This document shows, piece after piece, positions 1 to 64,000 of a stretch of DNA of 64,000 bases. The notes under the pieces are model-generated. The model had not been told where the DNA came from. It saw only the letters and a program-made list of their open reading frames with translations, and did not search any database. Origin of the DNA: Candidatus Nitrososphaera evergladensis SR1 (lineage in GTDB: Archaea; Thermoproteota; Nitrososphaeria; Nitrososphaerales; Nitrososphaeraceae); contig NZ_CP007174.1 of the NCBI RefSeq assembly GCF_000730285.1, positions 682,001 to 746,000 on the forward strand. Direction: 5' to 3'. Positions within the stretch are counted from its first letter, which is position 1. Each line of letters opens with the position of its first letter. Made by a program: the position numbers and the translations under genes.

Positions 1-1
1 G

Positions 2-1048
2 GAGCTGTCCTACGAAGACGGCGTGCAATTGATGAACGAGGAAAACCTCTTTTTGCTCGGAGCTGCTGCAGACAAAATGCGCCGCGACCTGTGCGGCAAC
101 ACCGTGACTTTTGTCGCTTCTTATTACCTCAATTACACAAACGTGTGCGCTGCCAGTTGCCCGTTGTGCGCGTTCTACCGCAAGGGCAACGAGGAGGACG
201 CCTACACGCTATCTGTAGAGCAGATTGTCGCAAGGGCCAAGATAGCGATAGAGCAGATGGGTGCAACAGAACTCCACATCGTGGGAGGCTTTCATCCAAA
301 GCTGGGGCTTGAATACTACGAAAACATGATGCACGCCATAAAATCCGAACACCCAAAGATGACGATAAAGGCGCTTACGCCAGCAGAGGTGTTCTTTATC
401 GCGCGCCTGACGCACAACTCTGTAAAAGAGGTGCTTTTGAGATTAAAGGCTGCCGGCCTCGACGCGCTCCCGGGCGGCGGAGCCGAGATATTCCATCCAG
501 ACACGCGCAAAAAAATAGTGATCGGCAAGTGCTCCGGCGAAGAGTGGCTTGACACGGCAAGGCAGGCGCACGAGCTTGGGATCCGCAGCAACTGCACGAT
601 GCTCTTTGGGCACATTGAAAAACCAGAGCACATCGTCGACCACGTAATCAAGATACGCGAACTTCACAAAAAGACCAAGGGCTTTACGACGTTTATCCCG
701 CTCAAGTTCAGCCTTGAAAACACGGAACTTGAACAAAAAGAGATGATCAAGTCAGAAAGCCCGTCGCCCTACGACCTGCGCGTCATAGCGGTGTCAAGGC
801 TTTTGCTTGGAAATACGCTAAAGAACGTCTCGGTGTACTGGGTGGCCCTTGGCAAAAAGATAGCGCAGGTAGCCCTTTCGTACGGCGGAAACGACATGGT
901 GGGCACTGCTTTTTCAGAAGAGATATTCAAGGCGGCCGGAAAGTCAAGCGGAACGTCATTGCAAGAGCTTGCAAGCATGGTGCGCGAGATAAAGCGCGAG
1001 CCGGCGCAGCGCGACACCTTCTTTAACATTCTGCGCAGGTTCGACTAA
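2..1048 (+). CDS. mqnE: Radical SAM aminofutalosine synthase-like protein, 5' end outside window
   Basis: The reading frame is open to the left edge, so the N-terminus is missing. It is a radical SAM enzyme of the CofH/MqnC/MqnE group. Counting from the GTG at 23, a CxxxCxxC iron-sulfur motif lies at residues 42-49. The segments LPGGGAEIF, TMLFGHIEKPEH and YWVALGKKIAQVAL follow the MqnE pattern, which makes aminofutalosine from chorismate-derived 3-enolpyruvoylbenzoate, SAM and adenosine chemistry. MqnC (dehypoxanthine futalosine cyclase) and CofH are the close alternatives; the family is certain and the exact member is probable. The nearby mqnD (9152-9994) supports a futalosine menaquinone pathway. 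Radical SAM enzymes of this pathway are cytosolic. The end is intact and a small membrane protein gene follows. Confidence 0.8.
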   Translation, partial: ELSYEDGVQLMNEENLFLLGAAADKMRRDLCGNTVTFVASYYLNYTNVCAASCPLCAFYRKGNEEDAYTLSVEQIVARAKIAIEQMGATELHIVGGFHPKLGLEYYENMMHAIKSEHPKMTIKALTPAEVFFIARLTHNSVKEVLLRLKAAGLDALPGGGAEIFHPDTRKKIVIGKCSGEEWLDTARQAHELGIRSNCTMLFGHIEKPEHIVDHVIKIRELHKKTKGFTTFIPLKFSLENTELEQKEMIKSESPSPYDLRVIAVSRLLLGNTLKNVSVYWVALGKKIAQVALSYGGNDMVGTAFSEEIFKAAGKSSGTSLQELASMVREIKREPAQRDTFFNILRRFD

Positions 1049-1161
1049 ACCACAGAACGCGCTTTTGTGATATATGCAATTTTGCGCACGGCGTGTGAAC
1101 TAAGCTTAAAACCCGATTGTTTCAAAATTCTTACGTGCTTCCAGAACGCGACAGGCCAAAG

Positions 1162-1338
1162 ATGAAACGGCGGCTGATGATAATCAACATTGCCGCGCTT
1201 GCCGCAATGTTTGTGGCGGTGGTAAACCTCGTGACGCTCCGGGAGGTCTGGGTGCTGGCAGCCGCAGTGGCGGTTCTTGTCGGCCTCGCAGTCTATTCCG
1301 TAAACGAAAAGTTCAAGTTGAAAAAGCAGTCAGGCTAG
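1162..1338 (+). CDS. Small two-helix membrane protein, unknown function
   Basis: About 58 residues from the ATG at 1162: a basic start (MKRRLM), two hydrophobic segments separated by a short loop containing LREVW, and a basic tail ending KLKKQSG. This predicts two membrane helices. A TTG at 1117 would give 73 residues, but a box A-like TAAGCTTAAAA at 1101-1111 would place the transcript start near 1130. That favours the later ATG. The gene ends one base before the end of the convergent amidase gene. I do not recognise a family, and nothing in the context fixes a role. Confidence 0.5.
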   Translation: MKRRLMIINIAALAAMFVAVVNLVTLREVWVLAAAVAVLVGLAVYSVNEKFKLKKQSG

Positions 1339-2772
1339 CTAGGCTGTCACGTTAAGGGCCGGAACCATCTCTTCTGAAACGTGGTATTGCTGCTCGTACC
1401 TTTCTGCGATCTGGATTAGTCGCGCTTCATCAAACGGCCTTCCGACAAGCTGGACGCCTACCGGCAGCCTATTGTCTACTAGGCCGGCGGGAATGTTGAG
1501 CGCAGGAAGTCCCGTCACGTCAAACACCGTGGTCAGCCTGCTCAGGACAGGATATACCTCGATATCCTTGCCATCGAGGTGCACGGTACTCTGGTCCAGC
1601 AGGGGAGCTGCGATTGGAGTGGTGGGTACAAGCAACGCGTCGTACGGCTTCATGGCCCTGAGAATCGCCCCTCTTATTTCTTGGCGCCACTTGTGCGCGC
1701 TGATGTAATGCACGGCCGTTATCTTCAGGCCGTCATCAAGCATCTTTGCGACATCTTTTCCATAGTCGTCATGTCGCGTCCGGAGCCATTCGTTGTGGGT
1801 TGTCGCCGATTCGCCCAGCCTTATGGCCCGCCATGTCTCGTATATCTTGTCCGTCTGGTCGACGTCGACGTGAGTTGATGATATCTGGCAGCTTTCAGCT
1901 CTTTCTACAAAGCTGTCAAATGTATGCTTGACCTTTGGATCAATGATGTCAAAGAAAAACTGCTTGGGGATGCCAAGGCGGAATTTTCCCTGTGTTTTTT
2001 CCACTTCATCTATGTAGTTGGGAACAGGTGCATTGGCACTGTTGGGGTCGTGGCTGTCGTACCCTGCTATATGCTGCATGACTGCTGCAATGTCCCATGG
2101 GCTCCTGCATATTGGACCGATATGGTCTATTGATGGGGCAAGGGGCATTACTCCATACTTGCTCACCCGACCATAGGTGGGCTTGAGACCAAATACGCCG
2201 CAAAGGGAAGACGGCACTCTGATCGAGCCGCTAGTGTCGGTGCCTATGGACGCCAGCGACATGCCGGCGCTGACTGCCACTGCAGAGCCGCCACTAGAGC
2301 CACCGGACATCCTGCTGTCATCCCAGGGGTTCCTTGAAGGCCCGTAATGCGGGTTGATGTTGGTTATCCCGCAGGCAAACTCGTGGGTGTTGTTCATCCC
2401 GACTATTATTGCACCGGCTTCCTTCAGCTTTCTCACTACCGTTGAATCATAGTCCGGCACAAAATCTGCAAGTATCTTGGACCCGCTCGTACTCTTGACG
2501 CCTTTTACATAGATGAGGTCCTTGAGGCTTATGGGCACGCCATGGAGCGGTCCCTTGTACTTGCCTCGTCTTATCGAGGCATCCGCATCCTTGGCGTCAT
2601 GCTTGGCCGAGTCTTCCAGGATTGTTATGAAGCCATTCAGCTTTGGGTTCAGCTTTCTGATCCTGTCCAGCGTTATTTCTGTAAGTTCCTCACACGAAAT
2701 GCTTTGCGAAGAAACAAGCTCTGCAAAGTCCTTGATTGTCAGCTTGGGATTATAGAGCGATGATTTCTTCAT
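1339..2772 (-). CDS. Amidase signature family hydrolase
   Basis: A 477-residue amidase of the GatA/AtzE/AtzF/FAAH superfamily, of normal length for a stand-alone amidase. The Ser-cisSer-Lys triad is visible: Lys84 in HGVPISLKDL, the Gly-Ser loop MSGGSSGGS at 155-163, and the nucleophile Ser183 in TDTSGSIR. It hydrolyses an amide to acid and ammonia; the substrate cannot be read from the sequence. It is not clearly gatA, since no gatB or gatC is adjacent. Two members of this family act in ureide breakdown (1-carboxybiuret hydrolase and allophanate hydrolase). That is of interest because a biuret-hydrolase-like gene lies at 5431. The gene is divergent from the PurE-like gene across 225 bases of AT-rich intergenic DNA. 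Confidence 0.88.
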   Translation of the reverse strand: MKKSSLYNPKLTIKDFAELVSSQSISCEELTEITLDRIRKLNPKLNGFITILEDSAKHDAKDADASIRRGKYKGPLHGVPISLKDLIYVKGVKSTSGSKILADFVPDYDSTVVRKLKEAGAIIVGMNNTHEFACGITNINPHYGPSRNPWDDSRMSGGSSGGSAVAVSAGMSLASIGTDTSGSIRVPSSLCGVFGLKPTYGRVSKYGVMPLAPSIDHIGPICRSPWDIAAVMQHIAGYDSHDPNSANAPVPNYIDEVEKTQGKFRLGIPKQFFFDIIDPKVKHTFDSFVERAESCQISSTHVDVDQTDKIYETWRAIRLGESATTHNEWLRTRHDDYGKDVAKMLDDGLKITAVHYISAHKWRQEIRGAILRAMKPYDALLVPTTPIAAPLLDQSTVHLDGKDIEVYPVLSRLTTVFDVTGLPALNIPAGLVDNRLPVGVQLVGRPFDEARLIQIAERYEQQYHVSEEMVPALNVTA

Positions 2773-2997
2773 TGCAGGACCTCATCATTATAGGGGTAGT
2801 TCTGCGATGAATGTTTATAAGTAAATATCATAACTTTTGAAAAAGTTAGTATATATGAAAATATTCCATTTCGCTGATTCATGGGCCGCTCTCTGGGCGG
2901 CGGTTATTATGATGCACAACTGACCATAATTCCATTTATGCGATTTTTCTCCCGCTATGTCAACTAGGCTTAATACTTCGTGTTCTAATTCTGCAAA

Positions 2998-3513
2998 ATG
3001 TATATGATGCATGAAAAACGACCACTTGTATCTGTAGTTTCGCCATTGCCCCGGCTGCTTGAGCAGGTGAAGGACGCAGCTGTTGCCCTTGACTCTTTTG
3101 GGATCAAAAGCGAAGCCCGCATAGTGGCTGCGCACAGGTCGCCTCATAAAACCATTAGGTTCGTGGCAGAATGTCATGCCCGGGGAATTGAAGTGATAAT
3201 CGCCACAGGGGAAGGGTCAGCACACTTGCCCGGGATGATAGCTTCGCTTACGACCATACCTGTGATCGGGGTTCCCCTAAAAGGAGATGCCTCGCCTGGA
3301 GGCATGGATTCTTTCCTTTCCATGGCGCAGATGCCTCGCGGGGTGCCTGTGGGGACGATGGGGATAAACGCGGCGTACAATGCCGGCATATTTGCGTGCC
3401 AGATCCTCGCATTAAAGTATCCGGAGCTTCAAGAAAAGCTAAAGCGGTACAAAGAAATGATGGAAGAGCAAGTCGAGTCTGAAGACGCAAAACAGAGTAA
3501 AGTCATCAACTAG
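2998..3513 (+). CDS. PurE-like protein (AIR carboxylase/mutase family), divergent phosphate loop
   Basis: 171 residues, close to PurE length. The middle and C-terminal PurE motifs are clear: AHRSP at 45-49, GEGSAHLPGMIA, MDSFLSMAQMPRGVPVGT and a C-terminal helix. PurE interconverts N5-CAIR and CAIR in purine synthesis. The N-terminal phosphate-binding loop, normally GSxSD after the first strand, reads SPLPR at residues 15-19. The Ser and Asp that hold the substrate are therefore absent. This may be a paralogue with changed substrate or a non-catalytic protein; no purK is adjacent. The ATG at 2998 lies about 26 bases after a box A (GCTTAATAC, 2968-2976), which fits a leaderless transcript. Amidase and permease neighbours suggest a role outside de novo purine synthesis, but that is inference. 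Confidence 0.8.
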   Translation: MYMMHEKRPLVSVVSPLPRLLEQVKDAAVALDSFGIKSEARIVAAHRSPHKTIRFVAECHARGIEVIIATGEGSAHLPGMIASLTTIPVIGVPLKGDASPGGMDSFLSMAQMPRGVPVGTMGINAAYNAGIFACQILALKYPELQEKLKRYKEMMEEQVESEDAKQSKVIN

Positions 3514-3889
3514 CGCGCATTTTTTCAGATATTTTTAATGCGCATTTGGCACAGTGACAATTGTGCACGGCGTAATTGCTTTGCAGATCTATTGCAATTG
3601 CCACCGCGCAATATGTTTTCAATTGCCAACTGGCCAGAGACGGAATTGAACCATATGTACAGATGAACGCCGGTGTTTGTTTGTCAAATGCATTGTTAGA
3701 TCTGTGCTTGACAGTGGATATTGTTCCATTTTTGAGATGACTTGTGAGCATTTTTCATAATACCATCATGTATCACAAAATACATAAATTTACATAAATG
3801 TGATTTCTTGAAATCATTTATTTATATTTCATCGACGAGATTAGAAGAAACAGGCTTATATCATTCGCAAGAATGAAAATTCTCGAGAT
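3514..3889. other. AT-rich intergenic region upstream of the NCS1 permease
   Basis: No gene is seen. A T-rich stretch follows the PurE-like gene (3523-3540), which may end its transcript. The second half is very AT-rich and contains the candidate operator at 3772-3804. It also has two box A-like sequences, TTTATATTTC near 3829 and GCTTATATC at 3854-3862; the second is placed to start transcription just before the permease ATG at 3890. Confidence 0.5.
3772..3804. promoter_or_regulatory. Candidate operator: inverted repeat enclosing direct repeats
   Basis: ATCACA (3772-3777) and TGTGAT (3799-3804) form inverted arms. Between them TACATAAA occurs twice at exactly ten-base spacing (3781-3788 and 3791-3798). 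Ten bases is one helical turn, as expected for a dimeric regulator. The site lies 50-80 bases before the promoter of the permease/hydrolase pair. Function is inferred from position only. Confidence 0.4.
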
Positions 3890-5434
3890 ATGGTGGAACA
3901 GGAAGAATATGCTGAACGTCCTGTGCCGGAGCACGCGCGGCTTGGATTTATGAAACCTACGCTGGTGTGGGCCGGATTTACCTACGCATACATCTGCATC
4001 TTTATCGGGAGCCAGATAATGGGCGGCCTGGGAGCCCCGATGGGCTATGTCGCAATCATCGCCGGTCAGGTCTTCCTGTTCGGCTACGCCGGGCTCATCG
4101 CGCATAAAAGCTCAAAGCTTGGACTAAACTTTCCAATGATGTGCAAGGCCGCGTTTGGACGGTACGCATATGCGCTGCCCGTCCTGATGATTGCCGGCCT
4201 TGTCACCGGCTGGTACGCGTTCCAGGCATGGCTTGCCGCCGACCTGATGGTCGGCCTGTACGGCGGCCAGTCGTTCAACGCCGGGACAGGAAGCGGGGTA
4301 CTTCCCGGGATATTGGGGACCACCGGCTTTTGGGCGGGCGTCTTTGCGATAGTGTTTGGCATGTTTGCAGTCTATGGGGTCAGGGCCATGGCGTGGATGG
4401 GCTGGTTTGCGGTCATCTCTGTGACCGCGCTTGCCGGCTGGATGATCTACTCCATCGTGAGCGTAGTGGGCGTGGAAACGGGCGGCAACCTCTTCAGCTC
4501 GCAGCCCATAGGCGAACCATGGACGTTTGCGATGGGCTTTACCGCCTCGGTGGGGACATTCATCGTGAGCGCGACAATGACGGGCGACTTTAACCGGTGG
4601 ACAAAAAGCGTCAAGCAGTCCTGGGGCGTCATCGCAGTGGCCTTTCTGGCTGCCAACATGCTCATGCTCATGACGGGCGGCATATTCACCGCAGTCGCAG
4701 GCAAGCTGGACTTTTTCTTTGGCCTTGGAACCCTTGCGCTTGGCATACCAATAATGATAATCCAGTGGGCAAGCAACGGCTCTACGTGTGACGGGTGCAT
4801 GTACAACGCTACGCAGGGCTTCAAGAACGTGGTGTACTACATCTCTGGCAAGCGCCTCAACTTTTCGTGGAAAAAGATGGCGATAATAGTAATGATTGCC
4901 GGAACAGCAGTCGCTGCGGCAAACCTGCTCACCAGCATCGTGCCGTGGCTCTTGCTCCTCGGGTCGGTCGTCCCCTTGGTGGGCGGGATACTTATCGGCC
5001 ACTTTTGGATAGTTGCGCGCAAGTGCACGCCGGACGAGCTGCTGGCAGCAGGTGACAAAAAGATAAACGGGCCGGCAGTCACAGGGTTCCTTGCGGGCCT
5101 TGCAATAGCCATAGGCATACAGCTGGTGGCGCCGGACCTGCCTGCAGTCTTGGGTGGCCTCATTGGTGGCGTCGGCGTCTACCCGCTTGTGGCCAAGATA
5201 ACAGGCTACACCAAGGGCGGCCGGCTCACGCCAAAGGGCCTCGGCACCAGCGCGTCGTACGGGGCTGCAGGCACCGCGGACCAGCCGCCTACGCCGTCTG
5301 CGCCCGGAAGTGGAGTAGCGGCAAGCGGCGGCCAAGCAAGCCCCTGCGGCAGGATTGACCGGCTGGTGGAGTTTATGACGCCGTTCTGGTCCAGTTTATC
5401 ATACAGGGGAGGAGGAGGAAGTCAATTCAAATGA
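3890..5434 (+). CDS. NCS1-family nucleobase/ureide permease
   Basis: 514 residues with about twelve hydrophobic segments, typical of the NCS1 (nucleobase:cation symporter-1, CodB/allantoin permease) family. Recognisable parts are the N-terminal GSQIMGGLGAPMGYV region, FGRYAYALP and the GDFNRW motif after helix 6. Family members import cytosine, uracil, allantoin, hydantoins or related compounds; the substrate here is unknown. The last 65 residues form a Gly/Ser/Pro-rich cytoplasmic tail ending GGGGSQFK, longer than in most relatives. The stop overlaps the start of the next gene by four bases (ATGA), so permease and hydrolase are probably translationally coupled. The context points to uptake of a small N-rich compound that the hydrolase then cleaves. 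Confidence 0.88.
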   Translation: MVEQEEYAERPVPEHARLGFMKPTLVWAGFTYAYICIFIGSQIMGGLGAPMGYVAIIAGQVFLFGYAGLIAHKSSKLGLNFPMMCKAAFGRYAYALPVLMIAGLVTGWYAFQAWLAADLMVGLYGGQSFNAGTGSGVLPGILGTTGFWAGVFAIVFGMFAVYGVRAMAWMGWFAVISVTALAGWMIYSIVSVVGVETGGNLFSSQPIGEPWTFAMGFTASVGTFIVSATMTGDFNRWTKSVKQSWGVIAVAFLAANMLMLMTGGIFTAVAGKLDFFFGLGTLALGIPIMIIQWASNGSTCDGCMYNATQGFKNVVYYISGKRLNFSWKKMAIIVMIAGTAVAAANLLTSIVPWLLLLGSVVPLVGGILIGHFWIVARKCTPDELLAAGDKKINGPAVTGFLAGLAIAIGIQLVAPDLPAVLGGLIGGVGVYPLVAKITGYTKGGRLTPKGLGTSASYGAAGTADQPPTPSAPGSGVAASGGQASPCGRIDRLVEFMTPFWSSLSYRGGGGSQFK

Positions 5435-6315
5435 CCAAGGAAAAAATGCCGCAGCCGCCGACCCCGAACAGGGACTTTACCTCCGCAGCGAGAGAAGAGG
5501 TGTTGAAGAGGGTCGAAAAGGACTACGAGGAGTTCAAGAAGACTAAAACCTTCAAGTTCCCGGCATGGCTGTACGGCCCCCCGCGGGGCAAGCTGTTCAA
5601 GGTGGAGGTAGAAGACTGCCCGCGCTTTGGCGACAAGGCATGGGTCGAATTTGACTCGGCGCGCACGGCGTTTGTCAGCATCGACATGCAGATCGACTTT
5701 TGCGGGCCAAAGGGCTACGTGGACGTGATGGGCTACGACCTCGGGCTGACGTCTGCCCCGATAAAGCCAATACACTACGTGCTCCACAACATCCGCAACG
5801 GGACGGACATCAAGGTGATACACACACGCGAGGGCCACCTGCCGGACCTCTCTGACGCGCCGTACAACAAGGTGCTGCGAAGCAAGATAATAGGAGACGG
5901 CGTCGGGATTGGCGATATTCCAAAAGGCGGCCTCGGCAGGCTCCTTACGCGGGGCGAAAAGAACTGGGACATCATCGACGATCTCTATCCTATGCCGGGA
6001 GAGTACGTGATAGACAAGGCCGGCAAGGGCGCGTTTGGCCAGAGCAACATGCCGCTATTGCTAAAGAACCTCGGCATAACCCACCTGGTGATAACGGGCA
6101 TCACGACGGACGTCTGCGTACACACTATCATGAGGGAGGCAAACGACTATGGCTACTGGTGCCTTTTGCTAAAGGACGGCACCGGCGCAACCGACTATGG
6201 AAACTACCAGGCGGCCATAAAGCAGATCAAGATGCAAGGCGGGGTCTTTGGCTGGGTGTCTGACTCGAAAAAGTTCATCGACGGCGTGAGGTCGGCGTTT
6301 CCGGACACAAGCTGA
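5431..6315 (+). CDS. Isochorismatase-family cysteine hydrolase, biuret/triuret hydrolase-like
   Basis: 294 residues. The isochorismatase-like triad is present: Asp85 in VSIDMQIDF, Lys196 in VIDKAGKGAF and Cys229 in TGITTDVCV. Beyond the general family, several stretches match biuret hydrolase (BiuH) and triuret hydrolase (TrtA) as I know them: GYVDVMGYDL, HTREGHLPDL, LLTRGEKNWDII, GATDYGNYQAAIK and KMQGGVFG. BiuH converts biuret to allophanate and ammonia. About 70 extra N-terminal residues precede the catalytic domain. Coupling to the NCS1 permease gene by ATGA overlap supports uptake plus hydrolysis of a ureide. RutB-like ureidoacrylate hydrolase is the main alternative. The enzyme is expected to be cytosolic, as no signal peptide is visible. 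Confidence 0.85.
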   Translation: MTKEKMPQPPTPNRDFTSAAREEVLKRVEKDYEEFKKTKTFKFPAWLYGPPRGKLFKVEVEDCPRFGDKAWVEFDSARTAFVSIDMQIDFCGPKGYVDVMGYDLGLTSAPIKPIHYVLHNIRNGTDIKVIHTREGHLPDLSDAPYNKVLRSKIIGDGVGIGDIPKGGLGRLLTRGEKNWDIIDDLYPMPGEYVIDKAGKGAFGQSNMPLLLKNLGITHLVITGITTDVCVHTIMREANDYGYWCLLLKDGTGATDYGNYQAAIKQIKMQGGVFGWVSDSKKFIDGVRSAFPDTS

Positions 6316-6383
6316 CCGCGGGCATCTGTAAACTACGGAAAATCCGATCATGGCTATATACCTCCGGAGACAGTGAATAGGGG

Positions 6384-7826
6384 TTGGCCCTGCTTGAGGC
6401 AAGTGCGGCACACAAGAAAAAGACCGTGATCGGCCTTGCGCTAGTTGCCACACTCTCTGCCATAGTCCTGACGGTGCCGGATGTCCTGGGGTTTTCAATC
6501 AGCCTGCCGCTAAAGCTGACGTCGATAGTGCTCCTGTCCGTGTACGTGGTGCTCTCGTTTGAAATAGTGCACAGGACGGCAATTGCACTTGCCGGCGCCA
6601 CGGCGGTAATTGCAATAATCATATCGACCGGGCTTGTTCAGGCCGGCGAGAGTTTCGAGTTCGTGACAGAGGCCATCGACTTTAACACCATCGGCCTGTT
6701 GCTTGGCATGATGATAATCGTGGCCATAATGGCCGAGACAGGCGTCTTCCAGTACCTCGCAATCAGGATGAGCAAGGCGTCAAAGGGCAACATGTGGAAG
6801 CTGCTCGTCATGATGAGCGTCTTTACGGCTGTCACCTCGATGTTCATAGACAACGTGACTACCGTGCTCCTGATGGTGCCAATAACCATCTCCATTTTCA
6901 GGATATTCCGGCTTTCCCCAGTCCCGTTCATACTCGCGCAGGTGCTTGCATCAAACGTGGGCGGGACGGCCACGCTCATAGGCGACCCTCCAAACATACT
7001 AATCGGCTCCGCCGCAAACATCGACTTTAACGCGTTCCTGTTCCACATGGGGCCCACGATAGGCGTCTCGATGGTCGCGTCGCTGTTCATGCTAAAGTTC
7101 CTCTTCCGGAAGGACCTTGCGCAAAAGCCACAGAACCTTGACGAGCTGATGGCGCAGGACGAAAAGTCGCTGATAACCGACAAGGGCGTGATGAAAAAAT
7201 CAATGATAGTGCTTGCCGGCGTCATAGCGCTCTTTGTAATACATGGAAGCCTCCATGTAGAGCCGTCGCTCATTGCCCTCGGTGGCGCAGGCGTGCTGCT
7301 GGTGGCCACGCGTGCCAAGCCGGAAAAAGTGTTTCATGACGTGGACTGGGCGACTCTCATATTCTTTGCGGGGCTGTTTGTAATAATCAGTGGCGCCGAG
7401 CACGCCGGGATGATAGACCTGCTTGCAAACACAGCACTTGGCATAACGGGTGGCGAGCCTACGGTGACCTTCTTTTTGATAATATGGATGTCTGCTGTCG
7501 CCAGCGCGTTTGTGGACAACATACCCTTTGCCGCGACCATGATCCCGCTAATACACGTCTTGAACCAGAACGGAAGCATCGCCTCTGCGTTTGGCGGCTT
7601 TGAGATAAGCCCGTTGTGGTGGGCCCTTGCGCTTGGAGTGGGCCTCGGCGGGAACGGCACGCTGATAGGGTCAAGTGCGGGAGTGGTCGCCACCGGCCTT
7701 TCGGAAAAGGGCGGCAACCCGATAACCTTCAACAACTTTATGAAGATCGGGTTCCCGTTCATGATAATGACGGTGGCCGTTGGAAGCGTCGTGCTGTTTG
7801 TGGACATGATGCTCAGGATTGGTTAA
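6384..7826 (+). CDS. SLC13/ArsB-NhaD superfamily ion permease
   Basis: 480 residues with about twelve membrane segments in two related halves. Family signatures are FIDNVTTVLLMVPI in the first half followed by ATLIGDPPNILIGSAA, and FVDNIPFAATMIPLI in the second half with GNGTLIGSSAG. This pattern is the ion transporter superfamily (ArsB, NhaD, P-protein, SLC13). The substrate could be arsenite, Na+/H+, citrate or other anions; it cannot be chosen from sequence. The TTG start at 6384 lies 27 bases after CTATATA (6354-6360), consistent with a leaderless transcript, so it probably has its own promoter despite following the hydrolase by 68 bases. No arsR or arsC is adjacent. Confidence 0.85.
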   Translation: MALLEASAAHKKKTVIGLALVATLSAIVLTVPDVLGFSISLPLKLTSIVLLSVYVVLSFEIVHRTAIALAGATAVIAIIISTGLVQAGESFEFVTEAIDFNTIGLLLGMMIIVAIMAETGVFQYLAIRMSKASKGNMWKLLVMMSVFTAVTSMFIDNVTTVLLMVPITISIFRIFRLSPVPFILAQVLASNVGGTATLIGDPPNILIGSAANIDFNAFLFHMGPTIGVSMVASLFMLKFLFRKDLAQKPQNLDELMAQDEKSLITDKGVMKKSMIVLAGVIALFVIHGSLHVEPSLIALGGAGVLLVATRAKPEKVFHDVDWATLIFFAGLFVIISGAEHAGMIDLLANTALGITGGEPTVTFFLIIWMSAVASAFVDNIPFAATMIPLIHVLNQNGSIASAFGGFEISPLWWALALGVGLGGNGTLIGSSAGVVATGLSEKGGNPITFNNFMKIGFPFMIMTVAVGSVVLFVDMMLRIG

Positions 7827-7887
7827 AAGTTTACGTAATACGTCGTGGCAATAGTACGGGCACAACTGGGCTGGGCTGCACACATAC

Positions 7888-8763
7888 ATGAAGATTGCAA
7901 GGATATCAACAAAAGGTGGCCGTGAAACCTACGCGCTAGTCAGCCCGGAAGGCGACGGCGGCATGGCCACGCGAGACGAAGTGGAAAGGCAGGCAGGGGT
8001 CAAGCTTCCTGCGGCCCTTGAGGATTTCGTGTTCGGCGATTATGCCCAGAAAGTGACGACTGGAAAAATCTCGTACGCGCACAAACCTGGCGAGTTCCGC
8101 CTGCTCCCGCCAATAAGGCGGACGTTCAAGATAATCTGCCTTGCCTTTAACTATTCGGATCAGGCAAGCTGGGTGCGCTTTGGCAAGAGCCCGCCCAAGG
8201 ACCCTGTTATCTACCTAAAGCCCCGGACAAGCCTGTGCGGGCCTGCCGACGATATAGCCTGCCCAAAATCCGTCACCCAGCTGGACTACGAGGGCGAGCT
8301 TGCCGTGGTGATTGGAAAGGAGTGCAGAAATATGTCAGAAGAAACGGCTCTTGGATGCGTGGCAGGCTATTTTGTGATAAACGACATATCGGCAAGGGAT
8401 GTCCAGTTCATCGACAAGCAGTACACACGCGCCAAGGGCTTTGACACGTTTGGGCCTTGCGGGCCCTGGCTCACGACCAAGGACGAGATCGCAGACCCGT
8501 GCGACCTGCGCCTCACGACGCGGGTAAACGGCGAGGTGCGGCAGGATTCGTCCACAAAAAATCTTGTCCTGAAAATAGACAGGATAATACACAGCCTGAG
8601 CAAGGTGATGACGCTAGAGCCGGGCGACATCATATCCACCGGCACGCCAAGCGGCACCGTGCTTTCGCTGTCGTCGCACGTGAAATACCTGCAGCACGGC
8701 GACGTGGTCGAAGTGGAAATTGAAAAGCTGGGCAGGATAAAAAACCGCGTGACCTTTTACTAG
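7888..8763 (+). CDS. Fumarylacetoacetate hydrolase (FAH) family protein
   Basis: 291 residues with an N-terminal lid-like domain and a C-terminal FAH domain. Typical features are the ICLAFNYSDQ strand, YLKPRTSLCGP, the metal-binding glutamates in LDYEGELAVVIGK, the DISARDVQ motif, AKGFDTFGPCGPW and the end segment GDIISTGTPSGT. Members hydrolyse or decarboxylate C-C bonds in acylpyruvates, hydroxymuconate derivatives or oxaloacetate. Which reaction is run here is not decidable. It follows the permease by 61 bases on the same strand and could be part of the same catabolic block. The length is normal for the family. Confidence 0.88.
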   Translation: MKIARISTKGGRETYALVSPEGDGGMATRDEVERQAGVKLPAALEDFVFGDYAQKVTTGKISYAHKPGEFRLLPPIRRTFKIICLAFNYSDQASWVRFGKSPPKDPVIYLKPRTSLCGPADDIACPKSVTQLDYEGELAVVIGKECRNMSEETALGCVAGYFVINDISARDVQFIDKQYTRAKGFDTFGPCGPWLTTKDEIADPCDLRLTTRVNGEVRQDSSTKNLVLKIDRIIHSLSKVMTLEPGDIISTGTPSGTVLSLSSHVKYLQHGDVVEVEIEKLGRIKNRVTFY

Positions 8764-8801
8764 GGCTCTTGGCTGTTGTTGCGGCGCGCAAACTGCCGCT
8801 T

Positions 8802-9118
8802 CTAGGTGAGAAGCGGCCTTGCCTTGTACGTCATCAGTATGTCCCTGACAAGCTCGGGCGCGGCAGGGGCGTGCATGTCTATTGCCTTTGACAGGCATTC
8901 TGCATCTTTCCTGGTAGGAACCACTATTTCGCCCAAATAGCCTCCCCTTTCTTGTACTTGATTGCGGCAGAGCTGCTGCCGCATAACGCATTGGCTGTTT
9001 CGACTATTTTTTCGATCCAGACTGTTATGGTAGACGGGGCAAGACCCCGTACAAGGCTGTCCTTGTAGTCTCTTATTACTGCCTGCTCTGAATCGTCGTC
9101 GTCGTGGCCGCCGTGCAC
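8802..9118 (-). pseudogene. Small protein gene interrupted by a one-base frameshift in a G run
   Basis: Two overlapping minus-strand frames complement each other. The first starts with GTG at 9118 (MHGGHDDDDSEQAV), 25 bases after a box A (TTTTATACG, about 9139-9147), and reads into KYKKGE before failing at a stop near 8924. The second continues with GGYLGEIVVPTRKDAECL to a stop at 8802. A five-G instead of four-G run after AAGAAA (around 8940) would join them into one protein of about 105 residues. Either the gene is broken, the base is a sequencing error, or it shifts frame in translation. The protein is acidic at its start and otherwise unrecognised. It lies just downstream of mqnD on the same strand. 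Confidence 0.6.
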
Positions 9119-9151
9119 AAGGCAGCTGCGCGCCTGTCGTATAAAAGATCT

Positions 9152-9994
9152 CTAGATGACATCCACCCTGACGTCAGATTCTAAAATCCGCCGTTCGCAG
9201 GCCATTGAAAACATCTTTTCAATCGCCTTTCTTCCTTCTGGACCCATGTCGCGGGTTATCTCGTTCACGTACATGAGCACAAATTTCTTTATGGTCTCCT
9301 TTGGCTGGCCACGGGAATACTGCATTGCGTAATCTACAGAAGCGTCGATGTTGTCAAGGCCGTACTCTATTGATTTTACAAAAAGGTCGCTAAACTCCTT
9401 CAACTGGCCGCGGTCCATAGTCCTTGCACTTGCCACGTTTATGCCAAGTGGTACAGGAAGGCCGCCCGTCTGCGAGTCCCACCACTGGCCCAGCTCCATT
9501 ATCCCCGCAAATTTTGTCTTGTCGTAGGTTATCTGCGCCTCGTGTATGACAAGCCCAGCGTCCACTTCTCCTGTCAGGACTGCCTGCGGTATTGCCTCAA
9601 ACGACATCTCTTTTTCTCTGAACTTGCCTATGGCAAGTTTCAGCAAAAGGTTGGCAGAAGTCATCCTGCCAGGTATTGCTATCGTGGCGTCTTTTAGGCC
9701 GTCAAGGGTCATGCCCTTGTCCTTTCTTGCAATCACCACCGGGCCGTATTTCAGCCCAAAGCTGCCGCCCCCGCGCAATATTACATAGTCCTTCAGGTAG
9801 GCGTAGGCGTGCGCCGACACCGCAGTCGCGTCCAGCTCGTGCGCAAGCGCCCTTTTGTTCAAAGTCTCGATGTCCTGGATGACGTGCTTTATCGCAAACC
9901 TGCTGGACCCTACTGCGCCACATGCAAAGCCATAGAACATGAACGCGTCGTCGGCGTCAGGAGTGTGGCCAAGCGTTATCTCCATCTCTCTCAT
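9152..9994 (-). CDS. mqnD: 1,4-dihydroxy-6-naphthoate synthase (futalosine pathway)
   Basis: 280 residues of the MqnA/MqnD periplasmic-binding-protein fold. Family markers are the start EITLGHTPDADDAFMFYG, VSAHAYAYLKDY, LRGGGSFGLKYGPVVIARK and the VIHEAQITYD segment carrying the substrate-binding acid/His. MqnD converts cyclic dehypoxanthinyl futalosine to 1,4-dihydroxy-6-naphthoate in menaquinone synthesis. The ATG at 9994 (MREMEITLG) lies about 22 bases after a TTTAATA box and fits a leaderless start. A longer frame to 10180 exists but would overlap the aEF-2 promoter and gene, so I reject it. It shares the pathway with mqnE at the left edge; it is divergent from aEF-2. Confidence 0.9.
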   Translation of the reverse strand: MREMEITLGHTPDADDAFMFYGFACGAVGSSRFAIKHVIQDIETLNKRALAHELDATAVSAHAYAYLKDYVILRGGGSFGLKYGPVVIARKDKGMTLDGLKDATIAIPGRMTSANLLLKLAIGKFREKEMSFEAIPQAVLTGEVDAGLVIHEAQITYDKTKFAGIMELGQWWDSQTGGLPVPLGINVASARTMDRGQLKEFSDLFVKSIEYGLDNIDASVDYAMQYSRGQPKETIKKFVLMYVNEITRDMGPEGRKAIEKMFSMACERRILESDVRVDVI

Positions 9995-10087
9995 GCAGGC
10001 GCCTTGCGCCACTATTAAATCAATATCTCCATGAGAAATATAGGCAACATTTATAGTCCCCAAACAAAATTTTTGAAAATTGAGTGT

Positions 10088-12289
10088 ATGCCAAAGTTCA
10101 AGTCTACTCAGGAAATCCTGAGAATCATCGGTAATAAGGATCAGATACGCAATTTCGGTGTCATTGCACACGTCGACCACGGCAAGACGACCATGTCAGA
10201 CAGCCTCCTTGCCGCGTCCGGCATCATCGCGCCGTCGGTGGCGGGCCAGGCCCTTGCTCTTGACTCTATGAAGCTGGAGCAGAACAGGCAGATGACCATC
10301 AGGGGCGCAAACGTGACGCTTCTCTACGAAAACGAGGGCAAGGATTACGTCATCAACATGATAGACACGCCCGGCCACATCGACTTTACAGGCAGGGTCA
10401 CAAGGGCGCTGCGCGCAATCGACGGCGTGGTAGTCGTCTCTGACTCTGTCGAGGGCATCATGACCCAGACAGAGACTGTCACGAGGCAGGCACTTGAAGA
10501 GCGCGTCAGGCCAGTCCTTTACATCAACAAGATAGACCGCCTCGTAAAGGAGCTGAGGCTGGACGGGCCGGCCATGCAAAAGTGGCTTTCAAACATCATC
10601 GCAGATTTCAACAGGCTTGTTGACCTCTACGCAGAGCCGGAGTACAAGGAAAAGTGGAAGGTATCGATACAGGGCAACAGCGTCGCCTTTGGCTCTGCCA
10701 AGGACCGCTGGGGCTTTAACTTCAAGATGGCGCAAAAGCTGGGCGTCGGGTTCAAGGATGTCTACGAGGCATACACTGCTGAAGGCACTGAAAAGATAAA
10801 GGCGCTGGCAGAGAAATCGCCGTTGCACGATGCAGTTCTTGGCATGGTAGTCGAGCACCACCCGCCGCCCCACGTGGCGCAGAAATACCGTATCCCGAAA
10901 ATCTGGCCGGGCGACCTCAACTCTGAGATCGGCCAGGCGCTCTTGAACTGCGACGAAAAAGGTCCGGCGATGATGATGGTCACGACCATCAACGTCGACC
11001 CGCAGGCAGGCAGGGTGGCAACAGGGCGTCTGTATTCAGGCACGATAAAGGACGGCGACGAGATCTACCTGATAGACGCCAAGAGGCCCGGCAAGGTGCA
11101 GTCCGTGAACATCTACATGGGCAACACCCGCGAAGTTGTGAGCGTGCTTCCTGCAGGCAACATACCGGCGCTGCTTGGCCTTGACTATGCAGTTTCCGGC
11201 GAGTCGATATCGACCGTCAAGACCGCGACGGCGTTTGAATCAATCAAGTACGTATCAGAGCCTGTCGTCACCATCGCGGTGGAACCAAAGCACCCCAAGG
11301 ACCTGCCCAAGCTGGTGGAAGGCCTGCGCAGGATTACCGTGGAGGACCCGAACCTGATAGTCAAGATAAACGAGGAGTCCGGCGAGACCCTGATGGCAGG
11401 CATGGGTGTCCTGCACCTTGAAATCGCGACATCGCTCCTGCAGGAAATGGGCCTTGACATCGTCACCACGCAGCCCTTGATCAACTACCGCGAGACGATC
11501 CGCGCAAAGGCCGGCCCCATAATGAGCAAGTCTCCAAACAAGCACAACAAGATATTCATGCGCGTCGAGCCCTTGCCAGAGGACATTGTCGACATGATAA
11601 GGACTGGCAAGCTGAAGGAAGACATGGACAAGAAGGAGATGGCCAAGATCCTGAGAGAAAAGGGGTGGGGCACCGACGAGTCAAGGAGCGTCGTAGCAAT
11701 CGATTCGTCCGGCAACATGATGGTGGACGAGACCAAGGGTGTCCAGTTCATACAGGAATCGATGGACTCTATCCGCTCTGGCTTTGACGACGTGATAAAG
11801 AACGGCCCGATAGCAAAGGAGCAGGTAAGGGGCGTGAAATTCGTCCTGCACCACTTTGTCCCGCACGAGGACCCTGCGCACAGGGGCCTTGCGCAGCTGA
11901 TGCCGGCCACGAGGAGGGCGATGCTTGGCTCCATGCTGATTGCAGACCCCGTGCTTTTGGAGCCGATACTTGGCATCGAGATCAAGTGCCCGCAGGAGCA
12001 GATAGGCGTCGTCGCAAGCGTGCTGTCAGGCAAGCGCGGCAAGCTCCTCAACGTCGAGCAGAAGGGCATCATCGCCATCATACAGGGCGAGGTGCCGGCG
12101 TCAGAGACTTTTGACCTGTCAGAGGTCATGAGGGGCGGGACCGCAGGCAAGGCGATGTGGACGACGTTCTTCAAGACGTGGGCGCCAGTTCCAAACTCGA
12201 TCTTTAGGAATCTGGTTGCAGAGACGCGCAAGAGGAAGGGCCTCAACCCAGAGCCACCGGGACCTGACGAATTCATAGACAAAGAGTAA
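10088..12289 (+). CDS. fusA: Translation elongation factor aEF-2
   Basis: 733 residues, the usual length for archaeal EF-2. The GTPase domain has AHVDHGKTT at 27-35, the DTPGH motif and NKIDR. Domain IV keeps the His of the diphthamide loop (EDPAHRGLAQLMPATRR). The C-terminus has RKRKGL followed by an acidic end, as in other archaeal EF-2. It drives GTP-dependent translocation on the ribosome, and its modified His is the expected diphthamide site. The ATG at 10088 (MPKFKS) follows a TTTATAG box at about 10049 with a short leader. An upstream in-frame start at 10031 lies before that leader and is less likely. Confidence 0.97.
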   Translation: MPKFKSTQEILRIIGNKDQIRNFGVIAHVDHGKTTMSDSLLAASGIIAPSVAGQALALDSMKLEQNRQMTIRGANVTLLYENEGKDYVINMIDTPGHIDFTGRVTRALRAIDGVVVVSDSVEGIMTQTETVTRQALEERVRPVLYINKIDRLVKELRLDGPAMQKWLSNIIADFNRLVDLYAEPEYKEKWKVSIQGNSVAFGSAKDRWGFNFKMAQKLGVGFKDVYEAYTAEGTEKIKALAEKSPLHDAVLGMVVEHHPPPHVAQKYRIPKIWPGDLNSEIGQALLNCDEKGPAMMMVTTINVDPQAGRVATGRLYSGTIKDGDEIYLIDAKRPGKVQSVNIYMGNTREVVSVLPAGNIPALLGLDYAVSGESISTVKTATAFESIKYVSEPVVTIAVEPKHPKDLPKLVEGLRRITVEDPNLIVKINEESGETLMAGMGVLHLEIATSLLQEMGLDIVTTQPLINYRETIRAKAGPIMSKSPNKHNKIFMRVEPLPEDIVDMIRTGKLKEDMDKKEMAKILREKGWGTDESRSVVAIDSSGNMMVDETKGVQFIQESMDSIRSGFDDVIKNGPIAKEQVRGVKFVLHHFVPHEDPAHRGLAQLMPATRRAMLGSMLIADPVLLEPILGIEIKCPQEQIGVVASVLSGKRGKLLNVEQKGIIAIIQGEVPASETFDLSEVMRGGTAGKAMWTTFFKTWAPVPNSIFRNLVAETRKRKGLNPEPPGPDEFIDKE

Positions 12290-12321
12290 AAATACAATCC
12301 CCCTCCCGCCCGCACGACTTT

Positions 12322-12370
12322 GTACGCATAACGTAGGTAATGACGGAAAGGGTTGAGCCGCTTTTTAGGC
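12322..12370 (+). repeat. Dispersed repeat, copy 1 (both modules)
   Basis: Just after the aEF-2 gene: module B-like GTACGCATAACGTAGGTAA at 12322-12340, followed by module A-like TTGAGCCGCTTTTTAGGC at 12353-12370. Related modules recur at 13171-13231, 13876-13935, 14689-14701 and 15219-15280, and nowhere else that I noticed in the window. Confidence 0.5.
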
Positions 12371-12429
12371 TCAGAATGGGACGCAGTTTGTACACAGAAT
12401 CGAGGGGATGGCGGTGAGCAGGATCATTT

Positions 12430-13131
12430 TCAAGAACGCAAAGAGAGAATTGCCTCCACTATTAAAAAGGATCCAATGATGCCAAGCACAACCAATAGTA
12501 TCTTTGCCCCTCTGCGTGCTCTTTGTTCCTGAGGCTTGGCTTTACTACGTCTGAACACAAAGTAGCCCACCGCAATCAAGCCTGCCCCTATGGCTCCGAC
12601 AATTATGGCAGAGTACTGTATCCCTCTTTGAATCTCCAGCAAGCTCTTGCATTCTAGCAGGTTTTGTGTCGATGCAACAGTGTTATTGGTAATCAAGACT
12701 ATCAAATTGCCTTGCACAGGTAATGCAAGAGGAGACATGGTGTTGACGATAGTTTGAATGATTGCATGATCGCCCGTAAAATTCGATGGCACGGTTACGG
12801 ACAGAGGGATGGTTGCGCTTGCAGTCATGTTGGCAGCCGGAGTTACAATAACTGGAAAACTCCCTTTCTCTACACGCGCCCAGTCAGAATTAGTTCCATT
12901 GAATGTAACGCTGTCAATGACCAATTTGCCAGGGAGCATAGAGCACACTCTCATCTCTTGCGTTTGGGCCTCTCCAAGTTTTATGCGGTAGACAGGGATA
13001 TCCGCCCTTATTGAAAGTGGCCCCATCGAGTGTGAATATGCATCTTTTAAGATTGTAGAAAAGGTTGCTAATGCAAAGAGAGCTGCGACAACGACAGCAA
13101 AGTGGGCTGCTCTCATTATTACAAAGTGCAA
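12430..13131 (-). CDS. Secreted/membrane protein with N-terminal signal and two C-terminal helices, unknown
   Basis: 233 residues from the start at 13131, or 228 from the in-frame ATG at 13116 (MRAAHF). The first hydrophobic stretch (VVVAALFALATF) looks like a signal peptide or anchor. A central extracellular part of about 120 residues has several NxT/S sites (NGT, NMT, NFT, NNT) and a beta-rich look. The C-terminus has two hydrophobic helices separated by a basic loop (RRSKAKPQEQRARRG), so that loop lies inside. I recognise no family. Codon third positions are less G/C-biased than in the core genes to the left, which fits accessory or transferred DNA. Confidence 0.65.
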   Translation of the reverse strand: MHFVIMRAAHFAVVVAALFALATFSTILKDAYSHSMGPLSIRADIPVYRIKLGEAQTQEMRVCSMLPGKLVIDSVTFNGTNSDWARVEKGSFPVIVTPAANMTASATIPLSVTVPSNFTGDHAIIQTIVNTMSPLALPVQGNLIVLITNNTVASTQNLLECKSLLEIQRGIQYSAIIVGAIGAGLIAVGYFVFRRSKAKPQEQRARRGAKILLVVLGIIGSFLIVEAILSLRS

Positions 13132-13170
13132 ATGTTGGCATATACGCTTTCAGGAGTTCAATTCTTTATA

Positions 13171-13231
13171 CTCCTTGTCGATTATAAAGACAAGCCCTCT
13201 TTTCACGCTCAGGGTTGTGCCGCTTTTTAGG
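13171..13231 (+). repeat. Dispersed repeat, copy 2 (extended module A)
   Basis: The unit begins CTCCTTGTCGATTATAAAG (13171-13189) and ends TTGTGCCGCTTTTTAGG (13215-13231). It matches copy 4 at 15219-15280 in both its beginning and its end, with a variable centre. GTCGTACGTTATGG at 13247-13260 resembles module B. Confidence 0.5.
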
Positions 13232-13421
13232 TATCACTAGATGGTGTCGTACGTTATGGTTAGTTGGAGATAGCCTAAAACCAAATGAACTACTGCTGAC
13301 AAAAAGTTGGATAAACCAGAAAACAATCTGAATGGAGCCTAGAGGAGAGAGTGCTTTGCTGGCGCCTTCCGAGAATCGGACATGTCAGAATCGATATTAA
13401 CTAGGAGGAGCAAACGAAGGC

Positions 13422-13796
13422 GTGCATAGCGGAACACCTGAGGAAGTCCTCAAGTCGATAGTGGACGGAATTAACACGGGAAATCTCGACGCTCTAGTGC
13501 CTCTTTATGAGCCGAATGCTGCATTCGCGGCTCAGCCCGGGAACCTTGCTCACGGCCTAGCAGGTGTCCGTGAAGCGCTTACCGGCTTCATTGCGATGAA
13601 GGGCAAACTCGATCTCAAAGTGACAAGAGTCCTTGAGGCGAATGGTCTGGCTCTCGTAATTGGGGTATGGTCATTCACTGGAACCGGACCAGATGGCAAG
13701 CCGGTGAAATTGGCGTCAAAATCTGCCGATGTTCTGAGACGTCAGGCCGACGGCTCGTGGCGCTTCGTGATCGACAACCCTTGGGGAACGGACTGA
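13422..13796 (+). CDS. SnoaL/NTF2-like protein (DUF4440 type)
   Basis: 124 residues with the cone-shaped SnoaL/NTF2-like fold pattern: an N-terminal helix (EEVLKSIVDGINTGNLDALVPLYEPNA, read in parts), a G-x-x-x-VREALTGF helix and a C-terminal strand pair ending GSWRFVIDNPWG, typical of YybH/DUF4440 proteins. Members include isomerases, cyclases and binding proteins; the function here is unknown. The GTG start at 13422 is supported by a strong Shine-Dalgarno AGGAGG at about 13403-13408, unusual beside the leaderless genes around it. The sequence reads like a bacterial protein, so recent transfer is plausible. A dispersed repeat follows the gene. Confidence 0.8.
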   Translation: MHSGTPEEVLKSIVDGINTGNLDALVPLYEPNAAFAAQPGNLAHGLAGVREALTGFIAMKGKLDLKVTRVLEANGLALVIGVWSFTGTGPDGKPVKLASKSADVLRRQADGSWRFVIDNPWGTD

Positions 13797-13875
13797 ATGA
13801 CCGGCAGATTAATCCACTTACACTGGCAGATGAACTAACGAAAGATAATTCCCTCCCCCTCTTTTGAGCGTAAAC

Positions 13876-13935
13876 TTGTGCCGCTTTTTCAGACATGTAC
13901 AAAGGCGTTAGTACGTATAACGGAAGTAAGGACGG
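13876..13935 (+). repeat. Dispersed repeat, copy 3 (modules A and B)
   Basis: Module A TTGTGCCGCTTTTTCAG at 13876-13892 and module B GTACGTATAACGGAAGTAAG running to GGACGG at 13911-13935. It lies downstream of the SnoaL-like gene. The last part of module B (GAAGTAAGGACGG) is repeated exactly at 14689-14701. Confidence 0.5.
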
Positions 13936-13999
13936 CCTATCGAGCAAACGTGACACATTTGGTATAAGGTTAAATCTTCTAACGATCATTTCATCTTAA

Positions 14000-14113
14000 A
14001 TGATGATGAATGTCGGCGCCACCGGCATCTCCGGTTATGCTCCTTGGGCTACTTGGTTGGATATTCTACTCCTTGTCGGTGGCACTGTAGCGGCGACTGC
14101 TGTCGTTGTTTGA
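14000..14113 (+). CDS. Possible 37-residue hydrophobic peptide gene
   Basis: Starting at the first of three ATG codons, the frame encodes a 37-residue peptide: MMMNVGATGISGY, two Trp, then DILLLVGGTVAATAVVV. It would be a single membrane helix. A second overlapping frame from ATG at 14011 also gives a short hydrophobic peptide (MSAPPASPVMLLGLLGWIF). The two cannot be told apart by eye, so one or neither may be real. The region between the SnoaL-like gene and 14257 otherwise holds only repeat copy 3. Confidence 0.25.
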   Translation: MMMNVGATGISGYAPWATWLDILLLVGGTVAATAVVV

Positions 14114-14256
14114 TACGCTTCTCATAGAAAGCGAAAAACAACTAATTCGCGCCTATGAGTCTCTGCAACCAATTTGCGTCGTCGCAATAACGGCAGTGTT
14201 GACGGGCTAGAAGCGTTTAGATAAAAGCTCAAAAGAACCCTCCGTACGTTCTAATT

Positions 14257-14679
14257 ATGTCGATGAGGATCCTGGCCATAATTGCGTTGATAGGAGGAAT
14301 TGGCATTCTCTTTTTCTTGATACCAGTTATCATATCAGCTTTCAACTCATCGGACCAGCAAATCCTGGACAGAGTAAACAACATGAGAGAAGTGCAGGTA
14401 TTCCAAGAGAGATTTGGTCCGGCTAGTCCGCGCATAAGCCGTGACGATGGCTGTTGTACCACCGCTGTATACTACGTTGTCAACGGGACTCTTGTCTCCT
14501 ACCCTGTATATGATACCGAGAAGCAGTACCCATCTGTAAGAAGTATGTTGTTAAACATCAATATTTCCCCGTGGGAAACCAAGATGTCTCTGGTATGCTC
14601 AGGTGCAGGATTGCGTCCTACTAACCTAGGTGCAGACATCCAGACAATCAGAACGACGGACTGTTTGGAAAAACCATAA
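14257..14679 (+). CDS. Membrane-anchored small protein with conserved cysteines, unknown
   Basis: 140 residues. The first 30 residues form one hydrophobic anchor (MRILAIIALIGGIGILFFLI). The rest should be outside the cell and contains four cysteines: an adjacent pair in DDGCCTTAVYYV, one in SLVCSGAG and one in TTDCLEKP. They could form disulfides. ATG codons at 14257 and 14263 are both possible starts. I recognise no family. It sits among accessory-looking genes with the dispersed repeats; GAAGTAAGGACGG follows ten bases after its stop. Confidence 0.6.
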   Translation: MSMRILAIIALIGGIGILFFLIPVIISAFNSSDQQILDRVNNMREVQVFQERFGPASPRISRDDGCCTTAVYYVVNGTLVSYPVYDTEKQYPSVRSMLLNINISPWETKMSLVCSGAGLRPTNLGADIQTIRTTDCLEKP

Positions 14680-14688
14680 TCGATTACT

Positions 14689-14701
14689 GAAGTAAGGACG
14701 G
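14689..14701 (+). repeat. Dispersed repeat, partial copy (end of module B)
   Basis: GAAGTAAGGACGG matches the end of module B in copy 3 exactly. The following bases (GATAGAGGC, then GGATAAAAGTTCAAGAA) resemble those at 14205-14233 before the 14257 gene (CTAGAAGCGTTTAGATAAAAG). Confidence 0.4.
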
Positions 14702-14836
14702 GATAGAGGCCTTTGGATAAAAGTTCAAGAATATCGATATGCTCTTCACGACATGGTGACATGGAAGCACACATAACGAAAGTATTGATAGTCTGGACTT
14801 GGGCATCTCCAAGAGTAAGTTGGTGAAAAGAAACTG

Positions 14837-15205
14837 TCAGCGACGGCTGAATCCTGCAAATCGATTGTAAATCTGTGGGCTAAAACTTGCCAGCACTTTC
14901 CGTAATTCGTCGCTAGGGTTCCCGTAAACATCAAACCTGCTTATTCTCGCAACCTTGGAAATCTTTGGAAGTATCGTTTGCGAAGCAACGCCCGTGTTGT
15001 GAGCAAGTGCCGCCTCCGAGTTTGCGTACGTCTCGTGTACAATACACTTTGTTTCATCTCTATTAAGATAAAACTGGTAATCGATTGTATCTGGCTCGTT
15101 GGCTTCCACTACTCTGCTCATTTCCTGCACCAGTTGCTTGTATTCCTCTATTTTTCCTTCTTCTATGGTGAATTCCGCTCTAAAATGAATCCGACTGCTC
15201 TCCAT
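14837..15205 (-). CDS. Antibiotic biosynthesis monooxygenase (ABM) domain protein
   Basis: 122 residues. It is a single dimeric alpha-beta barrel domain of the ABM/quinol monooxygenase type. Visible features are the first strand HFRAEFTIEEGKIEEYKQLV, the middle EPDTIDYQFYLNRDETKC and EAALAHNTG before the second helix. Some relatives oxidise quinols without cofactors (YgiN, ActVA-Orf6); many have no known function. The ATG at 15205 (MESSRIHF) has an AGGAGG Shine-Dalgarno at about 15215-15221. Longer in-frame starts would run through the dispersed repeat and are rejected. The Shine-Dalgarno and the bacterial family suggest transfer, as for the 13422 gene. Confidence 0.8.
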   Translation of the reverse strand: MESSRIHFRAEFTIEEGKIEEYKQLVQEMSRVVEANEPDTIDYQFYLNRDETKCIVHETYANSEAALAHNTGVASQTILPKISKVARISRFDVYGNPSDELRKVLASFSPQIYNRFAGFSRR

Positions 15206-15218
15206 ACCATTATTTTTC

Positions 15219-15280
15219 CTCCTTGTGTCGATAAAAAGACGACCCCCAATTTTTCCATGGATTTGTGCCGCTTTTTTAGG
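15219..15280 (+). repeat. Dispersed repeat, copy 4 (extended module A)
   Basis: It begins CTCCTTGTGTCGATAAAAAG (15219-15238) and ends TTGTGCCGCTTTTTTAGG (15263-15280), matching copy 2 at both ends. It lies directly upstream of the ABM gene and overlaps that gene's Shine-Dalgarno region on the other strand. Confidence 0.5.
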
Positions 15281-15578
15281 CGCGCATGGCCAGTGTCTTC
15301 TGACTTGACGATGACTTAAGCGCATAGGGAAGGTAAAAAGGGTGAAAGTTAATCTTCTTCCCACGCTTGTTTTGTGCGATTTTTTCTGGTTGTCTGAAAG
15401 ACACAACTGAAGTTGTGTAAAGAAATCGAGATTGAAGGCACTGACAGATGGATAACTATCGTCTAGAACGCCACAAGAGACAACCGGACCAAAATATACT
15501 GAGAGAAAATTAATAAAAATAAAGATAAGGTGCAAAATATATCTGCAAGTAAATGCATGTTTCGTAGTAAGCACTGTC

Positions 15579-17159
15579 ATGCCGACAATATCTGAAAGAA
15601 TTTTGCTTTGCGGCCTGCTGCTTCTCTTGGTAATGTTTCTCGTACCAAAGCATTATGCATCTGCTCAATACGGTTGTCCGCCAATATCCGGCGGTTATGA
15701 GCCCAAGGTAATTGCAAGAGGAGAGAACAGCGGCGATGTCTTTGTTTTTTGGAATTACTTTTATGACTGTGGACAGAGGGTGTTGTTCTTCAAAAAGAGT
15801 GCAGATAACGGTAATACGTTTGGCAATTCCATTGTCATAGCCGACTCAAATACAGCAGGTAGCGCACCCGCTGTTTCTACTTCCTCAGATGGCAATAATT
15901 TGTATGTCGCATGGTTCAAGTATACGCAACCATCACCGACACTATTTTTCAAAAAAAGTACGGATAACGGAGCGACCTTTGGAGAAGCCGTTAAAATAGA
16001 CACAAATGGCACCGTACAGAACGGCATCTTTGGCGTACTTGCCTCACCTGCCAATAATAACAATATTGGAATCATTTGGTCAGGAATTTTGGCAAACAAT
16101 GGGACTGATGCGGTTTTCCTCAGCAAGAGCCTAAATGGCGGCGAATCATTTAGCCAGCCTGTTTTGCTTGGTAAGGGTACCGCCGGCTATCTGACCACTC
16201 CTCATATGGTTCAAACAGGCACTCAGGCATATGTCCTGTGGTCATCTGCGGGAGACCTTGGCAGAGCAGATTTTGTTACAAAAATAAACATGGACAAGAG
16301 TGATGGCGGCCCGTTTTCTGTCAGGCCTGCAGTCAGCCTCGGCAACATTGGGGCACGTGCTATAGCTGTCTCGGATGATAATGTCTACGTTGCTGGAACG
16401 ACTAGCAGTAGTGCCGATGACAGTTCAGAAGGCATTGCTAGCGGCGTTTCAATACTGTTGGCAAAAAGCAACGATGGCGGACTTGATTTTGACAAGCCGG
16501 CTGTACTGGCAAACTACAACAGTCCAGATTCCAATCATGTTAATTCCTTGACTCTTGATGCGTCAGAGAATTTTGTGTACCTGACATGGTATAATTTCCA
16601 CAGTCCTCAAATTGGCGCGGAGATCGATGCTAGGGCAAGCGCAGATTACGGCAATACATTTGGAAGCATACAAAAGATAAACAGCGGAACCCGCGTCTCT
16701 GAGCCTATTGTAACAGCTGCCTCCGGAGACAGGTTTTATGTTTCATGGCAGGATGCGGGTTTCAGAAATAACACATCATATCAGAAGCTCTTCTTTGTAC
16801 CGAGTTCTGATGGTGGGGATACATTTGGAAAACCAGTTGATCTGACTGGCAACACAGGGATATCAAACCCTGGACAGGCAATGGCAGCCGATGATGACAA
16901 GAATCACGTCTACATTGCTTGGCTGGATTATGCTTTCAAAGATGGAAACCATATCATGTTCACAAAAAATATTGATGGAGGATATAACTTTGGCAATGCA
17001 ACTGATTTAGATGAAGACTCGCAAACAATAACAGAAGCATCGTCGCCTTCGCCAGAATTTGGCATCCCTTTTGCACTCATGGCAATCATGATGGCGGGAG
17101 CAGTAGGAATCATCCTTGTGGCTACTAGGACTGGATGGTTTGGGTTAAAGAAGAGCTGA
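15579..17159 (+). CDS. Secreted Asp-box (BNR) propeller protein with PEFG-type C-terminal sorting tail
   Basis: 526 residues. An N-terminal signal peptide ends near ASAQ (residue 30). Seven Asp-box-like repeats of the S-x-D/N-x-G-x-x-F type occur near residues 74, 127, 184, 297, 354, 409 and 465, such as KKSADNGNTFG and TKNIDGGYNFG. This predicts a sialidase-like beta-propeller, though the usual Trp is Phe and no sialidase arginine triad is evident. The tail has PEFG at 492-495, a hydrophobic helix and a short basic end (WFGLKKS). That is the thaumarchaeal PEFG-CTERM signal thought to be processed by an archaeosortase. It is probably a cell-surface protein. A TATA-like AAAATATAT at about 15534 lies upstream. 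Confidence 0.85.
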   Translation: MPTISERILLCGLLLLLVMFLVPKHYASAQYGCPPISGGYEPKVIARGENSGDVFVFWNYFYDCGQRVLFFKKSADNGNTFGNSIVIADSNTAGSAPAVSTSSDGNNLYVAWFKYTQPSPTLFFKKSTDNGATFGEAVKIDTNGTVQNGIFGVLASPANNNNIGIIWSGILANNGTDAVFLSKSLNGGESFSQPVLLGKGTAGYLTTPHMVQTGTQAYVLWSSAGDLGRADFVTKINMDKSDGGPFSVRPAVSLGNIGARAIAVSDDNVYVAGTTSSSADDSSEGIASGVSILLAKSNDGGLDFDKPAVLANYNSPDSNHVNSLTLDASENFVYLTWYNFHSPQIGAEIDARASADYGNTFGSIQKINSGTRVSEPIVTAASGDRFYVSWQDAGFRNNTSYQKLFFVPSSDGGDTFGKPVDLTGNTGISNPGQAMAADDDKNHVYIAWLDYAFKDGNHIMFTKNIDGGYNFGNATDLDEDSQTITEASSPSPEFGIPFALMAIMMAGAVGIILVATRTGWFGLKKS

Positions 17160-17353
17160 TGTGTCTATGTGGCACTGCCAAATGACAAAAAAAGCATACT
17201 GCAGAAACTGCAGTTTAAATTTTCTCCTTGAATTGCATTTTTCAAATGCCAATAACCGTCTTTTCTGTGGCAAAATCCTGCAGAGGGCACGTGCAAAACT
17301 GGCACGAGTCTTTACTACTCGCCAGCGTGTATTGTCATATTGTAGACAACGAC

Positions 17354-18283
17354 ATGCTCAAGGGTATAAAAAATATTTTAGGCATGACCAACGCCGGCAC
17401 TACAGACAGCCGCACCCCGCCGCCGGCAACGCCGCCGTCCGGTAGAACGGGACCAACAGACCGCTTTGGTCTTGCGAAACTAAACCCTACCAAAGCAGGA
17501 GGAATAGAGTGGTACTCCAAATTTGACAACGGCCACGTGCGCAAGCTTGCCTCCGGAATCGATCCGGACGATCCTTGGCTTGACCTCTCGCACGGCGAAG
17601 GCAAGTATGAGATAAATGGCTCTGGCAGACTGACTGCCACGGGTCACTATGTACGCATCTATGTGGTATCGCCGGATCATAAAAGAGAATGGGATGAGAA
17701 CCTCGAGATAACGGGCGTTCTTACAAGAATAAGGGAATTTGGACCTGCAAAAGACTCGTACATCCAGGTGTACTGCCGTACAAACCACGGCATAGACTAT
17801 GACGAAGACAAGCTGCTTAACGACAACAGAGGCTACGGCGCAGTTTTTCTCTACGATGGTACGTGGTCTTTTGAAAAAGAGACGGCGCATCACCTCGATA
17901 ACGGCTACGCGCCGGCGCACAATACCGACAAGTTCCCACTTGGAAACGTGTTTCCAAAGAATACTCCCGTGCCTTTCAAGTATGTCATAAGGAACAATGC
18001 CGCAAACACGCAGACTACCGTGGAACTGTGGCTTGGAAACAAAGACTCCGCCGACGGGTCCCCGTGGACAATGGTCACTTCCTTTACCGACACCGGCAAT
18101 AACTGGGGCGTTGGACACGACTCGTGCAGCTCTGGAGTCGATCCTGCCATCAGGCTCACCAGGAGCCTGGTGCTTCCCTCGTGCATAAGCAAAAAGCCCT
18201 TTTTGTCGGTGTACCTGAGGAACGAGGAGGGCACAGTAGCCTATGAAAAACTGTCCATCCGGGAAATCGATCCTCTTCCCTGA
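17354..18283 (+). CDS. Jelly-roll/concanavalin-like carbohydrate-associated protein, unknown
   Basis: About 309 residues from ATG 17354 (MLKGIKNILG). A second ATG at 17384 (MTNAGTTD) lies 12-19 bases after a TATAAAAA box and may be the true start. A low-complexity Pro/Thr/Gly linker (TPPPATPPSGRTGPTD) precedes a beta-rich domain with SKFDNGHVRKL, VYCRTNHGID, PVPFKYVIRN and WTMVTSFTDTG. These strands resemble concanavalin-like polysaccharide lyase or glucanase domains, but I cannot identify catalytic residues. No convincing signal peptide is visible, so location is uncertain. It follows the PEFG propeller gene on the same strand at 194 bases. Confidence 0.65.
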   Translation: MLKGIKNILGMTNAGTTDSRTPPPATPPSGRTGPTDRFGLAKLNPTKAGGIEWYSKFDNGHVRKLASGIDPDDPWLDLSHGEGKYEINGSGRLTATGHYVRIYVVSPDHKREWDENLEITGVLTRIREFGPAKDSYIQVYCRTNHGIDYDEDKLLNDNRGYGAVFLYDGTWSFEKETAHHLDNGYAPAHNTDKFPLGNVFPKNTPVPFKYVIRNNAANTQTTVELWLGNKDSADGSPWTMVTSFTDTGNNWGVGHDSCSSGVDPAIRLTRSLVLPSCISKKPFLSVYLRNEEGTVAYEKLSIREIDPLP

Positions 18284-18292
18284 TGATCGACT

Positions 18293-18300
18293 GTTTTTTT
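18293..18300 (+). terminator. Poly-T transcription terminator
   Basis: GTTTTTTT lies ten bases after the stop of the 17354 gene, and T runs are the usual archaeal termination signal. The rest of the 18301-18651 interval shows no gene. Confidence 0.4.
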
Positions 18301-18651
18301 CGCCTGTATATGGGGAGGAGAAGGAGAGGGTTAGCCAAGCATCCTTCAATAGTGAGTTGACAGCGCAAAGATGTTCTTCTCTTCCTATTATTACCACCAT
18401 TGTGATAGCTAGCTAAAGGCCGCTGCAAGCCAAACGGTTGAAAGAATGCCTGTATTTTTCGATTGGCATTTAGGACGATTGAATCGCCCTGATGAAAACA
18501 GAGTCACTTTCGCTTGTTTACATACGAGAATCTATTTTACCCGTCTTGCCCTTCTGGCTTAACAAATACAAGATTTTTTACCGTTATTCTTGTCATACGT
18601 TTCCTCTTTGCCAAGATAATCTTATATGCGTCTATATGCATTTAGTTCCCA

Positions 18652-18813
18652 ATGTTGGAAAATCTGGCGTATCCAATAATGGGCTTCGCCTTTACTTACC
18701 TTGCACTGGAGACCGCATGGCACTTTGCGGTATGCAGAATTCACGATCCAAAACTCCAGCCTTGCGTGTTCAAGGAAGTAAAGATGTTAGTAGCTCATAA
18801 TAGAAGAAGCTAA
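18652..18813 (+). CDS. 53-residue membrane-anchored small protein
   Basis: The ATG at 18652 opens a 53-residue frame: MLENLAYPIMGFAFTYLALE, then TAWHFAVCRIHDPKLQPC and a basic end. One hydrophobic helix is followed by a short soluble part with two cysteines ten residues apart. A box A (CTTATATG, 18621-18628) lies 26-30 bases before the ATG, as in other leaderless genes here, which is the main support. A competing frame through the same DNA (18492-18800) lacks a promoter and reads as random sequence. No family is recognised. Confidence 0.55.
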   Translation: MLENLAYPIMGFAFTYLALETAWHFAVCRIHDPKLQPCVFKEVKMLVAHNRRS

Positions 18814-19030
18814 CGAGTAGTAAGGCAACTCTTTCTTCTTATCCTTATTTTTTCATATGCGTTGCGTCTGTGTTATGACGCAAAGTAGAAAAAAATGTGA
18901 GTACTTTCAGCTGATGACACGATATGCCGTAAATTATGTTACTGTAAATGTGAAAAAAGTAGAAGGGCTGCGGCGCATTTAGTTTTCGTCATGCAAATAA
19001 AAAATAAGGCAAGAATTTTTGTTGTTGTTG

Positions 19031-19345
19031 CTACTGCACCTTTAGCTCTTTGAGCTCAAAAGGCGGCACATTCATGGTCAGGTATTCTTCTATCCTGAAC
19101 TTGATGTCTTCGGCAGTCAGGTCGCTCATGCTAGGCGAGCCTATGTCAAAAGATATCTTGTCGCTTCCTGTGCTGACGTTTGTCACAACTAGATCGGCAT
19201 ATTGATTCGCAATTTCGTTTATCCAGTAGCTGACCTGGTCCTTGTTCACGTTTGAAACCCTCATTTCAACCTTTATGGGCTTGAACTTTGAGGCGCCTTC
19301 TTGATAGCCCTTTCCCGATTCCACATTATAGTCTACATTGGACAT
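19031..19345 (-). CDS. Conserved-looking small soluble protein, unknown
   Basis: 104 residues, soluble and mixed alpha/beta. It has a charged N-terminal segment (MSNVDYNVESGKGYQEGASK), a strand KPIKVEMRVSN, a helix DQVSYWINEIANQYADLVV and a C-terminal LTAEDIKFRIEEYL helix ending in an ELKELKVQ strand. There are no cysteines and no membrane segment. Third codon positions look coding. No family is recognised and no partner gene is close. Confidence 0.6.
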   Translation of the reverse strand: MSNVDYNVESGKGYQEGASKFKPIKVEMRVSNVNKDQVSYWINEIANQYADLVVTNVSTGSDKISFDIGSPSMSDLTAEDIKFRIEEYLTMNVPPFELKELKVQ

Positions 19346-19499
19346 CCCTGTCCCTACTCACCTGTTCATTATAGACGCGTTATAATTAAAAAGAGTCTTG
19401 ATCTTACGTAAATAATCCGCGCAACTGTTTCTGATTGCGGTGTAAATTCCATGTTTTTGATTACCGTTTATATTTCTATTTTGCCGCGTAACTCTTGCG

Positions 19500-19832
19500 A
19501 TGCTTTGGAAAACAAGGTGTGGTCATTTTGCAACACGATCCTATGCAGACGCCCACGGTGGATTGTGCAGGAAATGCCACGCCAATTTTGCAGCCCTTGT
19601 CGAGCTGGAAAAAAGGTATGGCGAAGACGCCTTGGTGGAATACTGGTATTCCGCAATACTGATCAATCTGCCTGAAAGCAAGGAGGAAATGAAATGCTTC
19701 ATCTCCCATTTAATCGACTTTTATCAGCAGAAATTAATTGAAATGCCATCAAAGCAGAGATACATCAGGAAAATGCTGTACATGCTCCAGTCAGTTCTGG
19801 AGCCAGCGTCTGATGTGGAAACACTGAGATAA
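19500..19832 (+). CDS. Small Cys/His protein, possible zinc finger, unknown
   Basis: 110 residues. Near the start a Cys-x-His (RCGHFATR) is followed by a CxxC (LCRKCHANF), which could bind zinc. The rest is helical: ALVELEKRYGEDALVEYWYS, then EEMKCFISHLIDFYQQKL and a basic helix RYIRKMLYMLQ. This suggests a small regulatory or nucleic-acid-binding protein, but no family is recognised. It is divergent from the 19031 gene across about 150 bases that contain AT-rich sequence. Confidence 0.55.
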   Translation: MLWKTRCGHFATRSYADAHGGLCRKCHANFAALVELEKRYGEDALVEYWYSAILINLPESKEEMKCFISHLIDFYQQKLIEMPSKQRYIRKMLYMLQSVLEPASDVETLR

Positions 19833-20005
19833 TTTCCGCATTCATATTTGGTTGCCGTCATTTACACAATCCAAAAAAGGGCATTGGAAGCGGCCCACAG
19901 CTCCAGCGCAATAAGACTTTTTGTTGTTTCTTGCGAACTGCATATGTGTTCCGCCAATGCTTTGCATCGTTGCCGGCCATAAAAAAACTAGCCGGGGTTT
20001 GTTTT

Positions 20006-20566
20006 TCATTTCACCTTCTTGAAGACTAGGACAACTGCCCCGATCAAGCCAGCTGTGAAAGGCAATGCTCCCATAAGAAGTTCCGTTGGCGAGATCGCAG
20101 ACGTGGGTATGACGGAAACGTCAAAGTCTGCCACGAGAGGTTTGGCCATGTGTTCCGGGTTTCCATCGTCCATTCGCATCAACAGGTTTACCGCATAGTC
20201 TGTATTGTTCTGAAATGTGTAGGGTATCGTGATGTCGCTAATTTCGTGAAGTTTGTACGGCATTTGTTCTACGATTTTGCCAGAGTCTTTTTCCATTATC
20301 TGCACTGCCGCATTTACATTGCTTATCGCCGCATTGTCCTGCAGAACAGAGAAATGCAGTGTAGTGTTCTTGCCTGCCGAGGGGAACTGCGGGATTTGCT
20401 GGAATGAAACCTGATAGTTATCGACTTGTTTTACTATGCCGAGAAGGTGCGCCTCTGCCAAATGTCCTTGTTGCTGCAACAATAAAGGTACTGCTACCAG
20501 CACCAGAATTGCTAGTGCAAAGGCAGTATTTGCGACAACTCTTTGCGATATTTTCATGCTGATCAC
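20006..20566 (-). CDS. Membrane-anchored extracellular protein, unknown
   Basis: 186 residues. It has an N-terminal hydrophobic signal or anchor (FALAILVLVAVPLLL) and an external beta-rich domain with VSFQQIPQFPSAGKNTTLHF, AVQIMEKDSGK and DITIPYTFQNNTDYAV. A C-terminal membrane helix (LPFTAGLIGAVVLVF) ends in KKVK. The domain resembles immunoglobulin-like or FixH/YtkA-like modules of cell-envelope proteins, but I cannot assign it. It starts 24 bases after the end of the 20591 gene on the same strand, so the two are likely cotranscribed. Confidence 0.65.
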   Translation of the reverse strand: MISMKISQRVVANTAFALAILVLVAVPLLLQQQGHLAEAHLLGIVKQVDNYQVSFQQIPQFPSAGKNTTLHFSVLQDNAAISNVNAAVQIMEKDSGKIVEQMPYKLHEISDITIPYTFQNNTDYAVNLLMRMDDGNPEHMAKPLVADFDVSVIPTSAISPTELLMGALPFTAGLIGAVVLVFKKVK

Positions 20567-20590
20567 GCTGCAAGATTTTGCCTCCTTCTT

Positions 20591-21238
20591 TTACCTTGAA
20601 GGAGACATCGCTACTGTAGTTGTCGGCGGGTGCTGTGCAGCAATGAGTATCTTTGGCAGGAAGATCAGCAATGCGAATGCGCCTAGGAACATCATATGGG
20701 CGCTTATTGCAAGCATGCTGACGAGTGGGCGTGGGTCTTCAAAGCCATTGAGTACCACTTTAGATGGATCGCCGTCCTGAAGCCAGTGAAATGACACGTC
20801 CAGCGCCAATCCTGCTACGCCAATTAGTCCTATTATCCACATCTGTTTTATGTTGCGCCCTTTCTTCAGGATCGCCCACCTGCGGCCTCCTTGGTCGCTA
20901 GATCTTGCCGGTGCAAACTTTTCAAAGAAAAGTACTGGCAGTATCCCTAACAAGGTGAATGCCGTAAGGAAAGTAATGTGGCCGGTCCAGGATAGGGTGG
21001 CAATGGCAGGAGTAGTTGTCAGGATGATCTGGTTTGTCGAAAAATCTGCCCCATCAAATATAATCGACAGAGGCGTGCCGTTGGCCAGCGTGTGAAATGA
21101 GGCATCCAATCCCAATCCTGCTACTCCAATGATAGAGAGGATCCACAACCTTCTGATGCTCCAACCTTTCCTCAAAAGGACCAGAGAATTAGATGGCTGT
21201 GAAATTTTGTTGTTTTGTTTTTTCCGAGTTTCTTCCAT
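20591..21238 (-). CDS. Membrane protein with two tandem copies of one domain
   Basis: 215 residues made of two related halves. Half one has LLRKGWSIRRLWILSIIGVA, GLGLDASFH and a helix WTGHITFLTAFTLLGILPVL. Half two repeats this as ILKKGRNIKQMWIIGLIGVA, GLALDVSFH and ISAHMMFLGAFALLIFLPKI. Each half has two membrane helices, with a conserved His after the first (SFH) and another at the start of the second (GHI, AHM). The four histidines could bind a metal or haem, which is inference. An acidic or polar linker with GGRR separates the halves. It is the first gene of a likely two-gene unit with 20006. Confidence 0.7.
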   Translation of the reverse strand: MEETRKKQNNKISQPSNSLVLLRKGWSIRRLWILSIIGVAGLGLDASFHTLANGTPLSIIFDGADFSTNQIILTTTPAIATLSWTGHITFLTAFTLLGILPVLFFEKFAPARSSDQGGRRWAILKKGRNIKQMWIIGLIGVAGLALDVSFHWLQDGDPSKVVLNGFEDPRPLVSMLAISAHMMFLGAFALLIFLPKILIAAQHPPTTTVAMSPSR

Positions 21239-21816
21239 TCCGTCTAATCGACATCGATCAAATTTGATGATTTTTAAGGTGTGTGGAGCCCCCCGCTGTA
21301 GACAAGTCGTACGTGATAAATTTGTAAGCAGTTAAGCTAAGCACAGAAGTGAACCTAGTGCTATGACAATGTTACACTTTGCATTTCGAATTGGGGCAAA
21401 GAACAGGTCCATCTGCTCTTTTCACGCAATCCGCTGTTATCTTGCCAGATTCGAATAAAAACGTAATGCAGTGCATCTCTGTAGAACTCTATCGTTAACT
21501 TTACTAACGACGGCAATACCTTTATAATTATGCAGTATGACCGAATAGAATTTTGCTCATTTATCTGATCACCAGTTTTTAATCTATTGAAAATTCCTGA
21601 TCTCAAAATCATGTAAGTAATATATAACATGCCCTGTAAAAACACATGACTAGTGGTTCTATGCCGCGAGCAAGTATCATGGTTGATGGGCTAAATTTTC
21701 ACTGAACATAAAAATAATGATTAGGCCATCAACACAAATTTTTTCAAGCAGTATATTGCCCTAGAATGTTATTCTCCACAGAATTATAAGTGCGAAATTC
21801 CACACCTGATAGGTCC
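21239..21816. other. Long intergenic region, no convincing gene
   Basis: About 575 AT-rich bases between divergent genes. Short frames here read as random sequence. An imperfect inverted repeat (GTTGATGGGCTAA at 21682-21694 and TTAGGCCATCAAC at 21721-21733; 12 of 13 positions pair) could form a hairpin with a 26-base loop in RNA. A box A, ATTATAAG (about 21782-21789), lies 28 bases before the ATG of the next gene. Confidence 0.4.
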
Positions 21817-22197
21817 ATGATTATATCCGCATCGCAACACATCCTTTCCATCGACGAGAATATTTTGGCCGTTTGTCTCATGGATTCTAACTTTAGGATT
21901 TTAGAGGCGGCATCAAAACAGGCCTTCGACAAGAAATTCAAAATTCCTGACAAGCTCAAAAAGGGCAGCGGCGACTATGCCGCGTTGGTGTTTGCAACTG
22001 CGCGGCTTTCGGAGGAAACTTTCGGAAAAGTCGAGTGCATTGTCGTTGATTATGACATGGCAAAAACAATGCTCCTTCCGATACAAGGAAGGGGCTACGT
22101 CGGAATAGTCGTAAATCCCTCCACCAGTACGGACTATATCACGCTTAAGGTAAGTGCAACCATAGAGCCAAACCAAGACATAGAAAACTATGTCTAG
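21817..22197 (+). CDS. Small soluble protein, possible roadblock/longin-like fold, unknown
   Basis: 126 residues from ATG 21817 (MIISASQHIL); that ATG is 28 bases after a box A. An in-frame start at 21790 would precede the expected transcript start. The order is helix-strand-strand: SIDENILAVCLMDSNFRILEA (read in parts), a basic helix KFKIPDKLKKGSGDYAALVF, strands VECIVVDYDMAKTMLLP and GYVGIVVNP, and an end strand ITLKVSATIEP. The pattern resembles roadblock/longin-type small GTPase partner proteins, which is a guess. No key residues identify it. Confidence 0.6.
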   Translation: MIISASQHILSIDENILAVCLMDSNFRILEAASKQAFDKKFKIPDKLKKGSGDYAALVFATARLSEETFGKVECIVVDYDMAKTMLLPIQGRGYVGIVVNPSTSTDYITLKVSATIEPNQDIENYV

Positions 22198-22294
22198 TTG
22201 TCGTTGTGCATCACTTGTGCATTCTAGCCATCAAACACACATACGCGCACACGCGGCTAGGGCTGGTTATGTTTTTTTATTACCCTTGTCTCTT

Positions 22295-23155
22295 CTACTG
22301 CCTTTCAGCGAACCGAGCGGACATGAACTTTTCAAACTCCCTGTCGCCCATGCTCTTTTTGGCCTCGATCATGGCCTGTGCATCTTTTCCAACAATGTAT
22401 CTCATCTGGGGTGAGTCCGACTTGACTGCCTGCACTATCGCCTCTGCAACCTCCCTGGCAGGAATTGCATCTTGTACCATGTGTGCAGCGGCCGCCTGCA
22501 AGCCACTCATGAACTTGGCGTAAGGTGAATCCTGCCTGGTAGCGCCATGTGCAAACTTTAGGTTATCAAAAAAGTTAGTCTTTACCGCGCCAGGCTCGAC
22601 AAGTACCACGTTTATTCCAAATGGCTGCAGTTCGTAGCGAATGGATTCTGTAATGCCTTCAAGCGCAAATTTTGTGCCGTGGTAAATTGGATCCAGCGGG
22701 ATTGCAACCCTGCCGCCCATCGAAGTTATGTTCACTATTGTCCCGCCTGCTTGCCTCCTCATTATGGAGATAACCGCCTTCATGACTCTTAGCGCGCCAA
22801 ACAGGTTAGTTTCAAACTGGGCCTTTATCTCATCCATCGATGTTTCTTCCAGCGCGCCAACCAGGGCAAATCCTGCATTGTTAACCACGACATCAATCCT
22901 TTTGCGTTCCTCCATGATGCCATCGATCGTGTTCTTGACCGACTCGCTTTTGTCGACGTCAAGTTCTGCTACCTGCAACGGCAGCTCTTCCTTTTCTGCC
23001 CTGTCGACAAGTGCTTTTCCTTTTGCGGGATTTCGCATCGTTGCATAGGTGTAGAATCCGTTTCGTGCAAGCGCAAGGGATGTCTCCAGGCCTATGCCGG
23101 AAGAACTTCCAGTGACAATTGCTGTTTGCATAGCCTCTCTTTCTCCTCCTGACAT
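22295..23155 (-). CDS. Short-chain dehydrogenase/reductase (SDR), classical type
   Basis: 286 residues. The Rossmann NAD(P) motif TGSSSGIG is at 15-22, followed by NNAG (in VVVNNAGFAL), the catalytic Ser in NITSMGG and the Tyr-x-x-x-Lys motif YHGTK. An Arg in the first turn (ATMRNPAKG) suggests NADP(H) preference. The substrate is unknown; the sequence resembles broad oxidoreductases of the retinol/steroid dehydrogenase-like group. MSGG at 23155 and a second ATG eight codons later are both possible starts. The gene stands alone between small hypothetical genes. Confidence 0.88.
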   Translation of the reverse strand: MSGGEREAMQTAIVTGSSSGIGLETSLALARNGFYTYATMRNPAKGKALVDRAEKEELPLQVAELDVDKSESVKNTIDGIMEERKRIDVVVNNAGFALVGALEETSMDEIKAQFETNLFGALRVMKAVISIMRRQAGGTIVNITSMGGRVAIPLDPIYHGTKFALEGITESIRYELQPFGINVVLVEPGAVKTNFFDNLKFAHGATRQDSPYAKFMSGLQAAAAHMVQDAIPAREVAEAIVQAVKSDSPQMRYIVGKDAQAMIEAKKSMGDREFEKFMSARFAERQ

Positions 23156-23257
23156 GACTGTACAAAGGCCGCTGCAAATATTTCAAAACTACTGTTGTTA
23201 ATACACTCACGCAAGATGGCTTTCTTTGAGTAACCTTGTCGTCTGCACTAACCGCGC

Positions 23258-23449
23258 TTATCCGTTATGTATCTTGATGATGAAAATATTGGCCACATTC
23301 ATCCCAATGTCCTTGTCTCCTCTTGCATATCTGTCAAACTGCCACGCTGCTGCGCAGGATGATATTGTCATTACATCCTGGTCATCTTTGCAACGATGAT
23401 CATCCTTGTTGTAGTACCTGCAGCAGTTTGAAAACCGGCATTGCATCTT
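23258..23449 (-). CDS. Small four-cysteine protein, paralogue of the 62305 gene
   Basis: About 63 residues from ATG 23449 (MQCRFSNCC). The core is C-x5-C-x9-C-x11-C: first Cys in CRFSN, then CRYYNKDDHRC, then the last Cys in SSCAAAWQFD. The same spacing of the first three Cys (1, 7, 17) and a Tyr three residues after the second Cys recur at 62305-62475. This suggests one family of small metal-binding or disulfide proteins. An earlier ATG at 23551 is open in frame but adds residues of no clear character. Function is unknown. Confidence 0.5.
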   Translation of the reverse strand, partial: KMQCRFSNCCRYYNKDDHRCKDDQDVMTISSCAAAWQFDRYARGDKDIGMNVANIFIIKIHNG

Positions 23450-23703
23450 TATGTGTGCCTGCAGTGTATCGCTAGATGACTGAAAAAGCTGTGCGCCACT
23501 CTCTTGAGCTGGTCTTGCATTTATGCTCACAATAGAATATGACGATGGCATATTGCTGTCAATTTCATGACGAAAATTGGGTTGTAGAGCTAGGCACATA
23601 TGGGCTGAAAAGAAGAGAGGTATCTCGGCGCCCATTTTTTGTCTGCTTTTTTCAAAAGGATCAGCTTTCAAGCCACTAGGAAGGGACTAACTTGAATTAC
23701 TTT

Positions 23704-23907
23704 TTACTTCATCGAACATAGGGGGCAATTAAGGTGGCCTTCGTATCCGCGCTCATAGTCAAGTACCACGCCATGCTCGTGACACTTGAACAAACAGAAC
23801 TTTTTCCCGTCATAGCATCCTAGGTCGACATGGCCAAACAATAGCTGAAAGTTTGTCCAATAACGGTTTCTGGTAATCTGCCGGCCCTGTGGCAGGTGAA
23901 TTATCAA
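23704..23907 (-). CDS. Small zinc-ribbon-like protein
   Basis: 67 residues. Its C-terminal half contains GCYDGKKFCLFKCHEHG and then HLNCPLCSMK: several Cys plus a final CxxC, likely binding one or two zinc ions. The TTG at 23907 is 26 bases after a TTTATAG box on the minus strand (about 23930-23936). This fits a leaderless start and is the main reason to accept the gene. No family is recognised; a nucleic-acid or protein-binding role is typical for such ribbons but unproven. Confidence 0.5.
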   Translation of the reverse strand: MIIHLPQGRQITRNRYWTNFQLLFGHVDLGCYDGKKFCLFKCHEHGVVLDYERGYEGHLNCPLCSMK

Positions 23908-24055
23908 CGCAAAATTATGAATATGTTTCTATAAAGCAATTACGGTATGTGATATGGTAATTTTTTTCCTTTTCCGCTAACTGCAATTAAGGACGGCTGA
24001 AATCACGTGTGTAAATCGATAAAAAAAGAGGGAGGATGCCTCCACTCTCACACCA

Positions 24056-25444
24056 TTATGTTCTGTCTCTCAGAAAGGACGGCTTGAATTCTTCGCTATT
24101 GTCGTCTTCAGACTCTTCCTCCTCATCCTCGGTGGGCGCTCCCATGTCTTGCTGCTGGTTAGTATCTTCATCCTGTACAGGCAGCAATCCCGCAGCCATG
24201 TCTTCTCTGATGTAGCTCATTACCTGTTCGTTCTTGTCAAAGTGGCCGTCTTTGAGTTCATGCAAAAATTCCTCGAATGAAACATCTGTCTCAAACTGTT
24301 CTGCAAAGCTGCTATCCTTTTCAAGGAGGTCGACTGTGAATTTCTGTGGCAGAGCATCGGGCTGCGGCAGAAATATGGTGACGTCTCTAAGGAAGGGATC
24401 AAACGTCCCATCCAAAGGCTTTGACAGCTGCTGCATGTCCTCATCAGATAGCGTTTTGCCTCTTAGCGACCGGTCAAGCATCGGCGTGTCTTCTCCGTTT
24501 ACCATGATGTGGCTTGGCACGTACGCGTGCACCGTCCTCATCGCCAAGTCGCCCGTAAGGTTCTCTGTGCCGTCTTGTTTCTGTTCATGTTCATTTGGCG
24601 CCGCCTCTGGTAACGGCTCATGGAACGTGTCTTTATAGGCTTTTGCCACCATCTGCAGGTAGACTTGGACAGTCTGCTCTCTTGCTTCCTCTGGCTCCAT
24701 TCCCTTGTCAATGAGATCAAGGTGCATCTTGCCTAGCTTTACCGCCACCGTGTGAAGCGCAATGTTCTCGCTGTTCCTTGGCTCGCCGCCAGTGGCTATC
24801 TGGTCTTCTCCATGATCCAAGACTGTACTCAGGTTGAGTCTTCTATCTTCTCTGTTGCCCGGGTTTGGTCCATCGCGGACTACGTCATACAAGTCATGGG
24901 ATACAAGCTGCAGCACCCCTAGGTCTTCAAGAGTGGCCCTGTCGCCTTTGTTGTAGACTGCCCGCAGGTCCAGCGACTCTCCGTCGTCAGGCATGGTGAC
25001 ATCACGCGATCTGCTAGTGTCGTCGGTGTCCTCCCAGCGATTAAATATGATTCCTTCCCGGCTGAAAGTCGCGTTTTCCATTTTTTCCTGATTTTCAACA
25101 GTCAGCTGGTACGTCTTGCCTGCTGTTCCTTGAAATGTGATGGGAGTCAGTCCTGTCTTTACAGTCTTGTCTGCCAGCTTGATCGTTGCCCGCATGCGAA
25201 CCTCTTCGTTGTTGGCAGTCAATGCTTTTACAGTGAGGGTTGGTCGTTCTTCTGCGTCGTCTTTGGACGTCTGTATAGCGTCGGTGTCGCCATTTGATGT
25301 TGTGGAACGCGCATCATCTATAATGGTGAGATCGTTTGGCTGCGCTGCCTGTGCCACAGCTATAGGTGGTGCATGTGTTGCAGCGCCGGCCAACATCAAC
25401 ACCATAAATGCGCACCCTATGATCGCATTTAGGTCTGAATTCAT
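24056..25444 (-). CDS. Secreted acidic protein, unknown function
   Basis: 462 residues. The N-terminal hydrophobic stretch (CAFMVLMLAGAATHAPPIAVA) looks like a signal peptide. A beta-rich part follows with ERPTLTVKALTANNEEVRM and FQGTAGKTYQLTVEN, resembling repeat or surface-layer-associated modules (for example the GIIFNRWED segment). Next come a helical region with repeated LMRTV-like and EEAREQTVQVYLQMVAK elements and a very acidic tail (EDEEEESEDDNSEE). No catalytic motif is visible. It is probably exported and may bind cations. It has no partner gene. Confidence 0.65.
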   Translation of the reverse strand: MNSDLNAIIGCAFMVLMLAGAATHAPPIAVAQAAQPNDLTIIDDARSTTSNGDTDAIQTSKDDAEERPTLTVKALTANNEEVRMRATIKLADKTVKTGLTPITFQGTAGKTYQLTVENQEKMENATFSREGIIFNRWEDTDDTSRSRDVTMPDDGESLDLRAVYNKGDRATLEDLGVLQLVSHDLYDVVRDGPNPGNREDRRLNLSTVLDHGEDQIATGGEPRNSENIALHTVAVKLGKMHLDLIDKGMEPEEAREQTVQVYLQMVAKAYKDTFHEPLPEAAPNEHEQKQDGTENLTGDLAMRTVHAYVPSHIMVNGEDTPMLDRSLRGKTLSDEDMQQLSKPLDGTFDPFLRDVTIFLPQPDALPQKFTVDLLEKDSSFAEQFETDVSFEEFLHELKDGHFDKNEQVMSYIREDMAAGLLPVQDEDTNQQQDMGAPTEDEEEESEDDNSEEFKPSFLRDRT

Positions 25445-25722
25445 TTCGGTTCTTTTCTACGTTAAAGAGATCCTTTAAAGCGCTTATGGAATGCCTGGGA
25501 GATAATGATGTTCGCTGGGAACTTCATGTAATAAAGATGCTTGACGTGCTAAACGTAGCGGCAAGCTCTGCATCGCAACGCTGTCTAAAAACCCAAATGA
25601 GCGACATAGTCCAGTTAATTATTTGCTCGAAATACTGTGTCTTGAAAAATCACTAGGCGGCATAGGTAATAATTAGACATAAAGATTTTACATAAGCCTT
25701 ATCTTTCCTTCGTTAATCGCAG

Positions 25723-26214
25723 ATGTCTCTAACAAGTGCTGTAGCTATTGCGCTTGCCCTTGTACTTGCCCTGACTGTGTACGCCGGCCAGCAGGCCCGG
25801 GCAGAAAGCACAAACATCGCATTTTCGGCGAATTTTCTTGATGGCCTGTTCGAGTACAAAGCCGACATTGACGCCAAGCAGCTCTTTCCAACCGAGGGGA
25901 TCAAAGACGACATCGTTGGCAAGCTCCAGGAGCGTGATTATAAAATACCTGATATAGAGCGCGAATTCGTCGGGTTTAAGATAAATGCCTCTGACATCAA
26001 GATATACATCAAGCCTTCCAAGATCGACAGCGCCAATACGCGCCTATCAGTTGACGTCGAGGGAAAAAACGTCAAAGTCGACAGCAAGTACCTCAACAAA
26101 AAATACGACAAGGTGGACATCGACACCATCTACGGCATCTATAACACCAATACGGACAAGGTCACTATCCATGTGCCGTACGCCACCGCGCTTGCACTAG
26201 TATTCCGGTGGTAG
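25723..26214 (+). CDS. Secreted small protein, unknown
   Basis: 163 residues with a clear signal peptide (AVAIALALVLALTVYAGQQARA, cleaved near QARAES). The mature part is alternately charged and beta-rich (SDIKIYIKPSKID, RLSVDVEGKNVKVDSK, KVDIDTIYGIYN, KVTIHVPYATA). It has no cysteines and no membrane anchor. It could be a soluble exported or wall-associated protein. The ATG at 25723 follows the AT-rich stretch CATAAGCC. No family is recognised. Confidence 0.65.
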   Translation: MSLTSAVAIALALVLALTVYAGQQARAESTNIAFSANFLDGLFEYKADIDAKQLFPTEGIKDDIVGKLQERDYKIPDIEREFVGFKINASDIKIYIKPSKIDSANTRLSVDVEGKNVKVDSKYLNKKYDKVDIDTIYGIYNTNTDKVTIHVPYATALALVFRW

Positions 26215-26279
26215 GCCAAAGCGCGTAGCGCCGGCACTCAAAACTTTTGCAGTACTGGATCCGTGCCTCTTCTGACCGA

Positions 26280-26759
26280 TCACCAAAAGGTACCATAGCC
26301 GTGCATCTTTAGCCCGCACTTTTGGTAGTATTTCTGGTGATACTCCTCTGCCTTCCAAAACGCAGACGCCGGCGATACCTCTGTCACTATCTTTCTCTTG
26401 AATGCACCTGAATCCTGAAGTTTTTGTTTTATTGCTTCAGCAGCGGCCTTTTGTTCGGGGCTGTGGTAAAACACAGCCGACCTGTACTGTGTGCCCACGT
26501 CCCATCCCTGCCTGTTTGGAATCGTGGGGTCGTGGTTTGCCCAGAACACGCTCAGGATCTCTTCGTACGAAACCTGTGCAGGATCGTATTCTATTTGCAC
26601 CACCTCTGCGTGCCCTGTTCTGTCAGTGCACACCTGCTCGTATGTAGGGTGTTCGATTTTGCCTCCCATATATCCTACCGTTGTTGATTTTACGCCCTTT
26701 ACGCGGCCAAAAACGTCTTCAGAGCACCAAAAACATCCCATGCCAAATGTAGCCTTCAT
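26280..26759 (-). CDS. msrA: Peptide methionine-S-sulfoxide reductase
   Basis: 159 residues, the usual short MsrA length. The nucleophile is in GCFWC (Cys9), followed by the conserved Glu (SEDVF). The middle has VGYMGGK, PTYEQVCTDRTGHAEVVQ and NRQGWDVGTQYRS. A resolving-type Cys near the C-terminus (YYQKCGLKMHG) fits the two-Cys mechanism. It repairs oxidised methionine in proteins with thioredoxin as reductant. It stands alone in the cytosol; no msrB is adjacent. Confidence 0.95.
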   Translation of the reverse strand: MKATFGMGCFWCSEDVFGRVKGVKSTTVGYMGGKIEHPTYEQVCTDRTGHAEVVQIEYDPAQVSYEEILSVFWANHDPTIPNRQGWDVGTQYRSAVFYHSPEQKAAAEAIKQKLQDSGAFKRKIVTEVSPASAFWKAEEYHQKYYQKCGLKMHGYGTFW

Positions 26760-26827
26760 GTGTGTATATTACACTGCAACTTGGCATGATAGAGAATTAA
26801 GCCTTTTTCCACATTGTGCCCAGATCT

Positions 26828-27001
26828 CTAGGAAGAAGAAATCCTGCCCTCGTTTCTGAGTTCCGACAGGATGCGCATCAGCGTATCATAGTCTACGTCG
26901 ATGCTGTTTAGGATTGCTGAATGGTCTGCGGTGCCGTTCTTTTTGACAAACTTTTCTACTGCGACTTTTTTCTTTTGATACTTTCTATCTTGGACCACCA
27001 T
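26828..27001 (-). CDS. 57-residue winged-helix-like small protein
   Basis: The ATG at 27001 opens a 57-residue frame: MVVQDRKYQKKKVAVEKFVK, then NGTADHSAILNSIDVDYDT and LMRILSELRNEGRISS. The basic start, two helices and the RILSELRNEGRI element look like a small winged-helix DNA-binding domain (recognition helix followed by wing). A TTTATTAC box lies about 45 bases upstream. Third positions look coding. It is divergent from the HAD phosphatase gene at 27110. Its DNA target is unknown. Confidence 0.55.
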   Translation of the reverse strand: MVVQDRKYQKKKVAVEKFVKKNGTADHSAILNSIDVDYDTLMRILSELRNEGRISSS

Positions 27002-27109
27002 AATCGCATCATCATATCATCGGCAGCTGCATTGATGGTATTGTAATAAAACGGCTTTTCAAAAAGGTTTAGATTGTTTCATACTACTACAACAACACGT
27101 ACACAAGAT

Positions 27110-27772
27110 ATGGCGCAGCTAGCGGCTTTTGACATGGACGGCACGCTTCTTGACGGAAGGCTCGTCTTTGCTCTTGCAGAGCGCTTTGGGCTTGACGGCA
27201 AGGTCCGGTCGGTCCAGGCAGATAGCAAGCTTGTCAATTACGAAAAGACAATAGCAATAGCCGCCCTTTTTGCAGGGTTGACCCGGCAGGACCTTCTTGC
27301 CGCAATAGAGTCAGTCCCGCTTGCCGCAAACTGCGAGCGCGCAATTTCGCTCTTGAAGGAGCAGGGCTGGAAAGTGGGGATAATAACCGACAGCTATGCA
27401 ACGGCCGCGTCGGTGGTTGCCGAGAGGCTTCGGATGGATTTTCTTGCAGCAAACGAGCTGGAATTTAAAGGTGACAAGATAACCGGCACTGTGCACATGC
27501 CGCTTGGCTGGCAGGAGATCGGTTGCACGTGCAAGCTGTCGGTGTGCAAGCGCTTTCACCTTGAAAAATACGCGACCAAGTTTGGAGTGCCGCTTGAAAA
27601 CACTGCCGCAATAGGCGACACCCGGGCAGACATCTGCATGGTAAGGCGCGCCGGCGCCGGGATTGCGTTCATGCCAAAAGACGACGACATTGCCAGCGCT
27701 ACAAAAAGCGTGGTGCGCAAGCCGGACATGATGCAGGTCGCCCAGTTGCTGCTACTTGGCGCCGCACATTGA
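27110..27772 (+). CDS. HAD-superfamily phosphatase, SerB-like
   Basis: 220 residues from ATG 27110 (MAQLAAFDMDGTLLDG). HAD motifs are DMDGTLL, GIITDSYATAA (motif II with Thr/Ser), and IGDTRADICMVRRAGAGIAF (motif IV). The cap is small and helical, as in phosphoserine phosphatase (SerB) and related phosphatases. An unusual Cys cluster, GCTCKLSVCKRF, lies between motifs II and III and could bind a metal. The substrate is not certain; phosphoserine is the best guess. A start at 27074 is possible but adds only a Thr-rich leader. Its end overlaps the convergent membrane protein gene by 21 bases. Confidence 0.8.
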   Translation: MAQLAAFDMDGTLLDGRLVFALAERFGLDGKVRSVQADSKLVNYEKTIAIAALFAGLTRQDLLAAIESVPLAANCERAISLLKEQGWKVGIITDSYATAASVVAERLRMDFLAANELEFKGDKITGTVHMPLGWQEIGCTCKLSVCKRFHLEKYATKFGVPLENTAAIGDTRADICMVRRAGAGIAFMPKDDDIASATKSVVRKPDMMQVAQLLLLGAAH

Positions 27773-28591
27773 GATGGACCTTATGCTCCTTGCAAGCAAA
27801 AACGGTGCAAGTGCAAGCGCGGGCAGGCTGGCTGCTATAAACACCGTCTGAAATGGCGCAAGCGCGCTCGTGCTTGCGCCGGCGCCAATCGCGCCCAGGC
27901 CAAGCACCGCAGAAATCATGCTTCCAGCGCAGGTAGGGCAGCCTACAAACAGTCCAGTTGCGGCGCCGATACCGCCTACTATGGAAGTCTTGCCCTGCAC
28001 GGCCTGCCTGAGCCTGTACGCATAGACGCTGAGTGCCACGTTAAAGCCAACCATCACCGACACGACAGCGGCAAGGATGACGTTGACTGGGATCACAAGC
28101 AGGAGAAAATGGTCGGTGAAATATGCGGTGAACATGGGCATGTAGCCAGGAGCGCCGCAGCATGGTATCAGATCGGTGGACGGGACTGCTATCCCTCGCT
28201 CTGAAAAAGAAACGTCGGGCCTGTAGACCAGTATCTGCGAGAGAAACGCAAAGAATATTCCATAGCCAACGGCGGAAATCGCCATGATGCGCCAGTACCT
28301 GCCGTCAGAAAAGGCACCTGTGATAAACGACATGAGGCTGCCACCACCGCTGGCGGCGGCGCGTGCTTGCTCTGCGCGAAAGATGGTGTGTGCGCCATAC
28401 ATGGCCGCGGCAAGTGATGCGGCAGTGACGCCCAGAATGGCATACGCAAGGTCGGTCAGTTGCGACGCCTGCACAGGTGCGTCGCCGGACGTGCCTGACA
28501 GCCGTGAGTAGATTACAAACGCAATTGCAAGCGAAAACACGCCTGTAAACATTATCCTGTAGCCACTTTCGCGCATGGCCCGCCAGCTCAT
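27752..28591 (-). CDS. Polytopic membrane protein with Cys motifs, unknown
   Basis: 279 residues from ATG 28591 (MSWRAM), which lies near 26 bases from a TTTAAT box (about 28617-28622); a start at 28639 is also open. Five to six membrane helices are predicted. Two conserved-looking Cys motifs stand out: LIPCCGAPGYMP in an external loop and GLFVGCPTCAGSMI at a helix start. They could bind a metal such as copper, which is inference. No family is recognised. It shares a short bidirectional promoter region with the BFN-domain gene. Confidence 0.7.
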   Translation of the reverse strand: MSWRAMRESGYRIMFTGVFSLAIAFVIYSRLSGTSGDAPVQASQLTDLAYAILGVTAASLAAAMYGAHTIFRAEQARAAASGGGSLMSFITGAFSDGRYWRIMAISAVGYGIFFAFLSQILVYRPDVSFSERGIAVPSTDLIPCCGAPGYMPMFTAYFTDHFLLLVIPVNVILAAVVSVMVGFNVALSVYAYRLRQAVQGKTSIVGGIGAATGLFVGCPTCAGSMISAVLGLGAIGAGASTSALAPFQTVFIAASLPALALAPFLLARSIRSISMCGAK

Positions 28592-28691
28592 TATCGTGCA
28601 TAGAATGTCCTGCTTCAAATTAAATCGTATCGCCATCATCGCCGTCTTCTTTCCGCAAATCCTTAATTCTCAGTCTTGCCAATACATTGTG

Positions 28692-29111
28692 ATGCTCGGC
28701 CGTGAGGATGAGTACGTCAGCGCGAGGATTAGTTATGTTGGATTTGTAGATCAGGTGGGCCTCGAAGGGGTTGTCATACTAAAGGCAGAGGACGGCCGCG
28801 AGTTTCCCATGCGGGCGTTCTCCGGCGAGGTCGCAAGGCACATCTCGCGCTTTCAGGAAGGCGACAAGGGTGCCATACCTACCATCTACAACCTTGTTGA
28901 AGAGATTGCCGCAATGGCAGACCTGATGCTGACAGAAGTGCGCGTCTACCAGAGCGGGACAGTGCTGCGGGCAAACCTGTATTTCCAGGGCAGAAAGGGG
29001 GAGATAGTGCTTCGCAACTACCGTGCCTCTGACTCCATAGCCCTTGCCTCCTACTATGACACGCCGATAAAGGTGCGAAAAAGCCTCTTTGAAGAAGCGC
29101 TTGAGCACTAG
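28692..29111 (+). CDS. BFN-domain protein (DUF151, bifunctional nuclease family)
   Basis: 139 residues. The DUF151/BFN pattern is visible: an early strand ARISYVGFVDQ, EDGREFPMRAFSGEVARHI, the middle PTIYNLVEEIAAMADLM and EVRVYQSGTVLRANLYFQG, and the end SDSIALASYYDTPIKV. DUF151 proteins are small nuclease-like proteins found beside DNA and RNA genes in many lineages; activity here is untested. GTG at 28689 or ATG at 28692 sits about 26-29 bases after TTAATTC (about 28660), fitting a leaderless start. It ends three bases before the purP stop of the opposite strand. Confidence 0.88.
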   Translation: MLGREDEYVSARISYVGFVDQVGLEGVVILKAEDGREFPMRAFSGEVARHISRFQEGDKGAIPTIYNLVEEIAAMADLMLTEVRVYQSGTVLRANLYFQGRKGEIVLRNYRASDSIALASYYDTPIKVRKSLFEEALEH

Positions 29112-29114
29112 CTG

Positions 29115-30215
29115 CTAGGTTACAATGTCGCGCAGCTTGCGCTGTGCCGCCGCATTCTTTATCTCCATGGCAATCCTGCGGCCGACGCCCATCGTGTGGC
29201 CATAGTAGTATTTCGTGTACGGGCTTGTCGTCGCCATTATCGGGTTTCCCGGCACCCTGAGAGACACGTCATAGACTACGAAATCCAGATCGGTGGTGAC
29301 TATGCTCTGGAGCGAAATCGGGCCGATTATCCCCGGCGGGTATTCCTTTCTTGCCGCTACTGCAAACTTGTCCCCCATCTCAAACACCTTTTCAAGAAGC
29401 GACTCGCGTATGCTTGCCGGCGTGTGGCCGACTTCGATGTTCTGCGTCTGGATATTCTCTATCTCCATCTGCTGCCTGGCAGGAATGGACACAAAGTCGT
29501 GGAGGTTGGTCTGCAGCCTGCGCTCAATACCAAGAAACTCTGTCTCGCCAGTAATGGGCGAGTGGAAAAAGTTGAGGTTAAAGTAGGTGCCAAGCACGTA
29601 CTCCTCTATCACCGCGTTTTCAAGGTCCTGCTTGCTTATGATTCCCTGCTCGACCTTTTGCTTGGCCTTTCGCTTGTAGTCCTCGTACGAGGTGACTATG
29701 AAAAACGCCCTTTCCAGCTTGCGCTTTGCCTCCTGCACCTTGACCATCGCCGGGCCGGCTATGTCTGACGGCTTGCGGTATATCCTTGGGTGGCGCAGGC
29801 CGGCCTTTTCAATGAGGTAGTACTGGTTCCTTGGCGCGGTGCGCTCTTCTGCTCTCAGGAGCGCCCTGTTGCCAAACACGGGCACTTTGAAATTGTTCTC
29901 GATGTTGTCGTAGCCGAGGTAAGCGGTAAATGCGCGGTGCGCAACCATTATGCAGTTTCTGTCGCGAAGCTTTTCTTGGTTCTCGCGGTTCAGTATGTCG
30001 GAAAACTTGTCCAGGATTATTATCTCGTCGGCGAGGCGCTTGAACCTGCGGTACGGCAGATCCCTGCCCTTCTGGCATATGCAGATCGTCTTCATTCCCT
30101 CGTCCTTGGCGCCGTCCATCACCTCAAGGGCAGAGTGGCTCCCTATGGCGCCAATGGTGACGTGCTTTGGGTCGTAGCGGTCTATTATCGGTGCGATCTG
30201 CTGCTGGCCGATCAA
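29115..30215 (-). CDS. purP: Formate-dependent FAICAR synthetase
   Basis: 366 residues of the ATP-grasp PurP family, which makes FAICAR from AICAR, formate and ATP in archaeal purine synthesis. Family features are the N-terminal GAIGSHSALEVMDGAKDEG, the substrate loop GNRALLRAEE, EAKRKLERAFFIV, GTYFNLNFFHSPI and FLGIERRLQTNLHDFVSIPA, and the C-terminal MATTSPYTKYYYG. The TTG at 30215 is 25-32 bases after TTTATTAC (30240-30247), consistent with leaderless initiation. It follows tatA on the same strand. It is cytosolic. With the PurE-like gene it is one of two purine-related genes in the window, but they are far apart. Confidence 0.93.
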   Translation of the reverse strand: MIGQQQIAPIIDRYDPKHVTIGAIGSHSALEVMDGAKDEGMKTICICQKGRDLPYRRFKRLADEIIILDKFSDILNRENQEKLRDRNCIMVAHRAFTAYLGYDNIENNFKVPVFGNRALLRAEERTAPRNQYYLIEKAGLRHPRIYRKPSDIAGPAMVKVQEAKRKLERAFFIVTSYEDYKRKAKQKVEQGIISKQDLENAVIEEYVLGTYFNLNFFHSPITGETEFLGIERRLQTNLHDFVSIPARQQMEIENIQTQNIEVGHTPASIRESLLEKVFEMGDKFAVAARKEYPPGIIGPISLQSIVTTDLDFVVYDVSLRVPGNPIMATTSPYTKYYYGHTMGVGRRIAMEIKNAAAQRKLRDIVT

Positions 30216-30251
30216 CGGCTACAGAGAGAGAAAAGATTGTAATAAAAAGCC

Positions 30252-30590
30252 TTACTTTTTGGTAGACTTGTTCAGCTCGACGTCGATTGCCGCTCTCAGC
30301 TCGTCGTCGTTCTTGTTGGTGTAGTTGATGCCAAGCGAGTCTGCAATCTCCTCAAGCTTTTCCCTGCCTACCCTGTTATTTTCCTGATTCTTGTATTGCT
30401 GGAGCTCGCGCTTGGCTTCTATCTTTGCCTTCTCGTATTCGGCAGAGGCCTTGCCAAAGCTCCTTGCAATTTCGGGGATCTTTTTGACCCCAAAGAATAC
30501 CACCACAATTGCTATTATGATGAATATCCATTCAGCGCCGCCTAGGCCACCAAACTGCATTATGAGGCTTGAAATTCCTTCAGCCATCAA
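30252..30590 (-). CDS. tatA: Twin-arginine translocase subunit TatA
   Basis: 112 residues. One N-terminal hydrophobic helix (EWIFIIIAIVVVFFGVKKIP) is followed by the TatA hinge PEIARSFGKASAEYEKAK, an amphipathic helix and a charged tail. Start codons lie at the first and second residue (MM); either gives a normal length. With TatC it forms the Tat translocase that exports folded proteins, for example cofactor-bearing enzymes. It follows tatC by 23 bases in one operon. Confidence 0.93.
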   Translation of the reverse strand: MMAEGISSLIMQFGGLGGAEWIFIIIAIVVVFFGVKKIPEIARSFGKASAEYEKAKIEAKRELQQYKNQENNRVGREKLEEIADSLGINYTNKNDDELRAAIDVELNKSTKK

Positions 30591-30613
30591 ACAAGTATGT
30601 AAATATTAAGAAT

Positions 30614-31429
30614 TTAAGTGTTATTAGATACCAATCTTGCCGCCTTCTCAAGCTTTTTAGCCCTGCTTTCGACTGCCACCATGCCCGCCAGGTACAATGC
30701 TATCATTGGGCCGGCGACAAACCACATGGTGATGCCGCTTCCGTCAGGGGTTATGATGGCACCAAACACCACGAGGACGATGACTGCGTAGCGGATGTTG
30801 TTGCGCCAAAAGTAGGGCGACATGGCACCTGTGAGTGAGATGCCATACATCAGGACTGGAAGCTCAAATGCGATGCCAAAACCCAGGAGGAACTGGAGAA
30901 CAAATGATATGAAATCCGATATGTTAAACAGCGCCACCGCGCCTATCGCCTCGCCGTACTGGTAAAGGAACTGGAGCACAAACGGCACTGCCACCAGGTA
31001 CGAGAACACGACGCCGGCGACAAAGAGGGCAATGGCCGGCGCAACAACATGAGATATCGACTTTCTTGTCCCGGGACTTATCGCCGGCGCAATAAAGCCT
31101 GCTATCTCCTTGACGACGACCGGCATGGCGCCAATCACTCCTGCAAGCATCGAGACGTACACCTGTGCAAAGAACGCCTGACCCGGCGCGGTCTGGACCA
31201 GAGTGACTCCAGTAGGGATGAGGCTCTTTTGCATGTAGAGCATTATCTGGGATGAGACGTTGTGTATTGGGTCTGGAAAAGGATATGCTAGCTGTATGCC
31301 TGCATACTCTACCGGCTTTAGGCCAAACGACATGCAGAAAATGCTTATGGCTATGACGGCAATGACTATGCGCACTATGCGAGCGCGCAGTTCATTGATG
31401 TGCTCAAACAGGGTCATCTCTGCAGCCAT
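30614..31429 (-). CDS. tatC: Twin-arginine translocase subunit TatC
   Basis: 271 residues with six membrane helices. Family signatures are the N-terminal cytosolic EHINELRARIVRIVIAV (with the conserved Glu), a long first external loop, MPVVVKEIAGFIAPAISPGTR between helices, FNISDFISFVLQFLLGFGIAFELP and the last FGAIITPDGSGITMW. TatC recognises the twin-arginine signal. It is the first gene of the tatC-tatA pair. Length is normal for an archaeal TatC. Confidence 0.95.
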   Translation of the reverse strand: MAAEMTLFEHINELRARIVRIVIAVIAISIFCMSFGLKPVEYAGIQLAYPFPDPIHNVSSQIMLYMQKSLIPTGVTLVQTAPGQAFFAQVYVSMLAGVIGAMPVVVKEIAGFIAPAISPGTRKSISHVVAPAIALFVAGVVFSYLVAVPFVLQFLYQYGEAIGAVALFNISDFISFVLQFLLGFGIAFELPVLMYGISLTGAMSPYFWRNNIRYAVIVLVVFGAIITPDGSGITMWFVAGPMIALYLAGMVAVESRAKKLEKAARLVSNNT

Positions 31430-31494
31430 TGCTTCTTCTTCTCTTCTTCAAGCTAGAGTAGCCAGCCGTAGAATATAATTTCTTAGTTATTTGT

Positions 31495-31956
31495 CTAGTC
31501 TGGACCGGGTATCGGAAGTGCCTTTCCTGCAGGCAGCTTCCACGCCTCGCTGTCTACCTCTTCTTTGGTAGCCTTTTCAAACTCGACAGTGAGTTCCACC
31601 GGCGCATTGAACTTTAGGCTTAGCTCGTTTGCCAGTACGCCCACTGCCTTGCCGTCGGCAAACTCTTTTGAACCTTGCAAAAAGCCCCTTGCCTGCCTGT
31701 ACAGCAGCTGCCCGCCAAACTTGCCCTGCAAAAACGCGGCCAGGTCGTCGACCGTCTTTTTGGGAACGTCGTTAAAGTAAAAACAGATGCCGTGCACCGG
31801 CTCTTTGTCAAACGGCGTACCGTAGCGGTACCAAAACACCCCAAAGTGCTCATATTCGCCCTGCATACACTTGATGTCCCAGTGGTTTGCCTTTTCGGAA
31901 GGATACGCCGATTCCAGAAGGTCAGTGATGCCAAGACGCCAGTACCTGACACGCAT
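31495..31956 (-). CDS. Small conserved-looking soluble protein, unknown
   Basis: 153 residues with no membrane segment and only two Cys (IKCMQGE, GICFYF). Features are an aromatic-rich middle (YEHFGVFWYRYGTPFDKEP), a DDLAAFLQGKFGGQLLYRQ helix and a C-terminal part ending PAGKALPIPGPD. The alternation of strands and helices suggests a compact domain, but I recognise no family. It lies upstream of tatC on the same strand with 65 bases between. Third positions look coding. Confidence 0.6.
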   Translation of the reverse strand: MRVRYWRLGITDLLESAYPSEKANHWDIKCMQGEYEHFGVFWYRYGTPFDKEPVHGICFYFNDVPKKTVDDLAAFLQGKFGGQLLYRQARGFLQGSKEFADGKAVGVLANELSLKFNAPVELTVEFEKATKEEVDSEAWKLPAGKALPIPGPD

Positions 31957-32051
31957 ATACGGCGCATCTGTAACCCGCAGGATTATAATAACTAACGTCT
32001 AGTGCATTCGACAAAAAATAAAAAGGCCTTGCCTGCAAAACCAAGGAAGAA

Positions 32052-32567
32052 ATGGCTGCCAAAAAACAACAGGTCCACATTAATAATGACAATAGCAGGC
32101 TAAAGTTATTTGAGGAGATGGAGGCGCAGTTTGACGAAAAAAATGTCGATTATTTCAAGAAACTGCTGACACACCAGGACAGCGTCGTCCGTACAAGGGC
32201 GGTGTGCATACTGGCAGAGATCGCCGGCGAGTCGGCGGTAACGCCCATAAGCAAGGTGCTGAAGAACGATGACAACGACCTGGTGCGCCACGAGGCCGCG
32301 TTCTCGCTTGGCCAGCTAGGCTTTTCAAGCGGGATAAAGCCGCTTGCCGATGCCGTGGAAAACGACAAGAGCTTTTTCGTGCGCCACGAGGCCGCGGTGG
32401 CTCTTGGTGTCATCGGATCAGAAGACGCAAGAAAGACGCTGGATTATGCCCTCAAGAACGACGAAAGCGAAGAGGTGCGTGACTCGGCAGTGGTTGCCCT
32501 GGCAAACCTCGACTATATCAAGGCAGTCAACAGAAAGAACGACTTTACCCGCATGACTGGCGGCTAA
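32052..32567 (+). CDS. HEAT-repeat (PBS lyase-type) protein
   Basis: 171 residues. Four HEAT-like repeats of about 31 residues are visible; their ends are VRTRAVCILAEIAGES, VRHEAAFSLGQLGFSS, VRHEAAVALGVIGSED and VRDSAVVALANLDYIK. Such proteins are scaffold or assembly factors; a partner cannot be named. The first 30 residues are charged and polar. It is upstream of the small 32612 gene by 44 bases, so they may be cotranscribed. No lyase catalytic role is implied; the name reflects the repeat family only. Confidence 0.85.
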   Translation: MAAKKQQVHINNDNSRLKLFEEMEAQFDEKNVDYFKKLLTHQDSVVRTRAVCILAEIAGESAVTPISKVLKNDDNDLVRHEAAFSLGQLGFSSGIKPLADAVENDKSFFVRHEAAVALGVIGSEDARKTLDYALKNDESEEVRDSAVVALANLDYIKAVNRKNDFTRMTGG

Positions 32568-32611
32568 CAATATAAAACGGAGCCTGCCGGTGTACTGGAA
32601 GCATATATCAT

Positions 32612-32923
32612 ATGACCAAACAAGACGGCCAATGGCTCAACAATATTGACGGCAACTGGCGCGACACCCGCTGCCCGTGCGGCAGCACGTTCCACTTTCG
32701 CGGCAAGGTAGACGAGCTGTTTGCCTGGGAGCGCATACACCTGCGCCACATGGCCTCAGACAGCGAAAACCACGAGATGCTGTCGTTTTACCCAAAGGAC
32801 ATGGTCATCATATACCACGCGTCGTCAGGATACGTAGTCGAGAGGCGCAAGCACCGCCGGGAGGAAATAAATGAGGTCCACCAGGCGCGCCTGTACGGAA
32901 ACGCCAAGCTTGCCGGCGTCTAG
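32612..32923 (+). CDS. Small protein with a CxC motif, unknown
   Basis: 103 residues: DTRCPCGSTFHFRGKVDEL has a Cys-x-Cys near the N-terminus, followed by a His-rich middle (ERIHLRHMASDSENHEM) and a basic end. It may bind a metal through the early Cys and later His. A box (ATATAAAAC, about 32570) is placed 13 bases more than usual before the ATG, giving a short leader. I recognise no family. It follows the HEAT-repeat gene and is convergent with the VOC gene. Confidence 0.55.
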   Translation: MTKQDGQWLNNIDGNWRDTRCPCGSTFHFRGKVDELFAWERIHLRHMASDSENHEMLSFYPKDMVIIYHASSGYVVERRKHRREEINEVHQARLYGNAKLAGV

Positions 32924-32937
32924 TGTAGTTGCTATGA

Positions 32938-33306
32938 TTACTGCTGTGGTTTTGATTCCCAGAGCCCAAACGTATTGTTCTCTGTGTCCGTGCATACAGC
33001 AAACCATCCCATATCTGGCACTTCTGTCTTGGGCACCTTGACCTTGCCTCCAAGCTCCTGCACCTTTTTGGCGTATTTCTCAACAGAGTCTACTCCGATG
33101 TAGTTGATGATGCCCTGATCCGGCGTCTTCCTCTTCATAATGCCGCCGCCTCCTACCTCCTTGCCGCTCTGGTCGGTAGTGCTAAACATCAGATACTCTA
33201 CTGGACCCGGCATCTTTTCGGTTTTCCAGCCAAACAGCGTGCCGTAGAACTTGCCGGCACGCTCGGTGTTGTCGCTTGCTATCTCAAAGTAAACTATTGT
33301 AGCCAT
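32938..33306 (-). CDS. VOC (glyoxalase/bleomycin-resistance) family protein
   Basis: 122 residues in the two-module betaalphabetabetabeta pattern: VYFEIASDNTERAGKFYGTLFGWK, GPVEYLMFSTTDQSGKE and INYIGVDSVEKYAKKVQELGG, then the end TENNTFGLWES. This resembles glyoxalase-like VOC proteins of the YdcJ/At5g48480 type. Metal ligands are not obvious, so its chemistry is unknown. It stands convergent with 32612 and shares a divergent promoter region with the HxlR regulator at 33416. Confidence 0.85.
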   Translation of the reverse strand: MATIVYFEIASDNTERAGKFYGTLFGWKTEKMPGPVEYLMFSTTDQSGKEVGGGGIMKRKTPDQGIINYIGVDSVEKYAKKVQELGGKVKVPKTEVPDMGWFAVCTDTENNTFGLWESKPQQ

Positions 33307-33415
33307 GTTACTTCGAGATATCAGATATAGAAAAGTAATATTTTAATTGGCAGGTATCGATCAGGTAAGTGGGTGAAGACAGGGTAAGTTGTCCGTGGCC
33401 AATTATGTAGCGGTA

Positions 33416-33832
33416 ATGCAGCAATTAAAGCAGTGCCCAATCAACTATACTTTCCAGATAATCGGAAAAAAATTCACGGTACTTCTCATGCGCAACATGA
33501 TGCTCTTTGGCCACAGGCACTTCAACGAATTTTTGACAATCGAGGGCATCAACCCAAAGACGCTTTCGCAGCGCCTAAAAGAGATGCAGAAAAATGGCCT
33601 GGTAGAACGCAAGGTATACCCCGGCACGCCTGTCAAGATAGAATATTTCCTGACCGAAAGGGGCATGGCACTCAAGCCCGTGCTTGACCAGCTGATGCTG
33701 TTTTCGATGCAGCATTATCCGCAAGAGGTGTGCAAGGACGGTAAGCCCAAGACGCTTGAAGATCTGTGCAACAAAAACAGCGACGACGACGACAAGCAAG
33801 CGGGCCCGGTGGGATTCGAACCCACGACCTAA
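33416..33832 (+). CDS. HxlR-type winged-helix transcriptional regulator
   Basis: 138 residues from ATG 33416; TTG 33389 would add nine residues. The HxlR pattern is clear: CPINYTFQIIGKKFTVLLMR, FGHRHFNEFLTIEGINPKTLSQRLKEMQKNGLVERK (parts of the recognition helix and wing), and VKIEYFLTERGMALKPVLDQ. HxlR proteins are dimeric repressors or activators. The last codons are antisense to tRNA-Arg, so the protein ends in GPVGFEPTT, read from the T arm of the tRNA. This may be an accidental extension caused by loss of an earlier stop. It is divergent from the VOC gene. Confidence 0.85.
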   Translation: MQQLKQCPINYTFQIIGKKFTVLLMRNMMLFGHRHFNEFLTIEGINPKTLSQRLKEMQKNGLVERKVYPGTPVKIEYFLTERGMALKPVLDQLMLFSMQHYPQEVCKDGKPKTLEDLCNKNSDDDDKQAGPVGFEPTT

Positions 33833-33875
33833 CGCTTAGGAGGCGTTCGCTCTGTCCATGCTGAGCTACGAGCCC
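33801..33875 (-). tRNA. tRNA-Arg, anticodon CCT
   Basis: The minus strand folds as a standard cloverleaf: acceptor GGGCTCG paired to CGGGCCC, discriminator G, D arm, anticodon stem AACGC/GCGTT with loop CTCCTAA (anticodon CCT), and T arm GTGGG-TTCGAAT-CCCAC. CCA is not encoded, and no intron is seen. Its 5' part is antisense to the last codons of the HxlR gene. Confidence 0.93.
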
Positions 33876-33911
33876 TGGCCGCCTGAGTGTTCAACCACGG
33901 TTGCGTTAATT

Positions 33912-36338
33912 TTAAGCCTTCGTCGCCACTGCTGCTGGCCTCGGCACAAGCGTGACTATATGGGGTTTTTCTAAAAAGTCCGGGTCTGTCCAGCCTGCCG
34001 GGAAATACTGCTTGCCCGCGTCGGAAGGAACAAGCCCTGCCCTGCCTGCCGCATACATCAGTTCCTTGAGCTGCAAGCTGCTTGCCTCAATGTCTGTCAG
34101 AACCTTGACCGTGCCGCCCGGGGCGAGCTTTTTGACAAGCACAGAGAGCATAGTTTCCATCTTAGCTTTTTCTTCCTGCGTGGCAAGCGGCTCGACGCGA
34201 GCCGGCATCACGACTAAAAAGTTGTCGATGGTGCCATCGGGTATGGAAGGCAAGAGCTTTTGCACGTCGCCCCAGAACGCCGACGCATTCTGCGGGTCAA
34301 GCTGGGCGAGCCTCGACTTGGCCTTTAGGACCTCTCCTTGGTCCTTTCCAATGCCTATGAAATACTCTGACCAGTTGTCCGATGCTATTTCCTGCAGCAT
34401 CTCGCCATGCCTCATTCCAAGCTCCATGTTTACCTTGAAGTAAATCTTGCGCGCCATCTCTATGGTGCGGTTGAGCGGGGTGGACGGGTTGCCCTCGTGG
34501 AAGAACTGGTATATCAGGCTCCATCGCCGGCGAAAAACATCTGGGAACCCGCGCTGGGAGAGGAGCTCCTTGTAGAGGGGCAGGTCCGCAAAATCTGCAA
34601 AGAACGCGTCGGTCCTAGATACCGCCTCAAGCTTTGGCAAAAACAACTCGTCGTAGAGGTTGTTCACCCTGTCCCACGCCCTGACGGGGTCAGATACCAT
34701 GTACGTCACGGAAAGGTCTGCGAGCCAGAGCACTTCTGCAAGCAGGTTCACCTTGCCATTGTCCTTCAGTTGCGATAGCAGGGCAGAATACTTTTCCTGC
34801 GCAAGCTTTTGCTTGAAGAATGGAAAATCTGTCCTCCATATTAGCGTCTCGATTATGAGGCTTTCAGTAGGCGTCCAGTCGGACTTGACCCTCTCCGGAT
34901 GCGTGGTGGCATAATCTTCCGGCGGCCGGAGCGACTCTGATGACGACTTGTATTGCCGGAAATAGTCCTCAAACTCGGCGTTTGTCATGGTAAAGTACGC
35001 GTCATGGATCCTTGTCTTTTGCACTTCCTCTACTGTCCTTGCCGCGCTCGGGCCTTTTGGCTTGCCTGAATTTGACCCAAGCTCCTGCGCGGGGTCATAG
35101 TCGTGCAGGAGGGCAGCCACCAGCAAAAGCTCATAGTCCTTTGGGCCAAACTCGTATCCGCGAAAATAGTCGGGGAGCAACTGCATCGCGACATACGCCA
35201 CTTCAAGCGAATGGTGAAAATTGTGGTACTCGCTTGCGCCCTCGCCCAGGCCCTGCCGGGTGTACGCGTTTTTCAAAAAGCGCATCAGCGTCTGGATCTG
35301 TGCCCTCCTTGCAGGCGGGATCTTTTTCCTCTGCGCCAGCTCCACTATGGACGCTACGAGCTCGTCGTCGCCCACGTTTGCAAGGTTGGCGTTTGTCTCG
35401 TAGATCTTGCGCTCCTTTGCGCCGGGAAAGTTGCGTATGACCTGCCTGTAGACGATGCGCAGGGGCAGGCTCTTGTTGAGGTATATCGCAAACGTCATGA
35501 AGCGCCACGGATAGCGCACGCGCAGGCGCTCCCACCCTGCGACCTCGTTTGTGGCCGCTACAATCTTTCTGTTGACATCGGCGATGAGCGCGCTCAGCTC
35601 CGGCCCTTCGGCCTCGTGCTCGGAGAAGCGCCGGCGCTCGGTATTCATGACGAGCCACTGCGGTATCTTTACTATGTAGCGGTTCATTATCCGGCCCTCG
35701 TCGCTCTGGTCCTTTGACGTGACTGCCACGTTTCGCATCCCGGTTCCAAACGGCAAGTCTCTATCCCGAACAACCTGCAGTCGTATTTCGCGGCCTGAGC
35801 TCTGCAGCGACAGCAGTATGTGCCAGTACTTGCCCTTGTCCATCCACGCCGGAACCGTCGTTTCCTTGTCCCAGAAATCCACCGGGCCCGACGGCACAAA
35901 GCCATCGTCATACTCCCTTGTCATGGGGTTGTAAGACTTGTACTCATAGTCGCCTATCATAGGGTCGAGCCTGCGCGCGGCAAGCCTTGCGTCAATGACT
36001 GCGCTTGACGACTTTGTGAATTCCCTGTAGGCCATGATGCCCCAGATGGCGCCAAGCGCGCTGAACAGGGCAAAAATGCCAGAGATGATGTCGGCAGTCC
36101 CGATGAAATATCTGGGGATGAGCGGTATGCCAAACCAGCCGGTCGAAAGCAATCCTGAGAAGAGAAGCAGTGTAAAGAGCCAGCGCGCAGCGTCATGATA
36201 GTGGAGGCTAAACGGCAACAGGTGTCGTGTGTTACGCCTGCCGTACACGCGGCTACTGCAAGAAACACTAAAACTATTCCCCGGTTTTGAACCCAATATG
36301 CCTGCCTGCCGGTATATTTTCAATCCCGGTCGATCCAT
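33912..36338 (-). CDS. Membrane-anchored class I cyclic-nucleotide phosphodiesterase-like HD protein with C-terminal domain
   Basis: 808 residues. Two membrane helices lie at about 53-73 and 80-103. From about 370 to 545 is a class I phosphodiesterase-like HD domain: YHNFHHSLEV (H372, H376), ALLHDYDP (H412, D413) and LADLSVT (D541). These align with the metal ligands of eukaryotic-type cyclic nucleotide phosphodiesterases. Residues 110-370 form a large unknown region that includes a charged repeat-like helix. The C-terminal 130 residues (VVMPARVEPL, LAPGGTVKVLTD) resemble a class I methyltransferase half without a clear SAM motif. The start directly abuts the bluB stop. The substrate is probably a cyclic nucleotide but is unproven. 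Confidence 0.78.
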   Translation of the reverse strand: MDRPGLKIYRQAGILGSKPGNSFSVSCSSRVYGRRNTRHLLPFSLHYHDAARWLFTLLLFSGLLSTGWFGIPLIPRYFIGTADIISGIFALFSALGAIWGIMAYREFTKSSSAVIDARLAARRLDPMIGDYEYKSYNPMTREYDDGFVPSGPVDFWDKETTVPAWMDKGKYWHILLSLQSSGREIRLQVVRDRDLPFGTGMRNVAVTSKDQSDEGRIMNRYIVKIPQWLVMNTERRRFSEHEAEGPELSALIADVNRKIVAATNEVAGWERLRVRYPWRFMTFAIYLNKSLPLRIVYRQVIRNFPGAKERKIYETNANLANVGDDELVASIVELAQRKKIPPARRAQIQTLMRFLKNAYTRQGLGEGASEYHNFHHSLEVAYVAMQLLPDYFRGYEFGPKDYELLLVAALLHDYDPAQELGSNSGKPKGPSAARTVEEVQKTRIHDAYFTMTNAEFEDYFRQYKSSSESLRPPEDYATTHPERVKSDWTPTESLIIETLIWRTDFPFFKQKLAQEKYSALLSQLKDNGKVNLLAEVLWLADLSVTYMVSDPVRAWDRVNNLYDELFLPKLEAVSRTDAFFADFADLPLYKELLSQRGFPDVFRRRWSLIYQFFHEGNPSTPLNRTIEMARKIYFKVNMELGMRHGEMLQEIASDNWSEYFIGIGKDQGEVLKAKSRLAQLDPQNASAFWGDVQKLLPSIPDGTIDNFLVVMPARVEPLATQEEKAKMETMLSVLVKKLAPGGTVKVLTDIEASSLQLKELMYAAGRAGLVPSDAGKQYFPAGWTDPDFLEKPHIVTLVPRPAAVATKA

Positions 36339-37106
36339 CTATATATTATTTCGAGAAAGCCTGCTCACTGCGTCGCACAGGCCTGACCATTTTTCTGACT
36401 CTTGCTTGCCCCATTTTTCGTAGCATATCACCTTGGCAAGGTCCATCCTCGGGAGCCAGCCAGCCCGCTCTAAATCCGGCTTTTGCGCAAACTCTTCCAC
36501 ATAGCCGAGGCACAGGTAGGCGACCGGCTTGACGTGCGCAGGTATGCCTAGTATGCGTTCGAGGTCTTCATTTGATAGTATGCTGACCCAGCCGACGCCG
36601 ACGCCTTCTGCCCTCGCCGCAAGCCACAGGTTCTGAATGGCGCAGCAGACGCTGTATACTCCCGTGTCCTCGATTGAAGTCCTGCCAAGTACGAACGGCC
36701 CAAAGCGCGTCGGGTCGTACGTGACGCAGATGTTGAGAGCCGACTCCATTATGCCTTCAAGTTTCAGCCTGGCGTACCTCTCTTGCTTCTCCTTGTCGTT
36801 TTCAAGCATCTTTATCGAGCGCTCCCGCTCACGCTCAAACGACTCTTTTACCCTTTTGCGTGTCTGTGCATCTTTTATCAGTATAAAGTTCCATGGCTGC
36901 GAAAAGCCGACGGACGGCGCGTGGTGAGCCGCATTCAGTATGCGCAAGAGCGCGTCGTCGGGGATGTCTTTATTCCGTACAAAGTGGGACCTGACGTCCC
37001 TCCTTGAAAATATCGCCTTGTACAGGCCCTCCTTCTCCGGGCCGGAAAAAGCGTAATCTACTCCTCTTTCAGCCACTGTGCGTGTCTCTGTGCTTTGGCG
37101 CAACAC
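36339..37106 (-). CDS. bluB: BluB, 5,6-dimethylbenzimidazole synthase (nitroreductase fold)
   Basis: 255 residues. It follows BluB rather than general nitroreductases: YKAIFSRRDVRSHF, AAHHAPSVGFSQPWNFILI, RLKLEGIMESALNICVTYD, PFVLGRTSIEDTGVYSVC and EGVGVGWVSILSNEDL. BluB uses FMN and O2 to make the lower base 5,6-dimethylbenzimidazole of cobalamin. The GTG start at 37106 is ten bases after the methyltransferase stop, and the next gene begins at its stop (TAGATG), so the three genes are likely one operon. Why bluB sits beside a phosphodiesterase is not clear. It is cytosolic. Confidence 0.92.
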   Translation of the reverse strand: MLRQSTETRTVAERGVDYAFSGPEKEGLYKAIFSRRDVRSHFVRNKDIPDDALLRILNAAHHAPSVGFSQPWNFILIKDAQTRKRVKESFERERERSIKMLENDKEKQERYARLKLEGIMESALNICVTYDPTRFGPFVLGRTSIEDTGVYSVCCAIQNLWLAARAEGVGVGWVSILSNEDLERILGIPAHVKPVAYLCLGYVEEFAQKPDLERAGWLPRMDLAKVICYEKWGKQESEKWSGLCDAVSRLSRNNI

Positions 37107-37115
37107 CGCTGGTTA

Positions 37116-38138
37116 TTAGATTTGCTGCTGCGCCCGCAAAATGTTCTTGCTCGCCCTGTCAACGTTTTCCCTGTAGAGGTCGATGCCGACAAACCTGCGC
37201 CCAAGCGACACTGCTGAAATGCCCGTGGTCCCCCTGCCGCAGAACGGGTCAAGGACAAAGTCGCCCTTTTTGGTGGCAAAGAGAATTATCTTTTCCACAA
37301 GCTCTTCGGGAAATATGGCAAAATGTTCGTTTCCATAGTGCGCCCTTGTCGCTATCTCCCACACGTTTGAGGGGTTCTTGCCGTTTGGGTTGCACACTGC
37401 AAATATGGGGTAGTGCTTGTGGTCGCCTATCCTGCGCCGGGTCGCATGACGCTTGAACTTGCGGTAGCACGTCGGGCAGAACTTTTCCGGGTCGTAGCCG
37501 TAGGCGCGCGCTATCTCTGAAGTGCTTGGCAGTTCTGAAATCGGCGTTCCTGCAGTTGCGTTGTGGATAATGTCTGCAATGCGCTCTATCTCCTTTCTGT
37601 CGGGGTTTTCAGGTGCAAACTGCAGCATCTCCTTTGGCGGGACCCTGTTTCTGCCTTCCACGGCTTCGTTGCCCTGCACCCTTACTGCATCAAGGTCCGC
37701 GTACGAGTGCGCATTTTTGGAAAAGAACAGGACGTATTCGTAGGCCTGCGAAAAGTTGTCCCGAGAGCTGGAGCTGATGTTGTTCTTTTTGTACCAGATG
37801 ATGTCCTCTCGAAACCTGTAGCCTGCACTTGACAGCCTTTCTGCAAGCCTATGGGGCACGCGAAGCTTTTCCTTGCGCCGGCGCGTGTCGCCTATCACTA
37901 TCCATAGGCTCCCGTCTTCTGCAAGCAGCCTCTTGCACGCAACAAAAATGCCTTCAAGCGCGTCAAGGTACCTTTCAACGTCGCGCTCTTGCCCTATCTC
38001 ACCCCTGTCGGGGCCATAGTGCCGGTGGCCAAAGTATGGCGGAGACGTTATTATCGCACGAAATGTCCCGGGCTCTAGGCTCTTTGCAATGTCCCGGGCG
38101 TCGCCCTGCAGCACCTGAAATGGATCGTCGCCGGCCAA
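37116..38138 (-). CDS. Site-specific DNA methyltransferase (N4-cytosine or N6-adenine), beta-type motif order
   Basis: 340 residues. The catalytic TSPPYFG motif is at 31-37 and the SAM motif DPFCGRGTTG lies near the C-terminus, so motif IV comes before motif I, as in beta-class enzymes. TSPPY is typical of N4-cytosine methyltransferases but also occurs in N6-adenine ones. A Cys pair in FCPTCYRKFKRHATRR suggests an inserted zinc finger in the target-recognition region. No restriction endonuclease gene is adjacent, so this looks like an orphan methyltransferase. It is first in the operon with bluB and the phosphodiesterase. Confidence 0.9.
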   Translation of the reverse strand: MAGDDPFQVLQGDARDIAKSLEPGTFRAIITSPPYFGHRHYGPDRGEIGQERDVERYLDALEGIFVACKRLLAEDGSLWIVIGDTRRRKEKLRVPHRLAERLSSAGYRFREDIIWYKKNNISSSSRDNFSQAYEYVLFFSKNAHSYADLDAVRVQGNEAVEGRNRVPPKEMLQFAPENPDRKEIERIADIIHNATAGTPISELPSTSEIARAYGYDPEKFCPTCYRKFKRHATRRRIGDHKHYPIFAVCNPNGKNPSNVWEIATRAHYGNEHFAIFPEELVEKIILFATKKGDFVLDPFCGRGTTGISAVSLGRRFVGIDLYRENVDRASKNILRAQQQI

Positions 38139-38240
38139 ATTTCGTTCTAACAGCGCGTGATCAGATTCTTAACCTTTCCTGCATGCGGCATCTACAAAAT
38201 GTGTAACAATATATTTGGGCGGAAAAGGTAGTTGGCGTAC

Positions 38241-38314
38241 GGGCGGGTGGTCTAGCTCGGTATGATACCTCGTTGACATCGAGGTGGTCGCGTGTTCAAA
38301 TCACGCCTCGCCCA
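38241..38314 (+). tRNA. tRNA-Val, anticodon GAC
   Basis: Acceptor GGGCGGG pairs with CTCGCCC (one G-T pair), discriminator A. The anticodon stem CCTCG/CGAGG encloses loop TTGACAT with anticodon GAC (Val). The T arm is CGTGT-TCAAATC-ACG. No intron and no CCA are encoded. An AATATATTT box about 30 bases upstream (near 38207) fits an archaeal promoter. Confidence 0.92.
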
Positions 38315-38424
38315 CTTACTTTTCTCCTCTTTATAATATGTGTATTGTATGTATATGCGCCTGATGCGGGACGTGCAACTATGCTTGCAATCTTTTGCCT
38401 TATTAGGGGGCTTGGCTATCATAT

Positions 38425-38640
38425 GTGTCAGTCTTGGCAGCAGCGTACGACGAGCACATCGTAAAATGCAGCATTTGTGGCCGCGCCCTCATTGTCAAGG
38501 ACACGGTAAACAATGGCGTGGCATTTCTGAGCCACTTGAAGATAGACCACGGGATTACGTATTTTGTGCAGCAGATGACAACAGAAGAAGCAAAGGCCGC
38601 GCAAAAAAGAACCAACCAGACGCTTGCACCTTTGGAGTAA
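38425..38640 (+). CDS. Small C2H2-like zinc-finger protein 1
   Basis: 71 residues from GTG 38425. The zinc finger reads KCSICGRALIVKD to FLSHLKIDHGITYF: Cys15, Cys18, His37 and His42. A basic or acidic helix follows. The small size suggests a DNA- or protein-binding regulator; function is unknown. It is followed ten bases later by a second finger protein of related layout (38651). The TTTATAATATG box lies too far upstream (about 38330) to fix the start, which is tentative. Confidence 0.6.
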   Translation: MSVLAAAYDEHIVKCSICGRALIVKDTVNNGVAFLSHLKIDHGITYFVQQMTTEEAKAAQKRTNQTLAPLE

Positions 38641-38650
38641 AAGATCTACT

Positions 38651-38809
38651 GTGGTAAGCTGGAGTTACATTGTGGTTTGCAAAAAATGCGGCTACATCTC
38701 TGCCGAAAAGCTTCCGGAACAGGAGGCAAAGGACCTTAGACGCTCGCATCTTGAGGGAAGCCACGGCTGCACTATCAGCCACATCACACTCATGAAAGTC
38801 AGGACCTAG
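38651..38809 (+). CDS. Small C2H2-like zinc-finger protein 2
   Basis: 52 residues from GTG 38651 (VSWSYIVVCKKCG). CxxC (VCKKCGYISAEKLPEQE) is followed by a His-x5-His-like end (RRSHLEGSHGCTISH), so it can bind one zinc. It is ten bases after the stop of the preceding zinc-finger gene and has the same order CxxC then HxxxxH, suggesting a tandem duplicate pair. Its end overlaps the convergent 38806 gene by four bases. Confidence 0.5.
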   Translation: MVSWSYIVVCKKCGYISAEKLPEQEAKDLRRSHLEGSHGCTISHITLMKVRT

Positions 38810-39009
38810 GTTACTCCTGCCTTTTTGTAGAGCATTCTGACACACTCGCCGTACGTCCTGTACTTGAACTTGATCTCTTCGATGGGGCTGTCCACCTGAA
38901 GGCAATCGCGCTTTGTATCAATCTTGTACTTTCTCCCAATGTCCTCCAGTATCGTGTTTACTGTCGCGTTTTGGTACGACTCGACAATAAGCTGTGCCAC
39001 GATGTTCAT
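38806..39009 (-). CDS. Small soluble protein, unknown
   Basis: 67 residues from ATG 39009 (MNIVAQLIVESY). It is a helical-looking protein with TVNTILEDIGRKYKIDTKRD and KYRTYGECVRMLYKKAG; two Cys (DCLQ, ECVR). No family is recognised. A GTG-like start at 39030 would add seven residues. It is convergent with the second zinc-finger gene. Confidence 0.45.
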   Translation of the reverse strand: MNIVAQLIVESYQNATVNTILEDIGRKYKIDTKRDCLQVDSPIEEIKFKYRTYGECVRMLYKKAGVT

Positions 39010-39103
39010 TGTGCAGAGCCCGCTTATCAAACTATTCCACGCAAGGTAATGGAAAGCCTAATCAGTCCTTGGCTCTAACCCTAGTGGGTAACGGGGAAGA
39101 AAT

Positions 39104-39316
39104 ATGGCAATAGATAGCGATGCAGAACAGATATTTCGGGAAAACTATGCGCAGGAGCTGCGCAAGAAAAAGCAGAGCGAGCTGGAAGACGAAAGAAAGA
39201 AGGTGAACCAGCAGGGGATGAAAACGCCTGGCAGAAGGGGAGAGGCGATAAAGCATGAAGAAATCGACAAGGAGATAGTACGGCGCTACAAGCTAGGCCA
39301 GAAAAAACTATCTTGA
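39104..39316 (+). CDS. Charged helical small protein, unknown
   Basis: 70 residues: MAIDSDAEQIFRENYAQELR, then a lysine- and glutamate-rich helix (KKKQSELEDERKKVNQQ) and a basic tail (EIVRRYKLGQKKLS). A coiled-coil-like and possibly nucleic-acid-binding protein, by composition only. No family is recognised and no neighbour gives a clue. Confidence 0.5.
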   Translation: MAIDSDAEQIFRENYAQELRKKKQSELEDERKKVNQQGMKTPGRRGEAIKHEEIDKEIVRRYKLGQKKLS

Positions 39317-39397
39317 CCTATGTGCGTGTGTGTATTTAGCAGCAAAAGAAAAACATCGTTTCTATCAGCACTGAATCTTGTCGTCGTCGTGTCGAGT

Positions 39398-39730
39398 CTA
39401 TTGCAGCAATAACTCTCTTCTTCTTTTTTTACCGCCTAAAGAGCTTACAGTTTCGTGAAAGTGTTTCTCTACTTCTGTGAGCCTGTCCAGCGAGCCGTCG
39501 TTTCCTCTGACCTTGGAAAATGACGTGTCGTGGCGTACCTTGTTCAGAAACGATACGACCTGTTCATTTGTGACACCGTGCTTGATGTCATAGTCAATCT
39601 GCCTGCATATGTTTGAAAAGCTGACGTACCTCTTGTGGTTCTTTTTCTCCCACGCAGAAGCATTGGGAGCAAGCCCGCCCACATACTTGACTACTGTTTT
39701 TTCCATATGCTTGACGTGCCACTCTCTCAT
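39398..39730 (-). CDS. Small basic protein, unknown
   Basis: 110 residues from ATG 39730 (MREWHVKHMEKTVVKYVGGL); ATG 39706 is also possible. A box A (TTATATGG, minus strand at about 39778-39785) lies about 50 bases upstream. The sequence is basic with one Cys (NICRQIDYDIKHG) and ends with a run of basic residues (GGKKRRRELLLQ). A nucleic-acid-binding role fits the composition, not a known family. Confidence 0.45.
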   Translation of the reverse strand: MREWHVKHMEKTVVKYVGGLAPNASAWEKKNHKRYVSFSNICRQIDYDIKHGVTNEQVVSFLNKVRHDTSFSKVRGNDGSLDRLTEVEKHFHETVSSLGGKKRRRELLLQ

Positions 39731-39818
39731 TGGAAAACTATTTTGAGCCAAAATCAGATTTCTATTGTAGCGCGTGCCATATAATCTGAATGGATGCATG
39801 CGAGCAAGAGAAAAATGC

Positions 39819-39971
39819 CTACTTGCGGCACTCTTTGTTTATCTTCGCCTTGCATCTTGTTGCATCGTGCCGCCAGCTTCCATTCCTGAAATATTCAAGG
39901 TGCTTGCCACCATCCCTGTCTGCTACGATCCTCTCGTGACCGTCCTTTGGCGCGCCGGAAGTCTCCTTCAT
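39819..39971 (-). CDS. 50-residue small protein, unknown
   Basis: The ATG at 39971 opens a 50-residue frame on the minus strand: MKETSGAPKDGHERIVADRD, then GGKHLEYFRNGSWRHDATRC and KAKINKECRK. It is basic with two Cys near the end. Evidence is the continuous frame and a composition unlike random translation; there is no clear box A at the expected distance. It lies between the 39398 and 40091 genes. Confidence 0.35.
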   Translation of the reverse strand: MKETSGAPKDGHERIVADRDGGKHLEYFRNGSWRHDATRCKAKINKECRK

Positions 39972-40090
39972 GGGAGAGCCAAAACTCCTCAAATTACTTG
40001 CGGCCCCTGATTGTTTTGCCTGTGTTCATCATAGAGCAGTGGATCCTATCTAATAAGAACGTACGATATCCAGATCGCATTATTGCAATC

Positions 40091-41074
40091 ATGTTGATAT
40101 TTATGTGGCAATGTCATTACAGGCGTCAGGGACGTGATGCCACTACGACTACTGGGGTGTTGAACGCCGAACTCCATTGCCATAACACCTTCTCGAACCA
40201 CCAAAACGGATCTGCCCGCGTTCCGTTTGACTGTGGGGTCGAGATGGCGGCACAGCTGGAAGCCGCCCTTGCAAGGGGTATAGACGTGCTGTTTGTGACA
40301 AACCACAACACCCTTGACGGCTACCGCCAGATATTGGAGTATCAGGCAAACCATGCAAAATTTCAAAAGATCACAATTTACCCTGCCGAAGAAGTGACTA
40401 TAGACACAGGCGGCCACGTACTGGCCTACGGCATATACAGGACTATCCGGCCCGGCATGACTCTTGACGAAACTCTTGACGAGATAAAGAGGCAGGGCGC
40501 AGTGTCGTGCGCTGCGCACCCATTTGCAGTATCAAACGGCATACGTGAAAAGGCGCTATATTGTGACATGATAGAGTCATTTAACAGCAACAACGTCGAT
40601 CGCTTTTCAAACATTGTCGCTAGCAAGTTTGCGCACGACAACTCGATGTCTGAAGTGGCTGGAAGCGACTCGCATGTCCTAAGTACGCTTGGCAAGTGCG
40701 TCAACACTATAGAGGCAGAGAACAACCTTGACTCGGTGCTTGATGCCATGTTGCACAGGAGGATAAAGATGGTGTGCAGGGAATACGCCTCACACGACGA
40801 ACTGTATGAGCACGCCTATTATATAGTCCAGAGCTCCCGCGAGCTCCTGCTTCGACATGCTCTTGAGAACCACCCTCGCTTTTACTGGGTATTAAAATGG
40901 GCGCTTGACTCGTACCTTGGAGACTACAAGAGCATGTTGTGGCGGTCGGTGGCTGCATTTTCGCTGTACCTGACAAAACGCGTCTCTGAAAAGGTGAACA
41001 TGAAGGGCCACAGCCCGCATGTGTTCTCCAACAGGCAGTGGATGAAACTCATAAAGATGAGCCTCCTGCCATAG
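40091..41074 (+). CDS. PHP-domain metal-dependent phosphoesterase family protein
   Basis: About 328 residues from ATG 40091. PHP motifs are AELHCHNTFSNH (His29, His31), FVTNHNTLDGY, AEEVTIDTGGHVLAYG, AAHPFA and GSDSHVLSTLG. The domain binds three metals and hydrolyses phosphoesters; small stand-alone PHP proteins include nucleoside 3',5'-bisphosphate phosphatases and histidinol phosphatases. The C-terminal 80 residues (RHALENHPRFYWVLKWALD) are helical and specific to this protein. A start at ATG 40103 (MWQC) is also possible. The substrate is not known. Confidence 0.82.
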   Translation: MLIFMWQCHYRRQGRDATTTTGVLNAELHCHNTFSNHQNGSARVPFDCGVEMAAQLEAALARGIDVLFVTNHNTLDGYRQILEYQANHAKFQKITIYPAEEVTIDTGGHVLAYGIYRTIRPGMTLDETLDEIKRQGAVSCAAHPFAVSNGIREKALYCDMIESFNSNNVDRFSNIVASKFAHDNSMSEVAGSDSHVLSTLGKCVNTIEAENNLDSVLDAMLHRRIKMVCREYASHDELYEHAYYIVQSSRELLLRHALENHPRFYWVLKWALDSYLGDYKSMLWRSVAAFSLYLTKRVSEKVNMKGHSPHVFSNRQWMKLIKMSLLP

Positions 41075-41116
41075 CCACACCTTTATATTACAATCGTGCC
41101 CACGTTACACTAACGA

Positions 41117-41350
41117 ATGTCATACCAGAGACGTGGAAGTGGCGGCTTCGGTGGCAGCTACGGTCCAAAGCCTGTGGAAACAGGTAAAGAATACGAAGTG
41201 CAGATAACCGAGACGAGCAGAAAAGGCGACGGCATTGCCAGAGTACAGGGATTCGTGATCTTTGTTACGGGCGGCCAGGTTGGTCAGAAGGTCAAGGTAA
41301 AGATTACCAACGTAGGAAACAGGTTCGCCACAGCAGAAATCGCACAATAA
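41117..41350 (+). CDS. TRAM-domain RNA-binding small protein
   Basis: 77 residues. A Gly/Arg-rich start (SYQRRGSGGFGGSYG) precedes a single TRAM domain (VQITETSRKGDGIARVQGFVIFV, KVKVKITNVGNRFATAEI). Single-TRAM proteins in archaea act as RNA chaperones, similar in role to bacterial cold-shock proteins. The ATG at 41117 is about 26-30 bases after TTTATATTAC (about 41083), consistent with a near-leaderless transcript. It is divergent from the isochorismatase-family gene at 41467. Confidence 0.92.
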   Translation: MSYQRRGSGGFGGSYGPKPVETGKEYEVQITETSRKGDGIARVQGFVIFVTGGQVGQKVKVKITNVGNRFATAEIAQ

Positions 41351-41466
41351 AGATCTAATCACGACCCACAAAAACTAACGTGGCAACATTTTGCCGACGA
41401 TAAAACATCAGCAAAGTGCCACATTATCTTTTTTCATATTATCATTATATTGCTGTTGTCATTATT

Positions 41467-42171
41467 CTAACCTTGAACTATTTTTTGATGATTGCTGTCG
41501 TCGTCATTGCTTGCCACTCTCTTTTGCTGCACCTGCTTTTGCGACGCAAGAAGCGAGCGTTCAAGCTCGTCAATGTCCATGACAAAGCCGTAATAGTCCT
41601 TTACAATCTCAAGCGTCGATTCGAAATGCTTGCGGTTGCCCGACGCGGTGGCATCTGACACCAGCACCACGTCATAGCCGTTGTTAAACGCGTCCCGGAG
41701 TGAGGTCTCGACGCAGATGGAAGTGTCGATGCCGCAGAACAAGAGCGTGTCGACATCGAGGCTCTTGAGCCACACGCCTATCTCGGTGTCGTGGAAGGCC
41801 GAGTCTCTTCTCTTTATCACGATATGGTCTTCCGGCGCTGGTTTTATCGCGTCCACTATTCCTGCGTCCCACGTGTCTCTGACGCATATTGGCCTTCTGC
41901 GAATCCTCTCCTCCCTTGCCTTTGGCAGGATCTTGTGCGATCTTGTGAGCAGGTCTATTCCGGACTTTTCCCTGACTGCCTGCGTGTAAAAGACTGGCAC
42001 GCCTGCGTCCCTGCACAGGGAGATGAGTTTTGCTATTCTTGGGATGACTTGCTGGTAGTGCGCTGTCTCCATTCCGAGGAGGTCGTACGAGCCTCCCTTG
42101 CTCACAAAACCATTCTGGACGTCAATTACTACTAGGGCGGGGCTGACCTTGTGGCCCCTGATGGTGGCCAT
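41467..42171 (-). CDS. Isochorismatase-family cysteine hydrolase (second member)
   Basis: 234 residues. The triad is Asp (VVIDVQNGF), Lys (VIKRRDSAFHDT) and Cys (GIDTSICVETSLRDA). It resembles general cysteine hydrolases (nicotinamidase-like and N-carbamoylsarcosine-amidohydrolase-like) and lacks the biuret-hydrolase-type stretches of the 5431 gene. The C-terminal 25 residues (KRVASNDDDSNHQKIV) are an extra charged tail. Substrate unknown. It is divergent from the TRAM gene. Confidence 0.82.
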   Translation of the reverse strand: MATIRGHKVSPALVVIDVQNGFVSKGGSYDLLGMETAHYQQVIPRIAKLISLCRDAGVPVFYTQAVREKSGIDLLTRSHKILPKAREERIRRRPICVRDTWDAGIVDAIKPAPEDHIVIKRRDSAFHDTEIGVWLKSLDVDTLLFCGIDTSICVETSLRDAFNNGYDVVLVSDATASGNRKHFESTLEIVKDYYGFVMDIDELERSLLASQKQVQQKRVASNDDDSNHQKIVQG

Positions 42172-42266
42172 GCCCTATAGAGTAGCAGGCTCGATTAAAA
42201 AGAGTTAAGCTATCGCGTTCTTGAAAAAGCCTATAAAGTCATTTTCTGATTAGAAAAGCAGGGCAG

Positions 42267-43127
42267 TTGCAGCAAAAAAAGACACCAGGCGGCCGGTCGA
42301 CGACCGCCACCACGCTTGCGGCAGTCCTGCCGGCCGTCGTTGTTGCAGGGCTGCTGGTCTTGACGGCGTCAGGCGACCTAAAGGCGCCAATCGAAGACCT
42401 GACCGTGGCGGCTGCTTCTTTATCGGCTGCGGCAATTTCGATTCCCGTGATGCTTGGACAAAAGACCCGCCACGGATACAAGCCGTTTCTGGCGCTGTCT
42501 GTCGGACTTGCACTCTGGGCTGTAGCCGAGATACTGTGGGCATACTTTGAGCTTGTGGCAGGAATCGAAGTCCCGTACCCGTCAGTGCCTGACATATTCT
42601 ATCTGTCCGGCTACGCGTTTGTCGCACTGTTTCTGTTCTCGCTCTACCGGGTCTCTCCAAGGGCGTTTGAGAACAAGATGGTAGTAATAGTAATCGCAAT
42701 TACCGTCGAGTCGTTCTTTCTCAACTTTTTCCTCATACAGCTGGTGGAAAACATTGTAGGGTTTGCGCAGCCGACGGCAGACGACTGGCTGCTACTTGCC
42801 GTCAGCGTCGCTTACCCGCTTCTTGACGGCATCCTGCTTGTGCCGGCGGCGGTCCTGATAACGGGATACCAGCTTGGCATAATGAGCAGGTTCTCAATTT
42901 TGCTCTTTGCAGCGGCGGTAGTGCTCTTTGCCGTGGGCGACACTGGATTCAGCTACTTTGCGCTGACCGACTTTGCCGCGCTGCAGGATGAAAAGGTGTG
43001 GAACACGTTCTATGCCGTGTCGTACGTGCTATTTGCCGGCTCGCTACTTAGCGTTCTTTTAGAGATGCGCGCAAGCCCCAAGCAAGTTGGCGGGATAAAG
43101 GCCGGGGCAACAAAAGACTACTACTAA
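42267..43127 (+). CDS. Polytopic membrane protein, unknown
   Basis: 286 residues with seven or eight predicted helices. The N-terminus carries a GGRSTTATTLAAVLPAVVVAG helix; later parts include HGYKPFLALSVGLALWAVAEILWAYF (parts) and YPSVPDIFYLSGYAFVALFLF. The PSVPDIFYLSGY segment recurs in membrane domains linked to archaeal signalling proteins. The TTG at 42267 follows CCTATAAAG (42229-42237) by about 30 bases, supporting a leaderless start. No partner domain is present; a sensor or transporter role cannot be decided. Confidence 0.65.
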   Translation: MQQKKTPGGRSTTATTLAAVLPAVVVAGLLVLTASGDLKAPIEDLTVAAASLSAAAISIPVMLGQKTRHGYKPFLALSVGLALWAVAEILWAYFELVAGIEVPYPSVPDIFYLSGYAFVALFLFSLYRVSPRAFENKMVVIVIAITVESFFLNFFLIQLVENIVGFAQPTADDWLLLAVSVAYPLLDGILLVPAAVLITGYQLGIMSRFSILLFAAAVVLFAVGDTGFSYFALTDFAALQDEKVWNTFYAVSYVLFAGSLLSVLLEMRASPKQVGGIKAGATKDYY

Positions 43128-43139
43128 TGATAATGGCGT

Positions 43140-43946
43140 CTAGGGGAACCCGAGTCCCCTGCCGGACGCAAACCCTACTGCAATGTAGAGGAGCGCAGAC
43201 GCAGCCAGCGTAAGCACCCAAACAAGCTTGTTCCACGCAAATATCTTTTGCCCGTCAAGACCCATGAATGGTATCAGGTTAAAGATGGCTATCCATGCGT
43301 TGAACCTTGCGCCCACCACCAGCAGCTGCGAAGGAGAATCTGATAGCATGAACGCAAGCAGCATTCCGGTGCAAAGAGCTACGTTGGTGAGCGGGCCCAC
43401 AAGCGATATCTTGCCGTTTCTGCGCTCGCTTATTGACCCGCTTATGAACACTGCTCCCGGCGCTATGAACTTGAACGGAAAGAACGGAAGGGCCGACATT
43501 GCAGTCACTATTGCGCCAAAAAATATCACGCGAAATTCCGCCCATGCCCTGTAGAACTGGGCAAGGAATTTGTGCGCAAGCTCGTGGAGCAAAAACGCGC
43601 TTACAAATATTGCAATGTACGCAGGCTGGAAGCGAAAGCCAAAAAGCGACATGCCAACAGCCGCTACAAGCGTCATGCCAATGGCAAGGTGGGCTATCTC
43701 CGTCTTTGAGAACCTGAGCAGAACCGTGTTTTTCACAATGTTTGCAGCCCGCTCGCCCACGCTTCCTCCTCCCATGCCGCTTACGTACTCTACAAACTCC
43801 CTGTCCTTCTCAGGCTGGCGCATAAAGTCGTTTATGAACAGGCAGTTATGGTTTGGAGGCAGCCTGTGTTCTGAGCAGAAGTAGCCCTTGCAGTAGCGAC
43901 ACCTGAACGGAATCTCTTCCTCCCTGCCGCATATCCCGCACTCCAA
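43140..43946 (-). CDS. AN1-type zinc finger fused to an M50 (site-2-like) metalloprotease
   Basis: 268 residues. Residues 3-35 form an AN1-type finger (CGICGREEEIPFRCRYCKG, then YFCSEHRLPPNHNC) in the order CxxC, CxxC, Cys, His, His, Cys. Then follow about 65 charged residues and six membrane helices with HELAHKF (HExxH) and a second metal motif near FMGLDGQKIFAW (the LDG element of M50). M50 peptidases cut membrane proteins in regulated proteolysis. The fused finger should sit in the cytosol and may bind ubiquitin-like or other proteins; this is inference. The gene stands alone between a membrane gene and a DUF2024 gene. Confidence 0.85.
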   Translation of the reverse strand: MECGICGREEEIPFRCRYCKGYFCSEHRLPPNHNCLFINDFMRQPEKDREFVEYVSGMGGGSVGERAANIVKNTVLLRFSKTEIAHLAIGMTLVAAVGMSLFGFRFQPAYIAIFVSAFLLHELAHKFLAQFYRAWAEFRVIFFGAIVTAMSALPFFPFKFIAPGAVFISGSISERRNGKISLVGPLTNVALCTGMLLAFMLSDSPSQLLVVGARFNAWIAIFNLIPFMGLDGQKIFAWNKLVWVLTLAASALLYIAVGFASGRGLGFP

Positions 43947-44029
43947 CTACGTGAAGACATACGCATTTCCAAGATAAAAATAGCGCCGGCCAAAAAATTA
44001 AAAGTCGTTCCTTCTAACCTTGGGCATAT

Positions 44030-44359
44030 ATGCAACTTGAACCCTACCACGGTGGACGCAAGAAGGTCGTAGTATACAACACGTATGCTGACGGAGGCCG
44101 GCTTCATTTTGACGTCTTTATTCCGACGGACAAGTCAAACGCCGGACAGGTTTCAAAGGACATGGACGCCCAGGCGGTGGAATACGCCAAAGAGTTCCTG
44201 AAGCTGATAGGCAAGCAGTCCACCGGCGACAACATGATGGTGAACATCTGCGAGCGCTGCCACATCGACGACACTTCGCTTTACTCAAACGAGCTGTGGC
44301 AGCTTCCCGGAAAAGAAGTGTTCATCTGGCCGATGGAAGGCTGTCCCAAGCCAAACTAG
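44030..44359 (+). CDS. DUF2024 family protein
   Basis: 109 residues. The DUF2024 pattern is clear: VVYNTYADGGRLHFDVFIP, AVEYAKEFLKLIGKQS, CERCHIDD and a short C-terminal strand VFIWPMEGC. These are small soluble proteins of unknown role in bacteria and archaea, with an approximate two-domain thioredoxin-like look. CxxC and later Cys could bind a metal. The ATG at 44030 follows a box-like TTAAAAG run at about 44000. Convergent with 44374. Confidence 0.8.
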   Translation: MQLEPYHGGRKKVVVYNTYADGGRLHFDVFIPTDKSNAGQVSKDMDAQAVEYAKEFLKLIGKQSTGDNMMVNICERCHIDDTSLYSNELWQLPGKEVFIWPMEGCPKPN

Positions 44360-44373
44360 TAGTACAAGCACTG

Positions 44374-44982
44374 TTATTCCTGCTCTGGCTTGTACCCAAA
44401 ATTTTTCAGCTCTTTTAGAAAAGTCCAAGGTTCTCTTGCATCCGCGTTCTTGCCAAGGCGGTAGAGCGCCCTTGTAAGGCTGCTTTTCTCCTTTGCAAAG
44501 GAGCTTGGGACGTGCATTGCAAGCAAGAACCCCTTTGTCGCAAACACGTCCTTCCAGTCTTTCGGGTAAGGCACGTGAACGGGCGTAAAGTCAAGCGGTA
44601 TTGCCTCATGGGGCGGCCTGAGCTGCGGGTCGCGGTTTTGCCACAAATATCCAACATAGCCGGGGCTTGCGTCCTTGGCGCTTTTTCTGGGCTTTGTCAC
44701 CTGCTCCATAATCGCCGGGTCGTGCGTCCTTCCGACCACTACAAACGTGGTTCCGCCGTACCTTTTTGCCGCTGCCTCTCTTTTTGCAGCTTCTCTTGGG
44801 GCAGCGGCGCCACCGCCTTTCTTGCCAAAAAAGCCCGTGATATGCACCTGAATTACGGTTCTTTCGGGCTTGTATCCAAACAGCTTTAGGTATTCAAGGA
44901 TCTCTTGCCTCCTGTTGGGTGGGACCTCTCTTGCCACAACATGCTCAGCAACAGCTCTCTGAGCTTTGGATGCCGATTCCAT
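44374..44982 (-). CDS. Conserved-looking soluble protein, unknown
   Basis: 202 residues from ATG 44982 (MESASKAQRAVAEH); the frame is open further upstream but would run into the 45133 region. Visible parts are ILEYLKLFGYKPERTVIQVHI, a Gly/Ala/Lys-rich linker (GFFGKKGGGAAAPREAAKRE), a TFVVVGRTHDPAIM strand and PYPKDWKDVFATKGFLLAM. The end has NFGYKPEQE, echoing the early FGYKPER, so the protein may contain two weakly similar parts. No family is recognised. Confidence 0.6.
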   Translation of the reverse strand: MESASKAQRAVAEHVVAREVPPNRRQEILEYLKLFGYKPERTVIQVHITGFFGKKGGGAAAPREAAKREAAAKRYGGTTFVVVGRTHDPAIMEQVTKPRKSAKDASPGYVGYLWQNRDPQLRPPHEAIPLDFTPVHVPYPKDWKDVFATKGFLLAMHVPSSFAKEKSSLTRALYRLGKNADAREPWTFLKELKNFGYKPEQE

Positions 44983-45132
44983 GCATATGTTTCTCTTGCA
45001 TTTGTAAAAACAGTTTTTATCTGATTTACACAGTAAAGATAATAAGCAAAAACCATAGAGCTTGCTCTTGTCTTGCACGTAGCAATAACGAAAAAGCCTG
45101 AATCCGTGCGCTATACCTTTACGTGGTGCTGC

Positions 45133-45282
45133 ATGAAGATGGCAGGGGCCAAGGAAAAGAACATGGTCAGGGTCACGCCGGATGGCTCTGTGGAACTGTA
45201 TGACAAAAAGGGCGAGCTTGTAGACCCTGACATGACAAGGTGCCCCTTCTGCAAGACTGCTATCGTGATATCGCACGGCTGA
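45133..45282 (+). CDS. Small CxxC protein, unknown
   Basis: 49 residues from ATG 45133 (MKMAGAKEKN). A CxxC (TRCPFCKTAI) near the C-terminus could bind a metal with partners in trans or in a dimer. A box-like CTATACC lies about 22 bases upstream, which supports this start over GTG 45073. No family is recognised; convergent with the cyclase gene. Confidence 0.5.
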   Translation: MKMAGAKEKNMVRVTPDGSVELYDKKGELVDPDMTRCPFCKTAIVISHG

Positions 45283-45308
45283 TTGGTGTACACAAGGCCC
45301 GTCGCCTT

Positions 45309-45974
45309 TTATTGGGCCAAATCGACAATGTACAGGCTGTAGCCCGTTTCTGAAAACATGGGCGCACCCTTTACCTCGGAAAAAGCATAGCCGGGGACGT
45401 TCTTTGCCATTTCATACAGCCCCTGGCCTATCACCACCCCGCACGGCGGGGCAAGCGGGTTCATCTTGGAGGCCATGTTGACCGGCGAGCCAAAGATGTC
45501 GTTTACGGACGACGTGGACATCCTTGCCACCACCACTGCGCCGTACTCGCAGCTTATCCTATACTTTATTTCCGGCAGGCCTTCCTTTCCCAGAAGCGCG
45601 TTCAGCTGCGGGCCCTTTTCAATCATGGCAAAGCAGCACCTCAGCACCTGCTCAAATGCCAATGCATCGCCGGACTCGGTCGCAGGAAAGTAGTACAGCA
45701 GGCTGTCGCCGATGTTCTTGACCACGACGGCGCCGTTGCGGGAGACGACATCAGCAAGGCCGTTAAGGAATATGCTGTAAAAGCGGCTGACCTTGTCTGG
45801 CGCCATCTTCATCGTGGCGGCAGTAGAGCCCACCATGTCGACGATGCCGACGCAATAGTTCCTCGTGGACGAAAAGAACTGGAGCAGGAGGTCTATCTGC
45901 TGCTTTTCCTTTACGTCATGCTCGGCGCCAGATTGTACAGCAGTGTGGGTTCTGTACTGGTCGTCACTTGACAA
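45309..45974 (-). CDS. Class III nucleotide cyclase (adenylate/guanylate cyclase family)
   Basis: 221 residues. The metal-binding aspartates are Asp46 (GIVDMVGST) and Asp90 (KNIGDSLLYYF). The base-contact pair is Lys86 and Asp159 (SVNDIFG), the pattern of adenylate rather than guanylate cyclases. In the VN-x-A-x-R motif the sequence is VNMASKM, so the usual transition-state Arg is Lys170. Activity is therefore uncertain. It has no membrane or sensor domain. Its start is 16 bases after the receiver gene, so with the histidine kinase it forms a three-gene unit. The product, if made, is probably cAMP, which would be the only second messenger clearly implied in this window. Confidence 0.85.
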   Translation of the reverse strand: MSSDDQYRTHTAVQSGAEHDVKEKQQIDLLLQFFSSTRNYCVGIVDMVGSTAATMKMAPDKVSRFYSIFLNGLADVVSRNGAVVVKNIGDSLLYYFPATESGDALAFEQVLRCCFAMIEKGPQLNALLGKEGLPEIKYRISCEYGAVVVARMSTSSVNDIFGSPVNMASKMNPLAPPCGVVIGQGLYEMAKNVPGYAFSEVKGAPMFSETGYSLYIVDLAQ

Positions 45975-45990
45975 TAATCAAAACACCAGT

Positions 45991-46377
45991 CTAGCTCTTG
46001 GCTGTAGAGGCTCGCAACTTGCCAATCTCTTCCACCTTTTCAAACAGATTCTCTATCCTAACCGGCTTTCTCAAACACGAATGCACGCCTTTTTTCACCA
46101 GCTCTGCCACCTCCGCGTCCGTGATGGATGAGGCGGTGAACAGGACTATGGGGCTGTCCCTTATCCTGCCTGACTGCACAAGCTTGTCAATCACGTCAAG
46201 GCCGGAGAAATCCGGCATTGCAATGTCAAGGAAGACAAGGTCAAACTTGCCGTCATTTATCATGACAAGCCCTTCCTTGCCGTTGTCGGACGAAGCCACC
46301 TCATGCCCGACGGTGGTGAGAACCTTGACGAGCAGGTCCGTTATGTCGTGGCTGTCGTCAATTATGAGGATTCTCAT
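45991..46377 (-). CDS. Response regulator receiver protein
   Basis: 128 residues from ATG 46377 (MRILIIDDSHDIT), a receiver domain alone. Acidic pocket Asp7/Asp8, phosphorylated Asp51 (LDIAMPDFSG) and the Lys in SCLRKPV are present. There is no output domain. A longer in-frame start at 46455 would overlap the kinase too far. It overlaps the kinase end by 20 bases, so translation is coupled; the partner is the kinase and the cyclase may be controlled by the phosphorylated receiver. Confidence 0.9.
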   Translation of the reverse strand: MRILIIDDSHDITDLLVKVLTTVGHEVASSDNGKEGLVMINDGKFDLVFLDIAMPDFSGLDVIDKLVQSGRIRDSPIVLFTASSITDAEVAELVKKGVHSCLRKPVRIENLFEKVEEIGKLRASTAKS

Positions 46378-48697
46378 TTTTTGTTTCTCTCGGTAGACTG
46401 AAATAAAAACTAGAGCCCTTGCCCTCTTCGGTGTCGACCCATATCTGGCCGCCAAGGCCGGTGACTATGCCCTTTGATATCGCAAGCCCAAGGCCGGTGC
46501 CGCCGTGCTTGCGCTTCAACGAGGTATCTACTTGGTAGAATTTCTTGAACAGGAACCTCTGCTTGTCCTTTGGGATCCCTGGCCCGTTGTCCCTGACGCC
46601 AAAGACAATGTCGCCGTCTCTTGCTTCCGCCGTGAGCTCTATCCTGCCTCCCACCTTGGGGACGAAATCGACAGAGTTGTACAAGAGCGCGTTCAGCACC
46701 TGTATTATCCTCGTCTCGTCAGACCGCAGCTTCAGGCCCGGCTGTGCATTTACTGCAAACTCGATGTTGTTTTCCTTCATCACAAACTCCAGGTCGCGCT
46801 CAACGTTCTTTATCACGCGGTCCACGTCCACCTCTCCGATGTTGAACTTGAATTCGTTCAGCTCCAGCTTTTGCGCGTCAAGCATGTCGCTCACCATTTT
46901 CTCAAGCTTGACCGCGTTCTTTTCAATGGTGTCGACTGCTGCACGCTGCTCGCCTGACAGCTTGCCAAGGATTGTGTTTGACTTTAGTGCATCGCACCAG
47001 CCTATGATGGGAGTGAGAGGCGTCTTGAGTTCATGCGACGCCATGCTGAGAAACTCGTCTTTCAGCTTGTCCTTGCGCCTGAGCTCCTTGTTTGTGACGT
47101 TCAGCTCTTCTACCTGCATCTTGATTATCTCGGCGTTTGCCCTGTCGCGTGCAAGCGCCTCATTCAGGCGCTCCTCTGTGTTTTTCAGGTTGGTGATGTC
47201 GCTGTGTATTGCGATGTACTGCTTGGGCTGGCCGTCGTCACCAAGGAACGGCACGATGGTGGTCTTGACCCAGTAGAAGCTCCCATCCTTGGCCCTGTTC
47301 TTTATCTCGCCTTCCCATATCTGGCCGGAGGTAATGGTCTTCCACATGTTCTCAAAAAATGCTGGCGGGTGGTATCCTGACTTTAAAATCCGGTGGTTCT
47401 GTCCTATGAGCTCCTGTTCCGAATATTTCGAGATCTCTGCAAACCTGCTGTTCACCTTTGTTATCGTGCCGTCTCGGTCGGTTACGGCCACGATGGCAGT
47501 TGCGTCCAGCGCGTTTGTCATGTCGGTGAGCTCTTTTGTGCGGTCGCGCACCAGCCGGTTCAGGTTCATGTTGGTCTCAAGCACGCTCTTTCGCATCATG
47601 TCAAACTGCTCTGCAAGCCTGCCTATCTCGTCGCCAGACTCGACTCCTACCCTATGGGTGTAGTCGCCCTTTGTGATCTTGTCGGCGGCGTCTCTGAGCC
47701 GAGTTATGGGCCTTGAGATGGTCTTTGACACGTACAGTGCTATGGTTACTACAACGCCCGTGATTATAACGCCTGCGATGAGGATAGCGTCGCGCAGCTG
47801 CGTTACGGGCTGAAATATCTCTGCCTCGTCAATCTCTGCCAGGAGCACGAACCCGAGGTCACGGGCGCAGTATGACGAGCCAACGATGGGGATGTTCCTG
47901 TAGTCGGGGTATACCGCAAAGATCTCGGCGCCTTCGTCAAAGCACTTGTTGACCGCAAGGGTATTGACCGTGGTCCGAAATGCGGCGTTCTCAATGAACC
48001 TTGACTCGGAAATGAGCGTCCTGTTGGCATTTACGAGGTAAACCTCGCCAGTCTCCCCGAGGCCCTTGCGGTTTAGCAGGATCTCGTCAAACTTTGCAGT
48101 GTCCATCGTGGCCATCATGACGCCTATCGCCGGCGCCGTGCCTATCTGGCCGTTTTTGTATATCGGGACGGTGACTATGGTCTTGCGCTGGCCGTTAACC
48201 TGGTCAAATTCAAGAAAACTCTCGTTCACCCCGCGCAGAAACCGCCTATCATGCGACAAGTCCGCGCCTTCCTCCGACCGGTCGGACGAAAAAAGCACGC
48301 GCCCGTCGATGCCCATCACCTTGACATTTTCAAGCCCTGCAGGGGTCCCGACCACCTGCCGAAAAGACTCTACGCCTGCCGTAAAGTCGTCTCTGTACTG
48401 CTGCATCCTCTGGCTGCTTGCCGCCGAACCGTTCTGGTTCAACTCTGCAATAGCATTTTGGAGCGCGCTGTTTGTGGACATCAGCCGTATCTGTTCTATT
48501 CTTGTGTCGATAAGCGAGCGTATGGCCGCGCCCCTGCCTGTGGACTCGCTTATCAGCTGGTCGCTGACTCTTTCGCGCAACTGGTTGTCCGCAGAGATAA
48601 AACTGATGAGGGCGACGGCAAAAAGGGTCGTTATGGCAAGAAAGAGGCTGACAAACGTGATCTTGGACCTGATGCTCAGGAAAACAGGCTGGTGCAA
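46358..48697 (-). CDS. Membrane sensor histidine kinase (dCache, HAMP, PAS, HisKA, HATPase)
   Basis: 779 residues. Order: membrane helix at about 12-35, an extracellular Cache-like domain of about 270 residues, a second helix near 310-330, HAMP, a PAS domain (VTDRDGTITKVNSRFAEIS), a linker helix, HisKA with the phosphorylated His in SMASHELKTPL, and HATPase boxes DNGPGIP and GTGLGLAIS. The extracellular part likely senses a small ligand. The next genes on the strand are the receiver and the cyclase, which suggests one pathway. The family is well known; the ligand is not. Confidence 0.95.
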   Translation of the reverse strand: MHQPVFLSIRSKITFVSLFLAITTLFAVALISFISADNQLRERVSDQLISESTGRGAAIRSLIDTRIEQIRLMSTNSALQNAIAELNQNGSAASSQRMQQYRDDFTAGVESFRQVVGTPAGLENVKVMGIDGRVLFSSDRSEEGADLSHDRRFLRGVNESFLEFDQVNGQRKTIVTVPIYKNGQIGTAPAIGVMMATMDTAKFDEILLNRKGLGETGEVYLVNANRTLISESRFIENAAFRTTVNTLAVNKCFDEGAEIFAVYPDYRNIPIVGSSYCARDLGFVLLAEIDEAEIFQPVTQLRDAILIAGVIITGVVVTIALYVSKTISRPITRLRDAADKITKGDYTHRVGVESGDEIGRLAEQFDMMRKSVLETNMNLNRLVRDRTKELTDMTNALDATAIVAVTDRDGTITKVNSRFAEISKYSEQELIGQNHRILKSGYHPPAFFENMWKTITSGQIWEGEIKNRAKDGSFYWVKTTIVPFLGDDGQPKQYIAIHSDITNLKNTEERLNEALARDRANAEIIKMQVEELNVTNKELRRKDKLKDEFLSMASHELKTPLTPIIGWCDALKSNTILGKLSGEQRAAVDTIEKNAVKLEKMVSDMLDAQKLELNEFKFNIGEVDVDRVIKNVERDLEFVMKENNIEFAVNAQPGLKLRSDETRIIQVLNALLYNSVDFVPKVGGRIELTAEARDGDIVFGVRDNGPGIPKDKQRFLFKKFYQVDTSLKRKHGGTGLGLAISKGIVTGLGGQIWVDTEEGKGSSFYFSLPRETKNENPHN

Positions 48698-48750
48698 GAC
48701 GTGATAGATCGCACAGCCTGAGAAATAAAAACGATGTCCGCGTATACACT

Positions 48751-51099
48751 TTACTTTCCAAGCATCCTTCTTACAAACGACGTGGCATGATACATGCCTG
48801 GAATGCCAAAGTCCCTTGCAATCATGACCGGGCAGTGGAACCGCTTGAGCATCTGAAGCATCTGCGGGTTGTCAAGGACAGAGAACCTGCCGATGCTTGC
48901 ACCCATCACCACGATGTCCGGCCTGTACGCATCGATTGCAGAAAACACGTTTGCGGCAGACTCTTGCATACTGGCACCCAGGTGCACCTCTGTCAGGTCG
49001 ACTCCAAGCTGCGACAAGTAATCAGGCTTCATGGCTACGCTTCCGTCCGTCTCTTCTTCCTTTTTGCTCACGGAAACTAGGTTGACCTTGAACCTGCCAG
49101 AGTGCTCAAGCCAGCTTGTGATCTTTAGGACAAGGTTTGCGTGCGGCCCGCCGTCGTATATCACTACCATGTTCTTCTTTTCCTCGGCAGGCACCGCGTG
49201 CATCTCAAGGTCCGCCTCGACCTGCTCGCGCACCGGCTCCATTTCCAACTCGTCGCTTTCGGCCGCTATTGCCAAAATGTCGCAAGTGGCAAGGGTCAAA
49301 AGCTTTTTGTTCCTGCGCAGCGTCTCAAGATCGGCTATCAGCAGGTTTACCTTTTGCTCCTCTATGGTCGCCAGCATCGCCTCTGTCGCGTCATGCGATA
49401 TCCTGACCAGATAGTGGCTTGGCACGCCTCTTTTCTCAAACACCTCCTCAAGTGGCTGAAATGCCCGCCGGGCACTTTCCGCAAAGGCCGTGCCGGCAGA
49501 AAGCGGGGTCTGGAGGGGAACCGTGATTATGCGAAGCACGTTCACTTCTCCCGCCGTCTCCCTTGCTATTCGAGTCGCGTATTTCGCCAGCCTGTCGGGG
49601 TTTTCCGGGCTGTACATAAGAAGCACTCTGTAGGCGCGCCGCTCTTCTGCGCCCTGCTGAGTGACAAGGGGCGCATAGTGCTCCACTTCCTTTTTGAACG
49701 TGTACATGCGGTACAGGACAAAGCCGACAAGTATCCACAGGATGGTGATGACCCAGCTGAGCGGCTGCGTGACAAGGAGGTAGATGGCAAGTCCAAGCTT
49801 CAAGACTATTCCAATTACCGGTATCAGGGGGAACAGCGGGGTCTTGAAGCCATAGTCAAGCTTGTTGCCGTACATCCTGCGAATAGTGATGACAGAGACG
49901 TTGACCTGCGTGAAAAGGAGGAGGAATATCACGCCGGCCGCAAGGGCGATGTCGTTGAGCGGCAGCGCGTATGCCATGACGGCCATTATTATGCCTGAAA
50001 CGATGGCGGCAACGTAGGGCGTCTTGTTCACTGGGTGTATTTCGCTGAGCTTGTGGGGAAGGTTGTAGTTTCTGCCCATTGCAAGGGCGACCCTTGCCGA
50101 TGAAAACGTGGTGGCGTTGAGCGCGGCAAGGGTGGACACGATGCCGCCTGCAAGGACCACGAACGCGCCGTACGGCATGAAAAGGTCGACAGCCCTGCTT
50201 ATGCCAAGCTCCGCGTTGTCGCCTCCTATGAACTTCCACGCTGGCGTGCCGTCAGGCGCGTTTGTTGCGGCCAGCGCCACAAATGCCATCAGGCAGTACA
50301 GTGTAACCACGATTGCAAGTGAGATGAATATTGCCTTTGGTATGTTGCGCTTTGGGTTCTTGACCTCTTCGCCCGTCTGGACTATTATCTCGTAGCCCTC
50401 AAACGCAATGAACGTAAGGCCCATCGCTGCCACCATGCCGCTTATGCCAAGCGGCAAGAATTGTTCGGAAAACCGCTGCTCCCATCCCGGATTGTTCAGT
50501 ATGCCCCACAGGCCAAACGCAAGGATGGCCAATATTGCGCCAAGCTGCACCAGAGTCACTGCGGTGCCTGCTTTGCCGGTTTCAGACGTGCCCTTGACGT
50601 TGACGTATGTAAATGCCGCTATCGAGGCCACCGCTATCAGCTTGTCGACGGGAAATATCCCAAGGAGCATCTGCGACGGAAGCACGCCTGCAACATTGAG
50701 CAGGCTGTACGCAAACGAGCCAAAGCCCACGGCGTAGAGGCTCCCTGCAACAATGTGGGCAAACCACGCCATCCACCCGCTGATGAACGCGTTTGGTCTT
50801 GGCAGGCCCTCGCGTATCCACAGGTAGCCGCCGCCGGCCTCCGGCATTGCCGAGCCAAGCTCCGCGTACACCATGGCCGTGAAAAGCGTGATGATGCCGT
50901 TTATCACAAACGCAATTATCACTGCGCTTCCTGCAAGCCCTATGGCAGGCCCCGTGAGAACAAATATGGCGCCCCCTATCATGGCGGCTATTCCGACCAT
51001 TACGACGTCGGTCAGGCCAAGAGTGCGTACCAACTGGTGCTGGCCGTGAGCTTCAGCAGCCGCAGTTGGCCGCTGCCCTCCGTCAGCCGGTGCAGACAA
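48751..51099 (-). CDS. APC-family permease fused to two UspA-like domains
   Basis: 782 residues. The first 470 form an amino acid/polyamine/organocation (APC) transporter with about 12 helices. Markers are MIGGAIFVLTGPAIGLAG, PEAGGGYLWIREGL and EGYEIIVQTGEEVKNPKRNIPKA (read in parts). The C-terminal 300 residues carry two UspA-like domains in tandem: AYRVLLMYSPENPD...IVVMGASIG-type segments, ending in PVMIARDFG. A fused Usp often binds nucleotides and regulates transport in response to energy or stress. The substrate is not identified. The gene follows the histidine kinase on the same strand but is separated from it by 53 bases and probably has its own promoter. Confidence 0.92.
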   Translation of the reverse strand: MSAPADGGQRPTAAAEAHGQHQLVRTLGLTDVVMVGIAAMIGGAIFVLTGPAIGLAGSAVIIAFVINGIITLFTAMVYAELGSAMPEAGGGYLWIREGLPRPNAFISGWMAWFAHIVAGSLYAVGFGSFAYSLLNVAGVLPSQMLLGIFPVDKLIAVASIAAFTYVNVKGTSETGKAGTAVTLVQLGAILAILAFGLWGILNNPGWEQRFSEQFLPLGISGMVAAMGLTFIAFEGYEIIVQTGEEVKNPKRNIPKAIFISLAIVVTLYCLMAFVALAATNAPDGTPAWKFIGGDNAELGISRAVDLFMPYGAFVVLAGGIVSTLAALNATTFSSARVALAMGRNYNLPHKLSEIHPVNKTPYVAAIVSGIIMAVMAYALPLNDIALAAGVIFLLLFTQVNVSVITIRRMYGNKLDYGFKTPLFPLIPVIGIVLKLGLAIYLLVTQPLSWVITILWILVGFVLYRMYTFKKEVEHYAPLVTQQGAEERRAYRVLLMYSPENPDRLAKYATRIARETAGEVNVLRIITVPLQTPLSAGTAFAESARRAFQPLEEVFEKRGVPSHYLVRISHDATEAMLATIEEQKVNLLIADLETLRRNKKLLTLATCDILAIAAESDELEMEPVREQVEADLEMHAVPAEEKKNMVVIYDGGPHANLVLKITSWLEHSGRFKVNLVSVSKKEEETDGSVAMKPDYLSQLGVDLTEVHLGASMQESAANVFSAIDAYRPDIVVMGASIGRFSVLDNPQMLQMLKRFHCPVMIARDFGIPGMYHATSFVRRMLGK

Positions 51100-51203
51100 C
51101 TTAGCAGTGCACTCAATAGCTTGGGAAATAAACGTTTACCATCTCTGTATATAGAGAAGTGAGAAAAACGTTATCACGGCGCCATGCCTTAGTACGCCAT
51201 ACA

Positions 51204-52328
51204 ATGGCGCCCAGCGCAGTGCAGATGGTGAGGGGGCCTGCCACCGTGCAAGTCATTGGTAGGTGTCATGTACTTGGGATGGACGTATCGCTGCGTACGA
51301 TTGAGGTGAGGGCTGGAAAGGCACTGCCTTTTGAACTGGATGCGGACTGCAAGCTTGACGTGCAGGGCGGCGAGTCGTGGATCGCAGGCGCCGACAACGC
51401 CGGCACTTGCATGTGGCAAGAAATCGCAGAAAACATTTTGGCGCTTGGCAGCGCAGCAGCAACAACCGTGGTGGTGATGGTAGTCGGCGCAACAGACACG
51501 GGCAAGTCTACCTTTTCAACCTACCTTGCAAACCTTGCCCTTGGCCGCGGCATAGTACCATGCATAGTTGACGGCGACATCGGCCAGGGCGACCTTGCGC
51601 CGCCGACGGCCCTTGGCGCGGCAGTCATCAAGGAACAGGTTGTTGACCTGCGGGATGCGCAAGCCGGCCTTTTTGAGTTTGTTGGCGCGATAACTCCTGC
51701 CGGCGCAGAAAAGCTGGTGGCGCAAAAGCTAAAGTCGCTCGTTGGCAGGATGAAGAAGACGATGATGATGACGACAACAGCAACGCCTGCAGCAGCAAGC
51801 CTGAAAATAGTCAACACGGACGGCTATTCTGATCCTTTGTACAAGTGGATGCTTGCAAGCGTTGTTTCGCCTGACGTTGTCATCTGCATGGGGCAGGACA
51901 GCAGCAACAACAATAACGACCTTGCCCGTGCGCTTTTGAGTCGGTGGGAGTTGTTCGTGGCACCTTCATCGAGCGCGCAGGTATTAAAAACACATTCTGA
52001 AAGGGTGGGCCGCCGGATGGAGCAGTACATCAGGCATGTCGGAGACGGGCTAGTCTCAAAAAGCACGGACGCGGCACGCTTTTTCTATCGAAACAGGCCT
52101 ATCCCGCGGAATGCCGTGCTTGCGCTTGGACCGGAAGGGATGTTCGTAGCGCTTGGCTCGCGGCGCAGGATCGCCGGCTTTGGCGTGATAGAGTCGATGG
52201 ATGCACACCAAGTATCAATAAGGACGGGCGTGCAGGATTTCTCTACAATCCATGCAAGCGAGATCCGGCTGCGCAAAAACCACGAAGAAAGGATCACCTT
52301 CTTTTCTTCCCAAGCACGGGGTCCCTGA
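51204..52328 (+). CDS. Clp1/Grc3-type polynucleotide 5'-kinase
   Basis: 374 residues from ATG 51204 (MAPSAVQM); GTG 51159 is an alternative. The P-loop is GATDTGKST, followed by DGDIGQGD (Walker B-like) and the switch region VDLRDAQAGLFEF, all as in the Clp1/Grc3 family of RNA 5'-hydroxyl kinases. A low-complexity stretch (MKKTMMMTTTATPAAAS, DNA 51750-51805) and a later SSNNNN run are unlike most relatives. In archaea these kinases are linked to tRNA or rRNA processing. The last 35 bases overlap queC on the other strand. Confidence 0.85.
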   Translation: MAPSAVQMVRGPATVQVIGRCHVLGMDVSLRTIEVRAGKALPFELDADCKLDVQGGESWIAGADNAGTCMWQEIAENILALGSAAATTVVVMVVGATDTGKSTFSTYLANLALGRGIVPCIVDGDIGQGDLAPPTALGAAVIKEQVVDLRDAQAGLFEFVGAITPAGAEKLVAQKLKSLVGRMKKTMMMTTTATPAAASLKIVNTDGYSDPLYKWMLASVVSPDVVICMGQDSSNNNNDLARALLSRWELFVAPSSSAQVLKTHSERVGRRMEQYIRHVGDGLVSKSTDAARFFYRNRPIPRNAVLALGPEGMFVALGSRRRIAGFGVIESMDAHQVSIRTGVQDFSTIHASEIRLRKNHEERITFFSSQARGP

Positions 52329-52953
52329 TGCCAAGGGCTGAAAACGCCTCCAGACGCTGCCTGCACGCGTAGCACCTTTCGCAGGGAAGCTCGCCTTCCT
52401 GATGGCAGCTCCATGTCATCTCTATTGGGACATGCAGCTTGCGCGCAAGCATTATGACAGCCTTTCTGTCCATCTCCGCCAGAGGGAGCACTATCTGGTA
52501 CGGCCTGCCGTCGCACAGCAGGCAGCTTTCTGCAAAAAGCGAGTTCATCTTTTCAATGTACGTTCTGGACGCGTCCTTGAAGAATGACGCGTCGTGGCTG
52601 TTGTGGCCGCCCACTATCCACTTGGCATTGAGGTACTCTGCATAGTGCGCTGCTATGGAGTAGAACATCATGTTTCTTGCCGGCACGTACGAGGCCCATC
52701 TCAGGTCGGAGCCCTTTTCTTTCTTCATCTTGCCACCGCCGTCAAAGTCAGACGCCTCCTTTACAAACGGCACGTCGACCTCTATGACCTGCACGCCGGC
52801 CTTTTCTGCAAGGAGCTGAGTAGCGCGCTTTTCCTTGTCAAGCCTACCAAAATAGTTGAACGTGATTGCGGAAACCGAAAACCTTTCAATGGCCCAGTAG
52901 AGGCAAGTGGCTGAATCCAGCCCGCCTGAGAGCATGACCAGGGCCTTGTCCAT
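52294..52953 (-). CDS. queC: 7-cyano-7-deazaguanine (preQ0) synthase
   Basis: 219 residues. The PP-loop SGGLDS is at 9-14, the zinc cluster WSCHQEGELPCERCYAC (Cys-x7-Cys-x2-Cys-x2-Cys) is at the end, and YVPARNMMFYSIA is the substrate region. QueC makes preQ0 from 7-carboxy-7-deazaguanine; archaea use preQ0 for archaeosine in tRNA. Its ATG directly follows the queD stop (TAGATG), so the two genes form one unit in the order QueD then QueC. Length is normal. Confidence 0.95.
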   Translation of the reverse strand: MDKALVMLSGGLDSATCLYWAIERFSVSAITFNYFGRLDKEKRATQLLAEKAGVQVIEVDVPFVKEASDFDGGGKMKKEKGSDLRWASYVPARNMMFYSIAAHYAEYLNAKWIVGGHNSHDASFFKDASRTYIEKMNSLFAESCLLCDGRPYQIVLPLAEMDRKAVIMLARKLHVPIEMTWSCHQEGELPCERCYACRQRLEAFSALGIRDPVLGKKRR

Positions 52954-53790
52954 CTAACCCTTTTTCTCTTCCTTCTTGACGCCCGCTATGATGTGCGCGC
53001 CCTTGTTGACGCCTTCGTAAATGTAGACGCCAAGCGCCTCCACGTTTGGAGGCATACGCGGCGCAAGCAGCCTGATTATTTCTGTCGACAGGTTTTCCAC
53101 CGTCGCCTCGCCGGGCATCAGCCAAGTCGTCATCTTGGGCAGCTGCAAATTGAAATATCCACGTGGTCCCTGAAATGAGACGTAATAGTGCGTGTCGTCT
53201 TCTTTTTCCAGATACTTTTTGTTGATGAAGAACTTGTGGTCTATCATATTGATGGTATCTTTGATTATGCGCTTTGCCTCGCCAAAGTCGACTACCAAGT
53301 TGTTCTTCATGCTCCCTATTATCTCGACCATGACAGTCGACGTGTGGCCGTGCAACACCGAGCATTTTTCCACGAGCGGAAGTATGTGCGCATAGTCAAA
53401 CGCAAGCGACGGGTCCTCGATAAAGATAGAGCCTGTCTGCGTCCGCTCTGACTCGTCGTAAAAGAACATCGAGTCTATCTCGTCCACTTTGCTGGAATAT
53501 TTAGAGTGGCCTATTGCGACGATGTCAAGCACCTGCATCTCTTCCTTTATCCTGCGGAACTTTGCCGCGTCCGCTTCTGAATCGACGACCTCTATGTGCC
53601 TGCTGCCTGCTACAAAATCCACGCGCACGACCTTGCCATCCGGCAGCGTCACGGGCTGGTCATACTTGTAGTCATGGCCTAGAAAGTCAAGCATCCGTGC
53701 AACTGACAGCTCGGCTCTTGTACGCATAAGATTGCCCTTACTGTCGAGGTAGCGCAGATCGCTGTTCAAAACGACCCGTTCGGTGGGCAT
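52954..53790 (-). CDS. queD: QueD-like 6-carboxytetrahydropterin synthase with extra N-terminal nuclease-fold-like domain
   Basis: 278 residues, twice the QueD length. The second half is QueD: His135 (FDYAHILP), Cys143 and the zinc histidines in CSVLHGH (147 and 149), VDFGEAKRIIKDTINMIDHKF and LMPGEATVENLSTEI. QueD makes 6-carboxytetrahydropterin from dihydroneopterin triphosphate, the first step to preQ0. The first 115 residues (RTRAELSVARMLDFLGHDY, VRVDFVAGSRHIEVVDSE) look like a PD-(D/E)xK nuclease-fold domain with Glu27, Asp58 and Glu67 but Val in place of the usual Lys. Its role is unknown. The gene is coupled to queC. Confidence 0.88.
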   Translation of the reverse strand: MPTERVVLNSDLRYLDSKGNLMRTRAELSVARMLDFLGHDYKYDQPVTLPDGKVVRVDFVAGSRHIEVVDSEADAAKFRRIKEEMQVLDIVAIGHSKYSSKVDEIDSMFFYDESERTQTGSIFIEDPSLAFDYAHILPLVEKCSVLHGHTSTVMVEIIGSMKNNLVVDFGEAKRIIKDTINMIDHKFFINKKYLEKEDDTHYYVSFQGPRGYFNLQLPKMTTWLMPGEATVENLSTEIIRLLAPRMPPNVEALGVYIYEGVNKGAHIIAGVKKEEKKG

Positions 53791-53922
53791 TAATTTGCTG
53801 CCTAACGTGAGCGGCTAGAGTCTATATAAATGGTATTTTTTGCCAGATACCGAATCCTTATTCGATAATCGCCAAACATAACTATTTTTAGGTACGTCTA
53901 GACACCAAAGAACACATACATT

Positions 53923-54177
53923 TTGTCCAATAACCAGAAAAATACAGGATCTATACCCGGCAAGGACCTTGGCAGGGCAATGAACAACCTGCGCAAGTCG
54001 CTTGGGCCTACCGTGGTGGACCTCCTCATAACGGACCTGCAGAGGCAGGGCATAACCCTTGCAGGCGGCGAATCGTACTCCATAAAGCAGGTGGAGGGGG
54101 CACTGAAAAAGACCTTTGGACAGGACGGGGGCGAGCTTTTAACGGACATGATAAGCAAGTCTTTGCAGGAACCGTGA
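53923..54177 (+). CDS. Small soluble protein, unknown
   Basis: 84 residues from TTG 53923 (MSNNQKNTGSIPG). It looks helical: DLGRAMNNLRKSLGPTVVDL, then LQRQGITLAGGESYSIKQVEG and FGQDGGELLTDMISKSL. No family is recognised. The start is tentative; the region upstream has a box-like TATTTTTAGG at about 53880. It is followed by the AsnB-like gene. Confidence 0.5.
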   Translation: MSNNQKNTGSIPGKDLGRAMNNLRKSLGPTVVDLLITDLQRQGITLAGGESYSIKQVEGALKKTFGQDGGELLTDMISKSLQEP

Positions 54178-54222
54178 TTACCGTTTTATTCAGGATCTGT
54201 ATTCTACCTGCCATACATACAC

Positions 54223-55020
54223 ATGTCGCTGCTACGTCAGGAACTAGAGTGCGCCCTGCACGATATAGTAAGAGCCGTCTTGCCGGAAAAAAATGTCGCA
54301 GTCGCGTTTTCCGGCGGAGTGGACAGCACGCTTCTGGCAGTCATTTGCCGCGACCTTGGCAAGCAGGTGACGCTTGTGACTGTGGGGTTTCCAGACTCGC
54401 ACGACGTTTCGTTCTCAAAAGAGATTGCGTCAAAGATCGGCCTGCCGCATAAAGTGGTCGAGCTTGACAGCCTTGATTTCAAAAAAGACCTTGCGCACGT
54501 CCTGCAGACGATAACATGCGGCAATACCTCTCATATCGAGAACTGCATCGCGTACTATTACATAGCGCAAGCTGCCGGCAAACTTGGGCTTTCGGTGGTG
54601 GCAAGCGCCAACGGTTGCGACGAGCTTTTCTGTGGCTACAACGGCTATCGGGCAGTCTACGACAAGGGGGAGTCCGCGATAATGGAGTACATGGAGTCCA
54701 AGATAAAAAACGAGCTTGTGCTGGTGCAGGAAATATCTGCCGTCGCAGCCGAGTTCTCGGTGCAGGTGCGCCAGCCCTTCCTCTCTACCGAGTTTGTCGA
54801 GTTTGCAAAAAAGGTGCCAATAGACCAAAAGATCAGAGGGGCAAACGACATGGTGCGAAAGCACATCCTGCGCCAGGCAGCCCTTTCTTTGGGCGTACCA
54901 GAAGAATCAGCACTCAAACCGAAAAAGGCGTTGCAGTACGGCTCGTATATACACAAAAATTACAAAAAATCTCCGTCCGCTAGGACAGACGGGAAAGAAA
55001 TGAAAAAAAGCGTGGTCTAG
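54223..55020 (+). CDS. PP-loop ATPase related to asparagine synthase (amidotransferase domain absent)
   Basis: 265 residues. The PP-loop is SGGVDS at 30-35, and the later GCDELFCGYNGY is the AsnB-type substrate/ATP motif. There is no N-terminal glutaminase domain, so ammonia is either free or comes from a partner. Such short AsnB-like proteins act in tRNA or cofactor modification as well as in amide formation; the exact reaction is unknown. A TTTTATTC box near 54183 supports the start. Length is shorter than AsnB but normal for this subgroup. Confidence 0.82.
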   Translation: MSLLRQELECALHDIVRAVLPEKNVAVAFSGGVDSTLLAVICRDLGKQVTLVTVGFPDSHDVSFSKEIASKIGLPHKVVELDSLDFKKDLAHVLQTITCGNTSHIENCIAYYYIAQAAGKLGLSVVASANGCDELFCGYNGYRAVYDKGESAIMEYMESKIKNELVLVQEISAVAAEFSVQVRQPFLSTEFVEFAKKVPIDQKIRGANDMVRKHILRQAALSLGVPEESALKPKKALQYGSYIHKNYKKSPSARTDGKEMKKSVV

Positions 55021-55030
55021 AAAGAGACGC

Positions 55031-55426
55031 CTAAGGCCCCTTTACGAGGATGCCTTTAAGCTCCTGGTTGTCCAGAAGGGTGTCGATAAGCTTTTGCTGC
55101 TCTTCCTTTGGAAGTTCGTTTGACATCTCGAGCGAGTCGATTGCCTTGAGCTTCCAAAAGTTGGTCAGCGCGTTGTCGACAGTCATCTGCGAGTCGTAGA
55201 CCACCTTGCCAAACGCGGTGAGGGTGTATTTGCCACTCTTTTTCCTAACAAGACCTGACTTTGTCATCCTTGAGAGCCTGGAATAATACTGCTTGCGTGT
55301 GAGCTTGGTCTTGCCCTTGAGGCTCTCGCTGTCGATGCTACCATGGGCAATGGTTCTGAAAAGTTCCATCGACCTGTCGTCTGAAATGGTCCTAAGGACT
55401 GTGGCTGTTGTCTGGGACTTGGCCAT
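55031..55426 (-). CDS. Winged-helix transcriptional regulator (thaumarchaeal type)
   Basis: 131 residues. The N-terminal wHTH (VLRTISDDRSMELFRTIAHG, TRKQYYSRLSRMTKSGLVRK) precedes a helical tail with FGKVVYDSQMTVDNALTNFWKLKAID. The same tail pattern, FGxxVxxS then a helix with WxLKAxDxL, occurs in the 56691 regulator, so the two are paralogues. The target is unknown. It lies next to the UbiA prenyltransferase gene, which may be regulated by one of them (inference). Confidence 0.75.
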   Translation of the reverse strand: MAKSQTTATVLRTISDDRSMELFRTIAHGSIDSESLKGKTKLTRKQYYSRLSRMTKSGLVRKKSGKYTLTAFGKVVYDSQMTVDNALTNFWKLKAIDSLEMSNELPKEEQQKLIDTLLDNQELKGILVKGP

Positions 55427-55554
55427 TTTACAACTTTACTCATAATCGTGAGCGTATTATAGCTTAGGTAACTTTTAGCAGTAGTTATGGCTAGAAAGTA
55501 TCCAGTTTTGGATACTATGTAGCCCTAAAAATACAGCCTAGTGGTCTCTATATG

Positions 55555-56517
55555 CTAGAGCATAAAGACTCCTATGGGAAGGCCTGAGAGCAGCATCAGG
55601 TCAAACGGAAGCAGCCTCTTGTGCTGTTTGCGAATGAAATCCTTGTCCTTTGCGCCCTTTATCGTCTTTGACAGCCTGATGACCATTAAGGCTGCAAATG
55701 CGCTTGAGAACGATGCCGTGACAATACCTATGCCGTCAAGTGCATAAATTGCCCAAGATATCCCGGCCATTCCAACTACCATCATCATGCCCATCTTGAT
55801 GGTGTTTTCTCTGCCTATGACTATTGGTATTGTCCGCCTTCCAGCAGCCTTGTCGCCATCGACGTCGCCTGTGTCATTTAAAACGGACGAAATAAACCTC
55901 ATCGTGCCTAGCATAAATGCGGCGTGTATGAACACAACAGGACTGCCAACAAGCGGATCAAGGCTATAGGCAGTCGTGGCGCCAAGGGCTGCGCAAAGCA
56001 TGTAGTAAAGTGCTATCACGACTGTTTTGATGAGAAACCTGTCGTCAAGCGCGATTTTTGGCGCAGAGTACATGATGCCTATTGCAAGCATTGGGGCGAC
56101 AAGGATCATGCTTGCAAAATTCGCTGTCGCAACTGAGAGCACCACTGCCAAAACATTGGTCCATGTAATAAAGATCCAGGCTTGCTTTTTGGTTACTTGG
56201 CCTGACGGCAACGGTCTCTTTTTGCCGTTTGCCCTGTCCAGGTCAACATCGAGGAGATCATTGAGAAGGAACATGCCAGTTGTTATCAACAATGAGATCA
56301 GAGGCAGTGGTACTATTCGTTGCACAAGGGTTGCAGCATTTGTTTCTGCCAGCATGGCATCGATGGTTCCTGGGACTAGGAGCAGTCCTGCCATCGTTGC
56401 TAGGGCGTATACGATGCCCCATTTCATGCGTGACTGGAACAGAACAAGCTGGGAATGTGCAAAAGAAACTTGGGCCTTTTGCCTGCCAGTTGGGTTCAGA
56501 CTTGTGATGATAGACAT
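55555..56517 (-). CDS. UbiA-family prenyltransferase (digeranylgeranylglyceryl phosphate synthase-like)
   Basis: 320 residues with eight or nine membrane helices. The two aspartate-rich motifs are LNDLLDVDLDRANGKKRPLPSG and LNDTGDVDGDKAAGRRTIP (parts quoted), as in archaeal UbiA enzymes. It transfers a prenyl group, most likely geranylgeranyl to a glycerol phosphate in membrane-lipid synthesis; MenA-like quinone prenylation is the alternative. An unusual feature is that the second motif is preceded by VNF-type linker changes; the enzyme class is certain but the acceptor is not. It lies between two paralogous regulators. Confidence 0.82.
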   Translation of the reverse strand: MSIITSLNPTGRQKAQVSFAHSQLVLFQSRMKWGIVYALATMAGLLLVPGTIDAMLAETNAATLVQRIVPLPLISLLITTGMFLLNDLLDVDLDRANGKKRPLPSGQVTKKQAWIFITWTNVLAVVLSVATANFASMILVAPMLAIGIMYSAPKIALDDRFLIKTVVIALYYMLCAALGATTAYSLDPLVGSPVVFIHAAFMLGTMRFISSVLNDTGDVDGDKAAGRRTIPIVIGRENTIKMGMMMVVGMAGISWAIYALDGIGIVTASFSSAFAALMVIRLSKTIKGAKDKDFIRKQHKRLLPFDLMLLSGLPIGVFML

Positions 56518-56690
56518 TGCATTGGCACCAAAGAAACACTTTGTAATGTGCTTTTTTTCAGAAAAGTCGCCAGTAACGGCAACTAATAATGTTTATTCTA
56601 CAAGAGTCCACACTAGATTTAAAGCAGGATTATATTGCTAGGTACTTTTCAGGTAGGAGGAAACAAAACTGATTCTATTGCTGGATAAAG

Positions 56691-57581
56691 TTACTTTTCC
56701 CTGATGCTGGTAAGAAGCCTTGGAATGACCGCATCCTTGGCTAGGCTGTTGTAGTAAGAAATCAGCCTCTCTGCAAGATAAGGATCGTCATAATGGGATA
56801 TGGCTAACGTGAACTCTTCTGGGTTGGTATAGTTTGTAGTCTCGTAACATACCATCCTTCCATCCACCACCATAAAGCTTGCAGGTATTTCCTTCTTTCT
56901 GAGATCAAACCACGGGGATTTCACAAGGGCGTTGACCATCTCGAAGGTCTCCCTGTTCGGCGGCGTTCTCAGGACCGCGTTCAATCTGCTCTCTACGGAG
57001 ATCTGGTCCGGGAGGCTGTCTAGCATGTGCACCGTCAGTCCTTCGGAAATTTTCTTGAATATTATCTTCGCAAAGTTTGGATCATGGTAGCGAGTAGCAA
57101 GATACACTTCTTTCTGCGCAATTCCTAAAAGCTTTATGACTTCTGCTACCAGTTGGCTGTAGTTCTTTACCACAGAAAAGCCTGACAGATGGGTAGAGTT
57201 TACAATATTTCTCAGGCTACTGCTCTGAATTATCTCGTTTATTACGGACTCTTTTTGATGCTGAGGAAAGTCTTGCCTTGTCTTCAAGACATCTACTGCC
57301 TTGAGGTTCCAATAGTTTGCCAGCATCTCTTCCAGCGTCTTGACGTGGCTGTTGCATACCAGCGAGCCAAAGGTGGTAGTAATGTAGATGTTTTCTCGCT
57401 TTTCGATCAAGCCTGCTTCCTTTAGGCGCTTGAGCCTGACGTAGAACTGCTTTTTGCTTAGATTGCCTGCGTAGCTATTAGAAGAGGCCTTGAAACCCGA
57501 ATAAGCCATTTTTAGTATGTTGACTGAATGCCTGTCTGCCAATATGGAGAAAACGTGCTGGATGTTGACCGGCTCTGACAT
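56691..57581 (-). CDS. Winged-helix regulator with TrmB/PLD-like C-terminal sensor domain
   Basis: 296 residues. The N-terminal wHTH (VFSILADRHSVNILKMAYSG, SKKQFYVRLKRLKEAGLIEK) is like that of the 55031 regulator and shares its following helix (SHVKTLEEMLANYWNLKAVD). The C-terminal 160 residues resemble TrmB-type sensor domains with a PLD-like motif (ATRYHDPNFAKIIFKK). The ligand is unknown. It is divergent from the lipase-like gene and probably controls a neighbour such as the UbiA gene; unproven. Confidence 0.75.
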   Translation of the reverse strand: MSEPVNIQHVFSILADRHSVNILKMAYSGFKASSNSYAGNLSKKQFYVRLKRLKEAGLIEKRENIYITTTFGSLVCNSHVKTLEEMLANYWNLKAVDVLKTRQDFPQHQKESVINEIIQSSSLRNIVNSTHLSGFSVVKNYSQLVAEVIKLLGIAQKEVYLATRYHDPNFAKIIFKKISEGLTVHMLDSLPDQISVESRLNAVLRTPPNRETFEMVNALVKSPWFDLRKKEIPASFMVVDGRMVCYETTNYTNPEEFTLAISHYDDPYLAERLISYYNSLAKDAVIPRLLTSIREK

Positions 57582-57687
57582 GTGCGACTATGGATAATCC
57601 CCATAGTATATAAATATTCGACTTTTGTCCAGTTCAAGCAACTTGGCAGCTATAGGTTCTACGTAATGCACCAGAGCCTGCGCTCTT

Positions 57688-58554
57688 CTAACGGAAAGAA
57701 CTCAGCCAATCCCGTATTGTGGAAATGAATCTTATCCTGGATTCTTCCGAGTATTTTGGCGAATCCTGATTAAAAAACATGGCATCGTAGAACCAGTGGT
57801 CACAGTCAAACATCTTTAATTCCTTGTTCTGGCTGCGAAGCATCTTGAGATATTCTTCAGATACTTGGGGGTAAACGTTTCTGTCCTTTTGCCCATGCAA
57901 GAGGAGGATAGGATCGACAATGTCTGCAAGCTCGGCAACTTTGCTGTTACGCGTTGCCAGGACGTCGACAAGAAACCTGTACGAGTATTCTGTATTGATC
58001 ATTTTCTTGCGCACAACCTCCTCAAATTCCTCGCCGCTTACTTTTGCGTATTGCGGAAGCACCTTCATCATGTCTGCGGTGCTGCGCGGAGTGAGTATCC
58101 TGCGCAATAACAGGTAGAGGAACATGCCGGCGCTGGGCTCGGTGTCTGACCTCTTGATGTTGTTTATGTGTATGTACGGGCACATTATTATCAAGCCGTC
58201 CACGCTGTTCTTGAAGGAGTGCGCGTACCAAAGAGCAAAGGTAGAGCCCATGCTGTGTGCCATTATAAAGACGCGTGATCCGCTCCTTTTCAGGTCAGCG
58301 ACGATTTGATTGATTGACTGGAGGCATTTTTCAAAATCCACGTCTCCTCTTGGGCCCTCTGATCCCCCGTGACCGGGCAGGTCCATGCTTAGTACGTTAT
58401 ACCCTGCCTGAGACAGTTTTGTCCCTACATAGGTGAATATCCTTGCGTTGGATGGTATTCCGTGGATGCAGAGGATTGTGTCATTTTTTGGATTCTGCGA
58501 TGGAAACTCGAAGACGTTTATCTTGCCGCTTGCAGTCTGGTAATGACAAGTCAA
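57688..58554 (-). CDS. Alpha/beta hydrolase, monoacylglycerol-lipase-like
   Basis: 288 residues. The nucleophile is Ser in AHSMGS, the oxyanion HGIP region is near the N-terminus, DLPGHGGSEGP and LLHGQKDRNVYP (catalytic Asp) follow, and the catalytic His is in CDHWFY. The cap is helical. It probably hydrolyses a monoacylglycerol, ester or similar small lipid. The start is a TTG at 58554 with an AT-rich box very close upstream, so transcription start is uncertain. It stands next to the methyltransferase gene on the same strand. Confidence 0.85.
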   Translation of the reverse strand: MTCHYQTASGKINVFEFPSQNPKNDTILCIHGIPSNARIFTYVGTKLSQAGYNVLSMDLPGHGGSEGPRGDVDFEKCLQSINQIVADLKRSGSRVFIMAHSMGSTFALWYAHSFKNSVDGLIIMCPYIHINNIKRSDTEPSAGMFLYLLLRRILTPRSTADMMKVLPQYAKVSGEEFEEVVRKKMINTEYSYRFLVDVLATRNSKVAELADIVDPILLLHGQKDRNVYPQVSEEYLKMLRSQNKELKMFDCDHWFYDAMFFNQDSPKYSEESRIRFISTIRDWLSSFR

Positions 58555-58660
58555 ATAAAGGAATCTCCCGCCCCTTCCCCTTTTTAGGTGTGGATAGCTT
58601 TGGCATAAGCATTCCGTTTATTGACCAGGAAATTCTGGCGTGACGCCAGCGATGATGCTG

Positions 58661-59473
58661 TTAGCCGCCGTCTTTCTTTCCAATTACGCTGAAAAACCGT
58701 GCGTAGGTTACAAAACTGTCTTTCTTTTTGGAAAGTTGCTTGAGGTCGCTAAACATCCTCTCATATTCGCTTTCCTTCATCACGCCATGCTGCAGGATCG
58801 CCGGCTTTAGGCTGTCTGCTATCCTCCACCCAAGCGAACATAGCGGCTCGTTGCCCATCATCAGGCAAGGCGCATAGCATTCTACGCTTGCATGCAGCGA
58901 TTCCTCCACCGCCATCTTGTACAGCTTTCTGCCTGCGAGCGGGTCGCCCCCTGATTTTCTCACAAGCGTTACAAAAGCCTCTCTGAGCGTGTCAACGCAT
59001 TCCTCGTGTGGATGAGATAGCCACGAATCCGGAGAATGATCAAGCTCTTGAATTACCACCGTTCCTCCGTCCCTGACCATGCCCTTCATTGCCTTTACCG
59101 CCTGCTTGGGGTCCTTTAGGTGCACAAACATGAACCTTGAAAATGCAAGGTCAAATTTATCGCTCTTTTCCTGTAATGACGATATTATGTCTTGATGGAT
59201 AAAGTCGACATTGGGAAAGGTGTTGACAGTACGGCAATACTGGAGATAGTTGTCGTCAATGTCTACGCCTGTAACATGCCCTTCTTTGCCTACCATCTGG
59301 GCCATCAGGCGAGTGACAGAGCCCGAGCCAGAACCAACATCTGCACAATCCATGCCCCTTCTTATTCCCGCTTTTAAAAGCGCGTCTCGTGAAAACGGTT
59401 CGAAAAATGACGCCTGTATGTCTAGCCTCTCGATCTCGCTTTTTCTGTTGCCAAGGACATAGCTGTCTGCCAT
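58661..59473 (-). CDS. Class I SAM-dependent methyltransferase
   Basis: 270 residues from ATG 59473 (MADSYVLGNRKSE), 24 bases after a box A (CTTAAAAGG, about 59492-59500), which favours this start over the GTG at 59488. The SAM motif is ADVGSGSGSVTRLMAQ, followed by VTGVDIDDNYLQYC and DLAFSRFMFVHLKDP. It resembles small-molecule (UbiE-like) methyltransferases. The second half has Cys pairs (ECYAPCLMMGNEPLC) of unknown role. The substrate is unknown. Confidence 0.85.
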   Translation of the reverse strand: MADSYVLGNRKSEIERLDIQASFFEPFSRDALLKAGIRRGMDCADVGSGSGSVTRLMAQMVGKEGHVTGVDIDDNYLQYCRTVNTFPNVDFIHQDIISSLQEKSDKFDLAFSRFMFVHLKDPKQAVKAMKGMVRDGGTVVIQELDHSPDSWLSHPHEECVDTLREAFVTLVRKSGGDPLAGRKLYKMAVEESLHASVECYAPCLMMGNEPLCSLGWRIADSLKPAILQHGVMKESEYERMFSDLKQLSKKKDSFVTYARFFSVIGKKDGG

Positions 59474-59634
59474 CTTGTTCTTTTTCACCTTTTAAGAGTG
59501 TATTTGCGTGAATATTCTAAAGTACATGTTACTATATGAGGCAAAAAGTGAGAAATTTCTCCAAGCTTCATTCTCGAAGGTATGTCATACTTTCTCTTAA
59601 CCTTTTTCTAAATTGACCGTGTGCGCCATCTTCA

Positions 59635-59657
59635 ATATAGACCAATATAGTCTATAT
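59635..59657. promoter_or_regulatory. TATA-bearing inverted repeat in a divergent promoter
   Basis: ATATAGAC (59635-59642) and GTCTATAT (59650-59657) form a perfect eight-base inverted repeat with a seven-base spacer that itself contains ATATA. Three TATA-like elements thus lie within 25 bases before the 59662 gene. A dimeric regulator or competing TATA boxes could act here; function is inferred from position only. Confidence 0.35.
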
Positions 59658-59661
59658 AGAA

Positions 59662-59898
59662 ATGCTTGATATTCCTGATCGCCAGTCTCATAATCGTATG
59701 CTAGCGTCTACAACCAAGCTTGAGGTTTTGAAAATAAGCCTGATTTCAGAACAGGTGGCTCGCTTGCAGGTGATTTCTTGCGACCTTTGTGGCTCACAAA
59801 AGGCATCTTTTGACGTCTATGTAAAAGGCGCAGTCGAAGGCGTGCCTGCACTAAAGAGATGCTGCGATAGCTGCAAGTCGCTTCTTATCACCCAGTAA
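59662..59898 (+). CDS. Small protein with two CxxC motifs, zinc-ribbon-like
   Basis: 78 residues (MLDIPDRQSHNRMLASTTKL). Zinc-ribbon-like pairs are SCDLCGSQKASFDVYVKG and RCCDSCKSLLI, the second with an extra Cys. The ATG at 59662 fits a leaderless start from the first TATA element (about 59635); ATG 59698 would fit the second TATA element. It overlaps the end of the convergent pit gene by 11 bases. A role in nucleic-acid or protein contacts is typical of ribbons but unproven. Confidence 0.6.
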   Translation: MLDIPDRQSHNRMLASTTKLEVLKISLISEQVARLQVISCDLCGSQKASFDVYVKGAVEGVPALKRCCDSCKSLLITQ

Positions 59899-60898
59899 GC
59901 GCCTTTATTGCCCACATGCACGCCGCTGCTATGGCGGCGCTTGCCGGTATAGTTATCACCCAAGCATAGATTATCCTCTTTCCAAGTCCCCATCTTACTG
60001 CGGAAAACCTCTTTGTCGCGCCGACGCCCATTATTGCGCCAGAAATTGCGTGCGTAGTGCTTACAGGTATCCCAAGCCACGCCATCGAAGTCAGGATGGC
60101 GCCGCCGCCCGTCTCTGCGCAGAACCCCTGGTACGGCTTTAGGTTCGTCAGCCTAAACGCCATGGTCTTGACTATTCTCCATCCTCCAAAGAACGTGCCA
60201 AGCGCTATGGCAGACGCGGCACTTATTATCACCCACAACGGGACGACAAATTCCTTCGAGTGCATCAGGCCGCCTGCGATCAGGAGCGCCGTTATGATGC
60301 CCATGGTCTTTTGCCCGTCGTTTGCGCCGTGCGTCAGCGAGAAAAACGCCGAGGACACTATCTGCAGCCTGCCAAACACCCTGTTGACCCTGCCGGGCAC
60401 CTTTTTGCGCAAAAAGTACATCATCGCAAGCGCAAAGCCGCCTGCGACTGCAAAGCCCATGGCCGGCGACACCACCATGAACGTCAATGTTTTTTCGACG
60501 CCGGGCGCAACTATGGCCTGCAGACCGCCTGCAAAGAGCGCCGAGCCTACCAGCCCGCCGATGAGCGCGTGGCTGCTTGACGACGGCAGACCGAACCACC
60601 ACGTTATGAGGTCCCAAGCTGTTGCACCCAAAAGCCCCGCTATTATGACATCCACAGTCGAAAATTCAGGCATGATGATTCCTTTTCCTACTGTGGCGGC
60701 CACGGCCGTGCCAAAGATGAACGGACCGCTAAAATTGGCCGCCGCTGCAATTCCGACGGCTTGGATGGGTCTGAGCACCCTTGTGCCGACGATTGTTGCG
60801 ATAGAGTTTGCCGCGTCATGAAAGCCGTTTACGAAATCAAAAAACAGAGCCGCGCCGATTGCACCGTAAACCACTAGGATTATGCTCTGGTCGGCCAC
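59888..60898 (-). CDS. pit: Inorganic phosphate transporter, PiT family
   Basis: 336 residues with about ten helices. The PiT pair of repeated signatures is present: an N-terminal GFHDAANSIATIVGTR and FGLPSSSSHALIGG, and a C-terminal THGANDGQKTMGI with GIPVSTTHAISGAIMG. It imports phosphate with cations at low affinity. It starts 9 bases after the DUF47 gene, its usual partner. Both lie on the same strand and are likely cotranscribed. Confidence 0.95.
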   Translation of the reverse strand: MADQSIILVVYGAIGAALFFDFVNGFHDAANSIATIVGTRVLRPIQAVGIAAAANFSGPFIFGTAVAATVGKGIIMPEFSTVDVIIAGLLGATAWDLITWWFGLPSSSSHALIGGLVGSALFAGGLQAIVAPGVEKTLTFMVVSPAMGFAVAGGFALAMMYFLRKKVPGRVNRVFGRLQIVSSAFFSLTHGANDGQKTMGIITALLIAGGLMHSKEFVVPLWVIISAASAIALGTFFGGWRIVKTMAFRLTNLKPYQGFCAETGGGAILTSMAWLGIPVSTTHAISGAIMGVGATKRFSAVRWGLGKRIIYAWVITIPASAAIAAACMWAIKALTG

Positions 60899-60907
60899 TT
60901 TTGATCC

Positions 60908-61546
60908 TCAACCGTATTTTAAGCCGATATCCTCAAACGTGTCGGCGACGTCCTGACACCTGTTGACCGCGTCTTCCAGCTGGAGGTAGATTTCCTTGAA
61001 CTTGATTATTTCTATTGCGTCGCTGGTATCAAATAGCTCTGCGATTGCAAGCCTGTATATGGTGTCAGCCTCGTGCTCGTACTTGTTGATGTTCCTGCAG
61101 TGCTCTATCAGGTCTGCCGAGTTTTTGAAGCCCCGGAGGCGCATCATCAGCGTGTGCACCTCCTGCGTGGCAGAAAGCAGGATCTTGGCAAGCTCTATCA
61201 TGTACGGCGTCGGCTTGCTTATCTTAAAGAGCACGAACCTGTCTGCCGCGCCGTCTATGTAGTCGAGTATCTCGTCCACCTCGCTTGTCAGCTTGGAAAT
61301 GTCTTCTCTGTCAAGAGGCGTGACAAACGTCTTGTCCATGATGAGGTAGATGTTGTGGGCTATTTCGTCGCCCCTATGCTCAATGTCTTTAATGTTGACC
61401 TTGCGCTCGCCTACATTCTCAAAATTTGAAACTAGGTCAACAAGGGCGTTAGCGGCCTTGAGCACGTTTGCGCCCTGCTGCTCTAGTGCATCGATGATCT
61501 CTCTGTCATTGGAGCGGATCCATGAGAGAAAGCCGCCGCCAGCCAT
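60908..61546 (-). CDS. DUF47/PhoU-like Pit accessory protein
   Basis: 212 residues of all-helical PhoU-like type: SNDREIIDALEQQGANVLKAA, DIEHRGDEIAHNIYLIMDKTF, PLDREDISKLTSEVDEILDYID and the end YLQLEDAVNRCQDVADTFED. DUF47 proteins usually precede pit genes and regulate phosphate uptake. The acidic clusters (EHRGDE, EVDEILDYID) probably bind metals. The start is clear and the spacing to pit is short. Confidence 0.93.
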   Translation of the reverse strand: MAGGGFLSWIRSNDREIIDALEQQGANVLKAANALVDLVSNFENVGERKVNIKDIEHRGDEIAHNIYLIMDKTFVTPLDREDISKLTSEVDEILDYIDGAADRFVLFKISKPTPYMIELAKILLSATQEVHTLMMRLRGFKNSADLIEHCRNINKYEHEADTIYRLAIAELFDTSDAIEIIKFKEIYLQLEDAVNRCQDVADTFEDIGLKYG

Positions 61547-61629
61547 TATCTACTGGACTACATGAATGCACTGTATAATACCCTATACTACATGATCTAC
61601 ATATTCTATATTGATATTCTCTCTCTGTC

Positions 61630-62103
61630 TTAGATTGGTATGGTGACCCGCTCTATCATGGCGGGATGCTTTTCCCTGTAGTGCCTCACAAGCTCTTTTA
61701 CTGTGGCAAACGTCATCCTGCATTCTTCGCAGCTTTCTGCCGGGCTCTTGGAAACGGAAAAGAGTGGCCTTTTGCTGACCCGGATTGTCCTGTTGCCCGG
61801 AAGCGATATTGCAAGCATGCCGCCGTCATCCCAGCTCTTCAAGTGCTTTTCAAACTCTTCGTACGCCGAGAGGTTGAAGCACGCCACTGGGTCGTTTTCA
61901 AAGTCACACGCCCTCTTTTTGGTCATGTAGTCCTCGTGGATCTTGCGCAGCCATTCATCGACTATTTCCGGGTTGTCTGACAGTATGTCCTGAGCAATCC
62001 TCAACGTGTACACCGCGATCTTGTTTTCCAGCGCGTCGTTTGGAACTATCAAGTAGCCCTTCAGCTTTAGGCCCAGCGAGCCGTCTTCAAATGCGTGCCC
62101 CAT
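61630..62103 (-). CDS. Soluble protein with C-terminal C2H2-like zinc finger, unknown
   Basis: 157 residues. The first 120 are soluble and charged (GLKLKGYLIVPNDALENKIA, TKKRACDFENDPVACFNLS). The C-terminal part has CEECRMTFATVKELVRHYREKH, a C2H2-type finger (CxxC, x12, HxxxxH). DNA or protein binding is likely. No family is recognised for the N-terminal part. It is upstream of the Pit/DUF47 unit on the same strand. Confidence 0.65.
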   Translation of the reverse strand: MGHAFEDGSLGLKLKGYLIVPNDALENKIAVYTLRIAQDILSDNPEIVDEWLRKIHEDYMTKKRACDFENDPVACFNLSAYEEFEKHLKSWDDGGMLAISLPGNRTIRVSKRPLFSVSKSPAESCEECRMTFATVKELVRHYREKHPAMIERVTIPI

Positions 62104-62304
62104 GACACTGTCTTAATACATTTCCAATAATTAAGCATTGCTTAACTGAATAATCAAGTATATTTAGATTCCAAATGAATAATATAATTTTCTTAACAAA
62201 GAAATGAGATTTTAGATAAATATTGTAATCTGTATTTTCGCGGACAATGGACTCTAGGCATCCTTGATGGCATCTCCGTGTGATAATAATCCGGATTTTG
62301 AGAA

Positions 62305-62475
62305 TCAGCGCGTAAATAGCTTTTTTTCCAGTTTTGGCATAAAAACGGGCTTGTAGTTGTCAAAATCATCGTATGCGCCACAATAGCCCGAAGCCTCTTC
62401 ATCCGAATGGCAGGTCGCAGAGTTATCGTCGTAAAGCTTGCAAATGTGCGCATATCTGCACATTTCCGATTTCAT
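62305..62475 (-). CDS. Small four-cysteine protein, paralogue of the 23258 gene
   Basis: About 56 residues from ATG 62475 (MKSEMCRYAHIC); ATG 62511 and GTG 62523 are open in frame and would add a hydrophobic stretch (LLLFDAICMIC). The core is C-x5-C-x9-C-x9-C: CRYAHIC, then KLYDDNSATC and a last Cys in GYCGAYDDF. The first three spacings and the Tyr three residues after the second Cys match the 23258 protein. A metal-binding or disulfide-stabilised small protein family is inferred. Function is unknown. Confidence 0.5.
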   Translation of the reverse strand: MKSEMCRYAHICKLYDDNSATCHSDEEASGYCGAYDDFDNYKPVFMPKLEKKLFTR

Positions 62476-62642
62476 GCATATCATGCAGATGGCATCGAAT
62501 AACAGTAACATGTTCAAAATCACGCAATAGCATGAAAAATAATCCCATGTTCTGTTATATCCTGTTGCATGGCGTGTATGAAAAAAATCTTTTTGGCAGA
62601 GCTACAATACATGAACAAAAAAAGAAAGAAGGGAAAAAAGGC

Positions 62643-63272
62643 TTAGCCCTTTTTGTTCTCCTTTATGTCCCAGCCTCCGGTCATTGGCGCGCCCAGAGAG
62701 CCGTCAGGGTTTGTGGGATAGTACGTGAACTCTATCTTGGCAAAGTTGAGCGAGAAGCTGTCTGTAGGAACCGCTCCTGAACTGCCTCCTTGCTGGTACG
62801 AGGAGATGAGCACGTCTGTCAGCTTGATCTGGAGGAACTGCTGGCCCTTTTTGCCGCTCATTTCGCCTGTGAGTGTGACCTGCTTGATGTGCTGGCCTGT
62901 AGCCGTTGCAAGCATCAGTTTTGGAGATGACTTGTCAATCACCTTGGTAAAACTGATGTCTTGGAACGACACCTTTCCCGCTCCCGCGCCGCCTCCTGCG
63001 CTTGCCGAGCCCGTGTTAGACGCACCCCAGCTGAACGATTCGATGTTTATCTCGCCCTTGTGCCTGTCGCTTGTTGATTCTCCTTCAATGCCGTCTATCT
63101 TTAGAAAATAGTCTACCGTGGCAGCATCAGCAGAAGGAATCCCGAGCAGCGCCTCGCTGGCCGAGATCTTTTGCGACGCAGAAGAAAAAGATGCCACTGC
63201 AACATACCCTGCAAGAATCGACGTGACAACCGCTACCGACGCTACTACCTGCATCTTGCCTAGGTTTGGCAT
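62643..63272 (-). CDS. Hcp-like (type VI tube protein family) secreted protein
   Basis: 209 residues. The first 50 hold a hydrophobic signal or anchor (VVASVAVVTSILAGYVAVA) not found in classic Hcp. The rest is an Hcp1-family domain: DYFLKIDGIEGESTSDRHKG, INIESFSWGASN, VSFQDISFTKVIDKSSP, KQVTLTGEMSGKKGQQ, LQIKLTDVLISSYQ and FAKIEFTYYP. Hcp forms hexameric rings in type VI secretion tubes. No other type VI genes are seen, so a surface or secreted role is more likely. A Gly/Ala/Ser-rich insert follows the first motif. Confidence 0.85.
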   Translation of the reverse strand: MPNLGKMQVVASVAVVTSILAGYVAVASFSSASQKISASEALLGIPSADAATVDYFLKIDGIEGESTSDRHKGEINIESFSWGASNTGSASAGGGAGAGKVSFQDISFTKVIDKSSPKLMLATATGQHIKQVTLTGEMSGKKGQQFLQIKLTDVLISSYQQGGSSGAVPTDSFSLNFAKIEFTYYPTNPDGSLGAPMTGGWDIKENKKG

Positions 63273-63362
63273 GGCGACGCATAAGGCAGTAAAGATATAC
63301 CTTTTCTGTAGTTTGGCTCTATAAGATAGATGGAAAAGAAGAAAGGGGGAAGAAGAGATGCC

Positions 63363-64000
63363 CTACTTGGGCAACTCTCTCTTTTCTGTTGCCGCCGCGA
63401 TCCTCGGGATGGATCCAAGGTCGACGCACGGCACCTGCTCCAGCGCGACTGCCGCAGTATCGGACGCGCCATAGCCCGTTATGATGCCAAAGCCGTTTGT
63501 GTGCTTGGGATACACTCTCAGTTCTATGGCAAACGAACACTTTTGATGCGCGCCGAGCATCTCGCCAAACGTCTTTTCGGCGGCCTTGGCATTTGCCGCA
63601 TTGAGCGGGCTTGGGATCGGCGGGACAGTCGAGGGGGCGTTTGCAGTGCCTGTCTCTATCGTCCCGCTTGTGTCGTTGAGCCCGCGCACGAACCACAGGT
63701 TGTAGCTGTGCATGAACTTGTTGACGTGGAACGCATAGAACCGCACCGTGAACTTGTCGCCAGAGCACCCTGTCAGGAAGAGGCAGCTTCCCTCTACAGG
63801 CGCGTCGTTCTTGCGCAGCGCAACAATGTCGCCATAGCAGGCGACGTTGTCTGCATGGAACATGTGTACGAGTGCGGCATAGTTCACCGCGTCGGTGGCA
63901 GTCTCTGTTGACCATCGCCTGAAGGTAAACGGCTTGTCGATCCCTGCTCCCGCTGCGCCCGCAGGCTTGATCCTGTTTCCAGCCCCGTCAAACACCTCGA
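63363..64000 (-). CDS. Hypothetical protein, 5' end beyond window
   Basis: At least 212 residues. The frame is open to the right edge (codons before the GTG at 63995 read EV), so the true start lies outside. The visible part has AALVHMFHADNVACYGDIVAL, CLFLTGCSGDKFTVRFYAFHV and VPCVDLGSIPRIAAATEKR, with several Cys. No family is recognised and no clear membrane segment is seen. It lies upstream of the Hcp-like gene on the same strand, with 90 bases between, so it may be related to that protein's export or function; this is a guess. Confidence 0.55.
   Translation of the reverse strand, partial: EVFDGAGNRIKPAGAAGAGIDKPFTFRRWSTETATDAVNYAALVHMFHADNVACYGDIVALRKNDAPVEGSCLFLTGCSGDKFTVRFYAFHVNKFMHSYNLWFVRGLNDTSGTIETGTANAPSTVPPIPSPLNAANAKAAEKTFGEMLGAHQKCSFAIELRVYPKHTNGFGIITGYGASDTAAVALEQVPCVDLGSIPRIAAATEKRELPK

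Follow-up and report, generated by a model that had tools for sequence, protein, structure and literature searches.

The sole QueD of Candidatus Nitrososphaera evergladensis is fused to a predicted PD-(D/E)xK-fold domain with a putative variant active site

Overall organization of the fusion protein

In the closed 2.95-Mb genome of Candidatus Nitrososphaera evergladensis SR1, the only QueD is fused to an N-terminal domain that is predicted to adopt the PD-(D/E)xK nuclease fold and that appears to carry a variant of its active site. With about even confidence, we regard this domain as a putative accessory module that binds metal and nucleic acid. The gene was analyzed within a window of 64,000 nucleotides (positions 682,001 to 746,000 of contig NZ_CP007174.1); it lies on the minus strand, starts with the ATG at 53790, ends with the stop codon at 52954-52956, and comprises 278 codons. 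Its features, in window coordinates, are as follows.

52954..53790 (-), fusion gene of a nuclease-fold domain and QueD (P0001, 278 aa), with uninterrupted homologues in Nitrososphaerales
53458..53766 (-), N-terminal PD-(D/E)xK-fold domain, residues ~9-111, assigned from AlphaFold2, Foldseek, hhalign and the PADLOC candidate PDC-S68
53710..53712 (-), E27, motif I Glu in helix αA, from conservation counts
53617..53619 (-), D58, motif II Asp (V-D-F), from conservation counts
53590..53592 (-), E67, motif III Glu on strand β3, from conservation counts
53584..53586 (-), V69 at the position of the ExK lysine; I, V or L in ammonia-oxidizing archaea (AOA), never K
53560..53562 (-), K77, conserved Lys of helix αB (motif IV), candidate replacement for the ExK lysine, from conservation, coupling, relatives and PMC1913061
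52975..53439 (-), domain of QueD (6-carboxytetrahydropterin synthase) spanning residues 118-272 and including an insert at ~190-228, from PF01242 and Foldseek
53344..53388 (-), QueD zinc ligands H135, H147 and H149 and catalytic C143 (CxxxHGH), invariant in 43 sequences
53236..53241 (-), QueD catalytic dyad D184-H185, invariant in 43 sequences

A preceding sequence-only reading had described QueD fused to an extra N-terminal domain. Homologue searches bore out this fusion, which is recurrent in archaea, and E27, V-D58-F, I-E67-V-V69 and C143-S-V-L-H147-G-H149 all stand at the positions first given; the strand, the adjoining QueC and K77 had gone unmentioned.

Predicted fold of the N-terminal domain

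AlphaFold2, run on a shallow alignment of 41-43 sequences, modeled the N-terminal domain with pLDDT values of about 87-96 across residues 21-90, and of about 90-96 over residues 11-90 with the locus alignment. The model has a helix (residues 25-37), three strands (42-48, 54-61 and 64-69), a second helix (72-84) and a further strand (90-95), an αβββαβ order that corresponds to the PD-(D/E)xK core. The pTM is 0.70 for the N-terminal domain alone and 0.55 at full length, thus the mutual orientation of the two domains is undefined.

Structural similarity search of the model against BFVD using Foldseek revealed phage endonucleases I, a Holliday junction resolvase, and DUF559, TnsA and Vsr-type proteins, with E values down to 2.4e-6 and TM-scores up to 0.62. 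Against the PDB, nothing fell below an E value of 1e-3, and most matches at a probability >0.8 belong to the PD-(D/E)xK superfamily, among them AbaSI, the R2 retrotransposon endonuclease, T7 endonuclease I, AF1548 and DrdV; Bax1 appeared among the PDB matches of the full-length model (probability 0.93). By its description, the exception is a Toxoplasma gondii mitoribosome chain (9g6k_L9), which has the largest PDB TM-score among the matches listed (TMq 0.50). Residues 1-117 have no credible match in Pfam, and searches of the domain against Pfam, NCBIfam and PDB sequences gave matches at chance level only. Both the AlphaFold2 topology and the Foldseek matches agree with the PD-(D/E)xK-type fold proposed from the sequence, and no different fold emerged; by prediction, the N-terminal domain is a PD-(D/E)xK nuclease-fold domain.

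A putative variant active site with a candidate relocated lysine

The three acidic residues of the putative active site are conserved and not a chance pattern. Among 56 fusion homologues, D58 and F59 are invariant (56/56 each), E67 is found in 53/56 and E27 in 52/56, and position 69 is occupied by Ile (44), Val (10) or Leu (2), never by Lys. In a larger set of 177 fusion sequences, which includes a handful of remnants, the counts are 165/177 for D58, 128/177 for E27 and 123/177 for E67, and residues 27/58/67/77 read EDEK in 117, EDER in three and QDEK in three. Compared with the canonical motifs, E27, D58 and E67 are present, the ExK lysine is absent (V69), and the proline of PD is replaced by valine. 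The Lys or Arg in the motif IV helix that marks PD-(D/E)xK proteins with a migrated lysine is found in the sequence as K77.

Position 77 is tightly linked to the third motif: all 123 homologues with E67 have Lys or Arg there, compared to 3 of the 54 without Glu67. In a reduced set of 70 AOA-like sequences, E67-K77 is the third-highest coupling of 528 column pairs. Independent pairs in a tree of the QueD part agree with a joint loss of E67 and K77 in 3.5 of 4 cases, too few events for significance. In DUF506, DUF790 and DUF1626, the motif III lysine has migrated to the helix of motif IV, where it is often an Arg (PMC1913061), and it is the same shift that we propose for K77. These families, including DUF790/Bax1 (PDB 6p4o and 8gy8), have no detectable sequence relation to the fusion and differ in their partners and lengths. 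K60 (of DFK) was also considered as the replacement and rejected, as the host protein has V60 and the Nitrosocosmicus-like proteins keep K60 while losing E27, E67 and K77.

The sequence-only reading had suspected a degenerate nuclease, as Val occupies the ExK lysine position. This argument does not hold: K77 is conserved and lost together with E67, the nearest nuclease relatives share the arrangement, and lysine migration has a precedent (PMC1913061). Because the helix lysine is conserved and such a migration is precedented, Val69 is no proof of a dead domain, and the N-terminal domain here looks like one that keeps a complete variant active site of E27, D58, E67 and K77. A missing ExK lysine alone is therefore insufficient to call a PD-(D/E)xK domain dead.

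Relationship to helicase-linked nucleases

Informative sequence relatives of the N-terminal domain were found only among the nuclease domains at the C-terminus of RecD-like helicases. Across 299 genomes of the phylum, the domain occurred outside QueD only as weak matches to two helicase C-termini (L088 and L089; E values of 2e-6 and 1e-3). The host genome has a homologue of its own (L097, G000:C1:236989-237327) within a RecD-like helicase, and four viral contigs carry helicase-nuclease relatives (L243-L246). The PADLOC candidate PDC-S68 matches residues 6-61 with an E value of 2.5e-5, and a reverse genome search with the helicase nuclease domain recovered two QueD fusions. Using hhalign, the N-terminal domain aligns through its first half with the helicase-linked nucleases, at a probability of 94% and an E value of ~1e-7; the confident region is limited to residues ~15-63 and takes in the motif I Glu and the motif II Asp. 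A response-regulator-like open reading frame (L090) and an RNA polymerase (L091) from the same 299 genomes were dismissed as chance matches.

The nuclease domains of the RecD/UvrD-like SF1 helicases (L094, L095, L097 and PDC-S68) share with the fusion an S-x-x-E helix, a YEYE-like strand, the (P)DF motif, a Glu on β3, the absent ExK lysine and a lysine in helix αB. Their third motif reads E-H-[LF] or E-Y-W, followed by an invariant lysine in the next helix. The PDF and WEHLG of the helicase nucleases correspond to VDF and IEVVD in the fusion; the QueD fusion differs from these proteins in having no helicase, and in an E67-K77 spacing of 10 compared to 17. In the QueD-linked domains, K77 lies in the context K-[FY]-x-x-[IV] and is the apparent counterpart of the helicase-linked lysine, a correspondence matched by hand on a K-x-x-x-[YI] pattern, since the comparison beyond residue ~63 follows motifs and not a confident profile alignment. 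The host RecD-like helicase (an open frame of 1261 aa) has a PD-(D/E)xK domain without the ExK lysine, which is similar to PDC-S68. Searches of viral contigs and phage records yielded no relative of the QueD fusion, and a standalone nuclease (L101) had no relatives in the viral contigs.

The QueD domain and its genomic context

QueD makes CPH4 on the way to preQ0. The C-terminal domain of the fusion matches PF01242 over residues 130-266 with an E value of 2e-16 (60.4 bits against a Pfam gathering score of 22.4), and Foldseek matched it to PTPS/QueD structures with E values from 4e-12 to 1e-4. An alignment of 43 sequences shows no variation at H135, C143, H147, H149, D184, H185 and E259; from E. 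coli QueD, we take them to be the three zinc-binding histidines, the catalytic cysteine, the Asp-His pair and the substrate-binding glutamate. The fusion thus shares with E. coli QueD (PDB 4ntk) and its Pyrococcus horikoshii counterpart (PDB 2dj6) the fold, the zinc ligands, the CxxxHGH motif, the D-H dyad and a Glu near the C-terminus, and differs in its extra nuclease-fold domain of ~115 residues and the insert at 190-228. It scores 53.7 bits against TIGR03367, below the equivalog cut-off of 89.25. We take this cut-off as too strict for such archaeal forms rather than as a biological criterion, because the plain QueD of genus g39 also misses it (77.5 bits).

The fusion is the sole PTPS-family gene in the host genome, and six other AOA genomes have one PTPS gene each, which is the fusion in 5/6 and a plain QueD in the sixth (G159). 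A QueC context is common to known QueD proteins (PF01242, TIGR03367) and the fusion, whose genome also has FolE, QueE and another QueC clustered elsewhere (L263), together with a single-copy TGT. Since the fusion is the only PTPS gene and FolE, QueE, QueC and TGT are all present, its QueD domain almost certainly performs the QueD step of preQ0 synthesis, judging from these gene inventories. Two neighboring genes accompany it.

52294..52953 (-), second QueC, which follows the fusion immediately downstream, its ATG beside the fusion's stop codon (PF06508, E value 1e-46)
54223..55020 (+), divergent Asn-synthase-like ATP-pyrophosphatase that lacks a glutaminase domain and is in synteny with the fusion across most AOA; functional link unproven

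The adjacency of QueD and QueC is also seen in deep relatives. Nitrososphaera-like genomes and G037 have two QueC genes, one beside the fusion and one in the QueC cluster, which in the host lies with QueE and FolE (G000:C1:2289603-2290256, L263:6586-7290); G058, G036, G159 and G333 have one strong QueC each. A gene for a CLP1-type polynucleotide kinase (51159-52328, plus strand) converges on QueC with a 35-base overlap and is kept in about ten Nitrososphaera-like loci. The Asn-synthase-like gene stays beside the fusion more widely than QueC, in most Nitrososphaeraceae- and Nitrosopumilaceae-type loci. As the AOA tested have neither a QueF-like protein (G037 excepted) nor a separate ArcS, with DUF5591 matching only TGT itself, this Asn-synthase-like protein could be the missing archaeosine-forming enzyme.

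This context also bears on defense or DNA modification, in which the QueD-nuclease, together with QueC, would make or police 7-deazaguanine in DNA and cut unmodified DNA. The second QueC adjoins the fusion in Nitrososphaera, the TGT of the AOA has no PUA match, the nearest sequence relatives are helicase-nucleases that include PDC-S68, and DNA modification has been raised as a possibility (PMC6790972). However, each genome has one TGT, the fusion is the sole PTPS, and Nitrosopumilaceae-type genomes have no second QueC beside the fusion; the fusion gene itself belongs to the single-copy core, and its tree broadly follows the host families. A dedicated second TGT-like protein (DpdA) was not found among seven genomes, each of which has one PF01702 gene, although a separate model would be required to detect a distant DpdA. 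With one TGT per genome, vertical inheritance as a core gene and no phage or viral relative, the link to deazaguanine DNA-modification systems suggested earlier found no evidence, and we consider the defense explanation very improbable. In the host, the TGT gene (L267:4801-6330) and a gene for endonuclease V (6317-6946) overlap; this TGT has no PUA match.

Distribution and history of the fusion

Matches to the fusion were found in 43/61 genomes of relatives, mostly at full length, and in 306/380 genomes in an order-wide search. Full-length fusions occur throughout families f1, f2, f3 and f9, and most Nitrososphaerales genomes with a match have an intact, uninterrupted N-terminal domain. Across the phylum sample, fusions with a full N-terminal domain were confined to the order; beyond it, QueDs of this subtype stand alone or carry cut-down N-terminal remnants, as in family f29 (YVDKHGNVLPSYDHLKVAMLLDLLGVRYSV). 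The fusion is inherited vertically in Nitrososphaerales, with a tree that broadly tracks the host families; its origin before the split of the ammonia-oxidizing families is the best explanation. Genus g39 (Nitrosopelagicus-like, with genomes of about 0.8-1.2 Mb) lacks the fusion, and its member G159 instead has a 118-aa QueD without the N-terminal domain, located away from QueC. As a plain QueD has taken the place of the entire protein in g39, the N-terminal domain is dispensable for preQ0 chemistry, as shown computationally for this genus.

The plain QueD of g39, the truncated f29 remnants and the repeated decay of the active site might also indicate a relic, namely a nuclease domain left by an ancient fusion and tolerated as an appendage of no present importance. 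We judge this quite unlikely, given that most matching Nitrososphaerales genomes have the domain intact and that selection on it is nearly as strong as on QueD. In pairwise comparisons, which are non-independent, near dS saturation and, for f10, based on a poor alignment, and which thus serve as supporting evidence only, the median dN/dS of intact EDEK pairs is 0.083 for the N-terminal domain and 0.062 for QueD, and every EDEK pair has an N-terminal omega < 0.5. The respective values are 0.064 and 0.011 in the Nitrosocosmicus-like genus g2 (four pairs only), and 0.495 and 0.186 in f10. The N-terminal domain is clearly under purifying selection and, relative to QueD, is less constrained in lineages without the active-site residues.

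True degeneration does exist in other lineages. The site was lost separately in g2 (GDKE, ADKD), in g12 (KDQN, QDQK) and in g37 (ENQT, ENQA, ESHA); the deep groups f10 and f14 are also without it (HDFE, ETIE, DAVD), where the change may have run in either direction. The active site was thus lost several times with the domain kept, so the protein does not depend on catalysis.

A domain kept despite such losses (GDKE, KDQN, ENQT, HDFE, ETIE), with an omega still low in g2 and with the ExK lysine missing, is consistent with a pseudo-nuclease, which we regard as possible but hold only tentatively. The fold would then serve RNA binding alone, similar to RAP domains, or act as a structural or oligomerization module for QueD, with the acidic residues and K77 being structural or binding a ligand without catalysis. 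RAP domains are restriction-endonuclease-like RNA binders that are often non-catalytic (PMC8190603), and the mitoribosome match to 9g6k_L9 would fit them if that chain carries a RAP domain. Despite this similarity in fold and the link to RNA, RAP domains (PF08373) are ~60 residues long, occur mostly in eukaryotic proteins and have no sequence match to the N-terminal domain. RAP membership was rejected, with no PF08373 among the Pfam matches of 41 members up to an E value of 5. Against a pseudo-nuclease, most AOA retain E27, D58, E67 and K77 as a set, the four residues disappear jointly, and the constraint on the domain drops relative to QueD where they are lost.

Putative function of the fusion

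In the reading that we favor, the QueD half would make CPH4 for preQ0 and archaeosine synthesis, whereas the N-terminal domain would most likely bind a divalent metal via E27, D58 and E67, in addition to nucleic acid. K77 from helix αB may stand in for the ExK lysine and perhaps support hydrolysis; any phosphodiesterase activity is probably weak or specialized. Since a plain QueD suffices in g39 and the site has disappeared from several lineages, the domain is best seen as a putative accessory or regulatory module tethered to QueD, outside the pterin chemistry. The pathway makes a role linked to RNA the simplest guess, whether that RNA is tRNA or the protein's own message; helicase ancestry would point equally to DNA. 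The domain is acidic (net charge -5), which was counted against nucleic-acid binding, but several helicase-linked relatives are equally acidic, and net charge was dropped as a test.

A bifunctional enzyme, combining QueD with an active nuclease that cuts or monitors tRNA, DNA or its own mRNA according to its 7-deazaguanine status, seems unlikely to us; if true, the supply of a modified base would be coupled to nucleic-acid quality control. No description of a QueD-nuclease fusion was found in the literature searched, most subscription papers lying outside that search, and no library used here annotates the N-terminal domain.

The Nitrosocosmicus-like genomes, in which the site is lost, and the Nitrosopelagicus-like genomes, which have no such domain, provide natural controls. 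Ammonia oxidizers rank among the most abundant archaea, and their core, single-copy tRNA-modification enzyme carries a predicted domain of a nuclease superfamily. If this domain is active, it would physically connect base-modification metabolism directly with the cleavage of nucleic acids.
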